A stretch of DNA of 64,000 bases from Syncephalis plumigaleata (lineage: Eukaryota > Zoopagomycota > Zoopagomycetes > Zoopagales > Piptocephalidaceae): assembly GCA_025201365.1 (NCBI GenBank), contig JAIXMF010000001.1:2232001-2296000 (forward strand). The letters are read 5' to 3'. Positions 1-64,000 of this stretch are shown here, piece by piece; positions within the stretch are counted from its first letter, which is position 1, and every line of letters starts with the position of its first letter. The notes below the pieces were generated by a model, which saw only the letters and a list, made by a program, of their open reading frames with translations, was not told the origin of the DNA and did no database searches. The position numbers and the translations under genes were made by a program.

Positions 1-931
1 CCGACACGAGTCTAAGTGAGATGCCATGGGGAACGATGAAAACATCGGATACACCATCTACTTCCGGTAAGCTAGAGGAAAATGCGGCTGCGATGAGGAC
101 AACGGCAACACCGGACATGAAGAAGTACACGAGACCGATCTTGCTGCCATTCCATCAGAGTTAAAAAGTCCAACGGTTCCACCTCGTGCACTTACCTTAC
201 GATTACGTGGTAGTCGTGAAAGTGCCGCCTCCTCATCCACTTCCATCGCTGCCATCAATGTCAATCATCCTGCCAATAGCAGTATTAGTCATCAGCATCA
301 ACATACGCATGATCTTGCTGTGTCCAGTATCATTGTTGGATCCGATCATCAAGAGATGGTTATACCCACTAGTATGCATCTACCCGTACCACCCGCCATG
401 TCTAGTCAATCTCAGGTGTCGCTGGTATCCGCGTCGTCTATGGAATCGCGTGCCTCTTACAGGGCAGTTCCTTCACCTGCCGGCACTTTTGGTCAACCTG
501 GTACGTGGTGGGCTCGTGGACGTCGTTCCATCGGCGATTCATCCTGTGCCGTATCCATCATCAGTTTGGGCAGTGCCTTCTACCCCGGTGAAGGTGGTAA
601 TAATCACGCTACCATCAATGGTCTCCGTAAAGGATCTATGGATCAATCGGCCGATAGCTCATGTCGTGTTTCCATATCATCAGTCACTGGTAATATCAGT
701 GGTAGTGCTGGCACTGGCATGGCTACTGCAACTCCAACGGCAACAAGCGGAAATAGATCGAAATCAGGCTATGTTCACTCGCTATTAGCGGTACGTCCCA
801 TGGTACGTAATGAACGACCTCATAGTGTGGAGTTGCCAGCATCACCTACATCTGCTGGCGGATACCGTGACCCGCATTTTAACGATGTTCGCATGGAACA
901 ACGACGAGCCATTACTAGTTGGCATGTTTAA
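1..931 (+). CDS. C-terminal part of an unknown Ser/Thr/Gly-rich protein
   Basis: An open frame runs from about position 71 to the stop at 929-931, and the gene begins upstream of the window. The product is low-complexity, rich in Ser, Thr, Gly and His, with several SS and SSS runs and no domain that I recognise, so it is probably a disordered regulatory tail. Between about 3 and 66 the more protein-like reading is a different frame, so one base is probably missing near 66-120, or a very short intron lies there. A CAG-rich stretch follows the stop. Function unknown. The reading frame is fairly secure because codon use is even and open for about 285 codons. Confidence 0.55.
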
Positions 932-1621
932 GAAGTGGTTTGCTAAGCAACAATAGCAGCAGCAGCAGCAACAACCAAAAAAACGAATCTATATGATATC
1001 TGGCAAATTTAGCAGTCCTATCGTACTGCCATTATACGCTGATCGATCGATGACAATGAGAATGATGATTGTAGTTGCATTGAGATATACAATATAATCG
1101 CGTATATGTGAGTTATTTGCTTAGTCTTCTTTTTCTCTCTCTCTCTTTCTCTCTCTTTCTCTTTCCCTCTCCCGTTGCTTTCCTATTCATTATTATTTTT
1201 ATTCGTCAAACTCTATCTATCATCCTATCGAATTATCCACCTCAATTTTGACAGATGATTCATCATTATATCATTGTCATTCTTTTTTTACTATTTCTTG
1301 AATTATTCTACATGTACATGTTTTTTTTCTCTATTTAGTGCAATGATGATTGTGGTTGTACTTTATATATCACTGCCGTTCTTTGTGTGACTTTCACGAT
1401 CTGTTATTTTGACATTGAAATCTCGTCAATGATGCGTATTTCACTGTTGTACACTCGTTAATAATAATAATGGTTATTATTTACTTTCTACTATTCCTAG
1501 TGCCTTTTGCGCTAAGAATGTTAGTCCAATTACGCCCTCCTACTACTACGCTTTTTCTTAATTATTAAAAAGATAAAATAAAATATCACTATCACAACTA
1601 TTGGTACTAGTGTACGTTTTA
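932..1621. other. Intergenic: convergent 3' ends
   Basis: This stretch lies between the stop of the unknown Ser-rich gene and the stop of SLA2 on the opposite strand. It holds a CAG run just after the first stop, a pyrimidine-rich TCTCTC tract at about 1132-1170, and AT-rich sequence with AATAAA-like motifs near 1573. I see no gene or RNA in it. Confidence 0.6.
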
Positions 1622-4600
1622 TTATTCACCACCTTCTTCTGCGTGATAATTGTAACGACGCATCTCGCCTAGTCGACGATGTTGCGTGTCTAATTCTTGC
1701 TTCAATCGAAGAATGTCCGCTTGTAATTCTAGTTCGCGTTTCTTTAACTCATAGGTCGATAATTTTTCCAAATCAATATCTTTCTCCTTCGCCTTCTGGT
1801 TCATAATACTGCGTACCGCGTTGACTAGAGCCTTGACGGCGTCGGTTACCGCCTTACTGGCCAGCTCAAGGTTATCCTGCGTCTTCGACATGGTAACGGC
1901 TTGACGCGTGCTGCCGCCACTAATTGTACGGTGGCAGCTGCGACCTCATTAGAGGCGACGATTAAATATTCAAAGTCATGCGTGCCATTAATGACACCGT
2001 CCGCCGCTTCAACCAGAGTATTGGTGGCGGTAGCCACTGCCTTAGCCGCCGATATTAAGCCTTCCGTCCAACGGTTGTTCTTCTTGTAGAATTCAGCGCT
2101 TGTACTGCTGCCACGACCGTGTGCCACGATTTCCTGCTGCGTTGCCGTGGCACACTTGATTAGATTAGCAATGGCATTCGTCATGGCCATGACCGCGTCT
2201 AAAATAGCGGCGTGTACGTTACGATCACTAGCCGATAACGCGGGATCAAATGGCTTATCGCGTAGAGCGGCAATACGATCGGCGGCCTCTTGGATGGCAC
2301 GAGCCGCCGCTACCATTTGATCCTCAACCATGGTGGCCACATCGCCGCTCATATCGGTGACGGTGCTAGCCTCCTTCGGAATGAGCGACTCCGTCAATTG
2401 AGCGAAACTAGCCAAGCGATCCTGAACCTCCACGTTGGCATGGGCAATGGAATCGACGCGTACTGCTTGTGGCATGCCCTTTAGATTGGTGGATATCATC
2501 TTTTGGAAAAATTGCTGCGTTGACTCGGCAGTTCCCTTGGCGGAATCGATTAGATCCTCGGTGACCTTGTCATCCCCCGCTAATCGGGTAACACCCTTGC
2601 CATTGTGCAATAGCTGACCGATAATCTGTGCGAATGAAGTAGCACTAGTAATGACTTCCGTTTGGTCATTTCCTCCTTGTAAGTACTGGGTACAAGCAAT
2701 GGCGAAATCAGTCGAGGCGTCATTAACACTCTCCACCATGGTGAGGATGTATTCGGGTGTGGCCGTTTGATTGCCTTGATGCGCGGGCGACTCTAACTCG
2801 TAGATCGATTCATCCACCTTGGTGACACATCCCAAAAGAATGCTATCTGTTATAATTGCAACAATGAATGATGATGATGATGATCAGTAATGCAGTTTCG
2901 TGTATATACATTATCATGAACTTACCTAAAATCTTGTTCAATCGATCAGCATGTTCTAATTTGAGTTTCTCGATAGCGGCACGCATATCAGTCTCTGATG
3001 ATGCCGATGACTAACGTGTCGATATATATATATATATTAGACAAATGTAAGTAATCGAACCATTCTATTTAGTATAAAAGAATACGTACATTTTGCAAAT
3101 CAGCCAATGCTAATAATCCTTGATCCATACCAGCTTGTAATATAGCAATTTCCTCATTCTTGGCCTAGTGTTATATTGCATAGAATAAGTAAGTAAGTGT
3201 AAATGATATGTATGCATTTATCAATGAACCGTACCTGCTCCATTCGATCCACATCTCCTTTACGCTCCTCCAGCTCGTGAAGTAGTCGATCAATGTCGTT
3301 TTGCTTCTGAGATATAATCTTTTCAAGAGCTTCCTTTTCTGTATTGAACTTGGATAGCATATTGCCCAGCTCCATACTCCTTGACTAGACAATATTGGTA
3401 GCATTAGTCTACATGCTACTGACTAGATAGTCGATTGAACTGGCTACTAATATTCACACGCTTACCTTGCCTAATTCCTCTGCTTGCGCTTGACTTTGAG
3501 CCAATTCTCGTTTTAACCGATCAACTTCATCCTGCTGAGACTAATGGTGATAGCCAATGAATCATTAATACAATACAATAAGCATAATAACTAAGCGGTA
3601 TATCCGAGGTGCTTACATTCTTTTGACGTGCTAAATCGGCCTTAATACGATCACGCTCCCGAATCATGTCGGCTAGTTGTAGATTCTTGTTCTATTTACC
3701 ACAAGAGTAAGCGATACTTTTCGTTAGGGAATACCAGTTGGTGCAGTAGAAATGAGTAATGATCACTTACTCGAATCTCCGTTTGCATCTTCTCCAATTT
3801 CTCCAATGCTTCCGATGCATCTTTAACCTTTTGTTGTGATTGCTTGTATTTACCTAGCAACTCGAGATGTTCCTGGCGTAGTTGCTGATACAATTTGGCC
3901 AGTTGTTCATATTTCGCCTTTAGAAGAGCCAGTTGTTCTGTAATAGTTGTACCAGTTGGATGTTATTCCAATATAACCGAGTACCAACTAATATGCTAAT
4001 TACCTTGCAATGATTTAATGAGTGCATCCTTGCTCGAGTCGCGTGCTTGATTGTTAAGATTTACTTGACTCATTTCTTGTTCGAGTGCACGTATTCTCTA
4101 ATAATAATAACAATAATAATGATGATAATGATATAATGTCATGCCATTAGTAAATGACAATATGATTAGAATGATGCCATACCGTGTTGTACTGCTCCAT
4201 TAGCATCTTATCGCGTTCATGCTGATTTTTATAATTTAGCAATTCACGCTCCAATTCATACAATTGTCCTTGCGATTGACGCTGCATTTGCTCGCGGGCA
4301 AACTGCTCCTGCGCCAATCGTTCACGTTCCGCCTGTAAACGCTGTTGTTCCTCGAACTCACGTTGCTGTTGCAAGCGTTGCTGCATCATTTGTTGCTGCC
4401 ATAGCATTTGCTGTTGTTGCAGGTTTTGCTGCTGAATCGTGTACTGTCGTTCAACTACATCGATTCGTTGTTGATCCTCACTCCAAAAGTCAACGACCGG
4501 TCGTGGATTCGGCTCGGTCTCCGTAACTATCGTGTGCATCGAGGTTTCTGGCGTGGGTGGCGAGGGTGGTGCGGCAGGAACAGGTGGAGCAGGTGGTGAT

Positions 4601-5907
4601 GGGCGACGATAAGGAACTACTGCGTTTGGTGTGTCGAAAAGACTTGGCGGGTCCTAGAGGATTCAGTTTATTTATAGGTGAGGGATCAATTAAGGTTTCA
4701 TACGAATGTGTGTTACACCGATAACTTACCCGAGGTAACTTTGGAACAGTAATGAGACTGGTGAGGTATTTAAGATTTGAGCATTTATCATAGAACTTGA
4801 CCAATGCATAATGCTGCGCATTGAATCGTTGTCGCAATGGTGCAAGTGCATCCTCCGAGTTGGTCACTATTACGCGATGCATATTAGCTATTATTATCAT
4901 CATTGCAAAGGAGAATAGAATAAACGAATCGTATTTTACTTACATTTATGCAATGCAATCAACATGCTCATTACAAATTTGTAAATGCCATAACTCTCCT
5001 CGACCATTGGCACCAAGGCAGCAATACGACACTCGTTGTTGGATGCGGGACGGAAGTGTTGAAACACTAGCTTCTGGAAGGAATCCACCTTGTCTTGCAA
5101 TACCATGAGATCCATCACCGTTTCATAGCCTTCATCTGGGTTATCGGTACCCTTCAAACTGATGTAATCCTCATAGTCGAATGTTCCGTTGAAGTCACGA
5201 TGAAGCGAGTGGAATTCAAGCTTGGCCAATATCAATTTGATATAGGCACGAATCATAGTGCCATAGCCTATAATGTAGTGATAAATGCATGAGTTGTTAG
5301 CGTATTAGCCTAATAATGACGTAGGAAGAGTTGCACATATAAATATATATATCTCGCTATTATTATTACCTCGTATGCCATCACCTGTAATTGTACGAGT
5401 GAGCGTTTCAAAGAATGGTGCTTCAAGCATAGCCTCTTTCAATGTCTAGTTGACGAATAACATCCAGCGGTTGATTAGTATTACGATGAATGGTTAATAC
5501 GCTAATGGTACACGTACATTGGGATGGCCACCACGAATGATTTTATGTGAAGCGATAACCGCTTTGAAGCACATTACTTCATCGCCATGAATAGGTTGAA
5601 CCTTTAGTTGTGACCAGATAGGATTGGATGTTTTATGATCCCATGTATAAACGATACAAGCTATACGGCGATAACAAGACAGTACAAATGAGTAATAGTA
5701 GTGGTAGTAGAAGAGGAGGAGGAAGAGAAGAAGGAGTCAGGATTCCAAACTGATTCGTGCAATACTATCGTTAGTTTACTTACCACGAACGTGTTTCTGC
5801 TTAGGTGATGTCTCCTCAGGAGATGTCATTTTCTTGACATGCAACGCCAGTTCTTGATCAGATTTTGTTCGGTCTGACCGCGAACTATAGCTGCCATAGC
5901 TCGCCAT
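1622..5907 (-). CDS. SLA2: SLA2/HIP1-family endocytic adaptor (ANTH, coiled coil, I/LWEQ)
   Basis: It links clathrin-coat membranes to actin at endocytic sites. The N-terminal ANTH domain includes the family hallmark 'SPKQKHVR' in exon 1 and 'GYGTMIRAYIKL' in exon 4. A Gln-rich linker and a long coiled coil follow, then a C-terminal I/LWEQ (THATCH) actin-binding module ending 'QHRRLGEMRRYNYHAEEGGE'. Fourteen exons are supported by splice sites: 5784-5907, 5518-5660, 5370-5445, 4944-5267, 4730-4887, 4183-4653, 4004-4097, 3771-3937, 3617-3691, 3466-3540, 3235-3384, 3090-3164, 2926-3010, 1622-2846. The predicted length, about 1,080 residues, suits SLA2. The I/LWEQ domain changes frame near 1893-1902, where one base seems lost. 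The start is the first ATG of the ANTH exon. Four coiled-coil exons are exact multiples of 25 codons. Confidence 0.93.
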
Positions 5908-6186
5908 AGTGAAGTGTAGGGCTTGGCTTGGCCTAGTTGATAAAGTATTGAAACAGAAGCTATAACGAGATGTTAGCTATAACATGCACCATAATATCAG
6001 CCAGAAGACAATACTGACGGGTAAGATACGCGGATATATGATAGAACAGTAGACGGCAAATAGTAAGATGAAAAGTGCACGAGTAGAAGTGTGGAATGGA
6101 AGGAGAGTCGATTGACGTGACAGCGTACAAGTCAGAGAGCGAGCGAGCGAGCGAGTGTTAAAGCGACAACGTGGACTTGGATCAAA
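5908..6186. promoter_or_regulatory. Upstream region of SLA2
   Basis: These 279 bases lie between the SLA2 start codon and the left end of the TIR element. They contain a GAGCGAGCGAGCGAG run (about 6140-6155). No TATA box is obvious. Being an SLA2 promoter is inferred from position alone. Confidence 0.4.
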
Positions 6187-6216
6187 TACAGTGTTTTTCC
6201 ATCCAATTTGCGCATT
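6187..6216 (+). repeat. Left terminal inverted repeat, element copy 1
   Basis: TACAGTGTTTTTCCATCC and the following AATTTGCGCA match the reverse complement of 6756-6785, apart from a few differences near the outer end. Confidence 0.75.
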
Positions 6217-6755
6217 TATCCTTTAACATTTGCAGTTTATTAATAAATAAATTTACTCAATTGTTAACATCATTATCACCATAGAAATGCCAATTGATAT
6301 AGCATGATAATAATAACAATTCAGTATTCAGTAATGGATCATTTATTGATAGCGATAACTATCATCATCAATTCTATAAGTAGACGATACAAGTGTACGA
6401 GTATAGTTGGATATTGCCATGTCATGTACTTACAAGTAGCTATTAATTATCGTGTATGGAATCGTGATATGGCTGCATGTCTGAACTTCATTCAGATTAT
6501 TCGCAGTGTTCGTGAGGACATGGTGTTCCAACACAATTCCATCGAAGTGCCGTTCCTCCTCCTGATCCTAGCACGTCTGCAAAGCATTCACTAAATGAAG
6601 ATCAAGATCAAGAGGGATCCAAACATCAAAAAACAAATTAACCAGGTTGTATCGTCAACCGCCGCACTGTCGCCCAAGCGACAATGGCACCCAAAATACG
6701 GAGTAGAAATACTTGTAAGTGTTAACTATTATTTATTCGTAAAGACAAAATGCTA

Positions 6756-6785
6756 ACTGCGCAAATTGGATGGAAAAAGCCTGTA
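6756..6785 (-). repeat. Right terminal inverted repeat, element copy 1
   Basis: TGCGCAAATTGGATGG followed by AAAAAGCCTGTA mirrors the left end. Compared with copy 2 (AAAGCACTGTA), one A is missing in the outermost CACTG. Confidence 0.75.
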
Positions 6786-6954
6786 AGTCTCGCAACAACA
6801 TTTCCCTATTAATTGATATTCCCCTATTGTTTATTTGGTTAAACGAATTCCTATGACGTATGTTGCTGTTTTATTGTAGTGGATAATTATCGCTTATATA
6901 AGATACCTCCTTATTGTAACCGCTACTACTCTTCTATACTTTATACTTGTCAAT

Positions 6955-8303
6955 ATGGCAACGGAATCTCTAGTTCTTGTAATAAAATAGGCGAATAACG
7001 GTGGTGACCATTAACCGACCCGAGAAGCGTAACTGCGTGGATAGACCAACTGCAACTGCACTGGCGAAAGCATTTCGACAATTTGACCAGGATAATGAGG
7101 CGAGTATAAGATACCATAGTAGTTTAATACTAGTTAACAACAATCATATGCATATGTATATATGTATATATGTATATAGTCGGACGTGGCTATTCTTACA
7201 GGTGCTGGTAAGTAAATAGTATAAATGTATATAGTTGATGTATGGATGTCAATTCTAATCGATACGGTTTAGGTGGCAATTTCTGTGCAGGAGCAGGTAT
7301 TTGCATGATATATGTATATATACACATGTGTGTATATAGTTGATTAAGTTTACATGACTAACAGCATGGTGGATATACATCTGATTAGACTTGACGGCTG
7401 TCCTCGAAGGCGGTGAACGTCGCAACCTAATGTCCACCAATATGAACGACGATGGACCTATGGGGTAAGACTATAGTGATGATGCATCGGTAAACTGGTT
7501 CAAAGTGCTTAGCATTCATCTATCTATCTGTTTGTCTATTTGTCTATTTGTCTGCCTATCTACTAGGCCAACTCGAATGCGACTATCTAAGCCGGTTATT
7601 GCTGCTGTTTCCGGTAATTTAAACGCTTATTATGCATGACTATCACACCCGTGCTTATACGACTAATTATAGGATATGCGGTAGCCGGTGGTCTCGAGCT
7701 TGCATGTTGGTGTGATTTACGCGTTATTGATCGCACGGCTATTTTCGGCGTTTTTTGTCGACGTCGAGGAGTTCCACTCATTGATGGCGGTACGATAAGG
7801 TGCGTGGGCATTATCGTGTAGCAATTTATCCACTCATTAGAGAAGATTGGTGATATTAATAATGCGATTGGAATGATCATATGAACATCATCGTAGATTA
7901 CCACGTCTTATTGGGAGAGTGCTGCGTTGGATTTAATTCTTACCGGGTGAGTTGCAAGCATAAACCGAATAGTATTGCTAGCTCATTTACATTATTATTG
8001 CTAATTAATATCACTTGTAGACGAGAGGTACTGGCGAAAGAAGCACTTGAGTTACGCTTGGCCAATCGTTTGTCGCTTACCACCGCCTCGGAAGGTGCAC
8101 TAGTATTGGCACAAGAGCTGTGTAAGCATCCTCAATTGTGTATGCGTGGAGATTTACAATCGGTACACGCTGCATCCGACGCTACTTCATTCGAGGAAGC
8201 TATGCGATCAGAGTTTGGACTTGGCGTTAAAGTACTCGCGAGTGATCAGTTCCGCGAACCTACCACTCATTTCATTCAACGTAACAATCGTGCCAAACTA
8301 TAA
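6955..8303 (+). CDS. Enoyl-CoA hydratase/isomerase (crotonase) family protein
   Basis: Crotonase-fold enzymes hydrate or isomerise acyl-CoA thioesters. The N-terminus carries 'VVTINRPEKRNCVDR', followed by the oxyanion-hole element 'LTGAGGNFCAGADL', split over three exons, and then 'AVSGYAVAGGLELACWCD'. The total of about 270 residues suits a single-domain member. Exons: 6955-7103, 7180-7207, 7273-7296, 7389-7464, 7567-7613, 7673-7799, 7897-7946, 8021-8303. The start is ATG 6955. Between it and the conserved 'VTINRP' two bases appear lost (about 6976-6992), and another near 7918 splits 'LIG' from 'ALDLILTG'. The junction after exon 1 also lacks clean phase. The substrate cannot be told from sequence, and localisation is not evident. 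Confidence 0.88.
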
Positions 8304-8797
8304 TAAATAACCATTTTGAATGGTCATTATCCTTGTTAATATGTGTATGCGATCATTGCATAGTTTGCATGAAATGAATGAATGCATGAATAAACATGTC
8401 ATTATCAATGGGACATCTTAAGAATGATGAAAGTAGCAGTGTATCTAATTTATTCATGAATACTCATTATTTCAGCATAGCCAATAGATGTATAAATGTA
8501 GGAAAATGCACTGAATAACAGTAATAATAGCAATGATAATAATAATAATAATAATAGCAGAAAGTAAATGCGTTGTATTGCGAACATGATACAATGCCAT
8601 GCAGCAATCATTGAAAGCAAAGAAATGCCCCCAAAATTGTAATCACACAAAGGATTACACACTACTTATCAAAGTGGAGAAAGGAAAGAAATGATGAAAC
8701 AGTATATGACAGATAATGTCAACAATGAACGAAGATAATAATACTAACAACGACAACGACAACGACAATGATAGCAACGACAGCAACGATAGCAAGC
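8304..8797. other. Intergenic: convergent 3' ends of crotonase and HMG genes
   Basis: The sequence is AT-rich and carries TAATAAATAA directly at the crotonase stop, a probable polyadenylation signal. AAT and GACAAC-type short tandem repeats lie at about 8535-8560 and 8750-8770. I see no gene. Confidence 0.6.
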
Positions 8798-9813
8798 TTA
8801 ATAATCGAAACACGACGAAGCAACCAAATCAGTGGGGCTGCCAGTGCTACTCGTGTCACGTTTAATGTCTTCGGCTTTTCGTCGATAAGCGTCTTTGAGG
8901 ATGGGACTAGCCTCTCGCCACTCCTTGCCGGTTAGCTTGGATATGTCGCCATTTTTAATTTTAGGATCTTCACTTCGTATCTCTGCTGCACGCTCTCGAC
9001 GGAATATGATAAACGCATTGGGCGGCTTTGTGGGAGCATGAGCTGCACGATGACGTCTTCCTGAACGTGACTGCTGTTGCTGCTGCTGCTGCTGCTGCTG
9101 CTGTAGCTGTTGATGTTGATGTTGGTGTAATTGATATTGCTGCTGTTGTAAATGGTGTTGTTGCTGTTGCTGTTGCTGCAGCTGATGTTGCTCAAGCTGT
9201 ATCTGGAATTGTTGCAAGCGCTGATATTGTTGCAATTGTTGCTGCAGTTGCAGTGATTGGTTTACTGGTTGTGTATTCATTTGCGGTAGGACTATACAAA
9301 GAAGTGAAAACGAATGAATGAATGAATAAAGTAATTAATTAGTAAATCTTAACAGGCAAGCAATGGTATAGGCATCAAGGCCACTTACGTTCAGGTGTTG
9401 GCCAGTTGCCAGCTAAACATTGATTATTATTGTTAGCGCCGTGGTTTGCGCTAATACTGAAGGGTTGACCTTCGCTATTGCCTATTAACTGCGCCTGTTG
9501 AAGTGGCGGTGCTTGGTTTAGTTTTTCATGGTTAATAGCTGAATTCAGCTGGTATTGCGACATTAAATAGACCATAAGATACGGATCGATTTGTGTGCCA
9601 ATGTTAGCGCTTAAAAGTTGTTGAGCCGTTTCAACCATACGATTATCGACGCTTTGACAATCTATATATATATGCATATGTATATAGGGAGGAAGAATAG
9701 AGTAATAGCGCTTTAGTAACATGGCAAATAAAACTGATACACGAGAGAGAGCGAGAGAGAGAAGGTAACTTACCATCGGTATTCCCGGCGACTATTCGTC
9801 CATTGAGAGACAT
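8798..9813 (-). CDS. Gln-rich HMG-box protein, MATA_HMG type
   Basis: This is a probable sequence-specific DNA-binding regulator. Three exons are supported: 9774-9813, 9389-9661 and 8798-9291, with donor and acceptor sites in phase. Residues near the C-terminus form one HMG box, beginning 'KPPNAFIIFRRERAAEI' and continuing 'NGDISKLTGKEWRE'. Family knowledge: 'PPNAFI(L/I)(Y/F)R' plus N-x-(D/E)-ISK-x-x-G resembles fungal mating-type (MAT1-2, SexM/SexP) boxes more than architectural HMGB proteins. A poly-Gln tract precedes the box. The gene lies about 2.9 kb from SLA2 with one crotonase gene between. It could instead be a non-mating HMG regulator such as a Ste11 or Rox1 relative. Confidence 0.8.
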
Positions 9814-12800
9814 TTTCGGAATAGGATTCAATAGAGTCCGTGTGGTTTATAGAAGCAATTTTATTTTGGATAAGAAGGCAAAGACGAAAAGATAATTACA
9901 ATAGGAGGAAATCAAAGCTGAGCATATAGAAAAGTTGAATATGGAAGTGCACTGAGATGCGAGTGAGGTTTTTTGTCCTAATTTATAGGTAATCTAGATT
10001 TGGATCGAGTAGGCCATTCTCAGTGGTGGTGGTGGTGGTGGCGGTGGTGTAGAAGCCATCGTGGCAAGCGGCTCGAAATTCGACCCTTGCCCGACTTCGT
10101 CGTACAATGAGTTGGCCGGTTTTCGGCTCATTGTGCATAACATTTCACAGAAAAAGTGTTATTCACTTTTGTGCGTGTGTGTGTAGTCACTCGCTCATAG
10201 CTGAATCGATTAGAATTGGTCCAAGGCAAGGCGTATGACCCAGATCCCGGATGTCTCCTTTAAACGGCACCAAGAAGTGTATCGTTCGTTCATGCTCTGG
10301 GGGGCAGTTTGCATATATTGTTGACACATCTATTCGGAAATAGAATTGGAGGGGTGATGAGGATGGGGGATAAAGCGGGCAAGCGGGCAAGTAAGAGAGA
10401 ATGTGTGCGCGCGCGGAAGGGGGCAAGTGTATTGTCGCGTTGACAGGCGCAATGTCGAATGGTATAGAGTTAGTTTGTAATCCTCGCTTCCTGCCAAGTT
10501 AGTGAAGCGCGCACCAAGCGTGTTTGTAGGCGCGTGCGCGTTTGTAGCGGGTCAATATTCATGGCAATACATACCCAATTCAGAAACCATTACAATTACG
10601 ATCACCGCCATCACCACCACAGTTATCATCGTACCTCATCTATACCTTACTCTCGCTCTCTCCCCCTCCCTACCATCTCCAATTCATTCGCTTCCTCGCT
10701 CTATCCCGAGAGCAACAACGTCTTTGTTTCGTCTCATCCATGTGATCAACTTAGGGCACATCAATCATTATGAGGTGTAGCTAAACGGATACTACACTAC
10801 ACTGCACTACATATACATACGCGCACGCGCGCGCGGGTGACACAGCAGATAAAGCGTCGGTGCTTCAGAATACCAAACAACAACCATGAAGCTCGTTGCC
10901 GGAGCACGTGAACTGCCGAGCAGCAACGACAAGCCATCTTGGTTGATACAGATTAGCGTGTCTATACACTTGTTCGTTACATTTCATCTAGCTACAATGT
11001 AGATAGGAGTGTTGATGTCAAATGGCATGCTATACTATGGTATGCTGAAATAGTATGTCTCGTCATTGCTGGAATGTAATCCTCGAACTAATGGATAGAT
11101 GTGGCGCGCATGCCTCGCATCATTAGCCTACCGTTTTGACAGTGTGGCCGAATGCTGAACCATGGTTGCTCGTCTGCAGTACTTTCCTAAGCTAGCAAGG
11201 GAAACAAGTGTGCCAGTCCTATTATCTCGTTTAGAGGTGTCAACACGCGAACGCACGTACGCGCAGCTTATTCAATGATTGGTGAACGGGCCCATATACC
11301 TAGAAGAAGAGGAGGAGGAGGAAGTAACCCTGTGGATTATGACAACATTCTCTGTTCTGACAGCGATGCGACTGACCAGTCAATTCCATTTTTGTACGTT
11401 TCAAAGAAGAGGAACGTTGACATATTCGTCGGCAGAATGCAGCTTGACAAGTTAGTATATTGCATACCGCCATAAAAATAGCACTATGAATAGGATGCAC
11501 TGTCCTGTTTTACATCTTCTCCTTGCACGGTATAAACGATATACTAAGAAGTAGTTGGCTAAAATGGTTGTATACACGACAGGAAGATCGGTCAGTAAGT
11601 AGGACTGATTTAGCCGATACTTCAATTGCAAAACATACGCACGCACGCACGCACGCACGCATAGCTATTTCCGCTTCTATCCATCTTTCTATCCATCTGT
11701 CCATCTATCTTTCTGTTTTCGACATCATGCATCGCAAAGGTCGTGGGACTGTCGTACGAACAACACTTGAGCGGAACAAATGACCGTCGTTTCGTTCGTT
11801 CCTTTGCGGTGCGGGACATGTAGCATTTGACACGACCCGCATTCCTCTTCAAATGTACTGCTGTAACATTTGATGAAATGCTACGCGTTTTGCATCATTA
11901 TCAAGAAAGCGGAATTAGATGAACAAAAAAAGTGACTGATGATGGTTTATGGACTCGAGTGTAAATCGGAAACCGACCAACTACCAGAGATGTTCCAATA
12001 TTAAACAATGCAGTGTCATTTCCATGAACACGGTGCTAACGTTGTTGTTATTAGTATACACGATTTCACGTATTGCAACTAATTCGACTACGAACAATCC
12101 AACGTATGTGAACAATATAACTACGATCTTTGTTAATAAAACGTCGTAAACACATCTATATTACACAGTATAGACTATTGATAATGTTTCTACTTATTTT
12201 GCTTAGTAATATAACAATGATAGTAACAATGTTTCTGTAAGATAATAATGACAATCTTTGTATTTATCACGCATTATCTGACATTATTGTTTATAGATTG
12301 TATAGGAATATAGCTCTGTCTTTTCATCTAGATTCGTGTATATGTTAATACAAGATGCTATCGAGTATTCACTGATTGCGTTATACAATATTCTAAAGTG
12401 GTTCCACTGATAATTTTATTATATTTTATGTCGTAATGAACAACATTTGCAATATGTCATCACACTTACACTTGTTACCCTGCACTATTCACGCGTTTCC
12501 TTACACCGTGTAATGATTTCTTTCATCATTTCTGCAGGGCAAAGGCGTCAACATTTGCCGAGCTCACATTGGTACGAAAACGTTATGCCCATCTTGCGCA
12601 CACGCGACAACAACCACAAAATGCCGTGCATCACTGGTGTGCACGGTTGATGAATCCAACCCATCAGCGAATGAATGTGAAGCCATTTGTACGAGGATTC
12701 AACATGCGGTAGCAACCGAAACCGGTTATTCACTAAATTGTTGCTAGTGCAACTATTAGTGTAAAATACACTGTATTGGTAGTACAAGAAAGTGAAGTTG

Positions 12801-13120
12801 GCAAGCGTTGAAACGATATGGAAGCAGATACAGATTTAGTATGTCAGTGCAGAATATGCTGAGCGTCAAATTTCTCGGTGTTACAAATTAGTACGAACGA
12901 AACATTGACGAACGAACGAATGAAGGAGCGAGATGATGAACACCCTTCTAAATTCGTTCTAGTCGATTTTTTTAACCTTTGAGGAACTTGTGCACATACA
13001 TTCTTCGTCGTCACTATTTTGTTACCTAGTGTCATCAGCCTAGTTACATTATATAATTACTAGATTGTCATTTTCTTTACTTTACTTCTTTCACGTGTCG
13101 ACTTGACGTTCGCCGTTACA
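9814..13120. other. Gene-poor region, 3.3 kb, between HMG and SAMHD1 genes
   Basis: No conserved protein was recognised. The region includes a GGT run at about 10024-10047, GC-rich CpG stretches near 10395-10560 and 10818-10840, an ACGC tandem run at about 11638-11660 and CCATCT-type repeats at 11690-11710. It separates the divergent starts of the HMG gene (9813) and SAMHD1 (13121), so it may hold long regulatory regions or unannotated non-coding RNA. I saw no tRNA-like B box. One weak small secreted-peptide candidate is listed separately. Confidence 0.5.
12024..12149 (+). CDS. Possible small secreted peptide (41 aa), weak
   Basis: ATG 12024 opens a frame whose first 20 residues look like a signal peptide ('MNTVLTLLLLVYTISRIA'), followed by a Thr/Asn-rich tail with possible N-glycosylation sites. 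It ends at TAA 12149. A GTATGT donor lies inside the tail and CAG/TAG acceptors follow, so the real transcript may continue in further small exons. Chance hydrophobic ORFs of this length are common, so I rate it low. Confidence 0.25.
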   Translation: MNTVLTLLLLVYTISRIATNSTTNNPTYVNNITTIFVNKTS

Positions 13121-15356
13121 ATGACCCGTTTTTCAGAAGAACAACTATTGTCGGAGAAAGTCATTGCTGATCCGGTTCATGTAAGCAAAAGAGAAAAAGA
13201 AAGCAACAAAAATAATAACAAGCACGCGTTTAATATTTTGTTTTAACTATTAATCTACTACTGCTTCTACTACTGCTTCTACTTCTACTTTCGCAATAAA
13301 GGGCTATATTCGTATGAATGGTACGTGTATCGATATTGTGGATACACCGCAGTTTCAACGGTTGCGTGACCTTAAACAAATGGGCGCCTCCTATTATGTA
13401 TTTCCAGGCGCGAGTCATAGTCGATTTGAACATTCCATTGGTGAGTTATCGATGCTCCGGATGTCGCAAGTGGTATTGTATTAACACGATAATATAGGCG
13501 TCTCCTACATAGCAGGCGAGCTTGTGTCGTCATTTCGACGTAATCAACCAGATCTCGATATTAACGACTCGGATGTGCAGTGCGTTCAGATTGCCGGCCT
13601 TTGCCACGACCTTGGTATTTACACTTGTTGTAACATTCGTGCTAGATGTCCTGCTAACGTTGTTGTCTAGGCCATGGGCCATTTAGTCATATGTTCGACA
13701 GCGTGTTTATCCCAAAGGCGAGGTAGGCCACTTGCTAATAATGCCAACAATGCAGGCTAACACGACACGTAGACCGGGCGTAGTATGGAAGCATGAAACA
13801 GCTAGCGAGAATATGCTTGATTATTTGATTGACGATAACGGCCTTGATATTGACTCGGATGACGTGAAATTCATCAAGGATCTCATTCGAGGTGAAGCAT
13901 CACTTAGCGGGTGAGTAATTTGTAGTGTACCAGGATTGTAGTAATTGACTTGTTGTTGCCGTGTCATCTTGTTGCCTCAATATAGCGGAAGAGATGGTAA
14001 AAAGTTCCTATTCGATATTGTGGCCAATAAGCGAAATTCAGTAGATGTGGACAAATTCGATTATATCGCACGGGACTGCTACAACTTGGGTGAATCCATC
14101 AGCTATGATAGTTCTAGGTTAGATGTCTTCTTTAGTGATCTAATGAGGAAATACAACTAATTCTCGTTATAGACTGATGCAGTTCAGTAGAGTTATCGAT
14201 GATCAGATATGCTACTACCACAAGGAAGTGTATAATTTATATGAACTTTTCAATACACGTTATAGTTTATTCAAACGGATCTATACCCATCGTGTTGGTG
14301 AGTTTACCAAGAGAAATGACTAACATAATGTCATCTACTAATAAACGAGACAATACGTCGTACGCTACACAGCTTGTGCTATCGAGCATATGCTTACTGA
14401 TGCACTTTTGGCAGCCGATCCGTACCTTAAACTATCGGATGCCATCGATGATATGGAGCAATATTCGCGATTGACGGATCACGTCATTAGAACTATCGAG
14501 TTTTCCAAGGAAGATGTAAGTAATGAGTTTCAATTCAATTACTCGTTTGATTGATATAGCTGCTCCTTTGCATATGCTATAGAAACTTGCATCGGCACGC
14601 GCAATTATTCAGCGTATTAGAAAACGTCAGTTGTATCGTTTCGTAGAGGAGCGCATGATTCCTGCCGGATCCAAGGCATACATGAAAGTAGGCATATCAC
14701 TAGTAGGCCATTGCTTTTATACTTGCTAACTTTAATTATTTAGAACAAAATTAACGCATTGGCCATTTGCTCGCATCAAAGCGAATACGCGTGCATAAAG
14801 GAGGATGATATTATTGTCGATTGGCTCACCGTAGGTTATGGATTTAACGGGAAGAATCCAGTGGATTCGATCAAGTTTTACTCGAAATTCCAGGATGAAT
14901 GTAAGTTATTACTATTATTATGACTAGATATAGGGTATTAGTAGTAATATTAGTTGACATTGTTGTTATTGTTATGGGTAGCATTTCACATTCCTAGAGA
15001 ACAAGTGAGTTTCCTGGCACCAGAGAATTTCGAGGAAGCTATTGTACGCATATATGCACGTGATCCAAAACATGTAAGTAGTTATATCAACAGGAATTTG
15101 TAGTATTCCCTCAGTTGTACTAAGTGGCGAATAGGTGAAAGCAATTCAAGAAGCATTCCAGGCACTCATGCTTGACTTTGAGAAACACAAGCTGGCAACA
15201 TCACCAAATCCCGGAGACAAACGACCCGCTCACTGGAGTAGTTCGCGTAAACGTCGTTACACGCTAAGTGACGAGGAGTGCACTAATGATTCATTGCTGA
15301 CTATCGATGGCCAGAATGGTAGTCGCAAACAAGGAATAAGAACTCAGCTGGATTAG
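13121..15356 (+). CDS. SAMHD1: SAMHD1-like dNTP triphosphohydrolase (HD domain)
   Basis: This enzyme would hydrolyse dNTPs to deoxynucleosides and triphosphate, limiting dNTP pools. The HD core is clear: '[15 protein letters not shown]' is followed by '[17 protein letters not shown]', whose H..HD set binds the metal, and later '[18 protein letters not shown]'. No SAM domain precedes it. The protein starts only about 20 residues before '[12 protein letters not shown]'. Twelve exons: 13121-13180, 13302-13440, 13498-13614, 13671-13722, 13773-13910, 13986-14117, 14173-14297, 14373-14515, 14583-14687, 14744-14900, 14982-15073, 15135-15356. They join in phase to 493 residues with no break. The tail after '[11 protein letters not shown]' is basic and low-complexity. 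The family is widespread in eukaryotes; I believe it is uncommon in Dikarya. Confidence 0.95.
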
Positions 15357-15472
15357 TGCAACATGCCAACGCATGCTCTTCTACAATAAAACAATAAAGA
15401 ATAGATGTGTAAACTTTGATTATATCATTGTGTTAACCTATCAATGTGATGTGTTACGTATTAAGGCGTATG

Positions 15473-15830
15473 TACTAGTAGGATTCAGTATGTGCTACGT
15501 AAATCTATGAGCAATTGGGAGGCTGTTGGTAGAGTATACTGCATGTGTGTATGTAAATGAATGAATGGATTTATTAGATCGCAAGTGTGCTGGTTTATAC
15601 AGCATAATCAATAATGATAATTGGTCATATTGATTGGATGAATGTCGTATCGCATTATAGATACCATCAAGTATGTTCATGTCCATATGGTTGTGGGATC
15701 ATTCGATGACATGTCGTAATGCATTGCAATCAGTATTGATCACGTCAAATGACAATGGAATGAACAATGATAGATGACATACAAATGAACATGTCATGTA
15801 GATGTCATGATAATGAATGACATTTGTATG
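15473..15830 (-). repeat. Dispersed repeat R, copy A
   Basis: The reverse complement of this segment matches 61495-61865 almost base for base over about 360 bp (by eye roughly 90 percent), including 'GATGGTATCTATAATGCGAT' and 'CATACAAATGTCATTCATTA'. It holds an internal inverted pair CATACAAATG/CATTTGTATG about 40 bp apart. No protein is encoded. A shorter diverged copy lies at 58236-58330. It may be a MITE or another non-coding mobile sequence. Confidence 0.75.
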
Positions 15831-15984
15831 ATCATTCTAATAAATTACACGAGATTTATTAATGGTATGATTATATGAATAAGTTACTACAGTGTTTTCT
15901 CTACCAGTTAACTGTTAACCTTCAACTTTTTAAGTAGATTATTAACATTCCATTACAAATTCCTACACATTTATTAATAAAGAA

Positions 15985-16100
15985 TCTATTTAATTATCGT
16001 TAATAAAGTAGTATCTTACCTATATACTTACGCTATATTGTTTGTAGACTATTTCGACCAGAGACAATAAACGAAACATTTGAAAAGGAAGGAAAGGTAA
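15985..16100 (+). promoter_or_regulatory. Shared upstream module U, copy A (5' of RIB4)
   Basis: About 115 bp matches 62130-62240, in the same orientation, upstream of the 5-oxoprolinase gene. Shared parts include 'GTAGTATCTTACCT' and 'TATACTTA', then a purine-rich end 'GAAAAGGAAGGAAAGGTAAGT' split as AAG|GTAAGT. The last part looks like a splice donor, so the module may be a promoter plus a non-coding 5' exon. This is inference, because no transcript evidence is available. Confidence 0.5.
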
Positions 16101-16224
16101 GTACCACATACAATCTTGTATTACACATTACGTAGTCTATTCGTCGTGTATACACTCCTTTCTATTTGCGTTCCACTTTTTTGCTTTGCTACTTTGCTAC
16201 CACTTGCACGTATACATTCCTATT

Positions 16225-16767
16225 ATGGCTTCTAAAGACTTCAGTAAAGGATTGACTGCACCAAGCAATCCCGCTAACGGGCAGAAGCTACGTATTCTAA
16301 TTATACATACACGTTGGAATGCTGAAATTGTCGACGCATTAGTAGATGGCGCTATTAAGGCGCTCACTGAGCGTCATCAAGTGGAGCGTAGCAATATCAC
16401 GGTGCATGCCGTGCCAGGCTCGTATGAGCTGCCGTTTGCCGCTAACCGTCTACTCGTGCTGTCCAAACATAGTGGCACACCACGAGCTCATACTGCACCG
16501 AGCTATGCTTACGATGCGGTTATCACTATTGGCGTGCTCATTAAAGGGCAAACCATGCATTTCGAGTACATTGCCGATGCTGCATCTCAAGGATTGATGC
16601 GCGTAGGACTCGACACCAACGTGCCAATTATCTTTGGTATACTCACCTGTCTAACGGAGGAGCAGGCATTGGCGCGTGCCGGTCTCACCATCGATGGCCA
16701 TAATCATGGTTCTGACTGGGGTTCTGCTGCTGTGGAAATGGCACTACTAGGGCAGAAAACTCCATAA
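16225..16767 (+). CDS. RIB4: 6,7-dimethyl-8-ribityllumazine synthase
   Basis: This enzyme condenses 5-amino-6-ribitylaminouracil with 3,4-dihydroxy-2-butanone phosphate, the penultimate step of riboflavin synthesis. A single exon encodes 180 residues, normal for fungal RIB4. Family motifs are present: 'LRILIIHTRWNAEIVDALV' at the N-terminus, 'VPGSYELPFAA' in the substrate site, 'DAVITIGVLIKGQTMHFEY' containing the catalytic His region, and 'VPIIFGILTCLTEEQALARAG'. ATG 16225 was chosen over an upstream in-frame ATG because it starts just before the conserved core. The gene is intact. The upstream sequence carries module U. Presence of this pathway excludes animals. Confidence 0.95.
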   Translation: MASKDFSKGLTAPSNPANGQKLRILIIHTRWNAEIVDALVDGAIKALTERHQVERSNITVHAVPGSYELPFAANRLLVLSKHSGTPRAHTAPSYAYDAVITIGVLIKGQTMHFEYIADAASQGLMRVGLDTNVPIIFGILTCLTEEQALARAGLTIDGHNHGSDWGSAAVEMALLGQKTP

Positions 16768-16925
16768 TAATAATAATAATAATAAAAGTTGAAGTCTAAC
16801 AATGTTAACTAGTTGGAAGAATCTTGTAATCTTGTTCCATTATGTTAATAACAAAAAAGCATTGGCAATGATACATCATAGAAATAAATATATACTCTTT
16901 TATTGACGATATATCGTTCTATTAA

Positions 16926-18363
16926 CTAGCGAGACCAGTAAGTTTTAACATGTTCAGCGTCATTTGATAGACCAAATCCATTAGCCAATGTTGGCACCAA
17001 AGTACGTAGATCTTGTCCCATGATTGTGATGCGTATACGATAATCGCGTGCAGTCCCATGCGATTGAGTAGCTTTCGTGAGGGTACACCGTCCGAATGCA
17101 CTATTAACAATCCATAGATCGTCACTATCATTACCATTCGATGATGATGATGTTGTTGTTGTTGTTGTTGCAAGATGAACGAAACCCTTTACACGATAAA
17201 CTTGCTCGGAAGACAATGACGCTAGAAATGTCTCAAGTGCTGAGCGTGTTAATCGATTGCTCGATTTATTCGTCGTCTGCGTTAGTTGTACAATATCAAC
17301 CTCACGCGCGTGATGATGGCGTAACTGCTCTGCAATTTCATTTTGTTGATCCGGTTGCTTCGTAAACAACTGTGTATCAAGACCAAATGCCACATCCGAC
17401 GATAATCCTTCATTCAGATCTATCTTAAGCTTTGGCGTATCCGTATTAAGATCATTGACACGATCGATAACCACATCCAGTTGACGCTCATCAACCTATA
17501 TTTATATACATATATACATATACAAATGTCGTGTAAGAAGGCTTTAATAGTGTAATGATGACCAGCTTGCAACTAACCAATTCGTGCTTATTAAGTATAA
17601 TAAGATCCGTGTATTTGGCCTGCATCTTGGCCGTATACGACGTGTCTTCGTAACCCGTGAAATTAACACAATCAATCACGGTTAGAATGGCATCTAGAAC
17701 AAAACCATCATCGGCCATTTCTCGTAACTGCCAGGCAATCGGTGCTAATATCATGTCAAATGAATTCACGATTAATACACATGCGTGTATGTTAACTCAT
17801 AAATAATAATAATAGCAATAATAACACTGCTCTTACCTGGAAAGGCAGATCCACTTGTTTCAATGATAACACGATCTGGGTTATACTTTTCTATACAAGT
17901 GCATTCGGTGTGAGTAAGCAATGGTAGCGGATTAATTGAGAGAGCAACATTCCGGATTACCTTGTAGTTCCAATAGTGCATTCTTCATTTGACCTACTAA
18001 AACACAGCACAAGCAGCCATTGAGCATTTCTTGAACCTATACAAGAGATCAATATTACTATTCATACGTCTCGCCACCATGCTTGACTACACGCTACCTC
18101 GACGTTACTCTCGCGTACAAGTGCGCTATCCACCTCAACGTCTCCAAATTCATTCTTCAACACCACTATAAACGATAATGAAATGACAATAGTACTGTTA
18201 TGATTAAATTCAATAAAGCTTTGCCTATATTCTTACCTATCTTGTAATTGCTAGACACCCTATTAAGTAACGATAGAATAATACTAGTCTTCCCCGCTCC
18301 GAGAAAGCCGGTAAATACCGTTACTGGCAAGGAAGGTTTACGGCTTTGTTGTAATTGACTCAT
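16926..18363 (-). CDS. ZNG1: CobW/COG0523 GTPase, ZNG1 (CBWD) type zinc metallochaperone
   Basis: This is a G3E-family GTPase thought to deliver zinc to methionine aminopeptidase. The Walker A motif is 'GFLGAGKTS', followed by the metal-binding 'NGCLCC' (CxCC), a switch region 'VIIETSG', and the guanine-specificity motif 'NKHEL'. A C-terminal CobW_C domain includes 'YRVKGFVHL'. Exons: 18237-18363, 18098-18165, 17961-18036, 17837-17890, 17578-17744, 16926-17495. They join in phase to 353 residues, close to the human and yeast proteins. A Thr/Ser run interrupts the C-terminal domain. The start lies 244 bp from that of SPC1 on the other strand, so the two probably share a divergent promoter. Confidence 0.92.
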
Positions 18364-18607
18364 GATTCAGCAACTATTATTGACGTGAAGGGAAATGTAA
18401 AAAAGAGTTTACAAATCTAACAATTTCATAGGGAACGTCATCACAGCCCAGATTTGATGATGATAAGCATTGTTTGTCTCTCTACACGCATCCCTTCTTG
18501 TTCTCATCGCGTCCCTATCTCACTCGCTCTGTTTCTTTCGCTTTCACTCATCCTTTATTGCTTTTTCTGTTGTTTTGATTATCTGCTCAACTAGCGTGAC
18601 TGTAATC
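18364..18607. promoter_or_regulatory. Divergent promoter region ZNG1/SPC1
   Basis: These 244 bases separate the start codons of two divergently transcribed genes. They contain CT-rich tracts (18475-18560) on the SPC1 side, typical of fungal core promoters. Function is inferred from position. Confidence 0.45.
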
Positions 18608-19149
18608 ATGAGTATGACTTCGTGGAATCAGTGGTTAGAGGGCGGTATTGTACGTATACATACACATATATCTATCTGCCATGCAACAATCTAGTCAAAA
18701 TGAACAGTAATAATAACTCATCATAATAATATAGGATTTTGAAGGACAAAAGCTAGCGGAACAACTATCGCAGCAGTTGCTCGTAGTTAATATTGTAAGT
18801 TGAAGTCTACAACAAATAATTCAATACTATTAGTAATGAAGATGATGATGGTTGTATATTCCATAGATTATTAGTCTCGTATACGGCTACTGGACACAGT
18901 CAATAAGCAACATGCTACTTGTATATGGTATTGGTTATTTCATTTCCCTAATCGTAAGTTGCAACCATGGATAGACAACATACTATTGTCGATGATGATG
19001 ATGATGATGATTACTGACTAACTTGCGTATACATGTATGATGTGCTTGTGTAGGCATGTGTTCCCACTTGGTCTTTTTATAATCGACATCCGATTAGATG
19101 GTTGCCTGAAGTGACATCAACCAAGACCGAAGGAGAGAAAAAAGAGTAA
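18608..19149 (+). CDS. SPC1: Signal peptidase complex subunit 1
   Basis: SPC1 is a small ER membrane subunit of signal peptidase. Four exons (18608-18649, 18735-18794, 18867-18953, 19054-19149) join in phase to 94 residues, the usual length. The family signature is clear: 'DFEGQKLAEQL', a first transmembrane helix, 'LVYGYWTQS', a second helix, then 'PTWSFYNRHPIRWLPE' (compare the animal 'PPWPIYRRHPLKWLP'). A short Lys/Glu tail ends the protein. All introns have GTAAGT or GTACGT donors. Intact. Confidence 0.9.
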
Positions 19150-19513
19150 TGCAATATTTATAAACGCGCTTTTTTTCTTGCTTTCTTGAATCATTTCCAT
19201 ATCTTATTATCAATATATTGCTAGCATAGCGTCATTCTCTTTATTTGCAGCTGTACAATCAACATTGCAAAAGAAAACCCAATTGAGTATACTTGCTACT
19301 AAGCATTTAATAATAATGATAACAAATGCCACATAAATTATACTAAAAAGCATACATTTATTAATGATATTCCTCAGTTTATACGAGTAAATTGACATAG
19401 AATGAAAAGGCTATCGATAACAACAAATACGATCTACTTGCATCTCTCATCTTTTTTATTATTATTATCAACTATTGTAATAAGCTATGCATGTATATAT
19501 AGATATCGTATAA
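19150..19513. other. Intergenic: convergent 3' ends of SPC1 and PAF1
   Basis: AT-rich sequence without a recognisable gene. Terminators for both neighbours are expected here. Confidence 0.6.
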
Positions 19514-21155
19514 TTAGTTTTTCTTATTCATTTCTACAACCATGGCTTGCGGTCTATTCCATTCACGGTCATTGCCCTAGTTAAGTATGAAAATGATAGA
19601 TCATAACGATTGCACTATTGTCAGCAATGTTAATGCTCGATTAACGTCTTTAGTCACTTACCAAACGACGACGTCTTCGTAGAACAAGTTTTGTAGGTAG
19701 TTGTGCATAGCCTGCATATTCATTTGGTCGTATGAACAGCATAACATGACGACCACCCTCTGTGGGAGTAGCCTCGTAGCTGTAATCTCGAGACAAATTA
19801 TAGTCGAGCGATATCTAACGATACATGTCGATTGCATCATTAGTACATTTCGCTAACTGTCGTAGTAACTACCGCATATGCATTAACTTACCTTATCTAG
19901 GATGGCGTCATGTTCATCTTCAATACGCTCTATCGCGTCATCCGTAGGTAGGAAACATGCCAGGAACTTTTCTCCCGTTTCTCCATTCTCCTCTGGTTTG
20001 AATAGAGCATGTTTTGCTTTTCGCATTATCATCGAATCATTGGCCAAGTTCTATTCAACGGGAAAGGGAGGAATAAAGGAATATTAACTCACTACTACTG
20101 CTACTACCATTCAATTCACCTACCTCTTCTGTATTGATCGTTGCGCCCGGTGGCTGTTCTAATACACAGTGCGTGTATGCCTCATCGGTTGCCTCCTCTG
20201 CACCCTGCATACGATGACCGATATATGCCGGTAGTAGTGGAATAGTGCTAACCGCTTTCAAATGCGGTTTACGCGGATGCCTCAATGTGGCAACATCGAT
20301 GTGGGCTGTCTTCTCGAATGATGCCTCCACAATGGCTAGTTGTGCCTCACGCGAACAGTCCAAGGCTTGCGCATTCCCACCAGCATGTTGCTTGCCCCTA
20401 ATCGTTCAACGGTCGCTTCTTTGTAAATAAATCACGGTATGCCATCGGATGAATAGTCTCACCTTGTTTGCGATGGACTTTGGTGTAGTCCACCACCACG
20501 ACCCGTCTCCAGTGATATATACTCGGTTCGACGTAGCCATGGTACGTTTAACTTTCCTCGCGGTGAGTTATTATTTAATAGACCTGTACTTGATTTACGT
20601 CCATCGAGATAGCGAACACCACCACCACCACCACCGATACTCATTGGTGTCACTAATAATGCCTGATCTTTTGGATCAAGTGAGGCACCCGCTGGCTGTG
20701 GACGTTCCATGCCTATTACCGCGTTATTGCATCAGTTAATGTCATATATATAAATAAATATACTACTAGTAGTAGCATGTTGATATTACCTGCTGCCACG
20801 TCGAATAATCCCAGTTCGGGTGTCTCCACCGACATACCAAGATCCCAGTTGGTCAACAGCGGATACGTGGCCTTTTGTACAAGTGAGGTATGTCGGTAAT
20901 TACTGAAACGATCCACCGTCGACGGCAGCTTAATAAGCTTCGGTGGAAACGGTAGCGGAGGCAGCTGTCCCGCGTATCGTGGACGACATAAGAAATCGTT
21001 GTGCTGTTGTGTTTGTGCTTTGGCACGAGATCGTCCTTCACTCGCGTGAGTACCACTAGAACGGCCATCTCTATTGGTACTAAGATGTTTGTTGTTGTTG
21101 TTTAAGTATGTTTATGGTACAATAATAATAATACGATAGCTTACCTTGTCGACAT
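19514..21155 (-). CDS. PAF1: PAF1, RNA polymerase II-associated factor 1
   Basis: This is a core subunit of the PAF1 elongation complex, needed for H2B ubiquitination and elongation. The family landmarks lie in order: an N-terminal 'QQHNDFLCRPRYAGQLPPLP', the nucleus of the conserved domain 'PWLRRTEYISLE', 'KFLACFLPTDDAIERI', and near the end 'YNLSRDYSYEATPTEGGRHV'. Seven exons (21145-21155, 20790-21079, 20463-20712, 20124-20397, 19892-20050, 19662-19814, 19514-19576) join in phase to 399 residues. The first exon codes for only 11 nt (M-S-T plus two bases). A run of Arg ('RRRRRL') precedes the last exon, as in other PAF1 proteins whose tails are charged. No frame break. Confidence 0.92.
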
Positions 21156-21445
21156 TGTGGAATCAATAGGGTGGCAAAAGAATAAGAGTGTGGTGTTATG
21201 GTTTAAAGGAAATGTGGTTTGTTGATTATTGCCCATTGATGTGATGATCAAGTAATAGAGTGGATTGCCAATGTCAGCATATCTCACACACTTTCATTTT
21301 ATATATGCATGTCATACAATTTATTTATTATCTCTCTGTATCAAATGCTATAGTTGTATAATAGCTTCATGTTAACAACAATAGTGCTATGCATTATCGT
21401 TCAAGCCTCCACTATTTATATCATCAAGCAATGTGTTTATTTCTA

Positions 21446-21775
21446 TTAGAATGGATTGATACCGGAGACATCGTTCATCGTGACGCCAAATTGACCTGAT
21501 AGAAGAGGATCGGATAGTTGACGCTGACGCTTAATTGGTGCTCGTCCATTAGCGCCAGTTGTTAAAGGAACCTTTGGTGAAGTGGCGGTAGTGACGGTAT
21601 GGGATGAAATAGGAATTGTAGTTACTTTAGCCAAGTGATGCGGTAGTTTGGACATTCTACCACCCTCCTCTAAGGTCTTGACTAGGATACCGGGAATGAC
21701 TGGAGCAGCATCGGCATTATTCACGATGGCGAAAAGTAGCGTAACGGCAATAGTTAGATATTGGAATGAAACCAT
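21446..21775 (-). CDS. Small secreted protein with a possible KEX2 site (109 aa)
   Basis: A single open frame from ATG 21775 to TAA 21446. The first 26 residues ('MVSFQYLTIAVTLLFAIVNN') form a signal peptide ending at 'ADA-APV'. The mature part is Thr/Pro/Lys-rich without Cys. A dibasic 'KRQRQLSDPLL' precedes a 28-residue C-terminal piece ending 'SGINPF', which could be released by a KEX2-type protease. No homologue is recognised. It might be a peptide precursor, a cell-wall protein or an effector. The signal peptide is the strongest evidence; function unknown. Confidence 0.6.
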   Translation of the reverse strand: MVSFQYLTIAVTLLFAIVNNADAAPVIPGILVKTLEEGGRMSKLPHHLAKVTTIPISSHTVTTATSPKVPLTTGANGRAPIKRQRQLSDPLLSGQFGVTMNDVSGINPF

Positions 21776-23882
21776 AATGTAGAATCTTGAGATACTGAAA
21801 TGCAATCGTTGCAAAAAGTCAAATCACGTATAAATAAGATTGCACTGTAGCAGTTTATGCTGTATGAGAAGAATGGCAAAGATATAATTGTAGCTGTAGT
21901 TGTAATGATTGGCAAGAGGAATAAGACGACATGTAGCGCTCGTTTATATACAATCTCAAAGATGACACTCTTTTCTTTTTGTTTGCACTGTTCGTAATAC
22001 TGCCACGAGGTATCATGACAATGCTAATAATAAGTACCATGTCGTATTTTTCTACATCATTCATGCTTAACAGTCATGCAATAATGCAGTAATGTAGTAA
22101 TGCGAAGCTTTGATGAATGGTAATCATTCCAAGAAAGGAATGAAAGAAAGATGCCTTGAATCTGAAACGAAAACACGATGCTATCGCTATTGTCGCTCTG
22201 TATCGTTGTAGTTTCAATACGGCTCATCTCCTATTCTGATGGATGTAGTGTATATATCAAGTAATAAATCCACGTATTTGAACCTATTTTGAGCGGTGAA
22301 TTGCTACAATCAAGGAGTAAATGAACATGCAAAATCTCATGCAAAACAGCCACACTTTGTCATTAACATTATTACCAAGTTGGCATTACAAACGAAAAAT
22401 AAGCTTCTTTCTTCTTTTCTTTCTGCATTGCTGCTATAATCTCACTAATAATAACAATAAACAATATACTTGGCACAAATCTACGAATTGCTAACAATCC
22501 ATTGTAATCGTATTAGGAATGAAACATTATGCTTCGTCAGTTGACGATTACAAATGCGACAATCGTGCATTCACAACAACAACAACGGTAATGATGATGA
22601 TATGCCTATCCTTCTAGAATTCCTTACCACCACCACCACGCGAATACTAATCTTTCTCCTTCTACTTTCACTACTTTAACTGTAGTTATACCACCATGTG
22701 TACACCATTATGGTACTCATTTACCAATGGCTCAATACCATAATTGGACATGGCTATAATTGGATGGATCAATGGCATATTTCTGACTACTCAACGGAAT
22801 GATTGTTACTTCTTTTTCGTTTTCGTCTTATTGCTAATTAGAATATCGGCATTAATCGTACTAATATCGTTACTATCATTACTATTTTGTTGTAATCTAT
22901 TGGTTAACCAAAGATTAGACTGTCGTTTCCCTTTCGCTCGAAATACATTCGCTTCTATATAGAATTAGTAATTCACGATAACGTTGTCGTAACAATAACG
23001 AAACCCATTCATGCTGTGACACATGTTCACCTTGGAGCTATTGTTTTCTTTTGCATCAACCGAACCTATCAATGGTATGCGCATTGAGAAACATCCCAAG
23101 AAGAAAAGGCATTCTACTATCATGTAGCAAGATGCTATGGATGGAATGGTAACCGATTTAGCATAAACAGAAGCATATCATTCTTTTTACTAAATAAAAT
23201 AATACCAAGGATACATCATCGAATAGTTTCTACTCTTGTGACACGACATCATTCAAGTTCAATGATCAGTGACGAGGCAACGCATACGCAACAGAATAGC
23301 CTTGGCTCCATTACGTCTAATTAACTATGAACGATACAAGTTGTAACTTGTTATCGCTCTGTGGGTTCATCGTTAGTACACACTACGAATTACACTTGTG
23401 ACCTCTCATTAAGCGATTCGACCTTTATTCTAATGTGTATGTCGTATCCACAGATCATTATTACCTACTTAGCATTACCTGTATAACACACAGACAGCGG
23501 TATACGTGCATATCAATGCTATTCTCGTCAATGACACGGACATGCACTGGATTCCCGATGAATGGGCGTGCGATTTTACGAGATGTGGCATAGCGGTTGA
23601 TGTCCAGGAAATATGGAAATTCTAAAACCAGTTTTCCATACATATCATGTGGACGACTTGTACCATCTCGGATGCACGACAGGCACCGAGTTTCTTTACA
23701 TGGCATGGCATATGACCCTCAATTACCATGGAAATCCTTTAAATACATCGCAATAGTGAAATGAGCCTGATACAGGAACATTTATCGCTTCCTATTCCAA
23801 ACTACTATCACCATTCTTGCTTCAACAAACAATTAATAATACTTATCATTAGCGTTCTAGTAACAGCAATATCATCGGCATC
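21776..23882. other. Gene-poor region, 2.1 kb
   Basis: AT-rich sequence. Apart from an uncertain minus-strand frame at 23461-23706 (listed separately), I see no protein with recognisable features. GAT/ACA short repeats occur at about 22575-22600. Confidence 0.5.
23461..23706 (-). CDS. Possible hypothetical exon, unrecognised
   Basis: An ATG (23706) frame of about 80 codons has more GC-rich codons than its surroundings and reads like soluble protein, including 'FPYFLDINRYATSRKIARPF'. It runs into a GTAATG sequence near 23481 that could be a splice donor. No signal peptide, homologue or downstream exon was found. It may be a chance frame or a gene remnant. Confidence 0.25.
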   Translation of the reverse strand: MPCKETRCLSCIRDGTSRPHDMYGKLVLEFPYFLDINRYATSRKIARPFIGNPVHVRVIDENSIDMHVYRCLCVIQVMLSR

Positions 23883-24506
23883 ATGAAATTTTCTGTGGTT
23901 ATCATTGTCGCTTTTGTCATGGCTATGGCCATCATCATGTCAAGTGCCGATGCTACTCCCGTGGCAGCTACTAGCAGTATGTACTAGTATTGTATTATGT
24001 AACTTTTCTATTAATGATATACTCTCGATATTATCATTCGAAAATCACTTGCATTTAGGTTCTTGTAAGTCTAAAACTGAATGCAATAGTTAGTTGCTAA
24101 TAACTTATCGTACATGTATCATATGCGATAATACCATAAATAGGCAGTAAGTTGCTACCATACTAGTAATAGTATCAATGTTAATCGATTCACGTATAAC
24201 TAACTAATACGTTTGCAGCTCGTAAGTATACCTTCTCATAGACATATCCGCTTCGTATTAAATAAACTGAATTGCCCTTTCATTCAACCATTCTAATCGA
24301 TAGGACGTAAGTATAATTATCGAATGACATAGGAACCATGCTAATCATACGATATTTACTTCCTGTTATGAATAATTCCATTAAATAGGACGTAAGTTAT
24401 AGGCAAGAAATGCAAATTATATTCAACTAACGATTCAATAATGATTCCTTAATTGATGATGACAACAACGATGATAATGTCATTTACAGGTTGTTACGAC
24501 GACTAA
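23883..24506 (+). CDS. Micro-exon gene encoding a 42-residue secreted peptide
   Basis: Exon 1 (23883-23976) encodes a signal peptide, 'MKFSVVIIVAFVMAMAIIMS', then 'SADATPVAATS'. Five tiny exons follow, each bounded by a TAG or CAG acceptor and a GTAAGT donor: 24059-24064 (GTTCTT), 24144-24146 (GCA), 24219-24221 (CTC), 24304-24306 (GAC), 24389-24391 (GAC). The final coding part (24490-24506) ends in TAA. Each micro-exon is a multiple of three and sits in the same phase. Joined, they read on from exon 1 as 'SSCTRRRCYDD' and stop, giving a two-Cys basic peptide. Introns are 72-98 nt with CTAAC/CTAAT-like branch sites. The design resembles schistosome micro-exon genes. Function unknown. If micro-exons are skipped, one residue at a time is dropped without losing frame. 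Confidence 0.65.
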
Positions 24507-24823
24507 GTCTCACTATGCAATAGATGACTGGTGTAGCTGCACAAACTAGGCTAGAATCTTACTGAAATACATTCAAGCTAAGGAAATAGGAATGCGCTAG
24601 CTGTATCAAGAAAGGCATAAATGCACCGCTGGTATCGGATGGTCTATGCTTATTATCCTAACTATCTATCTACATTATTCATTCCAGTATATTTTCATCG
24701 ATGGCTAGTTGCCAATGTCATTTACTATTGGCTTGAATCAACCATACACACTAATCCCAAATAAATATGTTACTTTTCTTTCTTTTACGAAGGGTATACA
24801 GTCATCATTATTACTATTGTTAT
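24507..24823. other. Intergenic: convergent 3' ends
   Basis: This stretch holds the 3' untranslated region of the micro-exon gene and the terminator side of pyridoxal kinase. AATAAA occurs at about 24761. No gene seen. Confidence 0.6.
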
Positions 24824-26172
24824 TTACTCGTCAAATGGATCAATAGATAGATAGTTTGTGGATACAGTTTCTATCATGTCTCGACATTCGATAAGACGCA
24901 ACTCGCATGCTCTGGCAATGGCGGAATTACCACGTTTTGGCGCATCTGCCGGTATATCCTGCTGATAGGACAGTGTATGATTGAGGATACGCGTCATACT
25001 ACCTAGTACAATTCGACAGGCTTGAGCAAGCGGTGATGATGGAGAAGAATAAGACGTGTCACTAGGTTCAGTAGCATGCTTCGTAGTGATCTCCTCTAGG
25101 CGTGCCAATAAAAGAGAAGCAAATAAATCGCCCGTTCCCGTGAAACTACCATTAAGTTTAGGGAAACCGATTTTGAATCGATTTACTTGCTCGCTACCCG
25201 ATACTCGTTCACTACCAAACAAATACATCCTACCCTCGGGTGTATCGTCTAGTTCCGCACTGCTAATAACCACGTAACGCGGGCCGATATCGTGCAACTG
25301 ATCAAGAGCTGCCCTAATATCGGCAGTAGTTTTCAATTTACGATCTAGTAACAATCTATTTTATAGTAGTTATTATTATTATTGTTATTACTATTACTCA
25401 TTGACAATCGCATACTTACTCGACTTCGAATTGATTAGGTGTAATCACATCGGCCACAGGTAGTAGGACATTACGATAAATGGGAATTACCTCGGTAGAC
25501 ACGTAGATAATACCTGCATCACCCATCACTGGATCGCATACTAGATCAAGGAAGATATATATATATATATTGAAGCATAAGTAATTGCTTCGTTGCTTGA
25601 TCATTCACTACATTGTCTATCCTTACCATAGACTAGTGATGGATTCTTGGCACGTAATTCACATACTATATTCGCAATAAGTTTTAGTGAATCTGCCGAA
25701 CCATTATATCCTATATATACGCACGCACATTTTATCGATTAGCACATAGCGTCCATCTATACATGATGATATCAATCTATCTTTATTTACCTGTTATACG
25801 TGCGAATAGTTAAAGAGCTCGTTCTCCTTGAGACCACGAATGAGTTCACCAACATCGTCGGCAGATAAACGCTGTCCTGCAATTAGCTTGTATCCTATAC
25901 AAGAGAAAAGCACGTTAATACACGCTATCCTATCCTAACAACCAGTGTTCTTTTCTTTCTCGTTTACTCTACCTGAATGATTCGAGAACTGAACGGTATT
26001 CAACGGATCAACGTCGAAACCAAGTAGTTGCAAGGGAAATGTCGCACATTTATTGCCTATGCAGTATTGCGTTAATACACTGGTATCTACATAAAAGTAT
26101 CTACTTACCGACATAACCTGACACGACGTGTGATTGAATAGATAGCACGCGTTTACCAGTAAAGGAATGCAT
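24824..26172 (-). CDS. BUD16: Pyridoxal kinase
   Basis: This enzyme phosphorylates pyridoxal, pyridoxine and pyridoxamine in the vitamin B6 salvage pathway. The N-terminus '[20 protein letters not shown]' is the pyridoxal-kinase signature. '[14 protein letters not shown]' and 'ITPNQFEVE' follow, and the ATP/anion-hole motif '[15 protein letters not shown]' contains the catalytic Asp. Exons: 26109-26172, 25973-26056, 25791-25894, 25627-25710, 25420-25540, 24824-25355. One base appears lost near 25795, where 'LFNYSHV' runs into a stop before 'TGYNGSADS'. Otherwise the protein is complete, at about 330 residues. The Ser/Pro-rich insert in the last exon is unremarkable. The symbol follows the yeast orthologue. 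Confidence 0.92.
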
Positions 26173-26299
26173 TGCTTGCTTGCTTGCTTGTTTGTTGCTA
26201 CACTACTACAACTTGACTACTAACTAATGAACAAAGGAATAAACCACACTTACACACAAAATGTAATTGTAAATCTTGTATTTATCAATTTGTTTTCAT

Positions 26300-27945
26300 T
26301 TAGCATCTCTCATTAACAGACAAACAAACAAACAACAATGAAATATGACATTTAAGCACCAGGTGATACACCCTCAACTGCTGGTGTCGCGTCTCCTTTA
26401 GATTGTCTTGCCATACGCGTGCTTGATGTGGCTCGCCAAAGAACACGACTAGCACGGTGATATCATCACGGAAATGACGAGTTTTCGGTGCGGGTATACT
26501 CAATAATGCGCTGTCTTATGCGTGTCTAATCCACCGAATGCATTGCGTACTAGACCCGTGGCCGCATTCTTCTCTTCGTAGGACCATTTATCGGTAAGAC
26601 GAGCCTTCTCGTCGACGTAACCCGCGACTACCTCGATAATCTCGTCATTCGACATGTCATCGTATAATCCATCAGTGGCAATCACCATAAATCGATCGTT
26701 CGCTTCAATCTTATGCGTAGTAACAACAGGACGTGCCGTAACGTATGGTGGTGTCTTGTACACGGAGGACGGCATACGAAGTTGCGGGAAATAATCATTG
26801 AATATCTGTCGTTGTATATCTACTGACCATTTGTAGCGTGCATCACCAAATGCTCTTAATGGTTCTATCGGCATTATTACAATAAATGTTAACAACTATA
26901 ATTATAACATACTATTATTGTTATGCTACTTACGTAATCCACCCAAGACACGATTACGTGCTAGAACAGCATCCTCTTCACCGGGATGCTCGCTCATGAT
27001 ACGCTTTCGCTCCGAGGATTATGCGCCGTTTGATCCTCGCTCAACACTTTCGCTTGCCATTGTCCCTGTTGACCTTGTCCGATAATGGCGCGACTATCGC
27101 CCGTTAACGCGACAGTCACCTCACGATCCTGCGTATTTACATAGGTCACCAGCACGCATGAGCCATTGAGAGCACGCTCCAACCAGGTGGACGTCTCCTC
27201 CAATTCTTTATCATCCGTGATCTCACCGGGTCGTTTCATACCAAGTGCTTGCAATCGTTTCACGCTGCCTTGCACGATCTCGTCGTCGATCGACACGAAC
27301 GCCTCCTCCATTGCTTTTCCTTTAGTGGATGCATCCGCATCTTTCGGTAGTCGTGCGAATGCCTCGGCTATTCTTGTTGGCAATGCTTTAGATACCCATT
27401 TGGCACAAGCTGTACCGGAATGTCCGTCAAATACACCGAATAGATAGCCGGTACCATCCGATAACGCGTGTTGACAGTAGTAATCCTCGCATGGATTATT
27501 CGATGGCAGCTGAGCCCGTTCGATCTTTTGTATCATGGATGAAATGGTAGATCGACACTACGCTCACGTGCACGCAAGCGACGTGCCACCTCTTCACTTG
27601 TCGGTAGAACATATGGCCAAGTTTTAGATTTGTCTTTAGATGACGAAGAGGAAGAAGAGGAAGAGGAGGAGGATTTCGACGTGGTATAATGACGACGCCA
27701 TAGATAATAAGTGCCCCAGCTACTACGGCAGTACCACATACGCCAGCCACTGCTCGTCGTGTACTGTTGCTAGTAGTGGGACGTTCTCCGGTCGAGCTGT
27801 AATAACGCGTTTGTGCATTCATAGTCCGACTAGTTGCGCTAGTTAGCGATGTGCAATGACGCGTGACAACTGGACGCGCTACCCGACCGGTAGACCAACG
27901 TGCCACGTCAGTTATCGTTCGTTTAAGAATAGGCATCGGTAGCAT
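26300..27945 (-). CDS. PTC5: Mitochondrial PP2C phosphatase (PTC5/pyruvate dehydrogenase phosphatase type)
   Basis: This is a metal-dependent Ser/Thr phosphatase that probably reactivates pyruvate dehydrogenase. A basic N-terminus, 'MLPMPILKRTITDVARWSTG', looks like a mitochondrial presequence and is followed by one membrane segment ('VCGTAVVAGALIIYGVV'). PP2C motifs: 'GVFDGHSG', 'VALTGDSRA', 'RAFGDARYKW', 'VIATDGLYDDMSNDE' and 'RDDITVLVVFF'. Two exons: 26934-27945 and 26300-26864. The reading changes frame about four times, near 27690, 27540, 27000 and 26512. Each change is explained by one missing base, and domain order is intact throughout. A poly-Ser run follows the membrane segment. The start lies 163 bp from that of AIM19. 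Confidence 0.88.
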
Positions 27946-28108
27946 AGTGATGCGTGTTATTGTCGTCGTTGTAGCAGTAGTAGCAGTGAAATAGCTTGGA
28001 TGGATACTTCTTGTATATTAAAAGATATAAGAGAGAGAGAGAGCAATGAATCGACAAGTATTACTCTATTTTTCCACTTTTTCTCTTATATTAAACATAC
28101 GTGCAAGC
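27946..28108. promoter_or_regulatory. Divergent promoter region PTC5/AIM19
   Basis: Both neighbouring genes start at the edges of this 163-bp stretch and both encode mitochondrial proteins, so co-regulation is plausible. A GA tract lies at about 28029-28043. If an upstream in-frame ATG (28046) starts AIM19, the shared region is only 100 bp. Confidence 0.4.
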
Positions 28109-28706
28109 ATGTCAGATTCTACAAAACATACACCGTTGAATGAACGTGACAATAAGCCACGAACCTTGTTTGCCACGTATATAGATCGATGGTCGCAATC
28201 TGCCTTACCAGTTACTGCAATGTCCGTCATGTGTATGTTGTATTCTTTGTATTGTCTATTATTCATATTCATATTCATATTAAAGTATTGTTATACTAGG
28301 TGGCGTGGCAATACCATTCTCGGGAATGGCACGTTTGGCACTGCCCTCTCATATGCAACTACTAGGGTTTACAAGTATATTTGGAATGGCAGCGTAAGTC
28401 GATAATACTCAACAGTATCGCTGTAGCATTTATTAACTATCTCGCTAGTTATGCCAATCATAAAAAGGATATTGATAATGCAGCAGGAATTGCTACAGGT
28501 AAGCACGTTAATCGAATTGATACTTGTAGATTGACTAGCTAATATCGTTTACATCATGCATTTATCTAGCATGGTCACTTGTATATTTATTTGTTAATGG
28601 TCGTGCTGCTTTACGTACATTACGACCTGCACCACTACTACTATTGGCAGCAGCAACCGGTAATGCTACCATTTACGGGAAACGCGCTATTAATTCATGG
28701 CTATAA
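28109..28706 (+). CDS. AIM19: AIM19-like mitochondrial membrane protein
   Basis: AIM19 is a fungal inner-membrane protein of unclear role (altered inheritance of mitochondria). Matching features in order are 'MCGVAIPFSGMARLALPSHM', a helix, 'HKKDIDNAAGIATAWSLVYL' (compare yeast-family 'DLENGAGFIATWSALYLIV'), and a last helix with 'NATIYGKRAINSW'. Exons: 28109-28232, 28300-28374, 28427-28498, 28570-28706. This gives 135 residues in phase. The second intron is taken as 52 nt (28375-28426). An alternative 22-nt intron would add seven residues but would be unusually short. The upstream ATG at 28046 is in frame and could extend the N-terminus. Confidence 0.7.
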
Positions 28707-28871
28707 TGAATGTGCATCGTGTATTACAGCATACATCGATGAAGATGGATACACATTATGTCATAAACAATTAATGATGATTACTATTACTATTACTATT
28801 ACTATTACTGTATATATACTGATAGACTATTGAGAAAGTGACGTGAATGCAATGTAGAATGATCGATCTTC

Positions 28872-31528
28872 TTATACACGTATAATCTCCACTTTGGTAC
28901 GTTCGGCAAATTTATGCGTTAGTCGACGACTTGCCTCGGTGGTGTAGAATAGTTCCGTACTAAATGGATGCACGGTCAATCGCGTATACGTGCCACCCAT
29001 TTGATTGAGGGCAAGTCTGCCTGGATTTAAACAGAGTGATTCCGTTCCAATGGCTAAGCAATAGAATGAATAGTAAAGGAGAGGAGAGTAATTAGTATCA
29101 ATGTACATACAAGTGTCGACTATCATAGAATGACTTACCTTGCAGAAATAGTTTAGTTTCGATGGTAATACCAGTAAATCCGGTTGTTGGTGCAATGCCA
29201 ATGCAGACATACGTTGCTGATCTACCGATTCACCAAGAGCAGGTGGATATAGCGGATAGAAACTGAATGAATCGAATTAGTCATCATTGTTAAATGACAA
29301 AAGTACACTTCGTGATAATACGACACTTACGTGCGTTGTTCCAATAGATGACTCGCTAGTCGAGCTAATCTATCAGTGTTACTGGGTGTACGGGCAATCT
29401 CCTCCTGACTAATATGCATTAGAATATCGGTACTGGTCAGGGCGAGTTGTAGCTCGTTAATCTGGATTTGTACCGGATTCGGCAAGCATAGTATGTCATT
29501 TGATGTGGTACGCGATGCAGATTTACGCTTCAATAAACAGTCATTATGATTATGATTACTACTATGCTTATTATGATTATGATTATGACTATTATTTACC
29601 TTGGATAGTAGACTGGTTAGATCCATAGGTGCTTGTGGCAATGACATATAATCAGACATTAGATCATTGGTGGAGGGCATCAATGCAATCCTCGTTGAAT
29701 GGCATCGAGGTAGCATGTCCAGAATTGGTTCGAGTATATGATCGTAAAACAATTCCTCGGGTAGTTTATCAGTTTGTCCACGCGACATCATAGGATGTTG
29801 TCGATCAGGAATGGACCCATCTATTATTATAGGACATATATATATAATATTAATAGTGCCTATGATTATGATGGCAACACTTACTAGAATGAGTAAATCC
29901 GGTTGTTCATCTTCAATCGCTTTTAGTAGAGCGGTCAATGGTCAATAGTAAATTATCATCGAGCGTGTATGGACCAGCTGCTATGGCTATACCAATTGGC
30001 TGATGTTCAGTACCCTGTGCATTCAAATGATATTCACGTAGTTCTACGAGAGGTGTCTTGGGTAATGCTAATGGTGGCATCTATCATTTATATATATATA
30101 TATCATAATTGAGTATTATGCATTAATTACTCTTAAATAATTACCGTATAAAGTTGTGTTGCCATAAAATGCTCGCCCGTATTATTGACTCCTCGTAATC
30201 CAACAATCTATAACATATGTCCGGTTATAAACAATAATTAGCAATGTCAATGAATACAAGTACGTGATACTAATTACCTGGCCTGGAAAGAGTGCAAATG
30301 AATCGAGCGAGTCGAGACGAAGACGAACCCGTGCACCTTGACCGGCATCTGTACTCGCTTCAATAACCACTGATGACTCGTTCAATCGTGCATCACTATC
30401 ACAACATATTCTGCCCACCACGGTCATGTCACTCTACGTGTAGTAGCATAGTAGTCAGTATAGGCAACACAGTCATGTTACACTATAGTAACTCTACCTG
30501 GCTTGGTACACCAGGATGACACCAGGCTGTAAGTTGATGTGCCTCTGAGATGATAGTGCCATGCTGTTCTATTTGTTGATCAAGTACTATAGTATATCGT
30601 TGTTGTTTAATCACATTAATAATAGTAATAATGTCATTATTACGGCAATCTACCTGATGCTTTTTGTGCCAATTTCTCAAACATGTAACGATATGAGTTC
30701 TCCTCTTGACCATCCAATACGACTAGTTTGAATGGATGACTCGATTGCTTACGACGTGGATAACCTGTCAGCTTCTCATTATGACACACTTCTATCTTTC
30801 CCTTATTGTTGCGTTCTACAAACTTTGATGCCGATAATGAACTAGGAATTCATTTGTATATTATTATTACAAATAACTGGTTTATATTCTGTTACTTACG
30901 CAGGTAATGAATGTGCTACTTTACCATTCGTGTCGATGGTCGATCCAGATGATTTAACGCGTAATGAAGGATTAGATCGAAGTGGAGTGGAGGCGATTTC
31001 CCCGATATGCCATTAACACGTACGCGTTTCATCGGTGTATCGACAATCCTTCACCTTGTAGCCTAATAGTCAGGTTAGCATGCTGTAGTCGATTGATCAA
31101 CTAGTAGATTATCATATAATTACATTGAGGCCAGTGAACTTTCATCGAATGTAAAGCTAGTATCATTGAAACTGGCACCATTGACCGGATTCGGCTTGGT
31201 CACTTTCGGTTTTTTAGCATGTTTGCTCACTTCATCACTTAGTAGAGCAAGTGTTTCGTCGTTAAGAATAAGCGGGTCGCCACTCTTGCTCTCGCGAAAG
31301 CAGCATACTTCCCAGTGAGTATGCAGATCTTCCGGTGATAATCGGTAAAGCTGACATAAGGATTGCACTACATATAGCATATACATATACATATACATAG
31401 ACGGCATTAATACTCACTCATTATCAAGTGATATACACTATATGGCACTTACACTTCGAGAGAGCATAGCTCGGAGCACCTTGAAGTGCTTGTGAAAAGT
31501 GTCGCTCAATGCTAGCTTCAATTGTCAT
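28872..31528 (-). CDS. POL12: DNA polymerase alpha subunit B
   Basis: This is the regulatory B subunit of the polymerase alpha-primase complex that starts DNA replication. An N-terminal region with 'DLHTHWEVCCF' is followed by a disordered stretch with 'TPMKRVRVNG', an OB-like section ('VVGRICCDSDARLN') and the inactive calcineurin-like phosphoesterase domain ('MTALLKAIEDEQPDLLIL', 'PNPVQIQINELQLALTSTDI'). The C-terminal signature is 'SLCLNPGRLALNQMGGTYTR'. Eleven exons run from 31453-31528 down to 28872-29053. One base seems lost at about four places (31036, 31005, 29948, 29810). A His/Asn-rich run near 29523-29595 may be coding or a short intron. An otherwise standard B subunit. Confidence 0.9.
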
Positions 31529-32608
31529 ACTAGTAGCGTTTTCCGTTTGATAAGGAGGGAAGAAAATGAATAAAACGCGGATGAAAGGAAGAAGAAAAAA
31601 GGGGATTGACGTGACAAAAAAACGCGCATCCTTTTTGTCGCACTACATCTTCAATGCTCATCATTTCTTTAGCATTGCCACGTATGCATACATGTACCGC
31701 ATACTAATAAACTCACAAGACACGCGTATTTTTACATGTTCATCTAACAATGTTACATTTCAATTCTACGAGTGTATAGATCAACCTTAAATGATGATAG
31801 GATGTACAATATACGCTTGCTTACTTACATACATGAGTAATATCATTATTAGCCGTTACATACATGATATGTAGATGCCATTATTTGCCACTACTAATCT
31901 ATAACGACGATCCTCGTCGCTGTCCTTCTATTCTCATGTAGTAAATGATAGATGCATGCATATGCAAGTACAACTTCATTACTACTGCTGCTACTGATGA
32001 TATAGTAGTAGTAGTTTATAGCGGTTTATACGTAAGCCTATTGAAAAGGAGAGCAAGATAATAATAGAATCAATAGATTTGCCATAATAATGTCGATCAT
32101 TATCATTATCATCATCAAGAAGTAAACATTTGAGTGCGGGGGTATGAAAGATTATCCTTACTTTTGACTATGAATGTGACGTTGCCAACATACACGCTAC
32201 GGTTGCTAGTTGAATGAACGAGAGACTCGTACATCTTCTTACGCGTCACTCGCGTATAACTTGAATAGGAGCAATTTGCCTATATATACTGGACATGTTA
32301 AGCGGCAAATATCAAGTAATTCCTCATCCGATCAACGCAACTTAGCCGTTACATCTCATTTACTCACTCACTCACTTACTTACTACACAATTATCATTGC
32401 TTCGTATTTCAATATAAATTGTTGTCATTCTTTTTCTTATAAAAAAAGCAAACGTTTGTCAACTTAAACGTTCATCTACATCATCGATATTGCGTTTAAT
32501 TCTGCACTTTTGCATTATTATTTGCTATACTTGCACGACCGAGTCTTCCTCTCTATCTACCTCTCTCACTTTATATCTTACACTATATTCAAAATCTCAT
32601 TTTACATC
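31529..32608. other. Intergenic between divergent POL12 and the His/Gly-rich gene
   Basis: No gene recognised. The sequence is AT-rich with short ACT/GAT repeats. The last 250 bp are CT-rich, consistent with the promoter of the downstream secreted-protein gene. Confidence 0.55.
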
Positions 32609-34426
32609 ATGATGCTCAACCAACTAAGCGTTGCCACTTTGCTTGTTCTATGCGTTAGCGCCAGCCAACTGGTTCTAGCTGCCCCACAATACGGCGAGAC
32701 GACTATTGGCGGAAGAATGGAGCTGTCGGAGGATTCGAGCATGGCGGTGCCAATACCGGGTATAACAATGGTGGTCCAGCGGTGGTGTCACCAGTCAAGC
32801 ATGAAAAGTCGATCATCGGTGAGGCACCCGTAGCATTTGCTCATGGTAAACAATACGACCATGGTGAACGTGTGGGACGTGTGGGACGAGTGGAGCAGAC
32901 AAGACAAGCAGTACAGCATGGCACCGTGCAACATGGCACCTTACGACATGACAATGTGCAGCATAATACCGGACATGGTGGTCGTGTCGTGGAGAAGGAG
33001 GAACAACACGGCCATGATAATGGTTATGACAATGGTGGTGATCACGTAAAGACCGGTTTTACATCTGGTCAAAATCACTTTGGTGGCAAGTCACGTCACG
33101 GTGCTGAGGCTGATCGTGGTCAAGTGGAAGCATTCGGTAAATCGGCAATCGTGGCGGTGCCGGTTATACCTCGGGCGATATCGGCCATCAGGGTAGTCGC
33201 GGTAACCACGGAGGTCAACACATCATTAGCGGAGGAGATGACAACAATGTTGGACACGCTGCCGAGAATACTAAACAAGGCGCACACTCGCAATATCGTC
33301 GTAGTCTAGCTCGTCGTGGTGATTATGGTGAAACGAACCATAATGGTGGACATGTTGCTGCTGATACCCACAAGAAACCATGCAACAAGAAGGGACATGG
33401 TGGCGTTGAACACTCTGGAGAAGAGATCCATGGCGACAATACTGTGACCTCAAGCACTGGAGGACCTATTGCTGAACACGAGACGGATTATGCTGGCGAA
33501 CACGGCAGTATTGGTGGTCATAGCGGTGAACACAGCGGCCTGAAGGATTCGAGCAGAACACCACTGGAGGACACACCACCGGAGGACAGGATTTCGAGCA
33601 ACACGATACTACTGGACATGTTGGTGAACATGAAGTTGACTCTGCAGGTACGCATCACAGCAGCACTGATGGCCATGTCATTGGGGACATGATGGTAAGC
33701 ATAGTGAACGCGATGTATTTGAAGATGATACTGGATACAATGGTGGTGTACAAGGAACTAGCGACGAGCACAACAGCATTGGTGGTGACAATGTCGAGCA
33801 TGACAGCAATGGAGGACCAGACCATGAGACCGATTTCACTGGTGGTATACAGCACAGCAGCACAGGTGAACAGGGCATTAGTGGCCATCAAGTTGGACAT
33901 GGCGTACATGGCGACAGTGTAAATGACGTTGAACATCACAGCAGCACTGGTGGTCATGTCATTGGGGACATGATAGCGAGCATAGTGAACGTGATGTATT
34001 CGAACATGATACGGCTACAATGGTGGTGTACAAGGAACTAGTGACGAGCACAATAGCATTGGCGGTGACAATGTCGAGCATGACAGCAACGGAGGACCAG
34101 ACCATGAGATTGATTCCACTGATAGCGCGCATGGTGGTGTACATAGTGACAATGATGAATTCGAACATCCCAGCACTAGTAGTGAACATACCACTGGTGG
34201 TGAACATAGCATTGATGATAGCACTGGCAGCCATGTTGACTATGCTCCTGCTGGACATGTTGCCAGCGGTGCTCCTATTTCAGCTGAAACATCTCATAAC
34301 AGTGAGCATGGGGCGGGCCCCAGCCACAATAAGAAGTGCACGCGTCCCGGTCAACATGGTCAGCACGACGCTGTCGAAGAAGCCCCAGTTGCTCATGACA
34401 GTGAACCCACCGTCGGTGCCTACTAA
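32609..34426 (+). CDS. Secreted His/Gly/Asp-rich repeat protein
   Basis: ATG 32609 begins a clear signal peptide ('MMLNQLSVATLLVLCVSASQ', cleavage near 'VLAAPQ'). The rest, about 580 residues, is strikingly rich in His, Gly, Asp, Glu and Ser. It holds blocks such as 'HDGKHSERDVFE' and 'GGDNVEHDSNGGPDHE', ending 'AHDSEPTVGAY'. Two long direct repeats (33662-33836 and 33943-34117, period 281 bp) lie in the second half. The His-rich reading moves between frames about six times, each time as if one base were missing. Both direct repeats show the same lesion (GGGGAC where GGTGGAC is expected). His/Asp-rich secreted proteins often bind metal ions, but no family is recognised. Single exon as far as I can see. 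Confidence 0.7.
33662..34117 (+). repeat. Two-unit direct repeat inside the His/Gly-rich gene
   Basis: Units 33662-33836 and 33943-34117 are about 88 percent alike by eye and encode the same 'HVIG..HD..HSERDVF' block. They are separated by related but more diverged sequence. Confidence 0.8.
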
Positions 34427-34657
34427 AAAAGCATATTCAATTGATGGTCGGTAGCAATTATGCTCCACCTCATTAATAAAGAAATTATTATACACTTTAC
34501 ATTTTGCTTTCTACAATTGATGAATGAATAATTTACTCTTTGATTCATACACTTGACATGCACTATACTACTACTACTACAAATAACAGGCAATTCACTA
34601 ATTGATAGATAATTTATTGATCATATTCACTCAATATATATATATGATATATTGGTA

Positions 34658-37177
34658 TTATTTCTTAAAGATGGCTGCTTTAACACGAGAGAAATAATAG
34701 CCGATGCCGCGGAATACACCACGGATTCGATCCATGATTGTTTCCTCCTCCTCGCCTTCATCGAGTTCAACTTTGGATCCAAACAAATAGATAATAACAA
34801 ATAACACGGCACTAGCCACGGGAATAGCCACACCAGCTGGGTAAAGTCGGAAACCGACGGGCAAGTAGCCGAAAACAATGGACACCACAGCAACAATTAA
34901 GGCATAGGGCAATTGTGTGGTGACGTGTGCTGGTAGTGGACACTTTGATGACAAAGCGCTCATTACACTCGTGCCACTAATGGGCGAGCATTGATCGCCG
35001 AAGATGGCACCGGTTAGAATACTGGCCACCGTGTCAACAATGGCTGCCTCACTGCCTGGTTGTAAAGCGGATGCCAATGGAATAGCCAAGGGGAATAGAA
35101 TGGCCATGGTACCCCATGAGGTACCCGTTACGAAGGAGATGACGCATGACGTGATAAACACGAGTGTAGGCATGACACGCGGGTCTAACGATCCTCGGAG
35201 TACACCGACAATAAAGTGAGCGGTACGTAGATCGTTGAGAGCGGTACCAATGGCCCAGGCCAGGGTAAGAATCAATACAGGTTCGAATACTCTTTAATAC
35301 CAATAACCCAGTGTTGCAATGACTAGAATAATGAATAGAGGATTAGTACTGATAATAATGCTACTACTACTACTACTAAATGTACTTACATCAGCTACAG
35401 TAAGAATGTTTTGCGCCTTGTATAGGACAATACTAAAGATAGACGTGAATAGCGATGCATAGATGAGTGCACCATACGAATCGCCATTACCGGCCATGGT
35501 GGCTATATCGATATTGACCGCTTCACCAGCTTGTTGTAATTTACGCGTGGCGTAATAGCCAGTAACAAAAATACCCAATATAATAAGGAACACATTGATG
35601 AAAATGGGAAGTACAGCGTTAATCCAACGACGTGGTTTGCCTGCGATTGGTTTGACTGGATCTTCAATTTCCTCCTCGTGCGAGGCAATACTCTTCTCGT
35701 CGTTCATCTTTGATTCATTGATGGATACGGTACCGGGGGCGGTTGCTGTCGTCATGGCTGCCTCCACGTCTTTTTCCGTCATTTCCTCGGATATCGTCTC
35801 GAGTGATCGATTCTTACGGCGGCGGAATAGTCGTTTCATCATACCAGAGGCGAATCCTGTCTCTGCATCCGCAGTGTCATCACCGGTATTGTTGCGTTGC
35901 CATTGCCGTTGTCTTGCTTTTTCCGACCGGGTGGATCGGGTGCCACTTGACCGGTACGGTAGGCACGACGTTCCGCAGTGAGCATGGGACCGAAATCACG
36001 CTTCAGTATGTTCAACTCGGCAAGGAAGATGATCATGAGAATGGGATAGAAACGACCAACGATGGTCTTCAAGAATATCATGAATGGATCGGAAGTGTTG
36101 CCCAATTTACGTAGTTCATCCGCGATAAGTCCCACTTCATAGCCGATCCACGAAGAGACCGGAGCAATGGAGGCGGGAGGCGAGGAGGTAGCGTGCACGA
36201 AGAAGCCAACTTTTCACGAGAATCTTTAGTAAATCCGTTACTTGAACCATATTCGTACCAACAATCAAACAACTAGCGAAATCTATTAGGTAGCGATGAA
36301 CAATGAGCATCATAGCAGTGTCATATGCTTTGTATTAGCACTTACCATCAAAGAAGATGATCATGCCCAGGATAAAGGTCACCCATAGACCACGCCATCT
36401 AGTGGTAGCCCAACGTGTTACCACTTGAGCCAATCCTTCAGCGCCACCACTACGTTGAATGAGAGCGATCAAACCGGCGAGGAACCAGGTGAACAGCAAT
36501 ACTTTATCATGATCAGGATCACTTAGTGCCTCGACCATGTAGTAGTCGGCAGCACGTAGGAATCCCGTCAATGGATTGTAGAAATTGATAAACATTGCCG
36601 ACAAGAATACACCGCAGAACAATGCGAGTAGTACTTGTTTCGAGATAAGTGCCACGGCAATCAACACGATAATGGGCAGTAGGGTAAGCCAGCCGGGTAA
36701 TGCATGAATGACAATGTCGGGCGATGGCTCATGAACGGATGCTTGATTCATAGCGATCTGCTCCTTACTGAAATGCACGCTAAGTGAATGGGCACCGGAT
36801 GTCTTAATGGGGAATGGTTCCAGTTCCACTTCGGCGGCTAGTGCACCCACACTATCGGCTTTCGCGAATGTACCCTGACTAATAATCGGGTCACCGGGTC
36901 GTACACCCTGTGTAACAATGTAGGGAATGTTGGCACTGGGATAAGTCTCGTTTGCGGGCCAGGTAAGTTGAACCTTAAGCGTTACTTCTTCCCCATTGAG
37001 CGCCACCTTAGGACCGAGTACGAGTACTTTTGTGGGTAGACCGGCAGCAAGTGCCGTTGCATTGTTAGAAGCGGTAGCGGGCGATGTCGCTGTAGTTTGC
37101 GCAACTGTTGTACTAGCCGTTAAGCAAAGCAACCCAAAGGTGATTAAACACCATTTTATCGGTGTTATTCGTAGCAT
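34658..37177 (-). CDS. NhaC-like Na+/H+ antiporter family membrane protein
   Basis: A polytopic membrane transporter of the NhaC superfamily, probably exchanging Na+ for H+. A signal peptide ('MLRITPIKWCLITFGLLCLT') and an extracellular beta-rich segment of about 130 residues precede the transport domain. Conserved parts include 'VTFILGMIIFFDG', 'IVGTNM', 'APVSSWIGYEVGLI', 'FVTGTSWGTMAILFPLAIPL' and 'GAIFGDQCSPISGTSVMSAL', the last two being the NhaC pore motifs. A long charged cytosolic loop separates the halves. Exons: 36346-37177, 35390-36282, 34658 to about 35290. About four one-base losses are visible (near 36225, 36205, 35900 and at the last intron). ATG 37177 was chosen because it starts the signal peptide. 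Such proteins are commoner in bacteria, protists and marine animals than in Dikarya. Confidence 0.85.
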
Positions 37178-38056
37178 AACTGTTAGTGACTTATCCACGC
37201 GTGTCACTACACAAGTACAGCTACTGATAGACTATATATATATTTATGTATATTTATATTGAAGGATACTCGTCAATCGTATGTGATAACTAATAATGTC
37301 AGTGTGGGTATACGTCAACACAAAATTGTCGTCAGCTGTGAAACAAAATAAAACGTAACGTAATAAAGTAAAGTGAAATGGAAGAGAGAGAGAGCAAGAA
37401 AGCAACGATGGTGATAACGACGAGAATGAAGCGTAACAAAAAAGAAAAATAGTACGTGCGGAGTGTAGGCAATTTAATAAAAAATTATTCTACTTTTTTA
37501 AAGGGCGAAATGGAACAACATGCTCGCTACTCACTCAATAGTATGTCTATCAATGTGGTTCCCTTTCTCTTTCTCTCTCTCTCGCCATTCGTAAACAAGT
37601 TTGTTCATGATGTAAAATAGCAGGAGCCACATGCAGCATTCACCGGATACAGGACAATGTGGCAGTCTACTTCCCCGTAATATCTCCGTATCACGTGGAT
37701 GATGACTATACAAATAGTATGATTGGGATGATAGAAAATAATCTACAAAGTGACGGACGTTCAAATAGAATGAATAAAAAAAAGTAGATCATCTTCTATC
37801 TAAGAGATCTTTAATCACATCAACATGACATCTTCTACTTTAGGAAAGAAATCAGCATTTTACGCGTTTTTTTCTCTCTCATGAACTGAGTTGACATTTG
37901 TACTATAAACTACATAGATGAATAGGATATGTAATAGTATATGGTGCAGTTAAAATACGACTAATGAGATGATCATAATTAATATAAGTGATATTCATTC
38001 ATTTGAACTGATCTTTATTAATTATGAATTAATAATAAACTAGCTCGTTAGTAGGT
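37178..38056. other. Intergenic: NhaC-like promoter and ARC1 terminator side
   Basis: No gene was recognised. GA/CT tracts occur at 37385-37400 and 37565-37585. A 77-codon frame at 37531-37764 lacks an ATG and was rejected. Confidence 0.55.
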
Positions 38057-39711
38057 TTAACTAATTTGACCATCTGGAATGGAACGAGAAATGACCACAC
38101 CATGATCTGCCGCAAACATCTTGTGGACCTTGCCTTCCGGTGAGACCCATGTAGCCTCACGCTCGCTATTTGTCTTGAAACCAGGTTTGAATGTCTCGAA
38201 GATCTTCTTCTTTGGATTAAGTTGAGCATCCGGTTGACCCTCGCGGAATCCTTCAAAGTAGACACGGTCACCGGGTTTAGCACCGGTTGGCGGTGACAAT
38301 GGCTCGACTGAACTACCATCAGCTGAACTGGCACACATGACCATACCGAATGATTTGATACCACGCATACTATCATTATACATTTGTATTAACTGCTGGA
38401 TGTTACACTGTATTGTTTGCTTACCTGACAGGTTTCAAATTGCACATGACAATCACGTCACGATTCTGCATCTCCTCTAGTGGCACGAATTTAACAAGAC
38501 CACTAATAACCACGCGTGGCTCATCTTCGCCCACATCGATACGCTCCACGTAGAGTGACTCGGCATCTTCATGACGTTTGCAATCAACGATACGACCAAC
38601 GCGTAGGTCAATCTGTGAAATAACTGGACCTTGACTTGCTGCTGCTGCTGCTGCTGTAGCATTCTTTGATGATTCACCTATATTTGTGTTAGTATACAAT
38701 TGACTAGTATTAAATCAATAGCAAACACGCCACCTTTCTTTTCCTTCTTTTCCTTCTTTTCTTTCTTCTCTTTCTTTTCCTTCTTGTCGGTCTTTTCATC
38801 CGTAGCAGCTCCTCCTTCCTTTTTGCCTGCCTTCTTATCTGCCTTGACTGGTGCAGCCGGCTATATCAATGGAATAAACTGGCTTAAATGTTTGTCATAC
38901 AAATAAAATGAATAAGTTACCTTTGGTGCATTTAGATCAATAGCAACACGGGGGAGTCCAGCTGCTTGTAGATCCTCGAGTGACAACACATTTTGAACGT
39001 GATCAAACCAACGTGAAAAGTCATTGAGTGCAAATCGACGCTGAGCATTGAATGATGTCTATTATTGTAATAATACAATGGTTGGTCAGCTACTTGACAT
39101 GACCGATCGATACATCTACATTACCATGACGGTGTAAAGACGGGCATAGACAGCGATATCAGCTACGGTAGATGATTGCTAACCAAATAGGTGCGTGTGA
39201 GGAGATGCTCGTTTAGACGCTATAATATGATAATAACAAGTATCAAGTATGAATACGTTAAATGTAAAGCATCTTTATTGAACTATCACAACTAGTTACC
39301 TTAGCGAGTGAGGCATGCTCGGTGGCCTCGGCTGAACTGCTCAACCATTGATGTATCTAAAGAAACAATCGATCAACTTGTATTAATTCTCAGTGAACCA
39401 CGTCATACATAGACGAGATATCTACCTCAGCACCGTCAGCTTGTGATTCACCAATGAGATTCTCGCCTTGTAGAGTTGCCAAATGAACAATAATCGTGTT
39501 AGCACCTTCAACTTTGGTGCCGTCCTCTAGAACAAGTACTGGCTTCTACGGGATAGTCAATAAAAAGAGGATAGTGTGGTTAGTGAAATGGCTATTACCT
39601 CTACAGAAGTGACTGATTCAAGTGCAATATGAGCGTGGACATTCTTGCAATAAGCATAGACAAGTTTACAGCGCTGTCGATGGGAGACACCTGAATACGT
39701 GCTGTGGCCAT
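38057..39711 (-). CDS. ARC1: ARC1-like tRNA aminoacylation cofactor (GST-like, Lys-rich, EMAPII domains)
   Basis: It would bring tRNA to methionyl- and glutamyl-tRNA synthetases in the cytosol. An N-terminal GST-like domain includes '[20 protein letters not shown]' and '[13 protein letters not shown]'. A Lys/Glu hinge of about 40 residues follows ('[14 protein letters not shown]'), then an EMAPII/OB tRNA-binding domain: '[19 protein letters not shown]', '[18 protein letters not shown]' and '[15 protein letters not shown]'. Exons: 39599-39711, 39426-39545, 39300-39356, 39125-39219, 38921-39058, 38734-38860, 38425-38677, 38057-38369. One base seems lost near 39690 and one near 39190. It lacks a synthetase catalytic core, which separates it from methionyl-tRNA synthetases with the same tail. 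Total about 400 residues. Confidence 0.88.
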
Positions 39712-40214
39712 GCTGCTTTCAAGTTGATAACTGAAGGAGAACAACAAATGACAAGAGCGATTGGAAAGAACAAGAAAAGGGAAGAAGATCAGTGAAAAAA
39801 TGGTAAGCTAACAACTCATTATAAATTACGATTCAATTCCATAGTCAGCCAATATCGTTTAGTAATATTTAATGATGATGCCTTCATACTAGATTACCGA
39901 GCATATTGTCATTGTATACTTGATTGTATTAGTTCAGGAATACTTTAGTTAAGCAGACATCTATTATATCCATTACATTTAATGAATACATGTATGTCAT
40001 AATGATAATAAACCTTTAGTTACTTGACAACTACTGCTTGTTTGTTTTCTTTTCATTAAGCACTAGTTCATCTTACGAGTTATGCTTGAAAGTCATCATA
40101 ATCTACTACTATTACTTACAAGTACTAGTATTGCGGTATTGAATTAGTTGCTGTACCATTTTTATTGTTACAACTATAATCCTATGATCAATTCATGATT
40201 AACAAATCAGTTGC
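39712..40214. other. Intergenic: ARC1 upstream and MIC12 downstream
   Basis: AT-rich, no gene recognised. The first 100 bp upstream of ARC1 are GA-rich. Confidence 0.6.
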
Positions 40215-40684
40215 TCAAGCTGTTTTAGCACGCTTTACAGTTAGTTGTTCCACATCGACTTCTAGCGAGGTTAGATAGTCAGCCGCACCTGTAATACTAC
40301 GATTCCAGCGTTCGCGCCACTCTGGTATCACTCGTTCACGCCATAGTCGACGTAGGCGATGGAATGCGGAATTAGGCGCAGCACTCGGTGTGTAAGCATA
40401 TTCTTTGGCTGCAGTCTCGGCCGACACATACTATTTTAGTTATGCAATATGGATTCATAAAGAAGAAGAGGTTAATATATATAAGTGATGACTATCACTA
40501 CTAGTAGAACTATCGAGTATTCACTACTTACTGGCTGTTTACTAAGTGCAAAATTCAATTGATCACCAGCAGAACAAAGTCGTGCTCGTAGCATACGAAC
40601 ATCCTCCCGTACATAGGTACGCTGGTAGTATATCGCACCACCTACCAGGATACTACCACATATGAATGCGGATATACGCGACAT
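40215..40684 (-). CDS. MIC12: MICOS subunit MIC12 (AIM5)-like protein
   Basis: MIC12 couples MIC60 and MIC10 complexes at mitochondrial crista junctions. The N-terminus 'MSRISAFICGSILVGGAIYY' has the family pattern: a short start, one Gly-rich membrane helix, then a polar segment with 'VREDVRMLRARL'. The C-terminal part is basic and includes 'FHRLRRLWRERVIPEWRERW'. Two exons, 40532-40684 and 40215 to about 40431. The splice junction is out of phase by one, probably another lost base. The length of about 125 residues fits AIM5/MIC12. Similarity is short, so identity is moderate. The left end of a TIR element lies 57 bp upstream of the start codon. Confidence 0.6.
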
Positions 40685-40740
40685 GACTAATAGATGGGAT
40701 AAAAGGGAAAAGAAAACCTTGCTTATTACAGATTGCAAAA

Positions 40741-41190
40741 TACAGTGTTTTTCCTATGATTGCGCATTTGCCTTTAACATTTGCAGCTTATTAATAAATA
40801 GATTTACACAATTGCTAACACCATCATCAATTCTATAAGGTAGATGATACAAGTGTACTAGTATAATTGGATATTGCCATGTCATGTACTTACAAGTAGC
40901 TATTGATTATCATGTATGGAATCGAAATATGGCTGCATGTCTGAATTTTATTCAGATTATCGCAGTGTTCGTGCTAAAGGCCCTGTTCCAGAACAATTTG
41001 AACGAAGTACCATTCCTTCTAAACGTTCAAGCAATGATGAGCAAGATCAAGAGGGAACCAAACAACAAAAAACAATTCATCCGTAATAGTTATAGCTATC
41101 TTACACCGAAGATACTTGCAAGTGTTAACATTATTATTATTTGTAAAAACAAGTGGCTAACTGCGCAAATTGGATGGAGAAAGCACTGTA
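40741..41190 (+). mobile_element. TIR DNA element with Fanzor/TnpB-like relic, copy 2
   Basis: This is a 450-bp relative of 6187-6785 with the same ends: TACAGTGTTTTTCC on the left and GGATGGAGAAAGCACTGTA on the right. It encodes 'VWNRNMAACLNF' at about 40912-40950. Further on, in another frame, comes 'GPVPEQFERSTIP' and an acidic Gln-rich tail with a stop at about 41084-41086. Copy 1 carries the matching tail 'GHGVPTQFHRSAVP', so the two copies descend from one protein-coding ancestor. The nuclease core is missing. Compared with copy 1 it lacks about 100 bp near the left side and about 60 bp near the right. It lies just upstream of MIC12. Confidence 0.7.
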
Positions 41191-44100
41191 GCACCTCATC
41201 ATTCTGATGATTATTATCCATATCAACTGAGGAAGAGAAATACACCATCTACGCTGTTTATTCCTTATTACTTGCTTCTATCTTTAGCGCAAGTATATAG
41301 CATAGTTGAATCGCATATGGATACACTGCAATATGGCGCCATATTATTTCTAGCCATAAATACGACTATAATGCCACGCATTACTGGTGCGGGCCGATGC
41401 AATGGGGGAATGAGTGCGCTTTGACCTTGACAGGCACACATACCCATACACATACACACGTACGCACGATAACAACATGGCTATTCTACACATGATCAAC
41501 GAAATATTACTCAACCCTCTGGCCATACACTTGCCATTTATGTTAGAATAGACGTCTGGCCCGGTGCAGCGTCTTTCCTTGGCAGGTAATTATAACCACA
41601 AAGGAACCATATGTCCACGCATGTGGCTGTCTGCGTGTATTACACGGTTGCCAACGTCTAATTCTCTCGTGATAGCGTGGCAAGTAGTCAAACATCTAGC
41701 ACTAATAGGATATAGACACACACACAGACCACACAGCTTGTCAGTTAGTCAGTCATCGGTTGCTCCTTTGTTCGTCCAAAAGAAAAATGTCCGTTCAAGG
41801 ATGATGAGCGCCACATGTACCGCTACTGTTTGGCGTAATGATTTACTTTCTCGGCATTGCCACAATAATAAAACAGTATGGTCTACACGCAATTACTATG
41901 CCAGATGATAGTGATAATCATTATTAGCAGCATATTAATACAAGTAATGGTAGATCCACGAGAGAATAATCCGGAATCTATCTTTGCAACCGTTTACTAT
42001 ACCTTACCTTTTTCCTTTAATACTGACGAACTTGCCATACATCTGTCTCTTTCTCTCTTTCTCACTCCCCTCTCTCCTCTCTCTCTTTTATATTTGTTCA
42101 CTACTTCCTACTTTGTCGACCTAGACCTGACCATACCATTATTACCTAATAGTACTCGCGTTATAGAATAATTTGTCAAACATCTGTTTAAATCCGCTTT
42201 TACCTTGTTTCCTTCTTTTTCCTCTTACATATTTTTGTTGTAACCACGGTTGTATCGACGTGCATTTGTTCCAATCGTCGATATTTCCCTATAGAATTTG
42301 TTGATATTTCGAAAGGGTAAGTTCAAGTTCAAGTTCAAATGAATCCCATCTATGTGAACGTATCGTGTATTTCAGTCTAGTAATATGCATGTCATTGCTG
42401 CTACCTGTTCTATTCAATGTATTACAATGTTCGCTCTCTCCTTTATTGCTAATGTTGTAATGGCTGATATAATAGCGAGTATTGCATCTATCGTGTACAG
42501 CATTAGAGCTGCATTGTTTGATAATGTCACCAATTGTTATTGCTTTACTTTGCTTCTACCTTGTTCATTTCATTAGCCGGTTAACTTGTCACGTACGCCT
42601 TTTGCCATGTGCGCCTCTGCTTCCCCAGAAACAGACAGACAGACAGACAGGCAGACAGGCAGGCAGACATACATACGGATATACGGATATACCAATTTAC
42701 TTGTGTGTCCCTTTTTTCAAGTACTGAACCGGCTATGCAACATCGTGCATGTATTCTCACCATTAACCGATTGATAAAGCATTCATTCGGTGATATAGTT
42801 CAAAGTCATTCATCTTAATTCTTTTTCCATCGCTGTCTTCATTTCTTTGTTGCATCGCTTCTACTATCTATCCGTTATATTGCATTCTATCTACCGGCCA
42901 TTGACGTACTACAGCTCTATCGTGTGTTATACTAGTTATTAACATAGGAAATAACGCCAACTACGATAGTTGATTATTACGTTACTTATTCTATACCATC
43001 TGCCGGTCAGTTTGGTCTTTCTCTCTATCTCTCTCTCTCTCTCTATCTTTCTATATCCCTCTCTTTCTATACGTAAGCATATATATACGCATTATATATA
43101 CATACATACATACATACACGCATACTCGCATACATCTATCGTCCATTATTTCTTGGGCCTTGTGGTTCGCTCTTCTCACGTGTGCACATCACACCGATAT
43201 TCTTATTCATCTCCTCTCCTCTGTCTCCTCTGTCACGGTTACTGCTAGTGCCACTAGCACTGATACTGTCACTCTCCCCGTTTAGCACCAACGGTAAGCA
43301 CATTGGGTTGTTTTGAGTTGTGTCGTGTTGTGTTGTGTGATCAAGGTGGAATCCTGTTTGCCAGTTACATGCATCTCATTGTCCGTAATATTGCTTCGGC
43401 GTTTCATCATTGAATTCAAAATAGTCTTCCCATTTTCTTTAATTCTATACTCTCGCCTTCTATCCATTTCGCTACGTATATGCCAATAACCTAATAGTTG
43501 CTATCTCGCCTTAAGGCTAGTAAAGCGACAATCTCGATAATACAACAAGGACTATCGGTGATAGTTGGCACCAAGTGCGAGATATTATCCTCGAATAGGG
43601 TTACGCTCGCTTCTTGCCACTCACTAGTATAGGCCCTTTGCATTGGCTCTAGCCTTGTCTGTCGTTTATCTCACTTTCTCTGCTTATAAAACATTATTGC
43701 CAGTCTGGTCAGTAGAATCATTTATTACTTCCATTTCATCCACCACTTCTACTACTTCTTTCGTGCTACAGGTGAATACTTCATTTTGGGTTTGCGTTTT
43801 CTTATCCTGCAGTCGGATCTCTTTCCTTTAACGTTCATACTCACGCCCTATCATTAATATGACCATACCAGGCAATTGAACGTCAAAGCTCGCACACACA
43901 CACATATATATATATATATACATATACACATATACACGCACATATACACGCACACATACCACTTTAATTCACTTGGTATTATCGATCAATTGCTTTATTT
44001 ATCGATTACCATTTCTAATTTAGTACTACTCCTGTGGTCGATAAGTTACACCGTCATTGTTGTCGTAGCCACACGCCGCCTTGTTTAGACAGGGGAAGGG

Positions 44101-44782
44101 TTGCGTATAGAGTATAGACGGCCATTGTTTCGGCGATAACTAGCCGTCTTTTCGCTTCTTCTTTTCCCAACTCGTCTGTTCTTCATATTGTGCACGCTAT
44201 AAGATACAAACAAGCGCACGTACGCACGTTTGCACGCTCACGCTGTTATACACGCGCACTCGTCGTTTATTCGCATACATAGAATATTTGCCTGTTGCCA
44301 TTTCCTCTCTTACTACTACTTCTCCTATTACTATTACTATTACTACTACTACGCTAATATAATCCTTGTCATTATTATTATTATTACTCGTACTAATATT
44401 ATCTATTATAATAGTCCTTATTGTGCCTTCTAGTTTACTATCGAGTTGTCCCGTCTAGATCGTGAAACTACCCGGGAGGCTTAATTGTCATAAACGCTAA
44501 ATTTCAGTTCAACCTAATACTAAACCTATCGGATTGCAGCGAACCCTAGAATATTCAGCGATATCATTTTGCCAAATTGCCGACGTAATCCCTGTATAAC
44601 GGTACTACGTGTGCAATAGAACAATTTTTGATATTTTTCTATTATTAGTTGTTGTTGATACATATCACGTATACACGTCAGCAATACGCCGCGTCAGTTT
44701 TCTTTTATTAAACCCGATATAATAGCACACGATCATCATCATCATCATCAATATTACTCAGTTAGCTCCGCCTTTATTATTC
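41191..44782. other. Gene-poor region, 3.6 kb, upstream of the RhoGEF gene
   Basis: No protein recognised. The region is rich in simple repeats: ACAG/GCAG at 42630-42670, TCTC tracts at 42045-42085 and 43015-43070, (TA)n and TACA repeats at 43080-43130 and 43905-43950, ACT runs at 44310-44350. GGGTAAGT at about 42314 and a CAG at about 42375 could bound a 5' untranslated intron. It probably holds the promoter and leader of the RhoGEF gene. Confidence 0.5.
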
Positions 44783-47700
44783 ATGGACAGCCAACCGCAT
44801 TGGGATACCGCCGTGGCCTCATCATCAATGAGTGAACCATGCTCCGCGTACAGTACACCTGGTAATTCAATGGCGCCATCCGCTCGTACCAGTGCCACCG
44901 AGGAACTAGTTGTTAGCGGTACGCTTCATGGCAATGGTAAAATGACCGATGACGCCATGATTAACAGGGTGGTCGAGTCGGTCAGCCTACTTGAGATGTA
45001 CGATCCCAACGACACCGCTCCTAATCGCGCGCATCTTCGTCTATCGAATCAGTCGTTGTCGTCATCCTCCTATTTATCGTCACGACCCGTGTCCACGGTG
45101 TCATCGGTATCGTCCACTTGCGGTGAACCGCAGAATCAAGTAGTACTAAACTATGCCAACATGCAGTTGACGGAATGTCCAAACGACGTTAATCCAGGTG
45201 AGTATTCTTGTCATTTAGTCAGAATGTAATGGCTCAATTAACAATCATGCATACCACTAGATGTAACCGCACTTAGCCTATCATTCAACAAGATCGTGGC
45301 ATTTCCCATTCAATTCTTTCAACCATTATCGAAATTACGTGTTTTGGATTTAAGCGGCAATGGATTACGCACGCTACCACGCGACATTGGTCTGTGCCTA
45401 CTACAATTGCGTGAACTTCGTCTTTCCAAGAATATGCTGGAATTCCTTCCGCCTAGCATTGGTGCTTTGGAGGAACTGGAATTGCTCGACCTGGGATGGA
45501 ATATGCTCGAGATGATCGATCCACGTCTCTTTCAAAATATGCGTAATCTCCAGTGTTTATGGTTGCAGCATAATCGACTACAAACGTTACCGCCATCCAT
45601 TGGATTGTTAGGCTCCTCGTTGACGGAAATCCTACTAGATGGCAATCCATTCACCGCGCCCATCGACGAGTATACCGCGCCTCTCCTATTGCTCAATGAC
45701 AATTGGTCATCTAGTTTCAAGGCAAATCGCACAAGTCGTGATCAATTCGGCGCGATTAAAGGCTCTTTACGGAAATCCACATCGGTAGATACTAAAATGA
45801 GCATGAAGAGTAAACACTGGAATCGTACTCGATTGACTTTGGCACGCTCACGTACAAAATCGCTAGCAATGAGCGCACCATTCTTCCATATCCATAATAA
45901 TGTCAATGGATTCGTATCGCCATCCGAGGGAACATCACCGTCACACACGCGTCCATCATCGATTAACGAGACGATCAACGAGGAGTACGCGAACCATACG
46001 ACGAATGAACCTCGCGATGATAAGTCGGGCAAGAAGGGCTTGTTCCGTCGTATGCGCAATGGTAGTTTCACGGGTAATCGCCCGAAGAATTCCACAGCAA
46101 ATCGCAATCGGTAACAATCCCGGTTAATTCGGCAGTGCATAGATCACCGCAATTGAACGCGGTACAAGTGCAAAGTATGCATCCATTAGTTGACGAGCAA
46201 ATCGAGCCGTACGAATTGGATTCGGTGACCTCAGACGCTGAAAGCAAGCTAAGACGATCGTGGCGTACGCTTAGGAAGCCATTATCATTCGGATCGGATC
46301 TTAACACGTCGGCGCAAAGCCAACACGCTCACCATTGGCGTCGCCGTATCGCGTGGAGACTGGTCGTGAGTGCTACTTTCCATCAATGACCGCATCCACC
46401 GGTGAAGACACGCAAGTATTACGCGACTCCGGTTATAGCGCGGATGTTCGTCGTTGCTCCTATCAGCAAGAGTATTCGATTGACGAGGATTCCGTGTCCA
46501 GTTTTATTTTCTCAGATGAAGAACGTGCAGCACTCTCAAATGCCGACGATGGTACCGAGGAATTGACAATGCAAGTGGTTTTATCGTATCGGAGGAAGTG
46601 GCGGCACTGGCTGCTGCTACTAAAGCCGCCTTCATGCGACGTGGCCGTAAGGGTAGTAGTGGTTCAATCGACAACGATCATCTACACCAACCTTACGCGA
46701 GAATTACAACAACAACAATATCAGTATCACTAGTGCTATGCTTGCTAGCAATAACAGCAACAGCAACACAACAACAACAATATTGGCAATGTTAATACTC
46801 GTCGATCTCATCATCGTTCCACTTCATTCTCTCGCACAGTTACTTGTCCAACATCGCCGCTAGCCTCCGAGTATTGCTCGATTCCACTCCCGGTAAAGGA
46901 GGAACAACCGGCGATGATGATCGATACTAGCATTAGTGGACGGCAACATCAATCGCACTCCAATGCAACCTCGATCACCACGAATGAGGAGATGATGGTG
47001 GGAAGACCATGTCCTATGAGACAGATGACATTTTATCACCGGATGAACAATTGCAAGCACACGCTCAGAACACGATGGCATCGTTTGAGGCATCATTCGC
47101 TCAACAACACAGCAACAGCAGCAACAAGCATGCATCGATCCAAATGGCATGGACCCCTACTCGGCAGAACGACGATTAGCCATGAAACGATTATTGTTTT
47201 ATTTACGAGATATCTGGGATCTAGGTGTTGGCCTACAAATGCTTAAGAATGACTCGGTAAATGTACGCATGCTTCAATCACAGCCGGATGCCTCGCTAGC
47301 TGAGGATATCGTCGGTGATCGACCATTATCACTCGATGTCAATGGATGTAAGTGTGATGTAATGATGACCTATTCATTTTTGTTTAATACTAATACACGC
47401 ATATGTTCCACTAGTACTACGATTGGCCGAGCGTAGACGTCGAATCATTGATGAGATCATATCGACCGAGCGTACCTACGTACACGAACTAGGCTGTCTG
47501 GAACGTTTCTACCTACGTCCAGCGCTTAATCGTGGTGCACTTACTGCCGATGAAACACGAGTGATTTTCAGTAATATTGAAAGTCTTGCCATGTTCCATC
47601 GTGAGCACTTTCTTCCTAAGCTTGAAGAGGTAAGCAAGAGAGCAAGATAGACCATAAACGAGTACTAATCCTATTGATAATTAGGCATGCGAACAAGTTG

Positions 47701-48959
47701 AACCGGGTAATGATCCACCCATTGGTCAAGTGTTCATGAATCACGTAAGTGTATTCTTGACCAAGTAATTAATACTGTATCTAATAATACTAACAATTAA
47801 TCTGTGAATCTAGTCTGCTTATATCAAAATGTACTCGGTGTATGTGAACAATTTCGAGCATGCACACGTTACACTCGACAAGTGGGAGGCCAGTAAGAGT
47901 CATAAGCGATGGCGTCAATTGATGGAGGTTCGTATTAAAGCGTTAATACAGCGCATCAGTCAATAGATATGCATACTGATCGAACGTATTATAGGAAGCG
48001 AGAGCTCATCGATCTCATTCCCAGTTGAATATTCAAGGCTATCTAGTCATGCCAGTGCAGCGTATTCCACGATACCGCTTGCTACTACAAGAATTATTCG
48101 ATCATACACCACACACTCATCCAGACTATCAGAGTCTTAAATCCGCTCTAGATGAAGTTTCCAAGCGTGCCGATGAAATCAACGAACGAGTAAGACAGAT
48201 CGATATTAGTATGATAACAATGCTAATCTTCTTGATATCATATCATTGTAGAAACGTGATCATGAACAATGTAACAAGGTATTGGAATTACAAAAAATGA
48301 TCAAAGGATCAGAGAAGGTAAGTCAATGAATAATGGAATGCTTCACGCTAGTTAAGCAATGTATTAATAACGACATTACAATTAGATTCCATTGTTACAA
48401 CCACATCGTCGATTTGTACGTAAATTCGTATTACGTTCTGCGCGTGAATCCCGTTTACACGCAATGAAACGTATACGATTCAATCAACCACCTGCTATGA
48501 CTATTCGACATCGACGAATAGATAAGGAGTATCATTTCTTTGTGTTTTGTGATATTCTAGTTCAGGTAGGTCAAGTAAAGTATATCAAATACATTATAAT
48601 ATTAATTACTCACTGATTCATTCATAGTGCAAGGTTCATGGACATCTTAACAAGGAAATGGAACTAGTACGTTGCATTCGATTGGGAGGACGACAAGATC
48701 AAATTGAATTGCTAGAAGAGGAAAATGGTAATGATAATGAATGAATGTATATCTATAATAGCCTTGTAACTAATCTATGCATACTACTTGAGTAGAAGTT
48801 CGTATTGTTGATGAAGATGCTATCGTCTATGTTACTGGTACACACAGTGAGGTATGTAATACACATTACTGATTATTCATGTATCATTTCAATGTTATCT
48901 AACTATTATATACATTTATATAGCTTGTCGATTTAATGAATTCCATTGCTCATCGATAA
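44783..48959 (+). CDS. Leucine-rich-repeat RhoGEF (LRR, disordered linker, DH, PH)
   Basis: A probable guanine nucleotide exchange factor for a Rho/Cdc42 GTPase. A Ser-rich N-terminus leads into about five leucine-rich repeats ('LRVLDLSGNGLRTLP', 'LELLDLGWNMLEMI', 'LQCLWLQHNRLQTLPPSIG'). A long Ser/Asn/Gln-rich linker follows, then a DH domain starting 'RRRIIDEIISTERTYVHELG' and containing 'YLVMPVQRIPRYRLLLQELF', and a PH domain with 'KEYHFFVFCDILV'. Exons: 44783-45197, 45261-47347, 47415-47629, 47685-47744, 47814-47927, 47995-48189, 48252-48317, 48386-48565, 48628-48727, 48796-48851, 48924-48959. The linker changes frame about six times; the LRR, DH and PH parts are clean. The N-terminal LRR plus C-terminal DH-PH layout is not one I know from yeasts. 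Confidence 0.88.
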
Positions 48960-49619
48960 TCATTCTACGAGTAGTGCACATATGCATCTATTTCATTCTC
49001 GTAAAAGAAACTCTACTCTACTTGTGTGTACACTTTAGTGAACATGTACTTTTTTCTTCTCTTTTGACATCATTCTCACTACTACTACAGTCATTATTAT
49101 TACAACTACTACAATTACTATATTATTACTATCACGATTACATTTCATTTCCTATTCACGTATTCTAGTTTAAATTCACTATTCTTTTTTCTTATGATAT
49201 ACATTTCCTATCATTTTTTATCTATCAGCTATATACGAGTATTATAGCATGATTATATGATTCTATTCAAATAAATACGCTTGTGTATTTCAAATCTACA
49301 TCTACAGCTATTACCTAATTAATTAGCCATTAAGTAGCAGGGGTACCCATGTTATTTATTTTCAATAGATTTAGTAGTTTAACTATTTTCATAGTTTATA
49401 ATCACAAACCTATACAAACACCCAAACACACATACACGAATACATGCGCATAGGTGAAGAGTGATTCGGAATGAGAAAAAAAACATCAATCCTCTCTAGA
49501 CGTAGGCTAGTTTTCCTTCTCTTTCACTTTTTTGATTTGGCCATCGCATTCTTAGCGACGTGCAACATAAAGGATATTCTCTGTCCTTTTACTCAAAAAC
49601 CCACTTAGTACTTGTCGCC
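48960..49619. promoter_or_regulatory. RhoGEF terminator and RPL22 promoter
   Basis: No gene. The 100 bp before RPL22 contain pyrimidine tracts ('CTTCTCTTTCACTTTTTTG' and 'CTGTCCTTTTACTC'), as often seen at ribosomal-protein transcription starts. Assignment is by position. Confidence 0.4.
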
Positions 49620-50076
49620 ATGCCAGCCATCGTAAGTTATCACTATTATTACTAGTATTCTACGTGTTATTAACCTATGAATCTATACTATCGCTATATA
49701 TATAGCAAAAGACCAAGAAGGCCAAGAAGACCCCAGTCAAGCTTGTTATTGACTGTGCGGCTCCAGCCAACGACAAGCTCTTGACGTGGCCACCGTCGAA
49801 CAGTTCTTGCACGATCGCATCAAGGTCAGCGGTCGCACTGGTAACTTTGGTGAAATCGTCACGATCACCCGCCAGAGCAACAAGCTCATTATTAACACGA
49901 CCCAGCGTGTCTTCCCCAAGTCTTACATCAAGTACTTGTTGAAGAAGTTCTTGAAGAAGAACAACCTTCGTGACTGGCTCCGTGTTATTGCCGTCGACCG
50001 TATGTCCTACGAGTTGCGCTACTTCAACATCGCCGCTCAAGAAGATGAGGACGAAGATGAAGATGACGAAGAGTAA
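49620..50076 (+). CDS. RPL22: 60S ribosomal protein L22 (eL22)
   Basis: A component of the large ribosomal subunit. Exon 1 (49620-49631) codes for M-P-A-I and exon 2 (49706-50076) for the rest, with a 74-nt intron directly after the start as in many fungal ribosomal-protein genes. 'KTPVKLVIDCAAP', 'VATVEQFLHDRIKVSGRTGN' and 'YIKYLLKKFLKKNNLRDWLR' are diagnostic, and the acidic tail is 'EDEDEDEDDEE'. The length, about 126 residues, is standard. Between 'NDKL' and 'DVATVEQ' the frame changes at about 49781, explained by one T lost from CTCTTTGAC. In such an essential gene this points to a sequence error. Confidence 0.95.
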
Positions 50077-50988
50077 ATTGAGTATCATTCCTACCTCCAT
50101 CGATACACGATATCCAGGCAGCGTGAAGAACGAATAGGAGAATGGAAGCACTCTACTCGATTTATTTTGACTTTACACTGTGCTATGTATAGCGTGTATT
50201 GGCGATTGGCAATAAAACAATGCGTGTGCACGCGCGCTTTAATTAATTGTGTTTCTTTCTTTCTTTGTTTGTTTATCTATCTACATTGGGCGTGACGAGA
50301 ACGAGCCCTCCTTATTATATAGGGTAAATCACAATCTCCATTGTGTCAATGATATGACTATGACAAAACATATATTATAGAGTATATATAGCGGTAAGCA
50401 TGGACTAATAACGATGTATTATATTACGGTAAGCTGTATAGATATAGATATAAACATACTAAATAATGATGGTGATAAGATGAATCAAACGGTAAATTAT
50501 AATCAGCAATTCATTACTAGATGACTAGTCTATAGAATTCGAATGATCAGCTATTATTATTATTATACGAGTGCCGACATTCGATCAGAACCATTTACTT
50601 CCGGAATTGTGACAATATCGTTAGAACGTCGACTACGAAGCCTTGTAGAATGTATTGGATGTGCATCATTTGAAGGTAATAATGATAATAATACGATAGT
50701 AATAGCGGCACAATCATGATAATATTCAATCCACGAAGGTACGTAGTAAACATAGTTGACATATAACTAATTTACGAATAGAACAGAGTAAGTAATGAAT
50801 AGTAATAGAAAGAGTAAGAGTAAGAGTAGAACAGGTAAATAATGTTACGACTTTGATCTGCATATTCTCAAAGGCATGTCGACCTTTTATATTTAAGAAA
50901 GAACATCAATTCGACTATTCGATGATAACCAATGAAAATCCTACTTTATTATGCATATTAATATGGATACGGATTACTACCGCGACAA
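50077..50988. other. Intergenic: convergent 3' ends of RPL22 and UFD2
   Basis: A polyadenylation signal AATAAA lies at about 50212, downstream of RPL22. The remainder is AT-rich with AGTAAG/TAGTAA short repeats near 50795-50830. No gene recognised. Confidence 0.6.
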
Positions 50989-53900
50989 TCACATCATTTT
51001 AGCTTTTTTACGCTCTTCGATAAATGCATCAATCCTCGCCTTTAATTCATCATCTAATAGCAGTAATAGTGACAACATCAATAGTATATTAATACGGCTA
51101 CTTATATTACCAACTGATAATGATTCATTTAATGTCACACTTACTCGATATTAACATATCTACCGATAATGCTTTACGATTGAATGGATCAAATGGACTA
51201 CTTAACAAGTGTGATTTGATGGCAGATCTCTCCATAGTGACACCACTTGTGGGTAGGGTTACTGGATCACGCATTAGTGTATAGGTAATTGGATCTAGTA
51301 GAATAGAATGGTTCATTAGCATCAATGGCAGTATACATTTGTATATAATATTACCTAAGAATTCATCGGGTGCATCTGCTAGCAACGTTTCCTCATCCAC
51401 ATTACTTTGTCGACGTGTTTCCACTTCATTAGGAATTTCTGCAATTGTTCAATCTCTGCTTCCGGTTTCAATCCATATTTACTTAGAATGTTAATGGCCT
51501 TAGTAAATCGTTCAGGACGATAACTACGCTCTTCACGAGCCATAGCCTCAATGAACTCGTTACGGTGTAGATTGATATAGATACCGATAATGCTAGACAG
51601 TAATGATCTCGGTTCAAATCCGTATTTCTTTGGATTCTCCACTTTGAGCTCAGTACATTTAGGTCCAACCAATGTGTTCAGATTGTAATTTAACATAGCA
51701 GTTAATCGATCAACGACTTCAGGTGCTAAGAATGGACCGGTACTTCCTTTGTCATATATTGAATCATATTCACTGTTTCCTTTGCTAGACCAATATAGGA
51801 ACGAGCTTGTCGTTCATCCTGTTCCAATTGACCCTCACGCTCTTGTCGATGTTCCTAACAACAGCAAGTTAATAGGATTCATGTAATGGCACACTCGCTA
51901 TTACTATTACTATTACTATTATGGTTACTCACTTGTGTTGACTGTTCCCATGCAGTAGTATTGGCCATTTCTGTTTGAATATTCCGGATATCTGATAGTT
52001 TAGACAATGCCTCATCTAATAGATATGTTGTGTCATTCATTAATAGATTGACGAATTGCACAAATGAATCCATATCTCTATTCAGCATGAGTGATACATG
52101 TAAGTAGATGTTGATCAATTAATAACTAGACAACTATCGGGTCACCTACTTGCTCTCTTCACGAAGTCGTTCACGATGACGTTCATCCTGCCAAATTCGC
52201 TTAACAATCTGCGAGATATTATATCGAATATTGAACTTGTCATAGAATTGCGATGATGCACCGGTACGCTCCACCTCTAAACATGCAAATTAGTCGTGTT
52301 AGTTATCTACATACATATATATATATATATATTTGACATAGCATTATTATTACCAGTGTAGAATCGCATCATTGCAGGCATTAATATTCAACTGCCATGG
52401 GATGTGTACATAGAATGGCGGCAAGTCCACCTGATGGTTCTCCTCGGAAGGGATAAGTCATATAGGCCAATACCTAGTATTATCATAGCAAGTAATATGA
52501 CAATGATTAAGCTTGTCAATACACGCATACATACAATAATGATTAGCATATATACCTCAGTCAATTTCGCTCTCAAGTATGGATTCTTTATGTAATTAGG
52601 CGTGGAATAAATGTAATGGCAAATACCACAAATTCATCAAGGATTACTTCTGCCAATAAGTGAGGTTGATATCTAGTAATGTAACAAGATTAGTAATAGC
52701 AATAATCATATAGATGATAGTTACTTTAAGATGAAAAGATATATCTCGGCAATATCCTCTATGAAATACTCGGGTAACATACTGAAATACTGTGGTGCCA
52801 CATTAGGTAAAGGCAATCTAACAATGCATAATTGATATTTGTTACAATTTGATAGATAGATAGATAGATCAATGACTTACGAGATTGAATCATGCGGATA
52901 AGCATGTTGTGGATCAACTAGACGCAATAACCATGTCATCATAAGTGATGCAAATCGTAATTGTCGTTGTAGCATATATGGATCCATTAATGCTGCATCC
53001 AGCGTATATTTGTGTGCAACCATTTGATCTAAATTCGTCTACAGGTATATATATACATATATACATATGAGGCATTATACTATTAATGACTTGATGATAC
53101 TTACTGTAGATTGCGTAAGCATAGCTTCCATAGCATTTCGAGTATTTATCTAGAAACAGAAGAAAAGTGTTAACATCATTAATAATGCCTATTACTTATC
53201 TCAATATCATACTTACATCACTGGCTACACCAACACGATTCTTTAATTCCTCTACACGTCGATATAAATCGTCAATTGATCGAATGAATTTCTCATATAC
53301 ACTAAAGCATCGATGTAGCGTGTAATGAGTGAATGCACCAGTTAAATAGAAGCAATGTGAAATGAAATTAGGCTCTATTAAATACATATGATAATATAGT
53401 AGATTAGTATAATTGATTGCTCATTCAATTGTTAGTAATAATCACTTGCCTGTCTGTTCCAACAATGCATCCTTGTAGAATGCATCTGTTTCTTCTTTAC
53501 TGGCATTAATCTTAGTTTCCTCTTCAATGTTCAATAAAGTGCCAGGCTTCCTATAGTAATCACGATCTATTCTATCAATCTATTATAGCGATGATTAGTC
53601 ATTTCTAGCATTATTTAGACTATAAAAGCGTATATATATACCTTACTATACCTCACATCCATGAATGGTTCACATAATGCCATTAGGATGGAGAGTAGAT
53701 TCATCATAAATCCATCAGTGGATACAATGCGTGGATCCACTTGCATTTGAGCACGTTTATGATTAGATTCGGCTACATTGGCCAAGTAGCGTAGTGTGGC
53801 CTGACGTGAATCGGTGCTAACACGAACCAGATGATTGGCTAGTTCAATGAGTGTATACTGCAATGTCATGGTTATTCAATGTCATCATTTCCATTTACTG

Positions 53901-55312
53901 TATTGACCTACTCTATAATTCTGTATAACACCGCGTAATGAATTAATACTACCGACAAAGTCACCAGCCGGTTGACTATATGCATTCTTGAAATAAGCAT
54001 TGGACACACTGGGAACATCGGTGGGGAATACGGATAAACGCATAAATGGGCCTAGTAGTGTGACCATCTCGATGGTACGTGTTGGAATACCTGTTGGATT
54101 CCAATTGGGCAATTTATATAGCTGATATATATATATATATATACACGTTTATTAATACAATATACATCATTGTATAATATACTTACTATACCGAGGAGTG
54201 TTTTATTCTCGATTAATCGCATTAGTACCTGTACAAGTAGATGATACAGAGTATGAGAGGCTTATTATTAGTAAATCATTCATGAGTGTAGCTTACACGT
54301 AATGGTGTGGTATAGTCGGTCAATATAGTTTGTTCGCGTGCTTTAGCGGCTAATCCCACTAACAATGGATGTATAATCTAGTTATTATCAATAGTATACA
54401 CTTGTATTAGTATGAGATATCATGTTGATTATAGTGGACGTACATCCTCCAAACCATCAGATTCGAATCGCTTAGTAATATCTGATAGAAACTCATCCGA
54501 TAATAGATGATCATCATTCATGAGACGTGGTACAAGCATACCCGGACCCAATTGATCAACACTATAGATTATTCATATGATGAAAGGTAAGTATAGTGAT
54601 AATAGACGTGTATGTAGTCTAATCGATATTACCTGCCAGATTGTGGAAACATGTCAGGCATTTGTAGAATGATACCTGTATAGGACACGACTAATTCCCG
54701 TACACTAGCCACTACTTGTAGTCGTTCCTCCAATACATCAGGTGTAAATGACTGTATATATGTATATATGTAGGAGTATTATCAGAATTGGAATACAAGA
54801 TAGTCATGTAGCTAGTGAGTATCACATGCTGACGTACCTTTGCCCTTTGACGTAGACCTGCATTTATTTCAACGCAACGATGCCAGCATGCCAGTAAATA
54901 ATCGAATATCACTGTCGGTGTACCCGATGCCAATTCCTCAGGAGGTGTAGATAGACGTGCCACCAAGACACGATCAAGAATAGCAAGTTGAATAGAGGGT
55001 GGTTTCGGTATATCTAGGCATATACTATTATTATGATTATGATCCTCGGTGGTGATAGATTAGCTGCCATCCAATATCTTACCTGGTTCCTCCTCAAGTT
55101 CAGCGTTTAGTGCAGTTAACAGCGTATATTCCGGACGACTCTTTGCCTTCTCCTCCTATTACGTGTTAGCACTTCAGGTGCAGCTATTACTTCCTCCTTC
55201 TCTTTATCTAGTATGCACTTACACTAAGTGTTACTTGAAGAATTCGACTAATGACTTCGTTTTGCCAGTCGGTCAACGATCTTACCGGTGGCTTTGTAGC
55301 CTGTGTAGTCAT
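50989..55312 (-). CDS. UFD2: Ubiquitin conjugation factor E4 (UFD2, U-box)
   Basis: UFD2 elongates ubiquitin chains on substrates handed over by Cdc48. The large Ufd2 core is recognisable throughout: '[20 protein letters not shown]', 'SLRGVIQ', '[16 protein letters not shown]', '[15 protein letters not shown]'. It ends in a U-box, '[18 protein letters not shown]' and '[13 protein letters not shown]'-like '[16 protein letters not shown]', with a tail '[14 protein letters not shown]'. About twenty short exons run from 55223-55312 down to 50989-51053. The intron after 53450 uses a GC donor (GCAAGT). One base seems lost near 51408, 51745, 52450 and 52600. Length is about 1,000 residues, as in other E4 enzymes. 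The start lies 282 bp from that of the RecQ gene. Confidence 0.93.
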
Positions 55313-55594
55313 AGTAGTGAACGTGGAGAATAGATACGAGATGTGTTGCACGGAGTATGTATACGCTTTCCTGTTACCAATATAAACAATACGCTAGAGT
55401 AAACAATGGAAACAGTACGAGCACGCTTATAAGACAGAGCAAGGCAACAAGTAGTCAGCAACCGCGTAGAGAGAGAGAGATAAAGGAAAGAATAATAAAT
55501 GACCCTATTAAAGAAATAATTGCCGCTTTCTAATCCATTTGTGTTTCTTTCTCTCTTTCTCTTCCAACAGTAACGATATAATAACGCCACCGCT
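55313..55594. promoter_or_regulatory. Divergent promoter region UFD2/RECQ
   Basis: These 282 bp separate two divergent start codons. A GAGAGAGA tract (55468-55480) and CT tracts near 55545-55565 lie inside. A possible CAG acceptor at about 55570 may belong to a 5' leader intron of the helicase gene. Confidence 0.4.
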
Positions 55595-58224
55595 ATGAAT
55601 TCTATTAATGACAACACGAACAGTAATCTACACTCTGTTCAAGGCACCATTATTGATGTGCTATCTTCAGACGACAACGAGGAAGCGACGCATACAGCCA
55701 TGAATACCGATATGCTTGATGTTTACAAGCAAGAACTGGAACAGATAGAGCATACAATGCAACAATTGACTAGACGACGCGATGAAATAGAACAATGGAT
55801 AGCCAGCTATCATCGACAGCATGGTAGATCGATTAATGATCAAGAGGGTGACATGTTACTGCAAGACGATGAACTAGCCGGTATAGATTGGGATAACGCG
55901 GAATTTACATGGTCGCAACAGTTACGCGATCTAGCTCAGAAGCACTGGGGCATTACCAAGTTCAGACCGGCACAATGGCCAGTTATCAATGCGGTCATGC
56001 ATGATCGAGATGTATTGGCCATCATGCCTACAGGTGAGCATCTATACAAATATATATGCAAATATATGCAAATATACTAGCAATCTCATCCTATTTGTAA
56101 TGTCATAAAGGTGGCGGTAAATCATTATGCTACCAGTTGCCTGCTTTATTGAAACCTGGCGTAACACTGGTCATCTCACCGCTAGTAGCGCTCATGCACG
56201 ATCAGGTGTTTTCATTGGAGCAAGCTCAAATCAGTGCGTATGCATTGACTGCATCCTCCACCGCTGAAGAAAGTAGATGTGTACGTGATATACTAGTGGG
56301 CGGTAGTGGGCGTAATGCACAGCCACAGCATACAGGATCCAGTACGCTTATTTACGTGACACCTGAACGAATAGCGAAAAGTAAACGATTTACAAATCAA
56401 CTCGATAAATGCTATCAATCCGGTAGACTTGTTCAATTGGTAATCGATGAGTGCCATTGTTGTTCACAATTAGGACACGACTATAGACCGGATTACCGTA
56501 AATTAGGTATACTAAAGGTAGACATTATATGATAGAATAATTGAGCTATTTTATTGACTAAGTTAATACATGTATATTATAGACGATGTTCCAAAGACAC
56601 CGTTACTAGCATTGAGTGTAAGTGTAGAATAGATGATTAAATGCATGACCATAATCATTCTCATTATTATTATTATGCTATAGGCTACATGTCCACCAGA
56701 GGTGAAGAATGCAGTAATGGATATACTTCAGCTGAAGCGTAAAGGACCACAAGCAACCTTATGCTTTCAAGCACCGTTGGAACGTAAGATACCACTAATG
56801 CTAAATGGATACTGTATGCTAATCATTATTAATGAACTAGGGCCTAATCTACGCTATCACGTTCAATACAAGCCAAAAACAATGTCAGATCAGATTACTA
56901 CCATGGCCGAGTGGATTAAACGTGAACATCCCGGTCAACGTGGCATCATTTATTGTTTATCGAAGAAAGAGTCGCAAACCATTGCGAAGGATTGGCACAA
57001 CAACATCAACTGGCCACCGGTGTTATCACGCCGATCTTACCGATGTAAGTAATGATGTCAACAATCACGATTGATTATCATCTAACATAGAAATGATATA
57101 CTAGGAGTGGAAGGGGAAGGTGCATCAATCATGGCGAGTCGGTCGTATACTTATCGTGGTGGCCACCATTGCATTCGGTATGGGTATAGATCAGCCTAAT
57201 GTTCGATTTGTACTGCATCATACGCCGTCAAAGTCACTAGATGGTAGTTACAAGTAAATAGTGAGCATTACTGCGTATAATACTAACAAGCAATCATGTC
57301 TAGCTTACTATCAGGAAACTGGTCGTGCGGGACGTGATGGACAAACGGCCGATTGTGTACTTTATTATCATCCCAAGGATGCCACTCGTCTCACCACAAT
57401 GGTAGTGGCCGATCATCACGGTATACAGAATGTCTACACGATGCTGAAATACACGCAGGATCGCGTTACGTGTCGTCGGTTCAATTCGAGCGGTACTTTT
57501 CATCCGAGCGATACTCGTGTCATCCACATTGTCCACATTATCATCCGTTGCAACTAGTCGAACGCGTACATGTCATGCTTGCGATAACTGTCTTGCTGTC
57601 AATTATATAACACAAGATATCACGGAAGCACTACGTGATCTATGTCGTCTAGTGGATGTGGTAAACGTAGAAGCCTAGATGCGTTCGATCATGAGGAACA
57701 TCCTCGTACTGGAGTGACCCTACTCAAACTGGCTGAATTATGGCGTGGTTGCGGTGGGAAACGCGTTGATATAGAGCAGGCACGATCCGCACAATCTATT
57801 CAACTAATGGGAAAGCAATGGAATATAGAAGTAAGTAAGTGAGTGTGTGTAATATCAGTACTATCTAACTGGTTAACAATAATGTGGATAGGATTGCGAA
57901 CATATCATATTATTTGCTTTGCTCAATGGCTACTTAAAGGAATCATTTCACTTCACAGCTTATTCTACCATATCGTAAGTGATACAATCTGCATGACTAT
58001 TATGTTTATAATGAATCATACATATCTACTTGTATATTGCTAGGTATATCGCATTAACACGTCAAGGAAGTCGACTGGCTAATGGGAATCATTTACCAAA
58101 TGAACCGATTAGTATCGTTTGGTGTCCCACTACCAAATCAAAAACAAAACCTACTAAATTATCATTAGAGAATACTACTACTGCTACTGCTACTGCTAGA
58201 CCAACAAAACGTTCTCGTCAATAA
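55595..58224 (+). CDS. RECQL: RecQ helicase, RECQL1 type
   Basis: A 3'-5' DNA helicase for replication and repair. An N-terminal coiled coil with '[20 protein letters not shown]' and '[20 protein letters not shown]' is typical of RECQL1. Then come Walker A '[16 protein letters not shown]', the motif II region '[20 protein letters not shown]', '[16 protein letters not shown]', '[13 protein letters not shown]', a zinc module containing 'HACDNC', and a winged-helix end ('[15 protein letters not shown]', 'NEPISIVW'). Exons: 55595-56033, 56111-56517, 56583-56617, 56694-56783, 56841-57044, 57105-57243, 57304-57830, 57892-57974, 58044-58224. At least four one-base losses occur (near 56592, 56985, 57480, 57560). 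The motif II reads DECH rather than DEAH or DEVH. A Lys/Thr-rich tail may be a nuclear signal. Confidence 0.92.
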
Positions 58225-58235
58225 ATGATATAATG

Positions 58236-58330
58236 CATAATGCCTCACGGCATGTCATCGAATGATCCCACGATCATATGGGCGTACCAATAAAGCATGA
58301 ACATACTTGATGTATCAATAGCGATACACA
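58236..58330 (+). repeat. Dispersed repeat R, copy C (partial, diverged)
   Basis: 'GCATGTCATCGAATGATCCC' and 'ACATTCATCCAA' match copies A and B of repeat R over about 95 bp, with several gaps. It begins immediately after the helicase stop codon. Confidence 0.6.
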
Positions 58331-58530
58331 TTCATCCAAATGTTTAAACTAGTATACAATAATAAATGCATCTATATTTCGACAATAAAATCTAGTCACT
58401 AGTATTAATGATCTGAAGCAACTGTTTATTGCGTATTCTATTGTAACTAGCAGGATCAACCAGCTAATTGATGCGAGCATACGATGTTGAAGTAACAAAA
58501 TAGGTATCAAACACTATTTTAGCACGTTAT

Positions 58531-59203
58531 TTATCTGCGATTCAATATATTTGTCAAAGTTTTAACTTCCAGCTTTGGATACCCTATAAGGGACAAATTT
58601 ACCAATATTGCTTTGGACTTATCCTTAATGATATTCGATAGGAATCTTTTCTTCCTATAATATGCCTTGACCCACAACCTAAACATCAAACTCTCATCAG
58701 CATCGAAGCATAGATCTATTGGACATTGATGTTAGTATTAATTAGTGTGATTTGCATTATACTTACTGGGGGATAGGATCTATTTGTAGGTTATTTGCAT
58801 GTGCAAATTGCAATCCTAAATAACAGCGTTAGTACGACATATTACAATCATTTATTGGTGCTTACCTGCATAAAATTGCGATTGAACAAGACCGGATTGC
58901 ATCACCTGTTCATTTATATCAAGCTCAGTACGAGCGAGTCTTAAGTAATCCACATACGTCTGCGCACATGGTGCCGTAGCTATTTTACATTGATACGGTT
59001 GACCTTTCTGAGTTGGTGCTACGCCTGGTATAGGTCTTGTACCTTCGCAAACAATATAGCGAGATTGTTACGTCTGCTTAGTATATGTCCTTGACGAGTA
59101 TTGATAGGGAACTGTCCGTTGTCGTAATGGTTGCATTGGTGGTCGATGCTAGTAGAAGCATGCTAGTTGCGATAACGCCGGTCAAGCCTAGATTGGAGCG
59201 CAT
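58531..59203 (-). CDS. Secreted Cys-containing protein, unrecognised
   Basis: ATG 59203 starts a signal peptide ('MRSNLGLTGVIATSMLLLAS'). Downstream pieces in order read 'NGQFPINTRQGHILSRRNN', 'YIVCEGTRPIPGVAPTQKG', 'YQCKIATAPCAQTYVDYL', 'LQFAHANNLQIDPIP', and finally 'LCFDADESLMFRLWVKAYY', ending in TAA at 58531-58533. Three exons: 58866-59203, 58767-58815, 58531-58715, with good donors and acceptors. Exon 1 changes frame about twice and the last junction is out of phase, so one-base losses are likely here too. Predicted length is about 190 residues with at least five Cys. I recognise no family. It could be an extracellular enzyme or effector. Confidence 0.5.
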
Positions 59204-60059
59204 GATGAATTATGTGTTCCGATAGATTCGTAGTAAGCTGTAAGACGAGTGTATAGAAAGTGTAGTGATATGGTTATCCATCTTTGCATCACGAATAAAT
59301 GGCGCCCATTTATAGGAGTAACAGCAGTAGCAGTAGCAGTAGTTGACCAGTCGGGTATGCATTGCCAATGAGCCATTTGAACTGTAAGGTATTTGTCTTT
59401 TTTACATTTATGTCACTACACTCTTATGGTTCCTTTCTATTTATTGCATTGATAAGGCGATGGTAGTTGTTGTGATTGGAGCGTGTAGTGAATATTACTC
59501 GTTTGTTGGATAGAATGGCGAGAATTCATGACAGACATTGTATCAGTTCCAAATGGCATTACCCCTTGATCAAACACGAGGACAAATCATATAACCGGCC
59601 AGGTTATTATCATCTAATTTGCTTCTAATTCAGCTTGCCAAAGATTCGAAACATCATCAAACGTGCAATTATACTTGATGAGGGGATGTCATGAAACGTG
59701 GTGATATACTCGACAAAGATTGATGTCATTTGTCTATTCAGTAATGCGTGTAGCCGTGAACTATACGGATGGTCATTATTGCTACAAGCACCTATCAACA
59801 TGATTGATGATACTCGATAGTGAATTGCTCATATTACGCTCCATTGTTAATCATATTGACTGGATTGCCATATACATAATGATTCGAACTAGCGGTGTCA
59901 ACTATGGAACACGGCATTCTAATGCTCATCCCGCATGTTTCAGCACAAGTACTCGTTTGTCATAGCGGTACATACTCGAATGTATTAAACTGACACCGCC
60001 ATCATGTATCTAAACAGTTTGTAATGAAGATGAACGAGAATTGAATATTAATGCTAAAA
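59204..60059. other. Intergenic, no gene seen
   Basis: AT-rich sequence upstream of the secreted protein and downstream of the GH20 fragment. CAGTAG repeats occur at about 59322-59342. Confidence 0.5.
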
Positions 60060-60147
60060 CTAACCTATTATCATTGTCATTTGCGTCAGAATGTCATGGT
60101 ATATTGCCAAAGAAAAAAGAATAATGAAATAATGAATACTTGCTACT

Positions 60148-60614
60148 TTATTCGAATTTATATCTATCGCAACTTCCTGGATGCAACTCGCACCAAAGCA
60201 TACTAATGGGATCGGCACGTATGCCTCGTTGTAGCAATCGGTGTCGTAGCTTGTAGATACGCGACAGAGCATCTCTCGAATTATACACCTGTCCATTGGC
60301 ATCCCTGTGACCACTCCATAGTTTCTCGCCTACAGCACCGGACGAGGCCAGACTCGCATGTCAAGCACGTAGGCATCGCTTTTCTCGGACCATAAAGCCA
60401 CTTCACCGCCAAGTATATCAGGATGCGATCTATCCACATTACCGGTCAACTCAAGTCCCTCGATTATGTTGTGCACGTATATGTGCTGCCATGATCTGTA
60501 GGAATTGCACTCTGGATCCTTATCGCCTACCGACCACATCCAATCACCTTGACCACGATCGAGATACCAATGATTGCTGATGGATACAATGATGCGCAAT
60601 CCCATTATAATCAT
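60148..60614 (-). pseudogene. C-terminal fragment of a GH20 beta-N-acetylhexosaminidase
   Basis: GH20 enzymes release N-acetylglucosamine from chitin oligomers and glycans. This frame holds only the C-terminal end of the catalytic barrel: 'LRIIVSISNHWYLDRGQGDW', 'ILGGEVALWSEKSDAYVLDM', 'RVWPRP', then in the next frame 'VGEKLWSGHRDANGQVYNSR' and 'RHRLLQRGIRADPISMLWC', with a stop at 60148-60150. The frame change at about 60338 fits one lost base. The upstream 700 bp show no H-x-GGDE catalytic segment or other GH20 sequence. A CAG at about 60634 could be an acceptor, but no upstream exon is found. So it is either a truncated remnant or a gene whose front was lost by rearrangement. Confidence 0.7.
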
Positions 60615-61494
60615 CCATGTACTGCAATCATAGTAGCGTATACCGAATGGTCATGGATATCATATGTGGTACTAGGCTGTGTCATGCTATCAACGAGATA
60701 CAATAATGATAAATTGACAATCATTGAGCACATGATATGTACTTGTGCATAATGAATAAACTGCTATCAATAATGCTGATTATGTGCTACATTATGCGTA
60801 CACAATCATTCAAACACTAGTGTACATCAATGCGTAGATGCATGCGACATGCAGTAGAACGTCTAGATCCAATTGTTAATGGTGTCACGATGTGCTATTG
60901 AAGAATACGTATCCATTGCAACTATCTCTCTCTTCTCTCTCTCTTTCTCTTTTTCACATTTGACTACGTCCTCCATAATCACTTGTATGTGTATCGAATC
61001 GTGTTTTCACCAATACCACTGATCGCTGTTGTCATCACTCACTTCCATGCTGTTGTATCGTTCAAGCATTAAAGTATAGAAACGTAGACGTTGTCTTTGT
61101 TCCTAGCATTACAGCAACACTAGACATAGTTATGACAGTTGTAATCCAAGTGTAATGACAACGTGTAGGAAGCATAGTTCTAAGGATACTGACATATGTG
61201 ATGAAATAGCACTCGTGTAATCAATATTCGACAACCTCACTCGATATACAATGCTCATTCATGGTACACGATAAGTAATAAGCATAGCTGGAGTAGAAGA
61301 AAGAATCGAATGATGAATAGAGTAGAAGAATGCCCTATAGCATTACATATTTATTCAATCAATGAACCAGCCATTATTGATATTTATGTAATAGGACCAT
61401 GGATGAATAGACGGAAGGACTTGTAGATATACTACACGATAGCTTTCAATAATAGAGCGTGCATGTAATTATTATTCTGACTTGATTGTCATAT

Positions 61495-61865
61495 CCATAC
61501 AAATGTCATTCATTATCATGACATCTACATGACATGTCCATTTGTATGCATCTATCATTGCTCATTCCATTGTCAATTGACGTGATTGATACTGATTGCA
61601 ATGCATCACGACATGTCATCGATTGATCCCACAATTATATGGACATGAATATGTTTGATGGTATCTATAATGCGATACGACATTCATCCAATTAATATGA
61701 TCTATTATCATTACTAAATACGCTGTATAAACCAGCATACTTACGATCTAATAAATCCATTCATTCATTTACATACACATGCAGTTAACTCTACCAACCA
61801 GCTTCCCAATTGCTCATAGACTTGTGTAGCACATACTGAATCCTACTAGTACACTTACTAGCAAT
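61495..61865 (+). repeat. Dispersed repeat R, copy B
   Basis: This is the inverted counterpart of 15473-15830, closely similar along the whole length, with the same CATACAAATG/CATTTGTATG pair near one end and the same 'GCACATACTGAATCC' at the other. Non-coding. Confidence 0.75.
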
Positions 61866-62129
61866 GCTCAACATTATACCACCATCCTTTGTTGCTTTTA
61901 TCTATTTGTTGCTGAACTATAGGCGGCATTATACCATTACAGCAAAGATACAATGGTATTAAATGATACGAAGCTTACATTGCCGTATTCACGATACATA
62001 CTCGAATAAACACAAATATTAGGCAATAAAATGACAATCAATTCAACGTGGAATAAAGCATTCGATACATTGCATGTCGATAATAATCATTCAAGATAGT
62101 CGTAATGAACATTATGAGCCATTAAAAAT

Positions 62130-62240
62130 GACAAGTAAGATCATTATCGTAGTATCTTACCTGTATACTTATGCTCTATCCTTTATAAACTATTATGACC
62201 AAATACAAAAAAGTATTAGAAAGGAAAGGAAGGTGAGTAT
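62130..62240 (+). promoter_or_regulatory. Shared upstream module U, copy B (5' of OXP1)
   Basis: It matches 15985-16100 in the same orientation: 'ATTATCGTAGTATCTTACCT', then 'TATACTTATGCT', then a purine-rich end with AAGG|GTGAGT. As upstream of RIB4, it ends in a donor-like site about 150 bp before the start codon, and may be a promoter with a leader exon. Confidence 0.5.
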
Positions 62241-62393
62241 CACATATAATAGGCAATAACCAATCATCGTTCCTAGTTTACATCATTCCTTTTCTCGCAT
62301 TGTTGTTGTTGTTGTTGTTGTAATTACGTCACCGCCATACTCTTTCTCCCTATTCATTGCCACATTCTATAGTATATACTTGACTTCTCAAAT

Positions 62394-64000
62394 ATGACCG
62401 ACCTACGCAGTCAACGAGGATGTAATATCCGCTTCTCTATCGATAGGGGTGGCACGTTTACCGACTGTGTTGCTCAGTATCCAGTTGAACCGAGCGATAT
62501 CTATCCCGACGGTATAGCGACTAAAGTGGAGAAACTACTCAGTGTAGACCCACTCAACTATGCGGACGCACCACGGGAAGGTATTCGTCGTCTTCTCGAG
62601 CGTATTACTGGATTATCGCATCCTAAGGATAAACCGCTAAGCATCGATGCCATCGGTAATTATTTACTCCATTATTGATATATAGATATAAATCTATATT
62701 GACGAGTATTCATCGAATTAATCATAATCCTATTTGTTTCTTTATTCATTATACGCAAATAGAATCTATTCGAATGGGTACTACGGTGGCAACCAATGCT
62801 TTATTGGAGCGTAAGGGAGAACCATGTGCCTTATTTATTACAAAAGGATTCAAGGTAGATTTATTGCTTATTAAATGACTACTTATTGACTAATAGGATT
62901 ATTTGACGATTAGGATTTGTTAATTATTGGTAATAATAATAACCATTAGTAACAGTATTATTATATAATACTAAAGAATGCGAATTAGGAAATCAGTCAC
63001 GCCTGATATATTCGATCTAAGCATTCGAGTGCCTGATCAATTGTACACGGATGTCGTAGAAGTGGACGAACGGCAAGTAAGCTAATTAACAAACGAGCTG
63101 ACACTAACTAGAATCATACACTTGTATATAGAGTGACGCTATTAGGTGCCACAGCTACACATCAGCCCGATCCATGTGACGAGGAGATTCAACAGTCGAA
63201 TGTGGTACGTGGTCTATCCGGTGAATATGTTCGTATTATTCGCAAGCCAGGTAGGTTACTATTATTATACCGTGATCAACAATGATAATATAATAATAAT
63301 AATAATCATGTTTGAGAATAGACTTAACTGTCGTTGAAGAGGCATTAAAAGCTATTCACGCTAAAGGCATCAAAAGTTTGCCATTTGTCTATTGCATGCG
63401 TATACATTCACCGGTAAGTTATTGATATTAACCAAGCACTAATTGTTAATACTTGATGACAACTAGAACATGAGCAAGCGATCGCTAAATTGGCATCTAC
63501 TATTGGATTTGAGCAAGTGTTCACCTCTGAAGCCGTACAACACTTTGTGCCACGCGCTCATTCGACCGTAGCCAATGCTTACCTGACACCGGTGCTACAG
63601 GATTACGTGAACGGATTCTTACAAGGATTTGCCGGTGATAACGATGACTTTGCCAATCGTGTCCTATTCATGCGAAGTGACGGCGGTCTCTGTGAAATTA
63701 CCGAGGCCAAGGGTGCCGGTGCAGTTGTAAGTGGACCAGCCGGCGGTGTAGTTGGTAGGTAACACATACGAATATTCATCGATTTATATTGATTACGTCT
63801 AATCTAATTATTGTTGATTTCATTTTAATATTAGGTTACGCTATGACTAGTTGGGATAAAAAGGATAAGGTGCCCATCATTGGATTCGATATGGGTGGCA
63901 CTAGTACCGGTAACTGATAGCACCAATAGTAATGGTAATGATAAGCATTATTAATTTATTACTAGATGTATCACGATACGATGGAAGTTACGAACATGTT
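62394..64000 (+). CDS. OXP1: 5-oxoprolinase, N-terminal part (runs off the window)
   Basis: This ATP-dependent enzyme opens 5-oxoproline to glutamate in glutathione turnover. The N-terminus has the hydantoinase A phosphate motif '[12 protein letters not shown]', then '[18 protein letters not shown]', '[18 protein letters not shown]', '[10 protein letters not shown]' and '[17 protein letters not shown]', all as in eukaryotic OXP1. Exons seen: 62394-62655, 62763-62854, 62914-62929, 62989 to about 63075, 63131-63250, 63323-63413, 63466-63757, 63835 to about 63910, then the edge. The third exon is only 16 nt ('DLLIIG'). One base seems lost near 63380, where '[12 protein letters not shown]' is expected. 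Full-length enzymes have about 1,280 residues, so some 900 lie beyond the window. Confidence 0.93.

Follow-up and report, generated by a model that had tools for sequence, protein, structure and literature searches.

How short can the exons of a gene become? The question is raised by a locus at positions 23883-24506 of the window (the whole 64,000-nt stretch of Syncephalis plumigaleata DNA that was analysed). Species of the genus Syncephalis are described as mycoparasites (PMC10386755). A lumazine synthase of the window has its nearest relatives in Syncephalis fuscata (83%) and Thamnocephalis (71%). The initial annotation had read this locus as a micro-exon gene, in which a signal-peptide exon is followed by five in-phase exons of 3-6 nt. 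Direct reading of the nucleotide sequence confirmed this parse base for base, all of the proposed exon and intron sites and the in-frame stop being present. The micro-exon reading itself is strongly supported, mainly by arrays of such exons located elsewhere in the genome.

Structure of the window gene and of its second copy

All features of the window gene are located on the + strand. Exon 1 (23883..23976; 94 nt) ends in phase 1 at a GTATGT donor and encodes the putative signal peptide MKFSVVIIVAFVMAMAIIMSSADATPVAATS and contributes the first base of the codon that follows. It is separated by intron 1 (23977..24058; 82 nt, GTATGT...TTTAG) from micro-exon 2 (24059..24064; GTTCTT, 6 nt). This is followed by four exons of 3 nt each: (i) micro-exon 3 (24144..24146; GCA), (ii) micro-exon 4 (24219..24221; CTC), (iii) micro-exon 5 (24304..24306; GAC) and (iv) micro-exon 6 (24389..24391; GAC), which are preceded by intron 2 (24065..24143; 79 nt), intron 3 (24147..24218; 72 nt), intron 4 (24222..24303; 82 nt) and intron 5 (24307..24388; 82 nt), respectively. 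Intron 6 (24392..24489; 98 nt), with the end TTTACAG, leads to a terminal exon of 17 nt (24490..24506; phase 1), which completes an R codon and adds CYDD and the stop TAA. Each micro-exon is flanked by a YAG acceptor and a GTAAGT donor. The spliced gene reads MKFSVVIIVAFVMAMAIIMSSADATPVAATSSSCTRRRCYDD, followed by the stop, i.e. 42 residues with phase 1 throughout; the tail of the peptide is SSSCTRRRCYDD, and its start, judged by eye, resembles a signal peptide.

The initial annotation had also held that chance would rarely produce such a series, and the counts agree with this. In the window, the pattern YAGNNNGTAAGT was counted 8 times (4 times within the window gene), compared with a mean of 1.00 (sd 0.92, largest 4) in 100 shuffled sequences. 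A finder blind to exon length (exons ≤30 nt) detected a single chain of at least five sites in the window; the reversed window gave none. Among the window sites outside chains, 64 of 165 enclose a multiple of three.

Contig C104 carries a second copy of the window gene with 98% identity; collinearity extends over 10 kb, and this copy is therefore probably the other haplotype. It keeps all exons and splice sites, the five micro-exons and the terminal exon being identical in both copies. The two copies differ at 0 of 20 exon positions, 0 of 60 splice-site positions and 15 of 535 intron positions; since approximately 0.6 exon changes would be expected at the intron rate, this comparison alone is little proof.

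Arrays of micro-exons in the genome

The genome (32.6 Mb in 383 contigs) was searched with the pattern TAGNNNGTAAGT, which yielded 1353+1226 (2579) matches, compared with 412+335 (747) for the reversed pattern, a more than threefold excess. The matches cluster at steps of approximately 83 bases. Our sample comprised the window and 26 regions, of which 25 were picked for clustered TAGNNNGTAAGT matches and one for the second copy of the window gene. Sites were chained by spacing only, with the nearest YAG taken as the acceptor. This revealed 35 micro-exon chains (some of them parts of one gene) in the window and in 25 of the 26 regions, with none in L014; the longest contains 67 exons. The chains hold 882 exons, of which 744 are exactly 3 nt long and 847 are multiples of three.

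When applied to the reversed loci, the same procedure found 188 exons in 24 chains of 5-15 sites; 65 of these exons are multiples of three and 15 are 3 nt long. Block-shuffled loci gave no chains. The chains in reversed loci stem from periodic repeats, and their length modulus is that of chance; thus the exon lengths, and not the number of chains, constitute the evidence. Counts of the pattern with single fixed codons had a mixed outcome: compared with the reversed control, GAT (89 and 10, respectively) and TCT (12 and 0) are in excess and CAT is so to a small degree only (46 and 31), while TAA/TAG gives 39 and 171, a control value that we think is inflated by simple repeats.

Exon 1 and the organization of the main family

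A peptide search with exon 1 revealed at least 150 matches genome-wide (168 candidates, 150 scored; weakest E value 4.1e-4). This number is a lower bound and includes haplotigs and members with long open frames; the arrays behind the matches were checked in the fetched regions only. In all 21 loci with an identified exon 1, including the window, this exon is 94 nt long, ends in phase 1 and has a GTATGT donor. The motif allowed 92-98 nt and GT[AG]TGT, so this constancy is partly imposed, yet all 21 exons have 94 nt. A typical exon 1 encodes MKFSAVIAIAVAVVALTSLVAVEASPVLERR, and in 16 of the 21 loci it ends with RR, which we take to be a Kex2-like processing site.

Exon 1 is followed by (i) phase-1 exons of 3, 6, 9 and 12 nt, (ii) a phase-switch exon, (iii) a long run of 3-nt exons and (iv) a terminal exon, for which NNNTAAGCA is a frequent type. 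In 18 of the 21 loci an exon of 2 or 5 nt with an AAG acceptor changes the phase from 1 to 0, and in 14 it is the sole exon whose length is not a multiple of three. The mature peptide is thus predicted to be almost wholly encoded by micro-exons in most of the members examined.

In eight loci (L007, L008, L014, L017, L018, L026, L028 and L029), an open exon of 94 nt before a GTATGT donor was not detected. All of them except L014 have chains, and the motif therefore misses some genes. L008 and L021 are alleles of one array (96% identity over 8 kb), of which only L021 matches the motif; the first micro-exon of L008 is 2 nt long (TC) where L021 has ATA. In terminal exons, e.g. those of L024 and L021, the stop is directly followed by GCA or GCG and a donor-like GT, which suggests an intron in the 3'-UTR right behind the stop in the main family. 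Some exon-1 matches (e.g. C112:333626 and C340:439257) carry the same signal peptide before long open frames of up to 165 aa, and P0146 (143 aa) likewise has the main-family signal peptide before an uninterrupted frame. Such sequences are possible ancestors or shuffled relatives of the array genes.

Coding capacity of the arrays

None of the 744 exons of 3 nt is a stop codon. When five duplicate loci were dropped, the number of stops among the remaining 613 exons was still 0, compared with 44 expected from intron trinucleotides; an alternative expectation, calculated by hand from the position frequencies of the exons themselves, is approximately 16.

The 21 loci with an identified exon 1 were also analysed with two frame-blind parsers based on simple site scores, the second of which allowed more donor types. 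Over both parsers, the first in-frame stop lies in the last exon in 10 of the 21 loci (7 with the first parser and 9 with the second): L006, L009, L011, L015, L016a, L020, L021, L022 (with the first parser only), L023 and L024. With the second parser, neither frame +1 nor frame +2 has its first stop in the last exon in any of the 21 loci. Frame +1 is stop-free in 18 of the 21 parses, which we put down to the small number of codons ending in TA or TG; the absence of stops within a parse is therefore weaker evidence than the position of the terminal stop.

The other 11 parses are imperfect. In six of them (the window, L005, L010, L012, L013 and L030b) the chain breaks or ends before a stop. The parses of the window gene and of its second copy are incomplete because the last exon carries no donor and is out of the parser's reach. 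Frame slips occur in L016b, L027 and L030a, and the parse of L025 stops one exon early. L019 has a premature in-frame stop in exon 2 (exon CTTAAGGCC) in an otherwise intact array; it is either a pseudogene or a gene with a shifted splice site.

Splicing signals and codon avoidance

The donors of the 882 chain sites are most often GTAAGT (616), the strong U1-type donor of the main family, or GTAAGC (141). The length of the array introns is centred at 80 nt; those of the main family have a common consensus, in which a TACTAAT-type branch site lies approximately 40 nt from the acceptor. Within 498 introns, AG was found at 26 of 15936 sites in the zone -35..-3, compared with 335 of 16359 upstream of -40, while GA shows no such scarcity (770 vs 991 in the corresponding zones). 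The array introns share ancestry, and these AG counts are therefore not independent.

The choice of synonymous codons in the 3-nt exons was compared with that in 13 open stretches of the window, chosen by us as a reference for ordinary exons (2450 codons). Lysine is encoded by AAA:AAG in a ratio of 30:3 in the 3-nt exons and 55:46 in ordinary exons (p=1e-4), and glutamine by CAA:CAG in a ratio of 26:0 and 70:34, respectively (p=3e-4). A CAG exon would be scanned as a site of zero length, and the number of zero-length sites is likewise 0. For glutamic acid, GAA:GAG is 11:18 compared with 55:74 (p=0.68), i.e. GAG is not avoided. AAG and CAG exons would create tandem NAGNAG acceptors and GAG would not. 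The avoidance of AAG and CAG, but not of GAG, points to the spliceosome rather than to a general codon bias. A shift in asparagine codons (AAT:AAC 8:13 vs 78:27 in ordinary exons, p=0.002) is not explained by NAGNAG. Together, the avoidance of NAGNAG and the AG-poor zone, both read from the DNA, point to real splicing.

Divergence and turnover of intron-plus-codon units

We compared 262 pairs of units from different arrays with similar introns on both sides; these pairs are not independent and some units may be misassigned. Below an intron divergence of 0.05 the codons do not outpace the introns (0.026 vs 0.037), and in the further bins the codon and intron values are 0.100 vs 0.073, 0.301 vs 0.128 and 0.519 vs 0.170. 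Of the codon differences caused by a single base, 8 of 57 are synonymous, compared with an expected fraction of 0.24 (one-sided binomial 0.044), which is marginal and assumes phase 0 throughout. In allelic pairs the exon divergence is 0.000, 0.029, 0.024 and 0.060, and the intron divergence 0.028, 0.017, 0.017 and 0.045, respectively; from the allelic comparisons alone, no exon constraint is visible.

Adjacent identical codons are in excess (45, compared with 24.9 after shuffling; sd 4.4, largest of 2000 shuffles 43). The alleles L015 and L023, whose flanks are 95-96% identical, differ by two intron-plus-codon units, and within L023 two introns that lie four units apart are 99% identical and are followed by different codons. 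These three observations favour duplication and turnover of intron-plus-codon units.

Relation of the window gene to the long arrays

The window gene has several features in common with the long arrays: a 94-nt MKFS exon ending in phase 1, a GTATGT donor, 3-nt exons and GTAAGT donors. It is absent among the 150 exon-1 matches listed in the genome-wide peptide search. Its exon 1 ends with ATS and not with RR, it contains no phase-switch exon (none of its micro-exons departs from a multiple of three), and none of its six introns matches the consensus of the array introns (z from -0.3 to 1.4). The window gene is thus tied to the long arrays by architecture, without significant sequence similarity, and we take it as a distant member of their family or a parallel case.

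Predicted peptides and deposited protein models

Among the predicted peptides, CPDQEWNEFWDSDAQNCCHW is an example that spans several micro-exons. In all eight loci whose chains hold at least three cysteine codons, the spacing C..CC..C is found, as in CPDQEWNEFWDSDAQNCCHWGGNDILC of L022; paralogy may explain part of this recurrence. Other arrays encode acidic, proline-rich or glutamine-rich sequences. Cysteine and tryptophan account for 5.7% and 3.9% of the codons in 3-nt exons, compared with 1.3% and 1.2% in ordinary exons. In six proteins searched against Pfam no family scored above the cut-off; below it, the window peptide weakly matched three families (E 0.058-0.13) and P0127 two.

Some of these single-codon exons are also read by deposited protein models, which are partial. 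In the alignment of P0141 with the frame-blind parse of L024, which includes exon 1, 54 of 76 residues are identical; P0141 is devoid of some single residues of the full parse. P0121, from contig C79 (which carries L022), contains QEWNEF and then enters an intron. These models may be ab initio predictions, since they are inconsistent and run into introns. The 50-residue tail of P0123 has no contiguous match in any genomic frame, an empty result that is itself uninformative. P0137, P0138, P0140, P0142 and P0143 (jgi/ena), five short proteins of other origin, look like exon 1 followed by read-through into a relative of intron 1. They are presumably metagenomic, being located on contigs of less than 8 kb. 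Because of this resemblance, the one-codon-exon architecture may exist in other species.

Interpretation and alternative explanations

With a probability of approximately 0.85, we consider the arrays to be genes for prepro-peptides whose hypervariable mature part would be encoded mostly at one residue per exon, the window gene being a short, divergent example of this expanded architecture. This reading draws on what can be seen in the DNA: the regular units and their frame, the lack of stops, the constraints on splice sites, the excess of codon over intron divergence in diverged pairs and the gain or loss of units between alleles.

Exon 1 would supply the prepro-region, with the signal peptide and, in most of the members examined, the dibasic RR (Kex2-like) end. 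The micro-exons would be joined constitutively via intron definition, probably in 5'-to-3' order. Ordered joining is likely because a 3-nt exon can hardly hold the acceptor and donor complexes together, and the direction is likely to be 5' to 3' because every joining step puts a new donor site directly after the codon that it adds. The exonic half of the donor is free to vary as a codon, for which the strength of the intronic half would make up. Diversification would occur by duplication or deletion of intron-plus-codon units together with codon change, and the product would be a secreted peptide, often cysteine-bridged (C..CC..C), used towards the mould host. A host-directed role is the most likely one, judged from the mycoparasitic lifestyle, the apparent secretion and the change between copies.

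That the loci are non-functional minisatellites or decayed genes, i.e. repeats containing splice-like words by accident, has a next to negligible probability: the units are indeed tandem repeats, the reversed loci also yield 24 chains of 5-15 sites and L019 has a premature stop, but chance repeats do not account for exon lengths of which 847 (multiples of three) and 744 (3 nt) of 882 fit a codon, against 65 and 15 of 188 in the reversed loci, nor for the codon-specific constraints and the lack of stops. The initial annotation had offered as an alternative the recursive removal of one long intron. In its classical (ratchet) form the 3 nt would be incidental, and the mRNA would have exon 1 spliced directly to the last exon or would hold no meaningful codons. 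An acceptor and a strong donor lie almost back to back in the arrays, as they do at recursive sites, and the introns of the main family are repeats of one sequence. However, none of the 882 chain sites has zero length (AG|GT), and the trinucleotides behave as codons: they are stop-free and exceed the introns in divergence in diverged pairs, the cysteine patterns recur and 10 of the 21 parses reach their in-frame stop in the last exon. As a non-coding explanation, recursive removal is disfavoured, and we hold it to be very unlikely. Stepwise splicing that leaves one codon behind at each step is, by comparison, a plausible route.

Somewhat less improbable, and still distinctly unlikely, is the spread of mobile, introner-like 80-nt intron copies between nearly every two codons of ordinary peptide genes. 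The 80-nt consensus with its TACTAAT branch site, shared by the array introns of many genes, agrees with such a spread, as do the frames of up to 165 aa that stay open behind some exon-1 matches. Introners are near-identical introns that occur in unrelated genes together with duplications of the target site; the shared consensus described here was observed within the arrays. Random insertion would not produce almost exclusively 3-nt exons in one phase, and it does not predict the excess of adjacent identical codons (45 vs 24.9) or the gain and loss of intron-plus-codon units between alleles; an insertion of this type could be the source of the first intron. Combinatorial splicing, in which symmetric 3-nt exons are skipped in any subset while the frame and the stop are kept, so that each gene gives a population of peptide variants, is allowed by the architecture. 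The single residues missing from P0141 would fit it, though they may be an ab initio artefact. We regard it as unlikely, since the mostly strong donors and the avoidance of NAGNAG acceptors suggest selection for accuracy and the C..CC..C frame implies a defined product.

Returning to the prepro-peptide reading, its elements may be combined, tentatively and at slightly less than even odds, into a residue-level generator of diversity in the arms race of a mycoparasite. The peptide would be spliced residue by residue, by a 5'-to-3' ratchet adding one codon per step, and each unit would be a frameshift-free cassette through which residues could be inserted, deleted, duplicated or swapped, with possible skipping of units.

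Comparison with known micro-exon systems

The micro-exon genes (MEGs) of Schistosoma mansoni are similar in that they are genes of a parasite, in which a signal peptide is followed by tiny exons, mostly multiples of three, with secreted products and a structure that is difficult to annotate automatically (PMC10526429). The source describes 35 genes with 10 to 20 very short exons, mostly of 15 bp, and introns of 0.1-5 kb; exon length is given as 3-81 bp in the abstract and 6-81 bp in the body, so the lower limit of 6 nt cited for schistosomes in the initial annotation is roughly right. The Syncephalis arrays, unlike MEGs, belong to a fungus and have exons mostly of 3 nt, introns of approximately 80 nt, up to 67 exons in a row and at least 150 exon-1 matches. 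The architecture of a micro-exon gene is found both in the window (exons of 6, 3, 3, 3 and 3 nt after a signal-peptide-like exon) and in the genome (847 of 882 multiples of three), while the long introns and mostly 15-bp exons of schistosome MEGs are not. No schistosome protein was present among the 12 and 26 hits of the similarity searches.

The bicycle genes of aphids likewise constitute a large family of putative effectors with many micro-exons in one phase and rapid divergence; they have approximately 17 exons on average, with internal exons starting in phase 2, and a megacycle gene has more than 100 microexons (PMC9168663). Unlike these insect genes, the window gene uses phase 1, and the long arrays phase 1 and then phase 0. 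The exons of bicycle genes are also longer than one codon. Classical recursive splice sites have an acceptor directly before a donor, with no nucleotides left, whereas the Syncephalis arrays keep at each step 3 nt that behave as codons. Isolated 3-nt exons can be spliced, e.g. in human RPS24 and in Drosophila; there too a single codon forms an exon, but it is a lone one in an otherwise normal gene. A functional microexon of a fungus, said to be the first in filamentous fungi, is that of the transcription-factor gene Xlr2 of Trichoderma virens, which is likewise fungal but a single exon of 20 nt (PMC11121469).

A literature search that covered few subscription papers, and these sources in part, returned no account of arrays of single-codon exons, nor of micro-exon arrays in Syncephalis or the Zoopagomycota; S. 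plumigaleata is mentioned in one paper among the results. We rate the arrays as a new, extreme variant of micro-exon genes, placed beside and outside MEGs and bicycle genes because exon size and intron length differ from the former and phase from the latter. A codon-per-exon ratchet, if shown by cDNA, would merit a category of its own. To our knowledge, genes with dozens of 3-nt exons in succession, many of them in one small fungal genome, would if true be the most extreme exon architecture. They would pose the puzzle of how the spliceosome achieves the accurate joining of 40 or more one-codon exons if adjacent complexes hardly fit together, and would provide a compact natural system for the study of intron definition, splice order and fidelity. 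Proteins could then evolve by the gain and loss of DNA units that each encode one residue. Standard annotation would for the most part miss or garble a likely effector repertoire of a mycoparasite, and families of this kind could escape notice elsewhere.

Further classes of arrays

L026 (2373-7111, - strand) is likewise an array gene; its possible signal peptide, MKSIVALCLALSVNIMGINAISD, is a different one, and its introns have a mean z of 1.1 against the main consensus. Because of these two features, the one-codon-exon design may have arisen more than once. The introns of L026 and of the class that includes L007 are near chance in comparison with the array consensus (mean z 0.8-1.9), as are those of the window gene, and the design is therefore not tied to one intron sequence.

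This second, larger class of micro-exon genes (L018, L028, L029 and L007; e.g. L028:1997-7602, + strand) has chains of approximately 50 exons. These include exons of 21 nt that encode LEAANQH-like repeats, and at least 150 matching pieces are present genome-wide. In L017 (- strand), a cysteine-containing part is followed by a proline- and arginine-rich tail encoded by exons of 3 and 6 nt.
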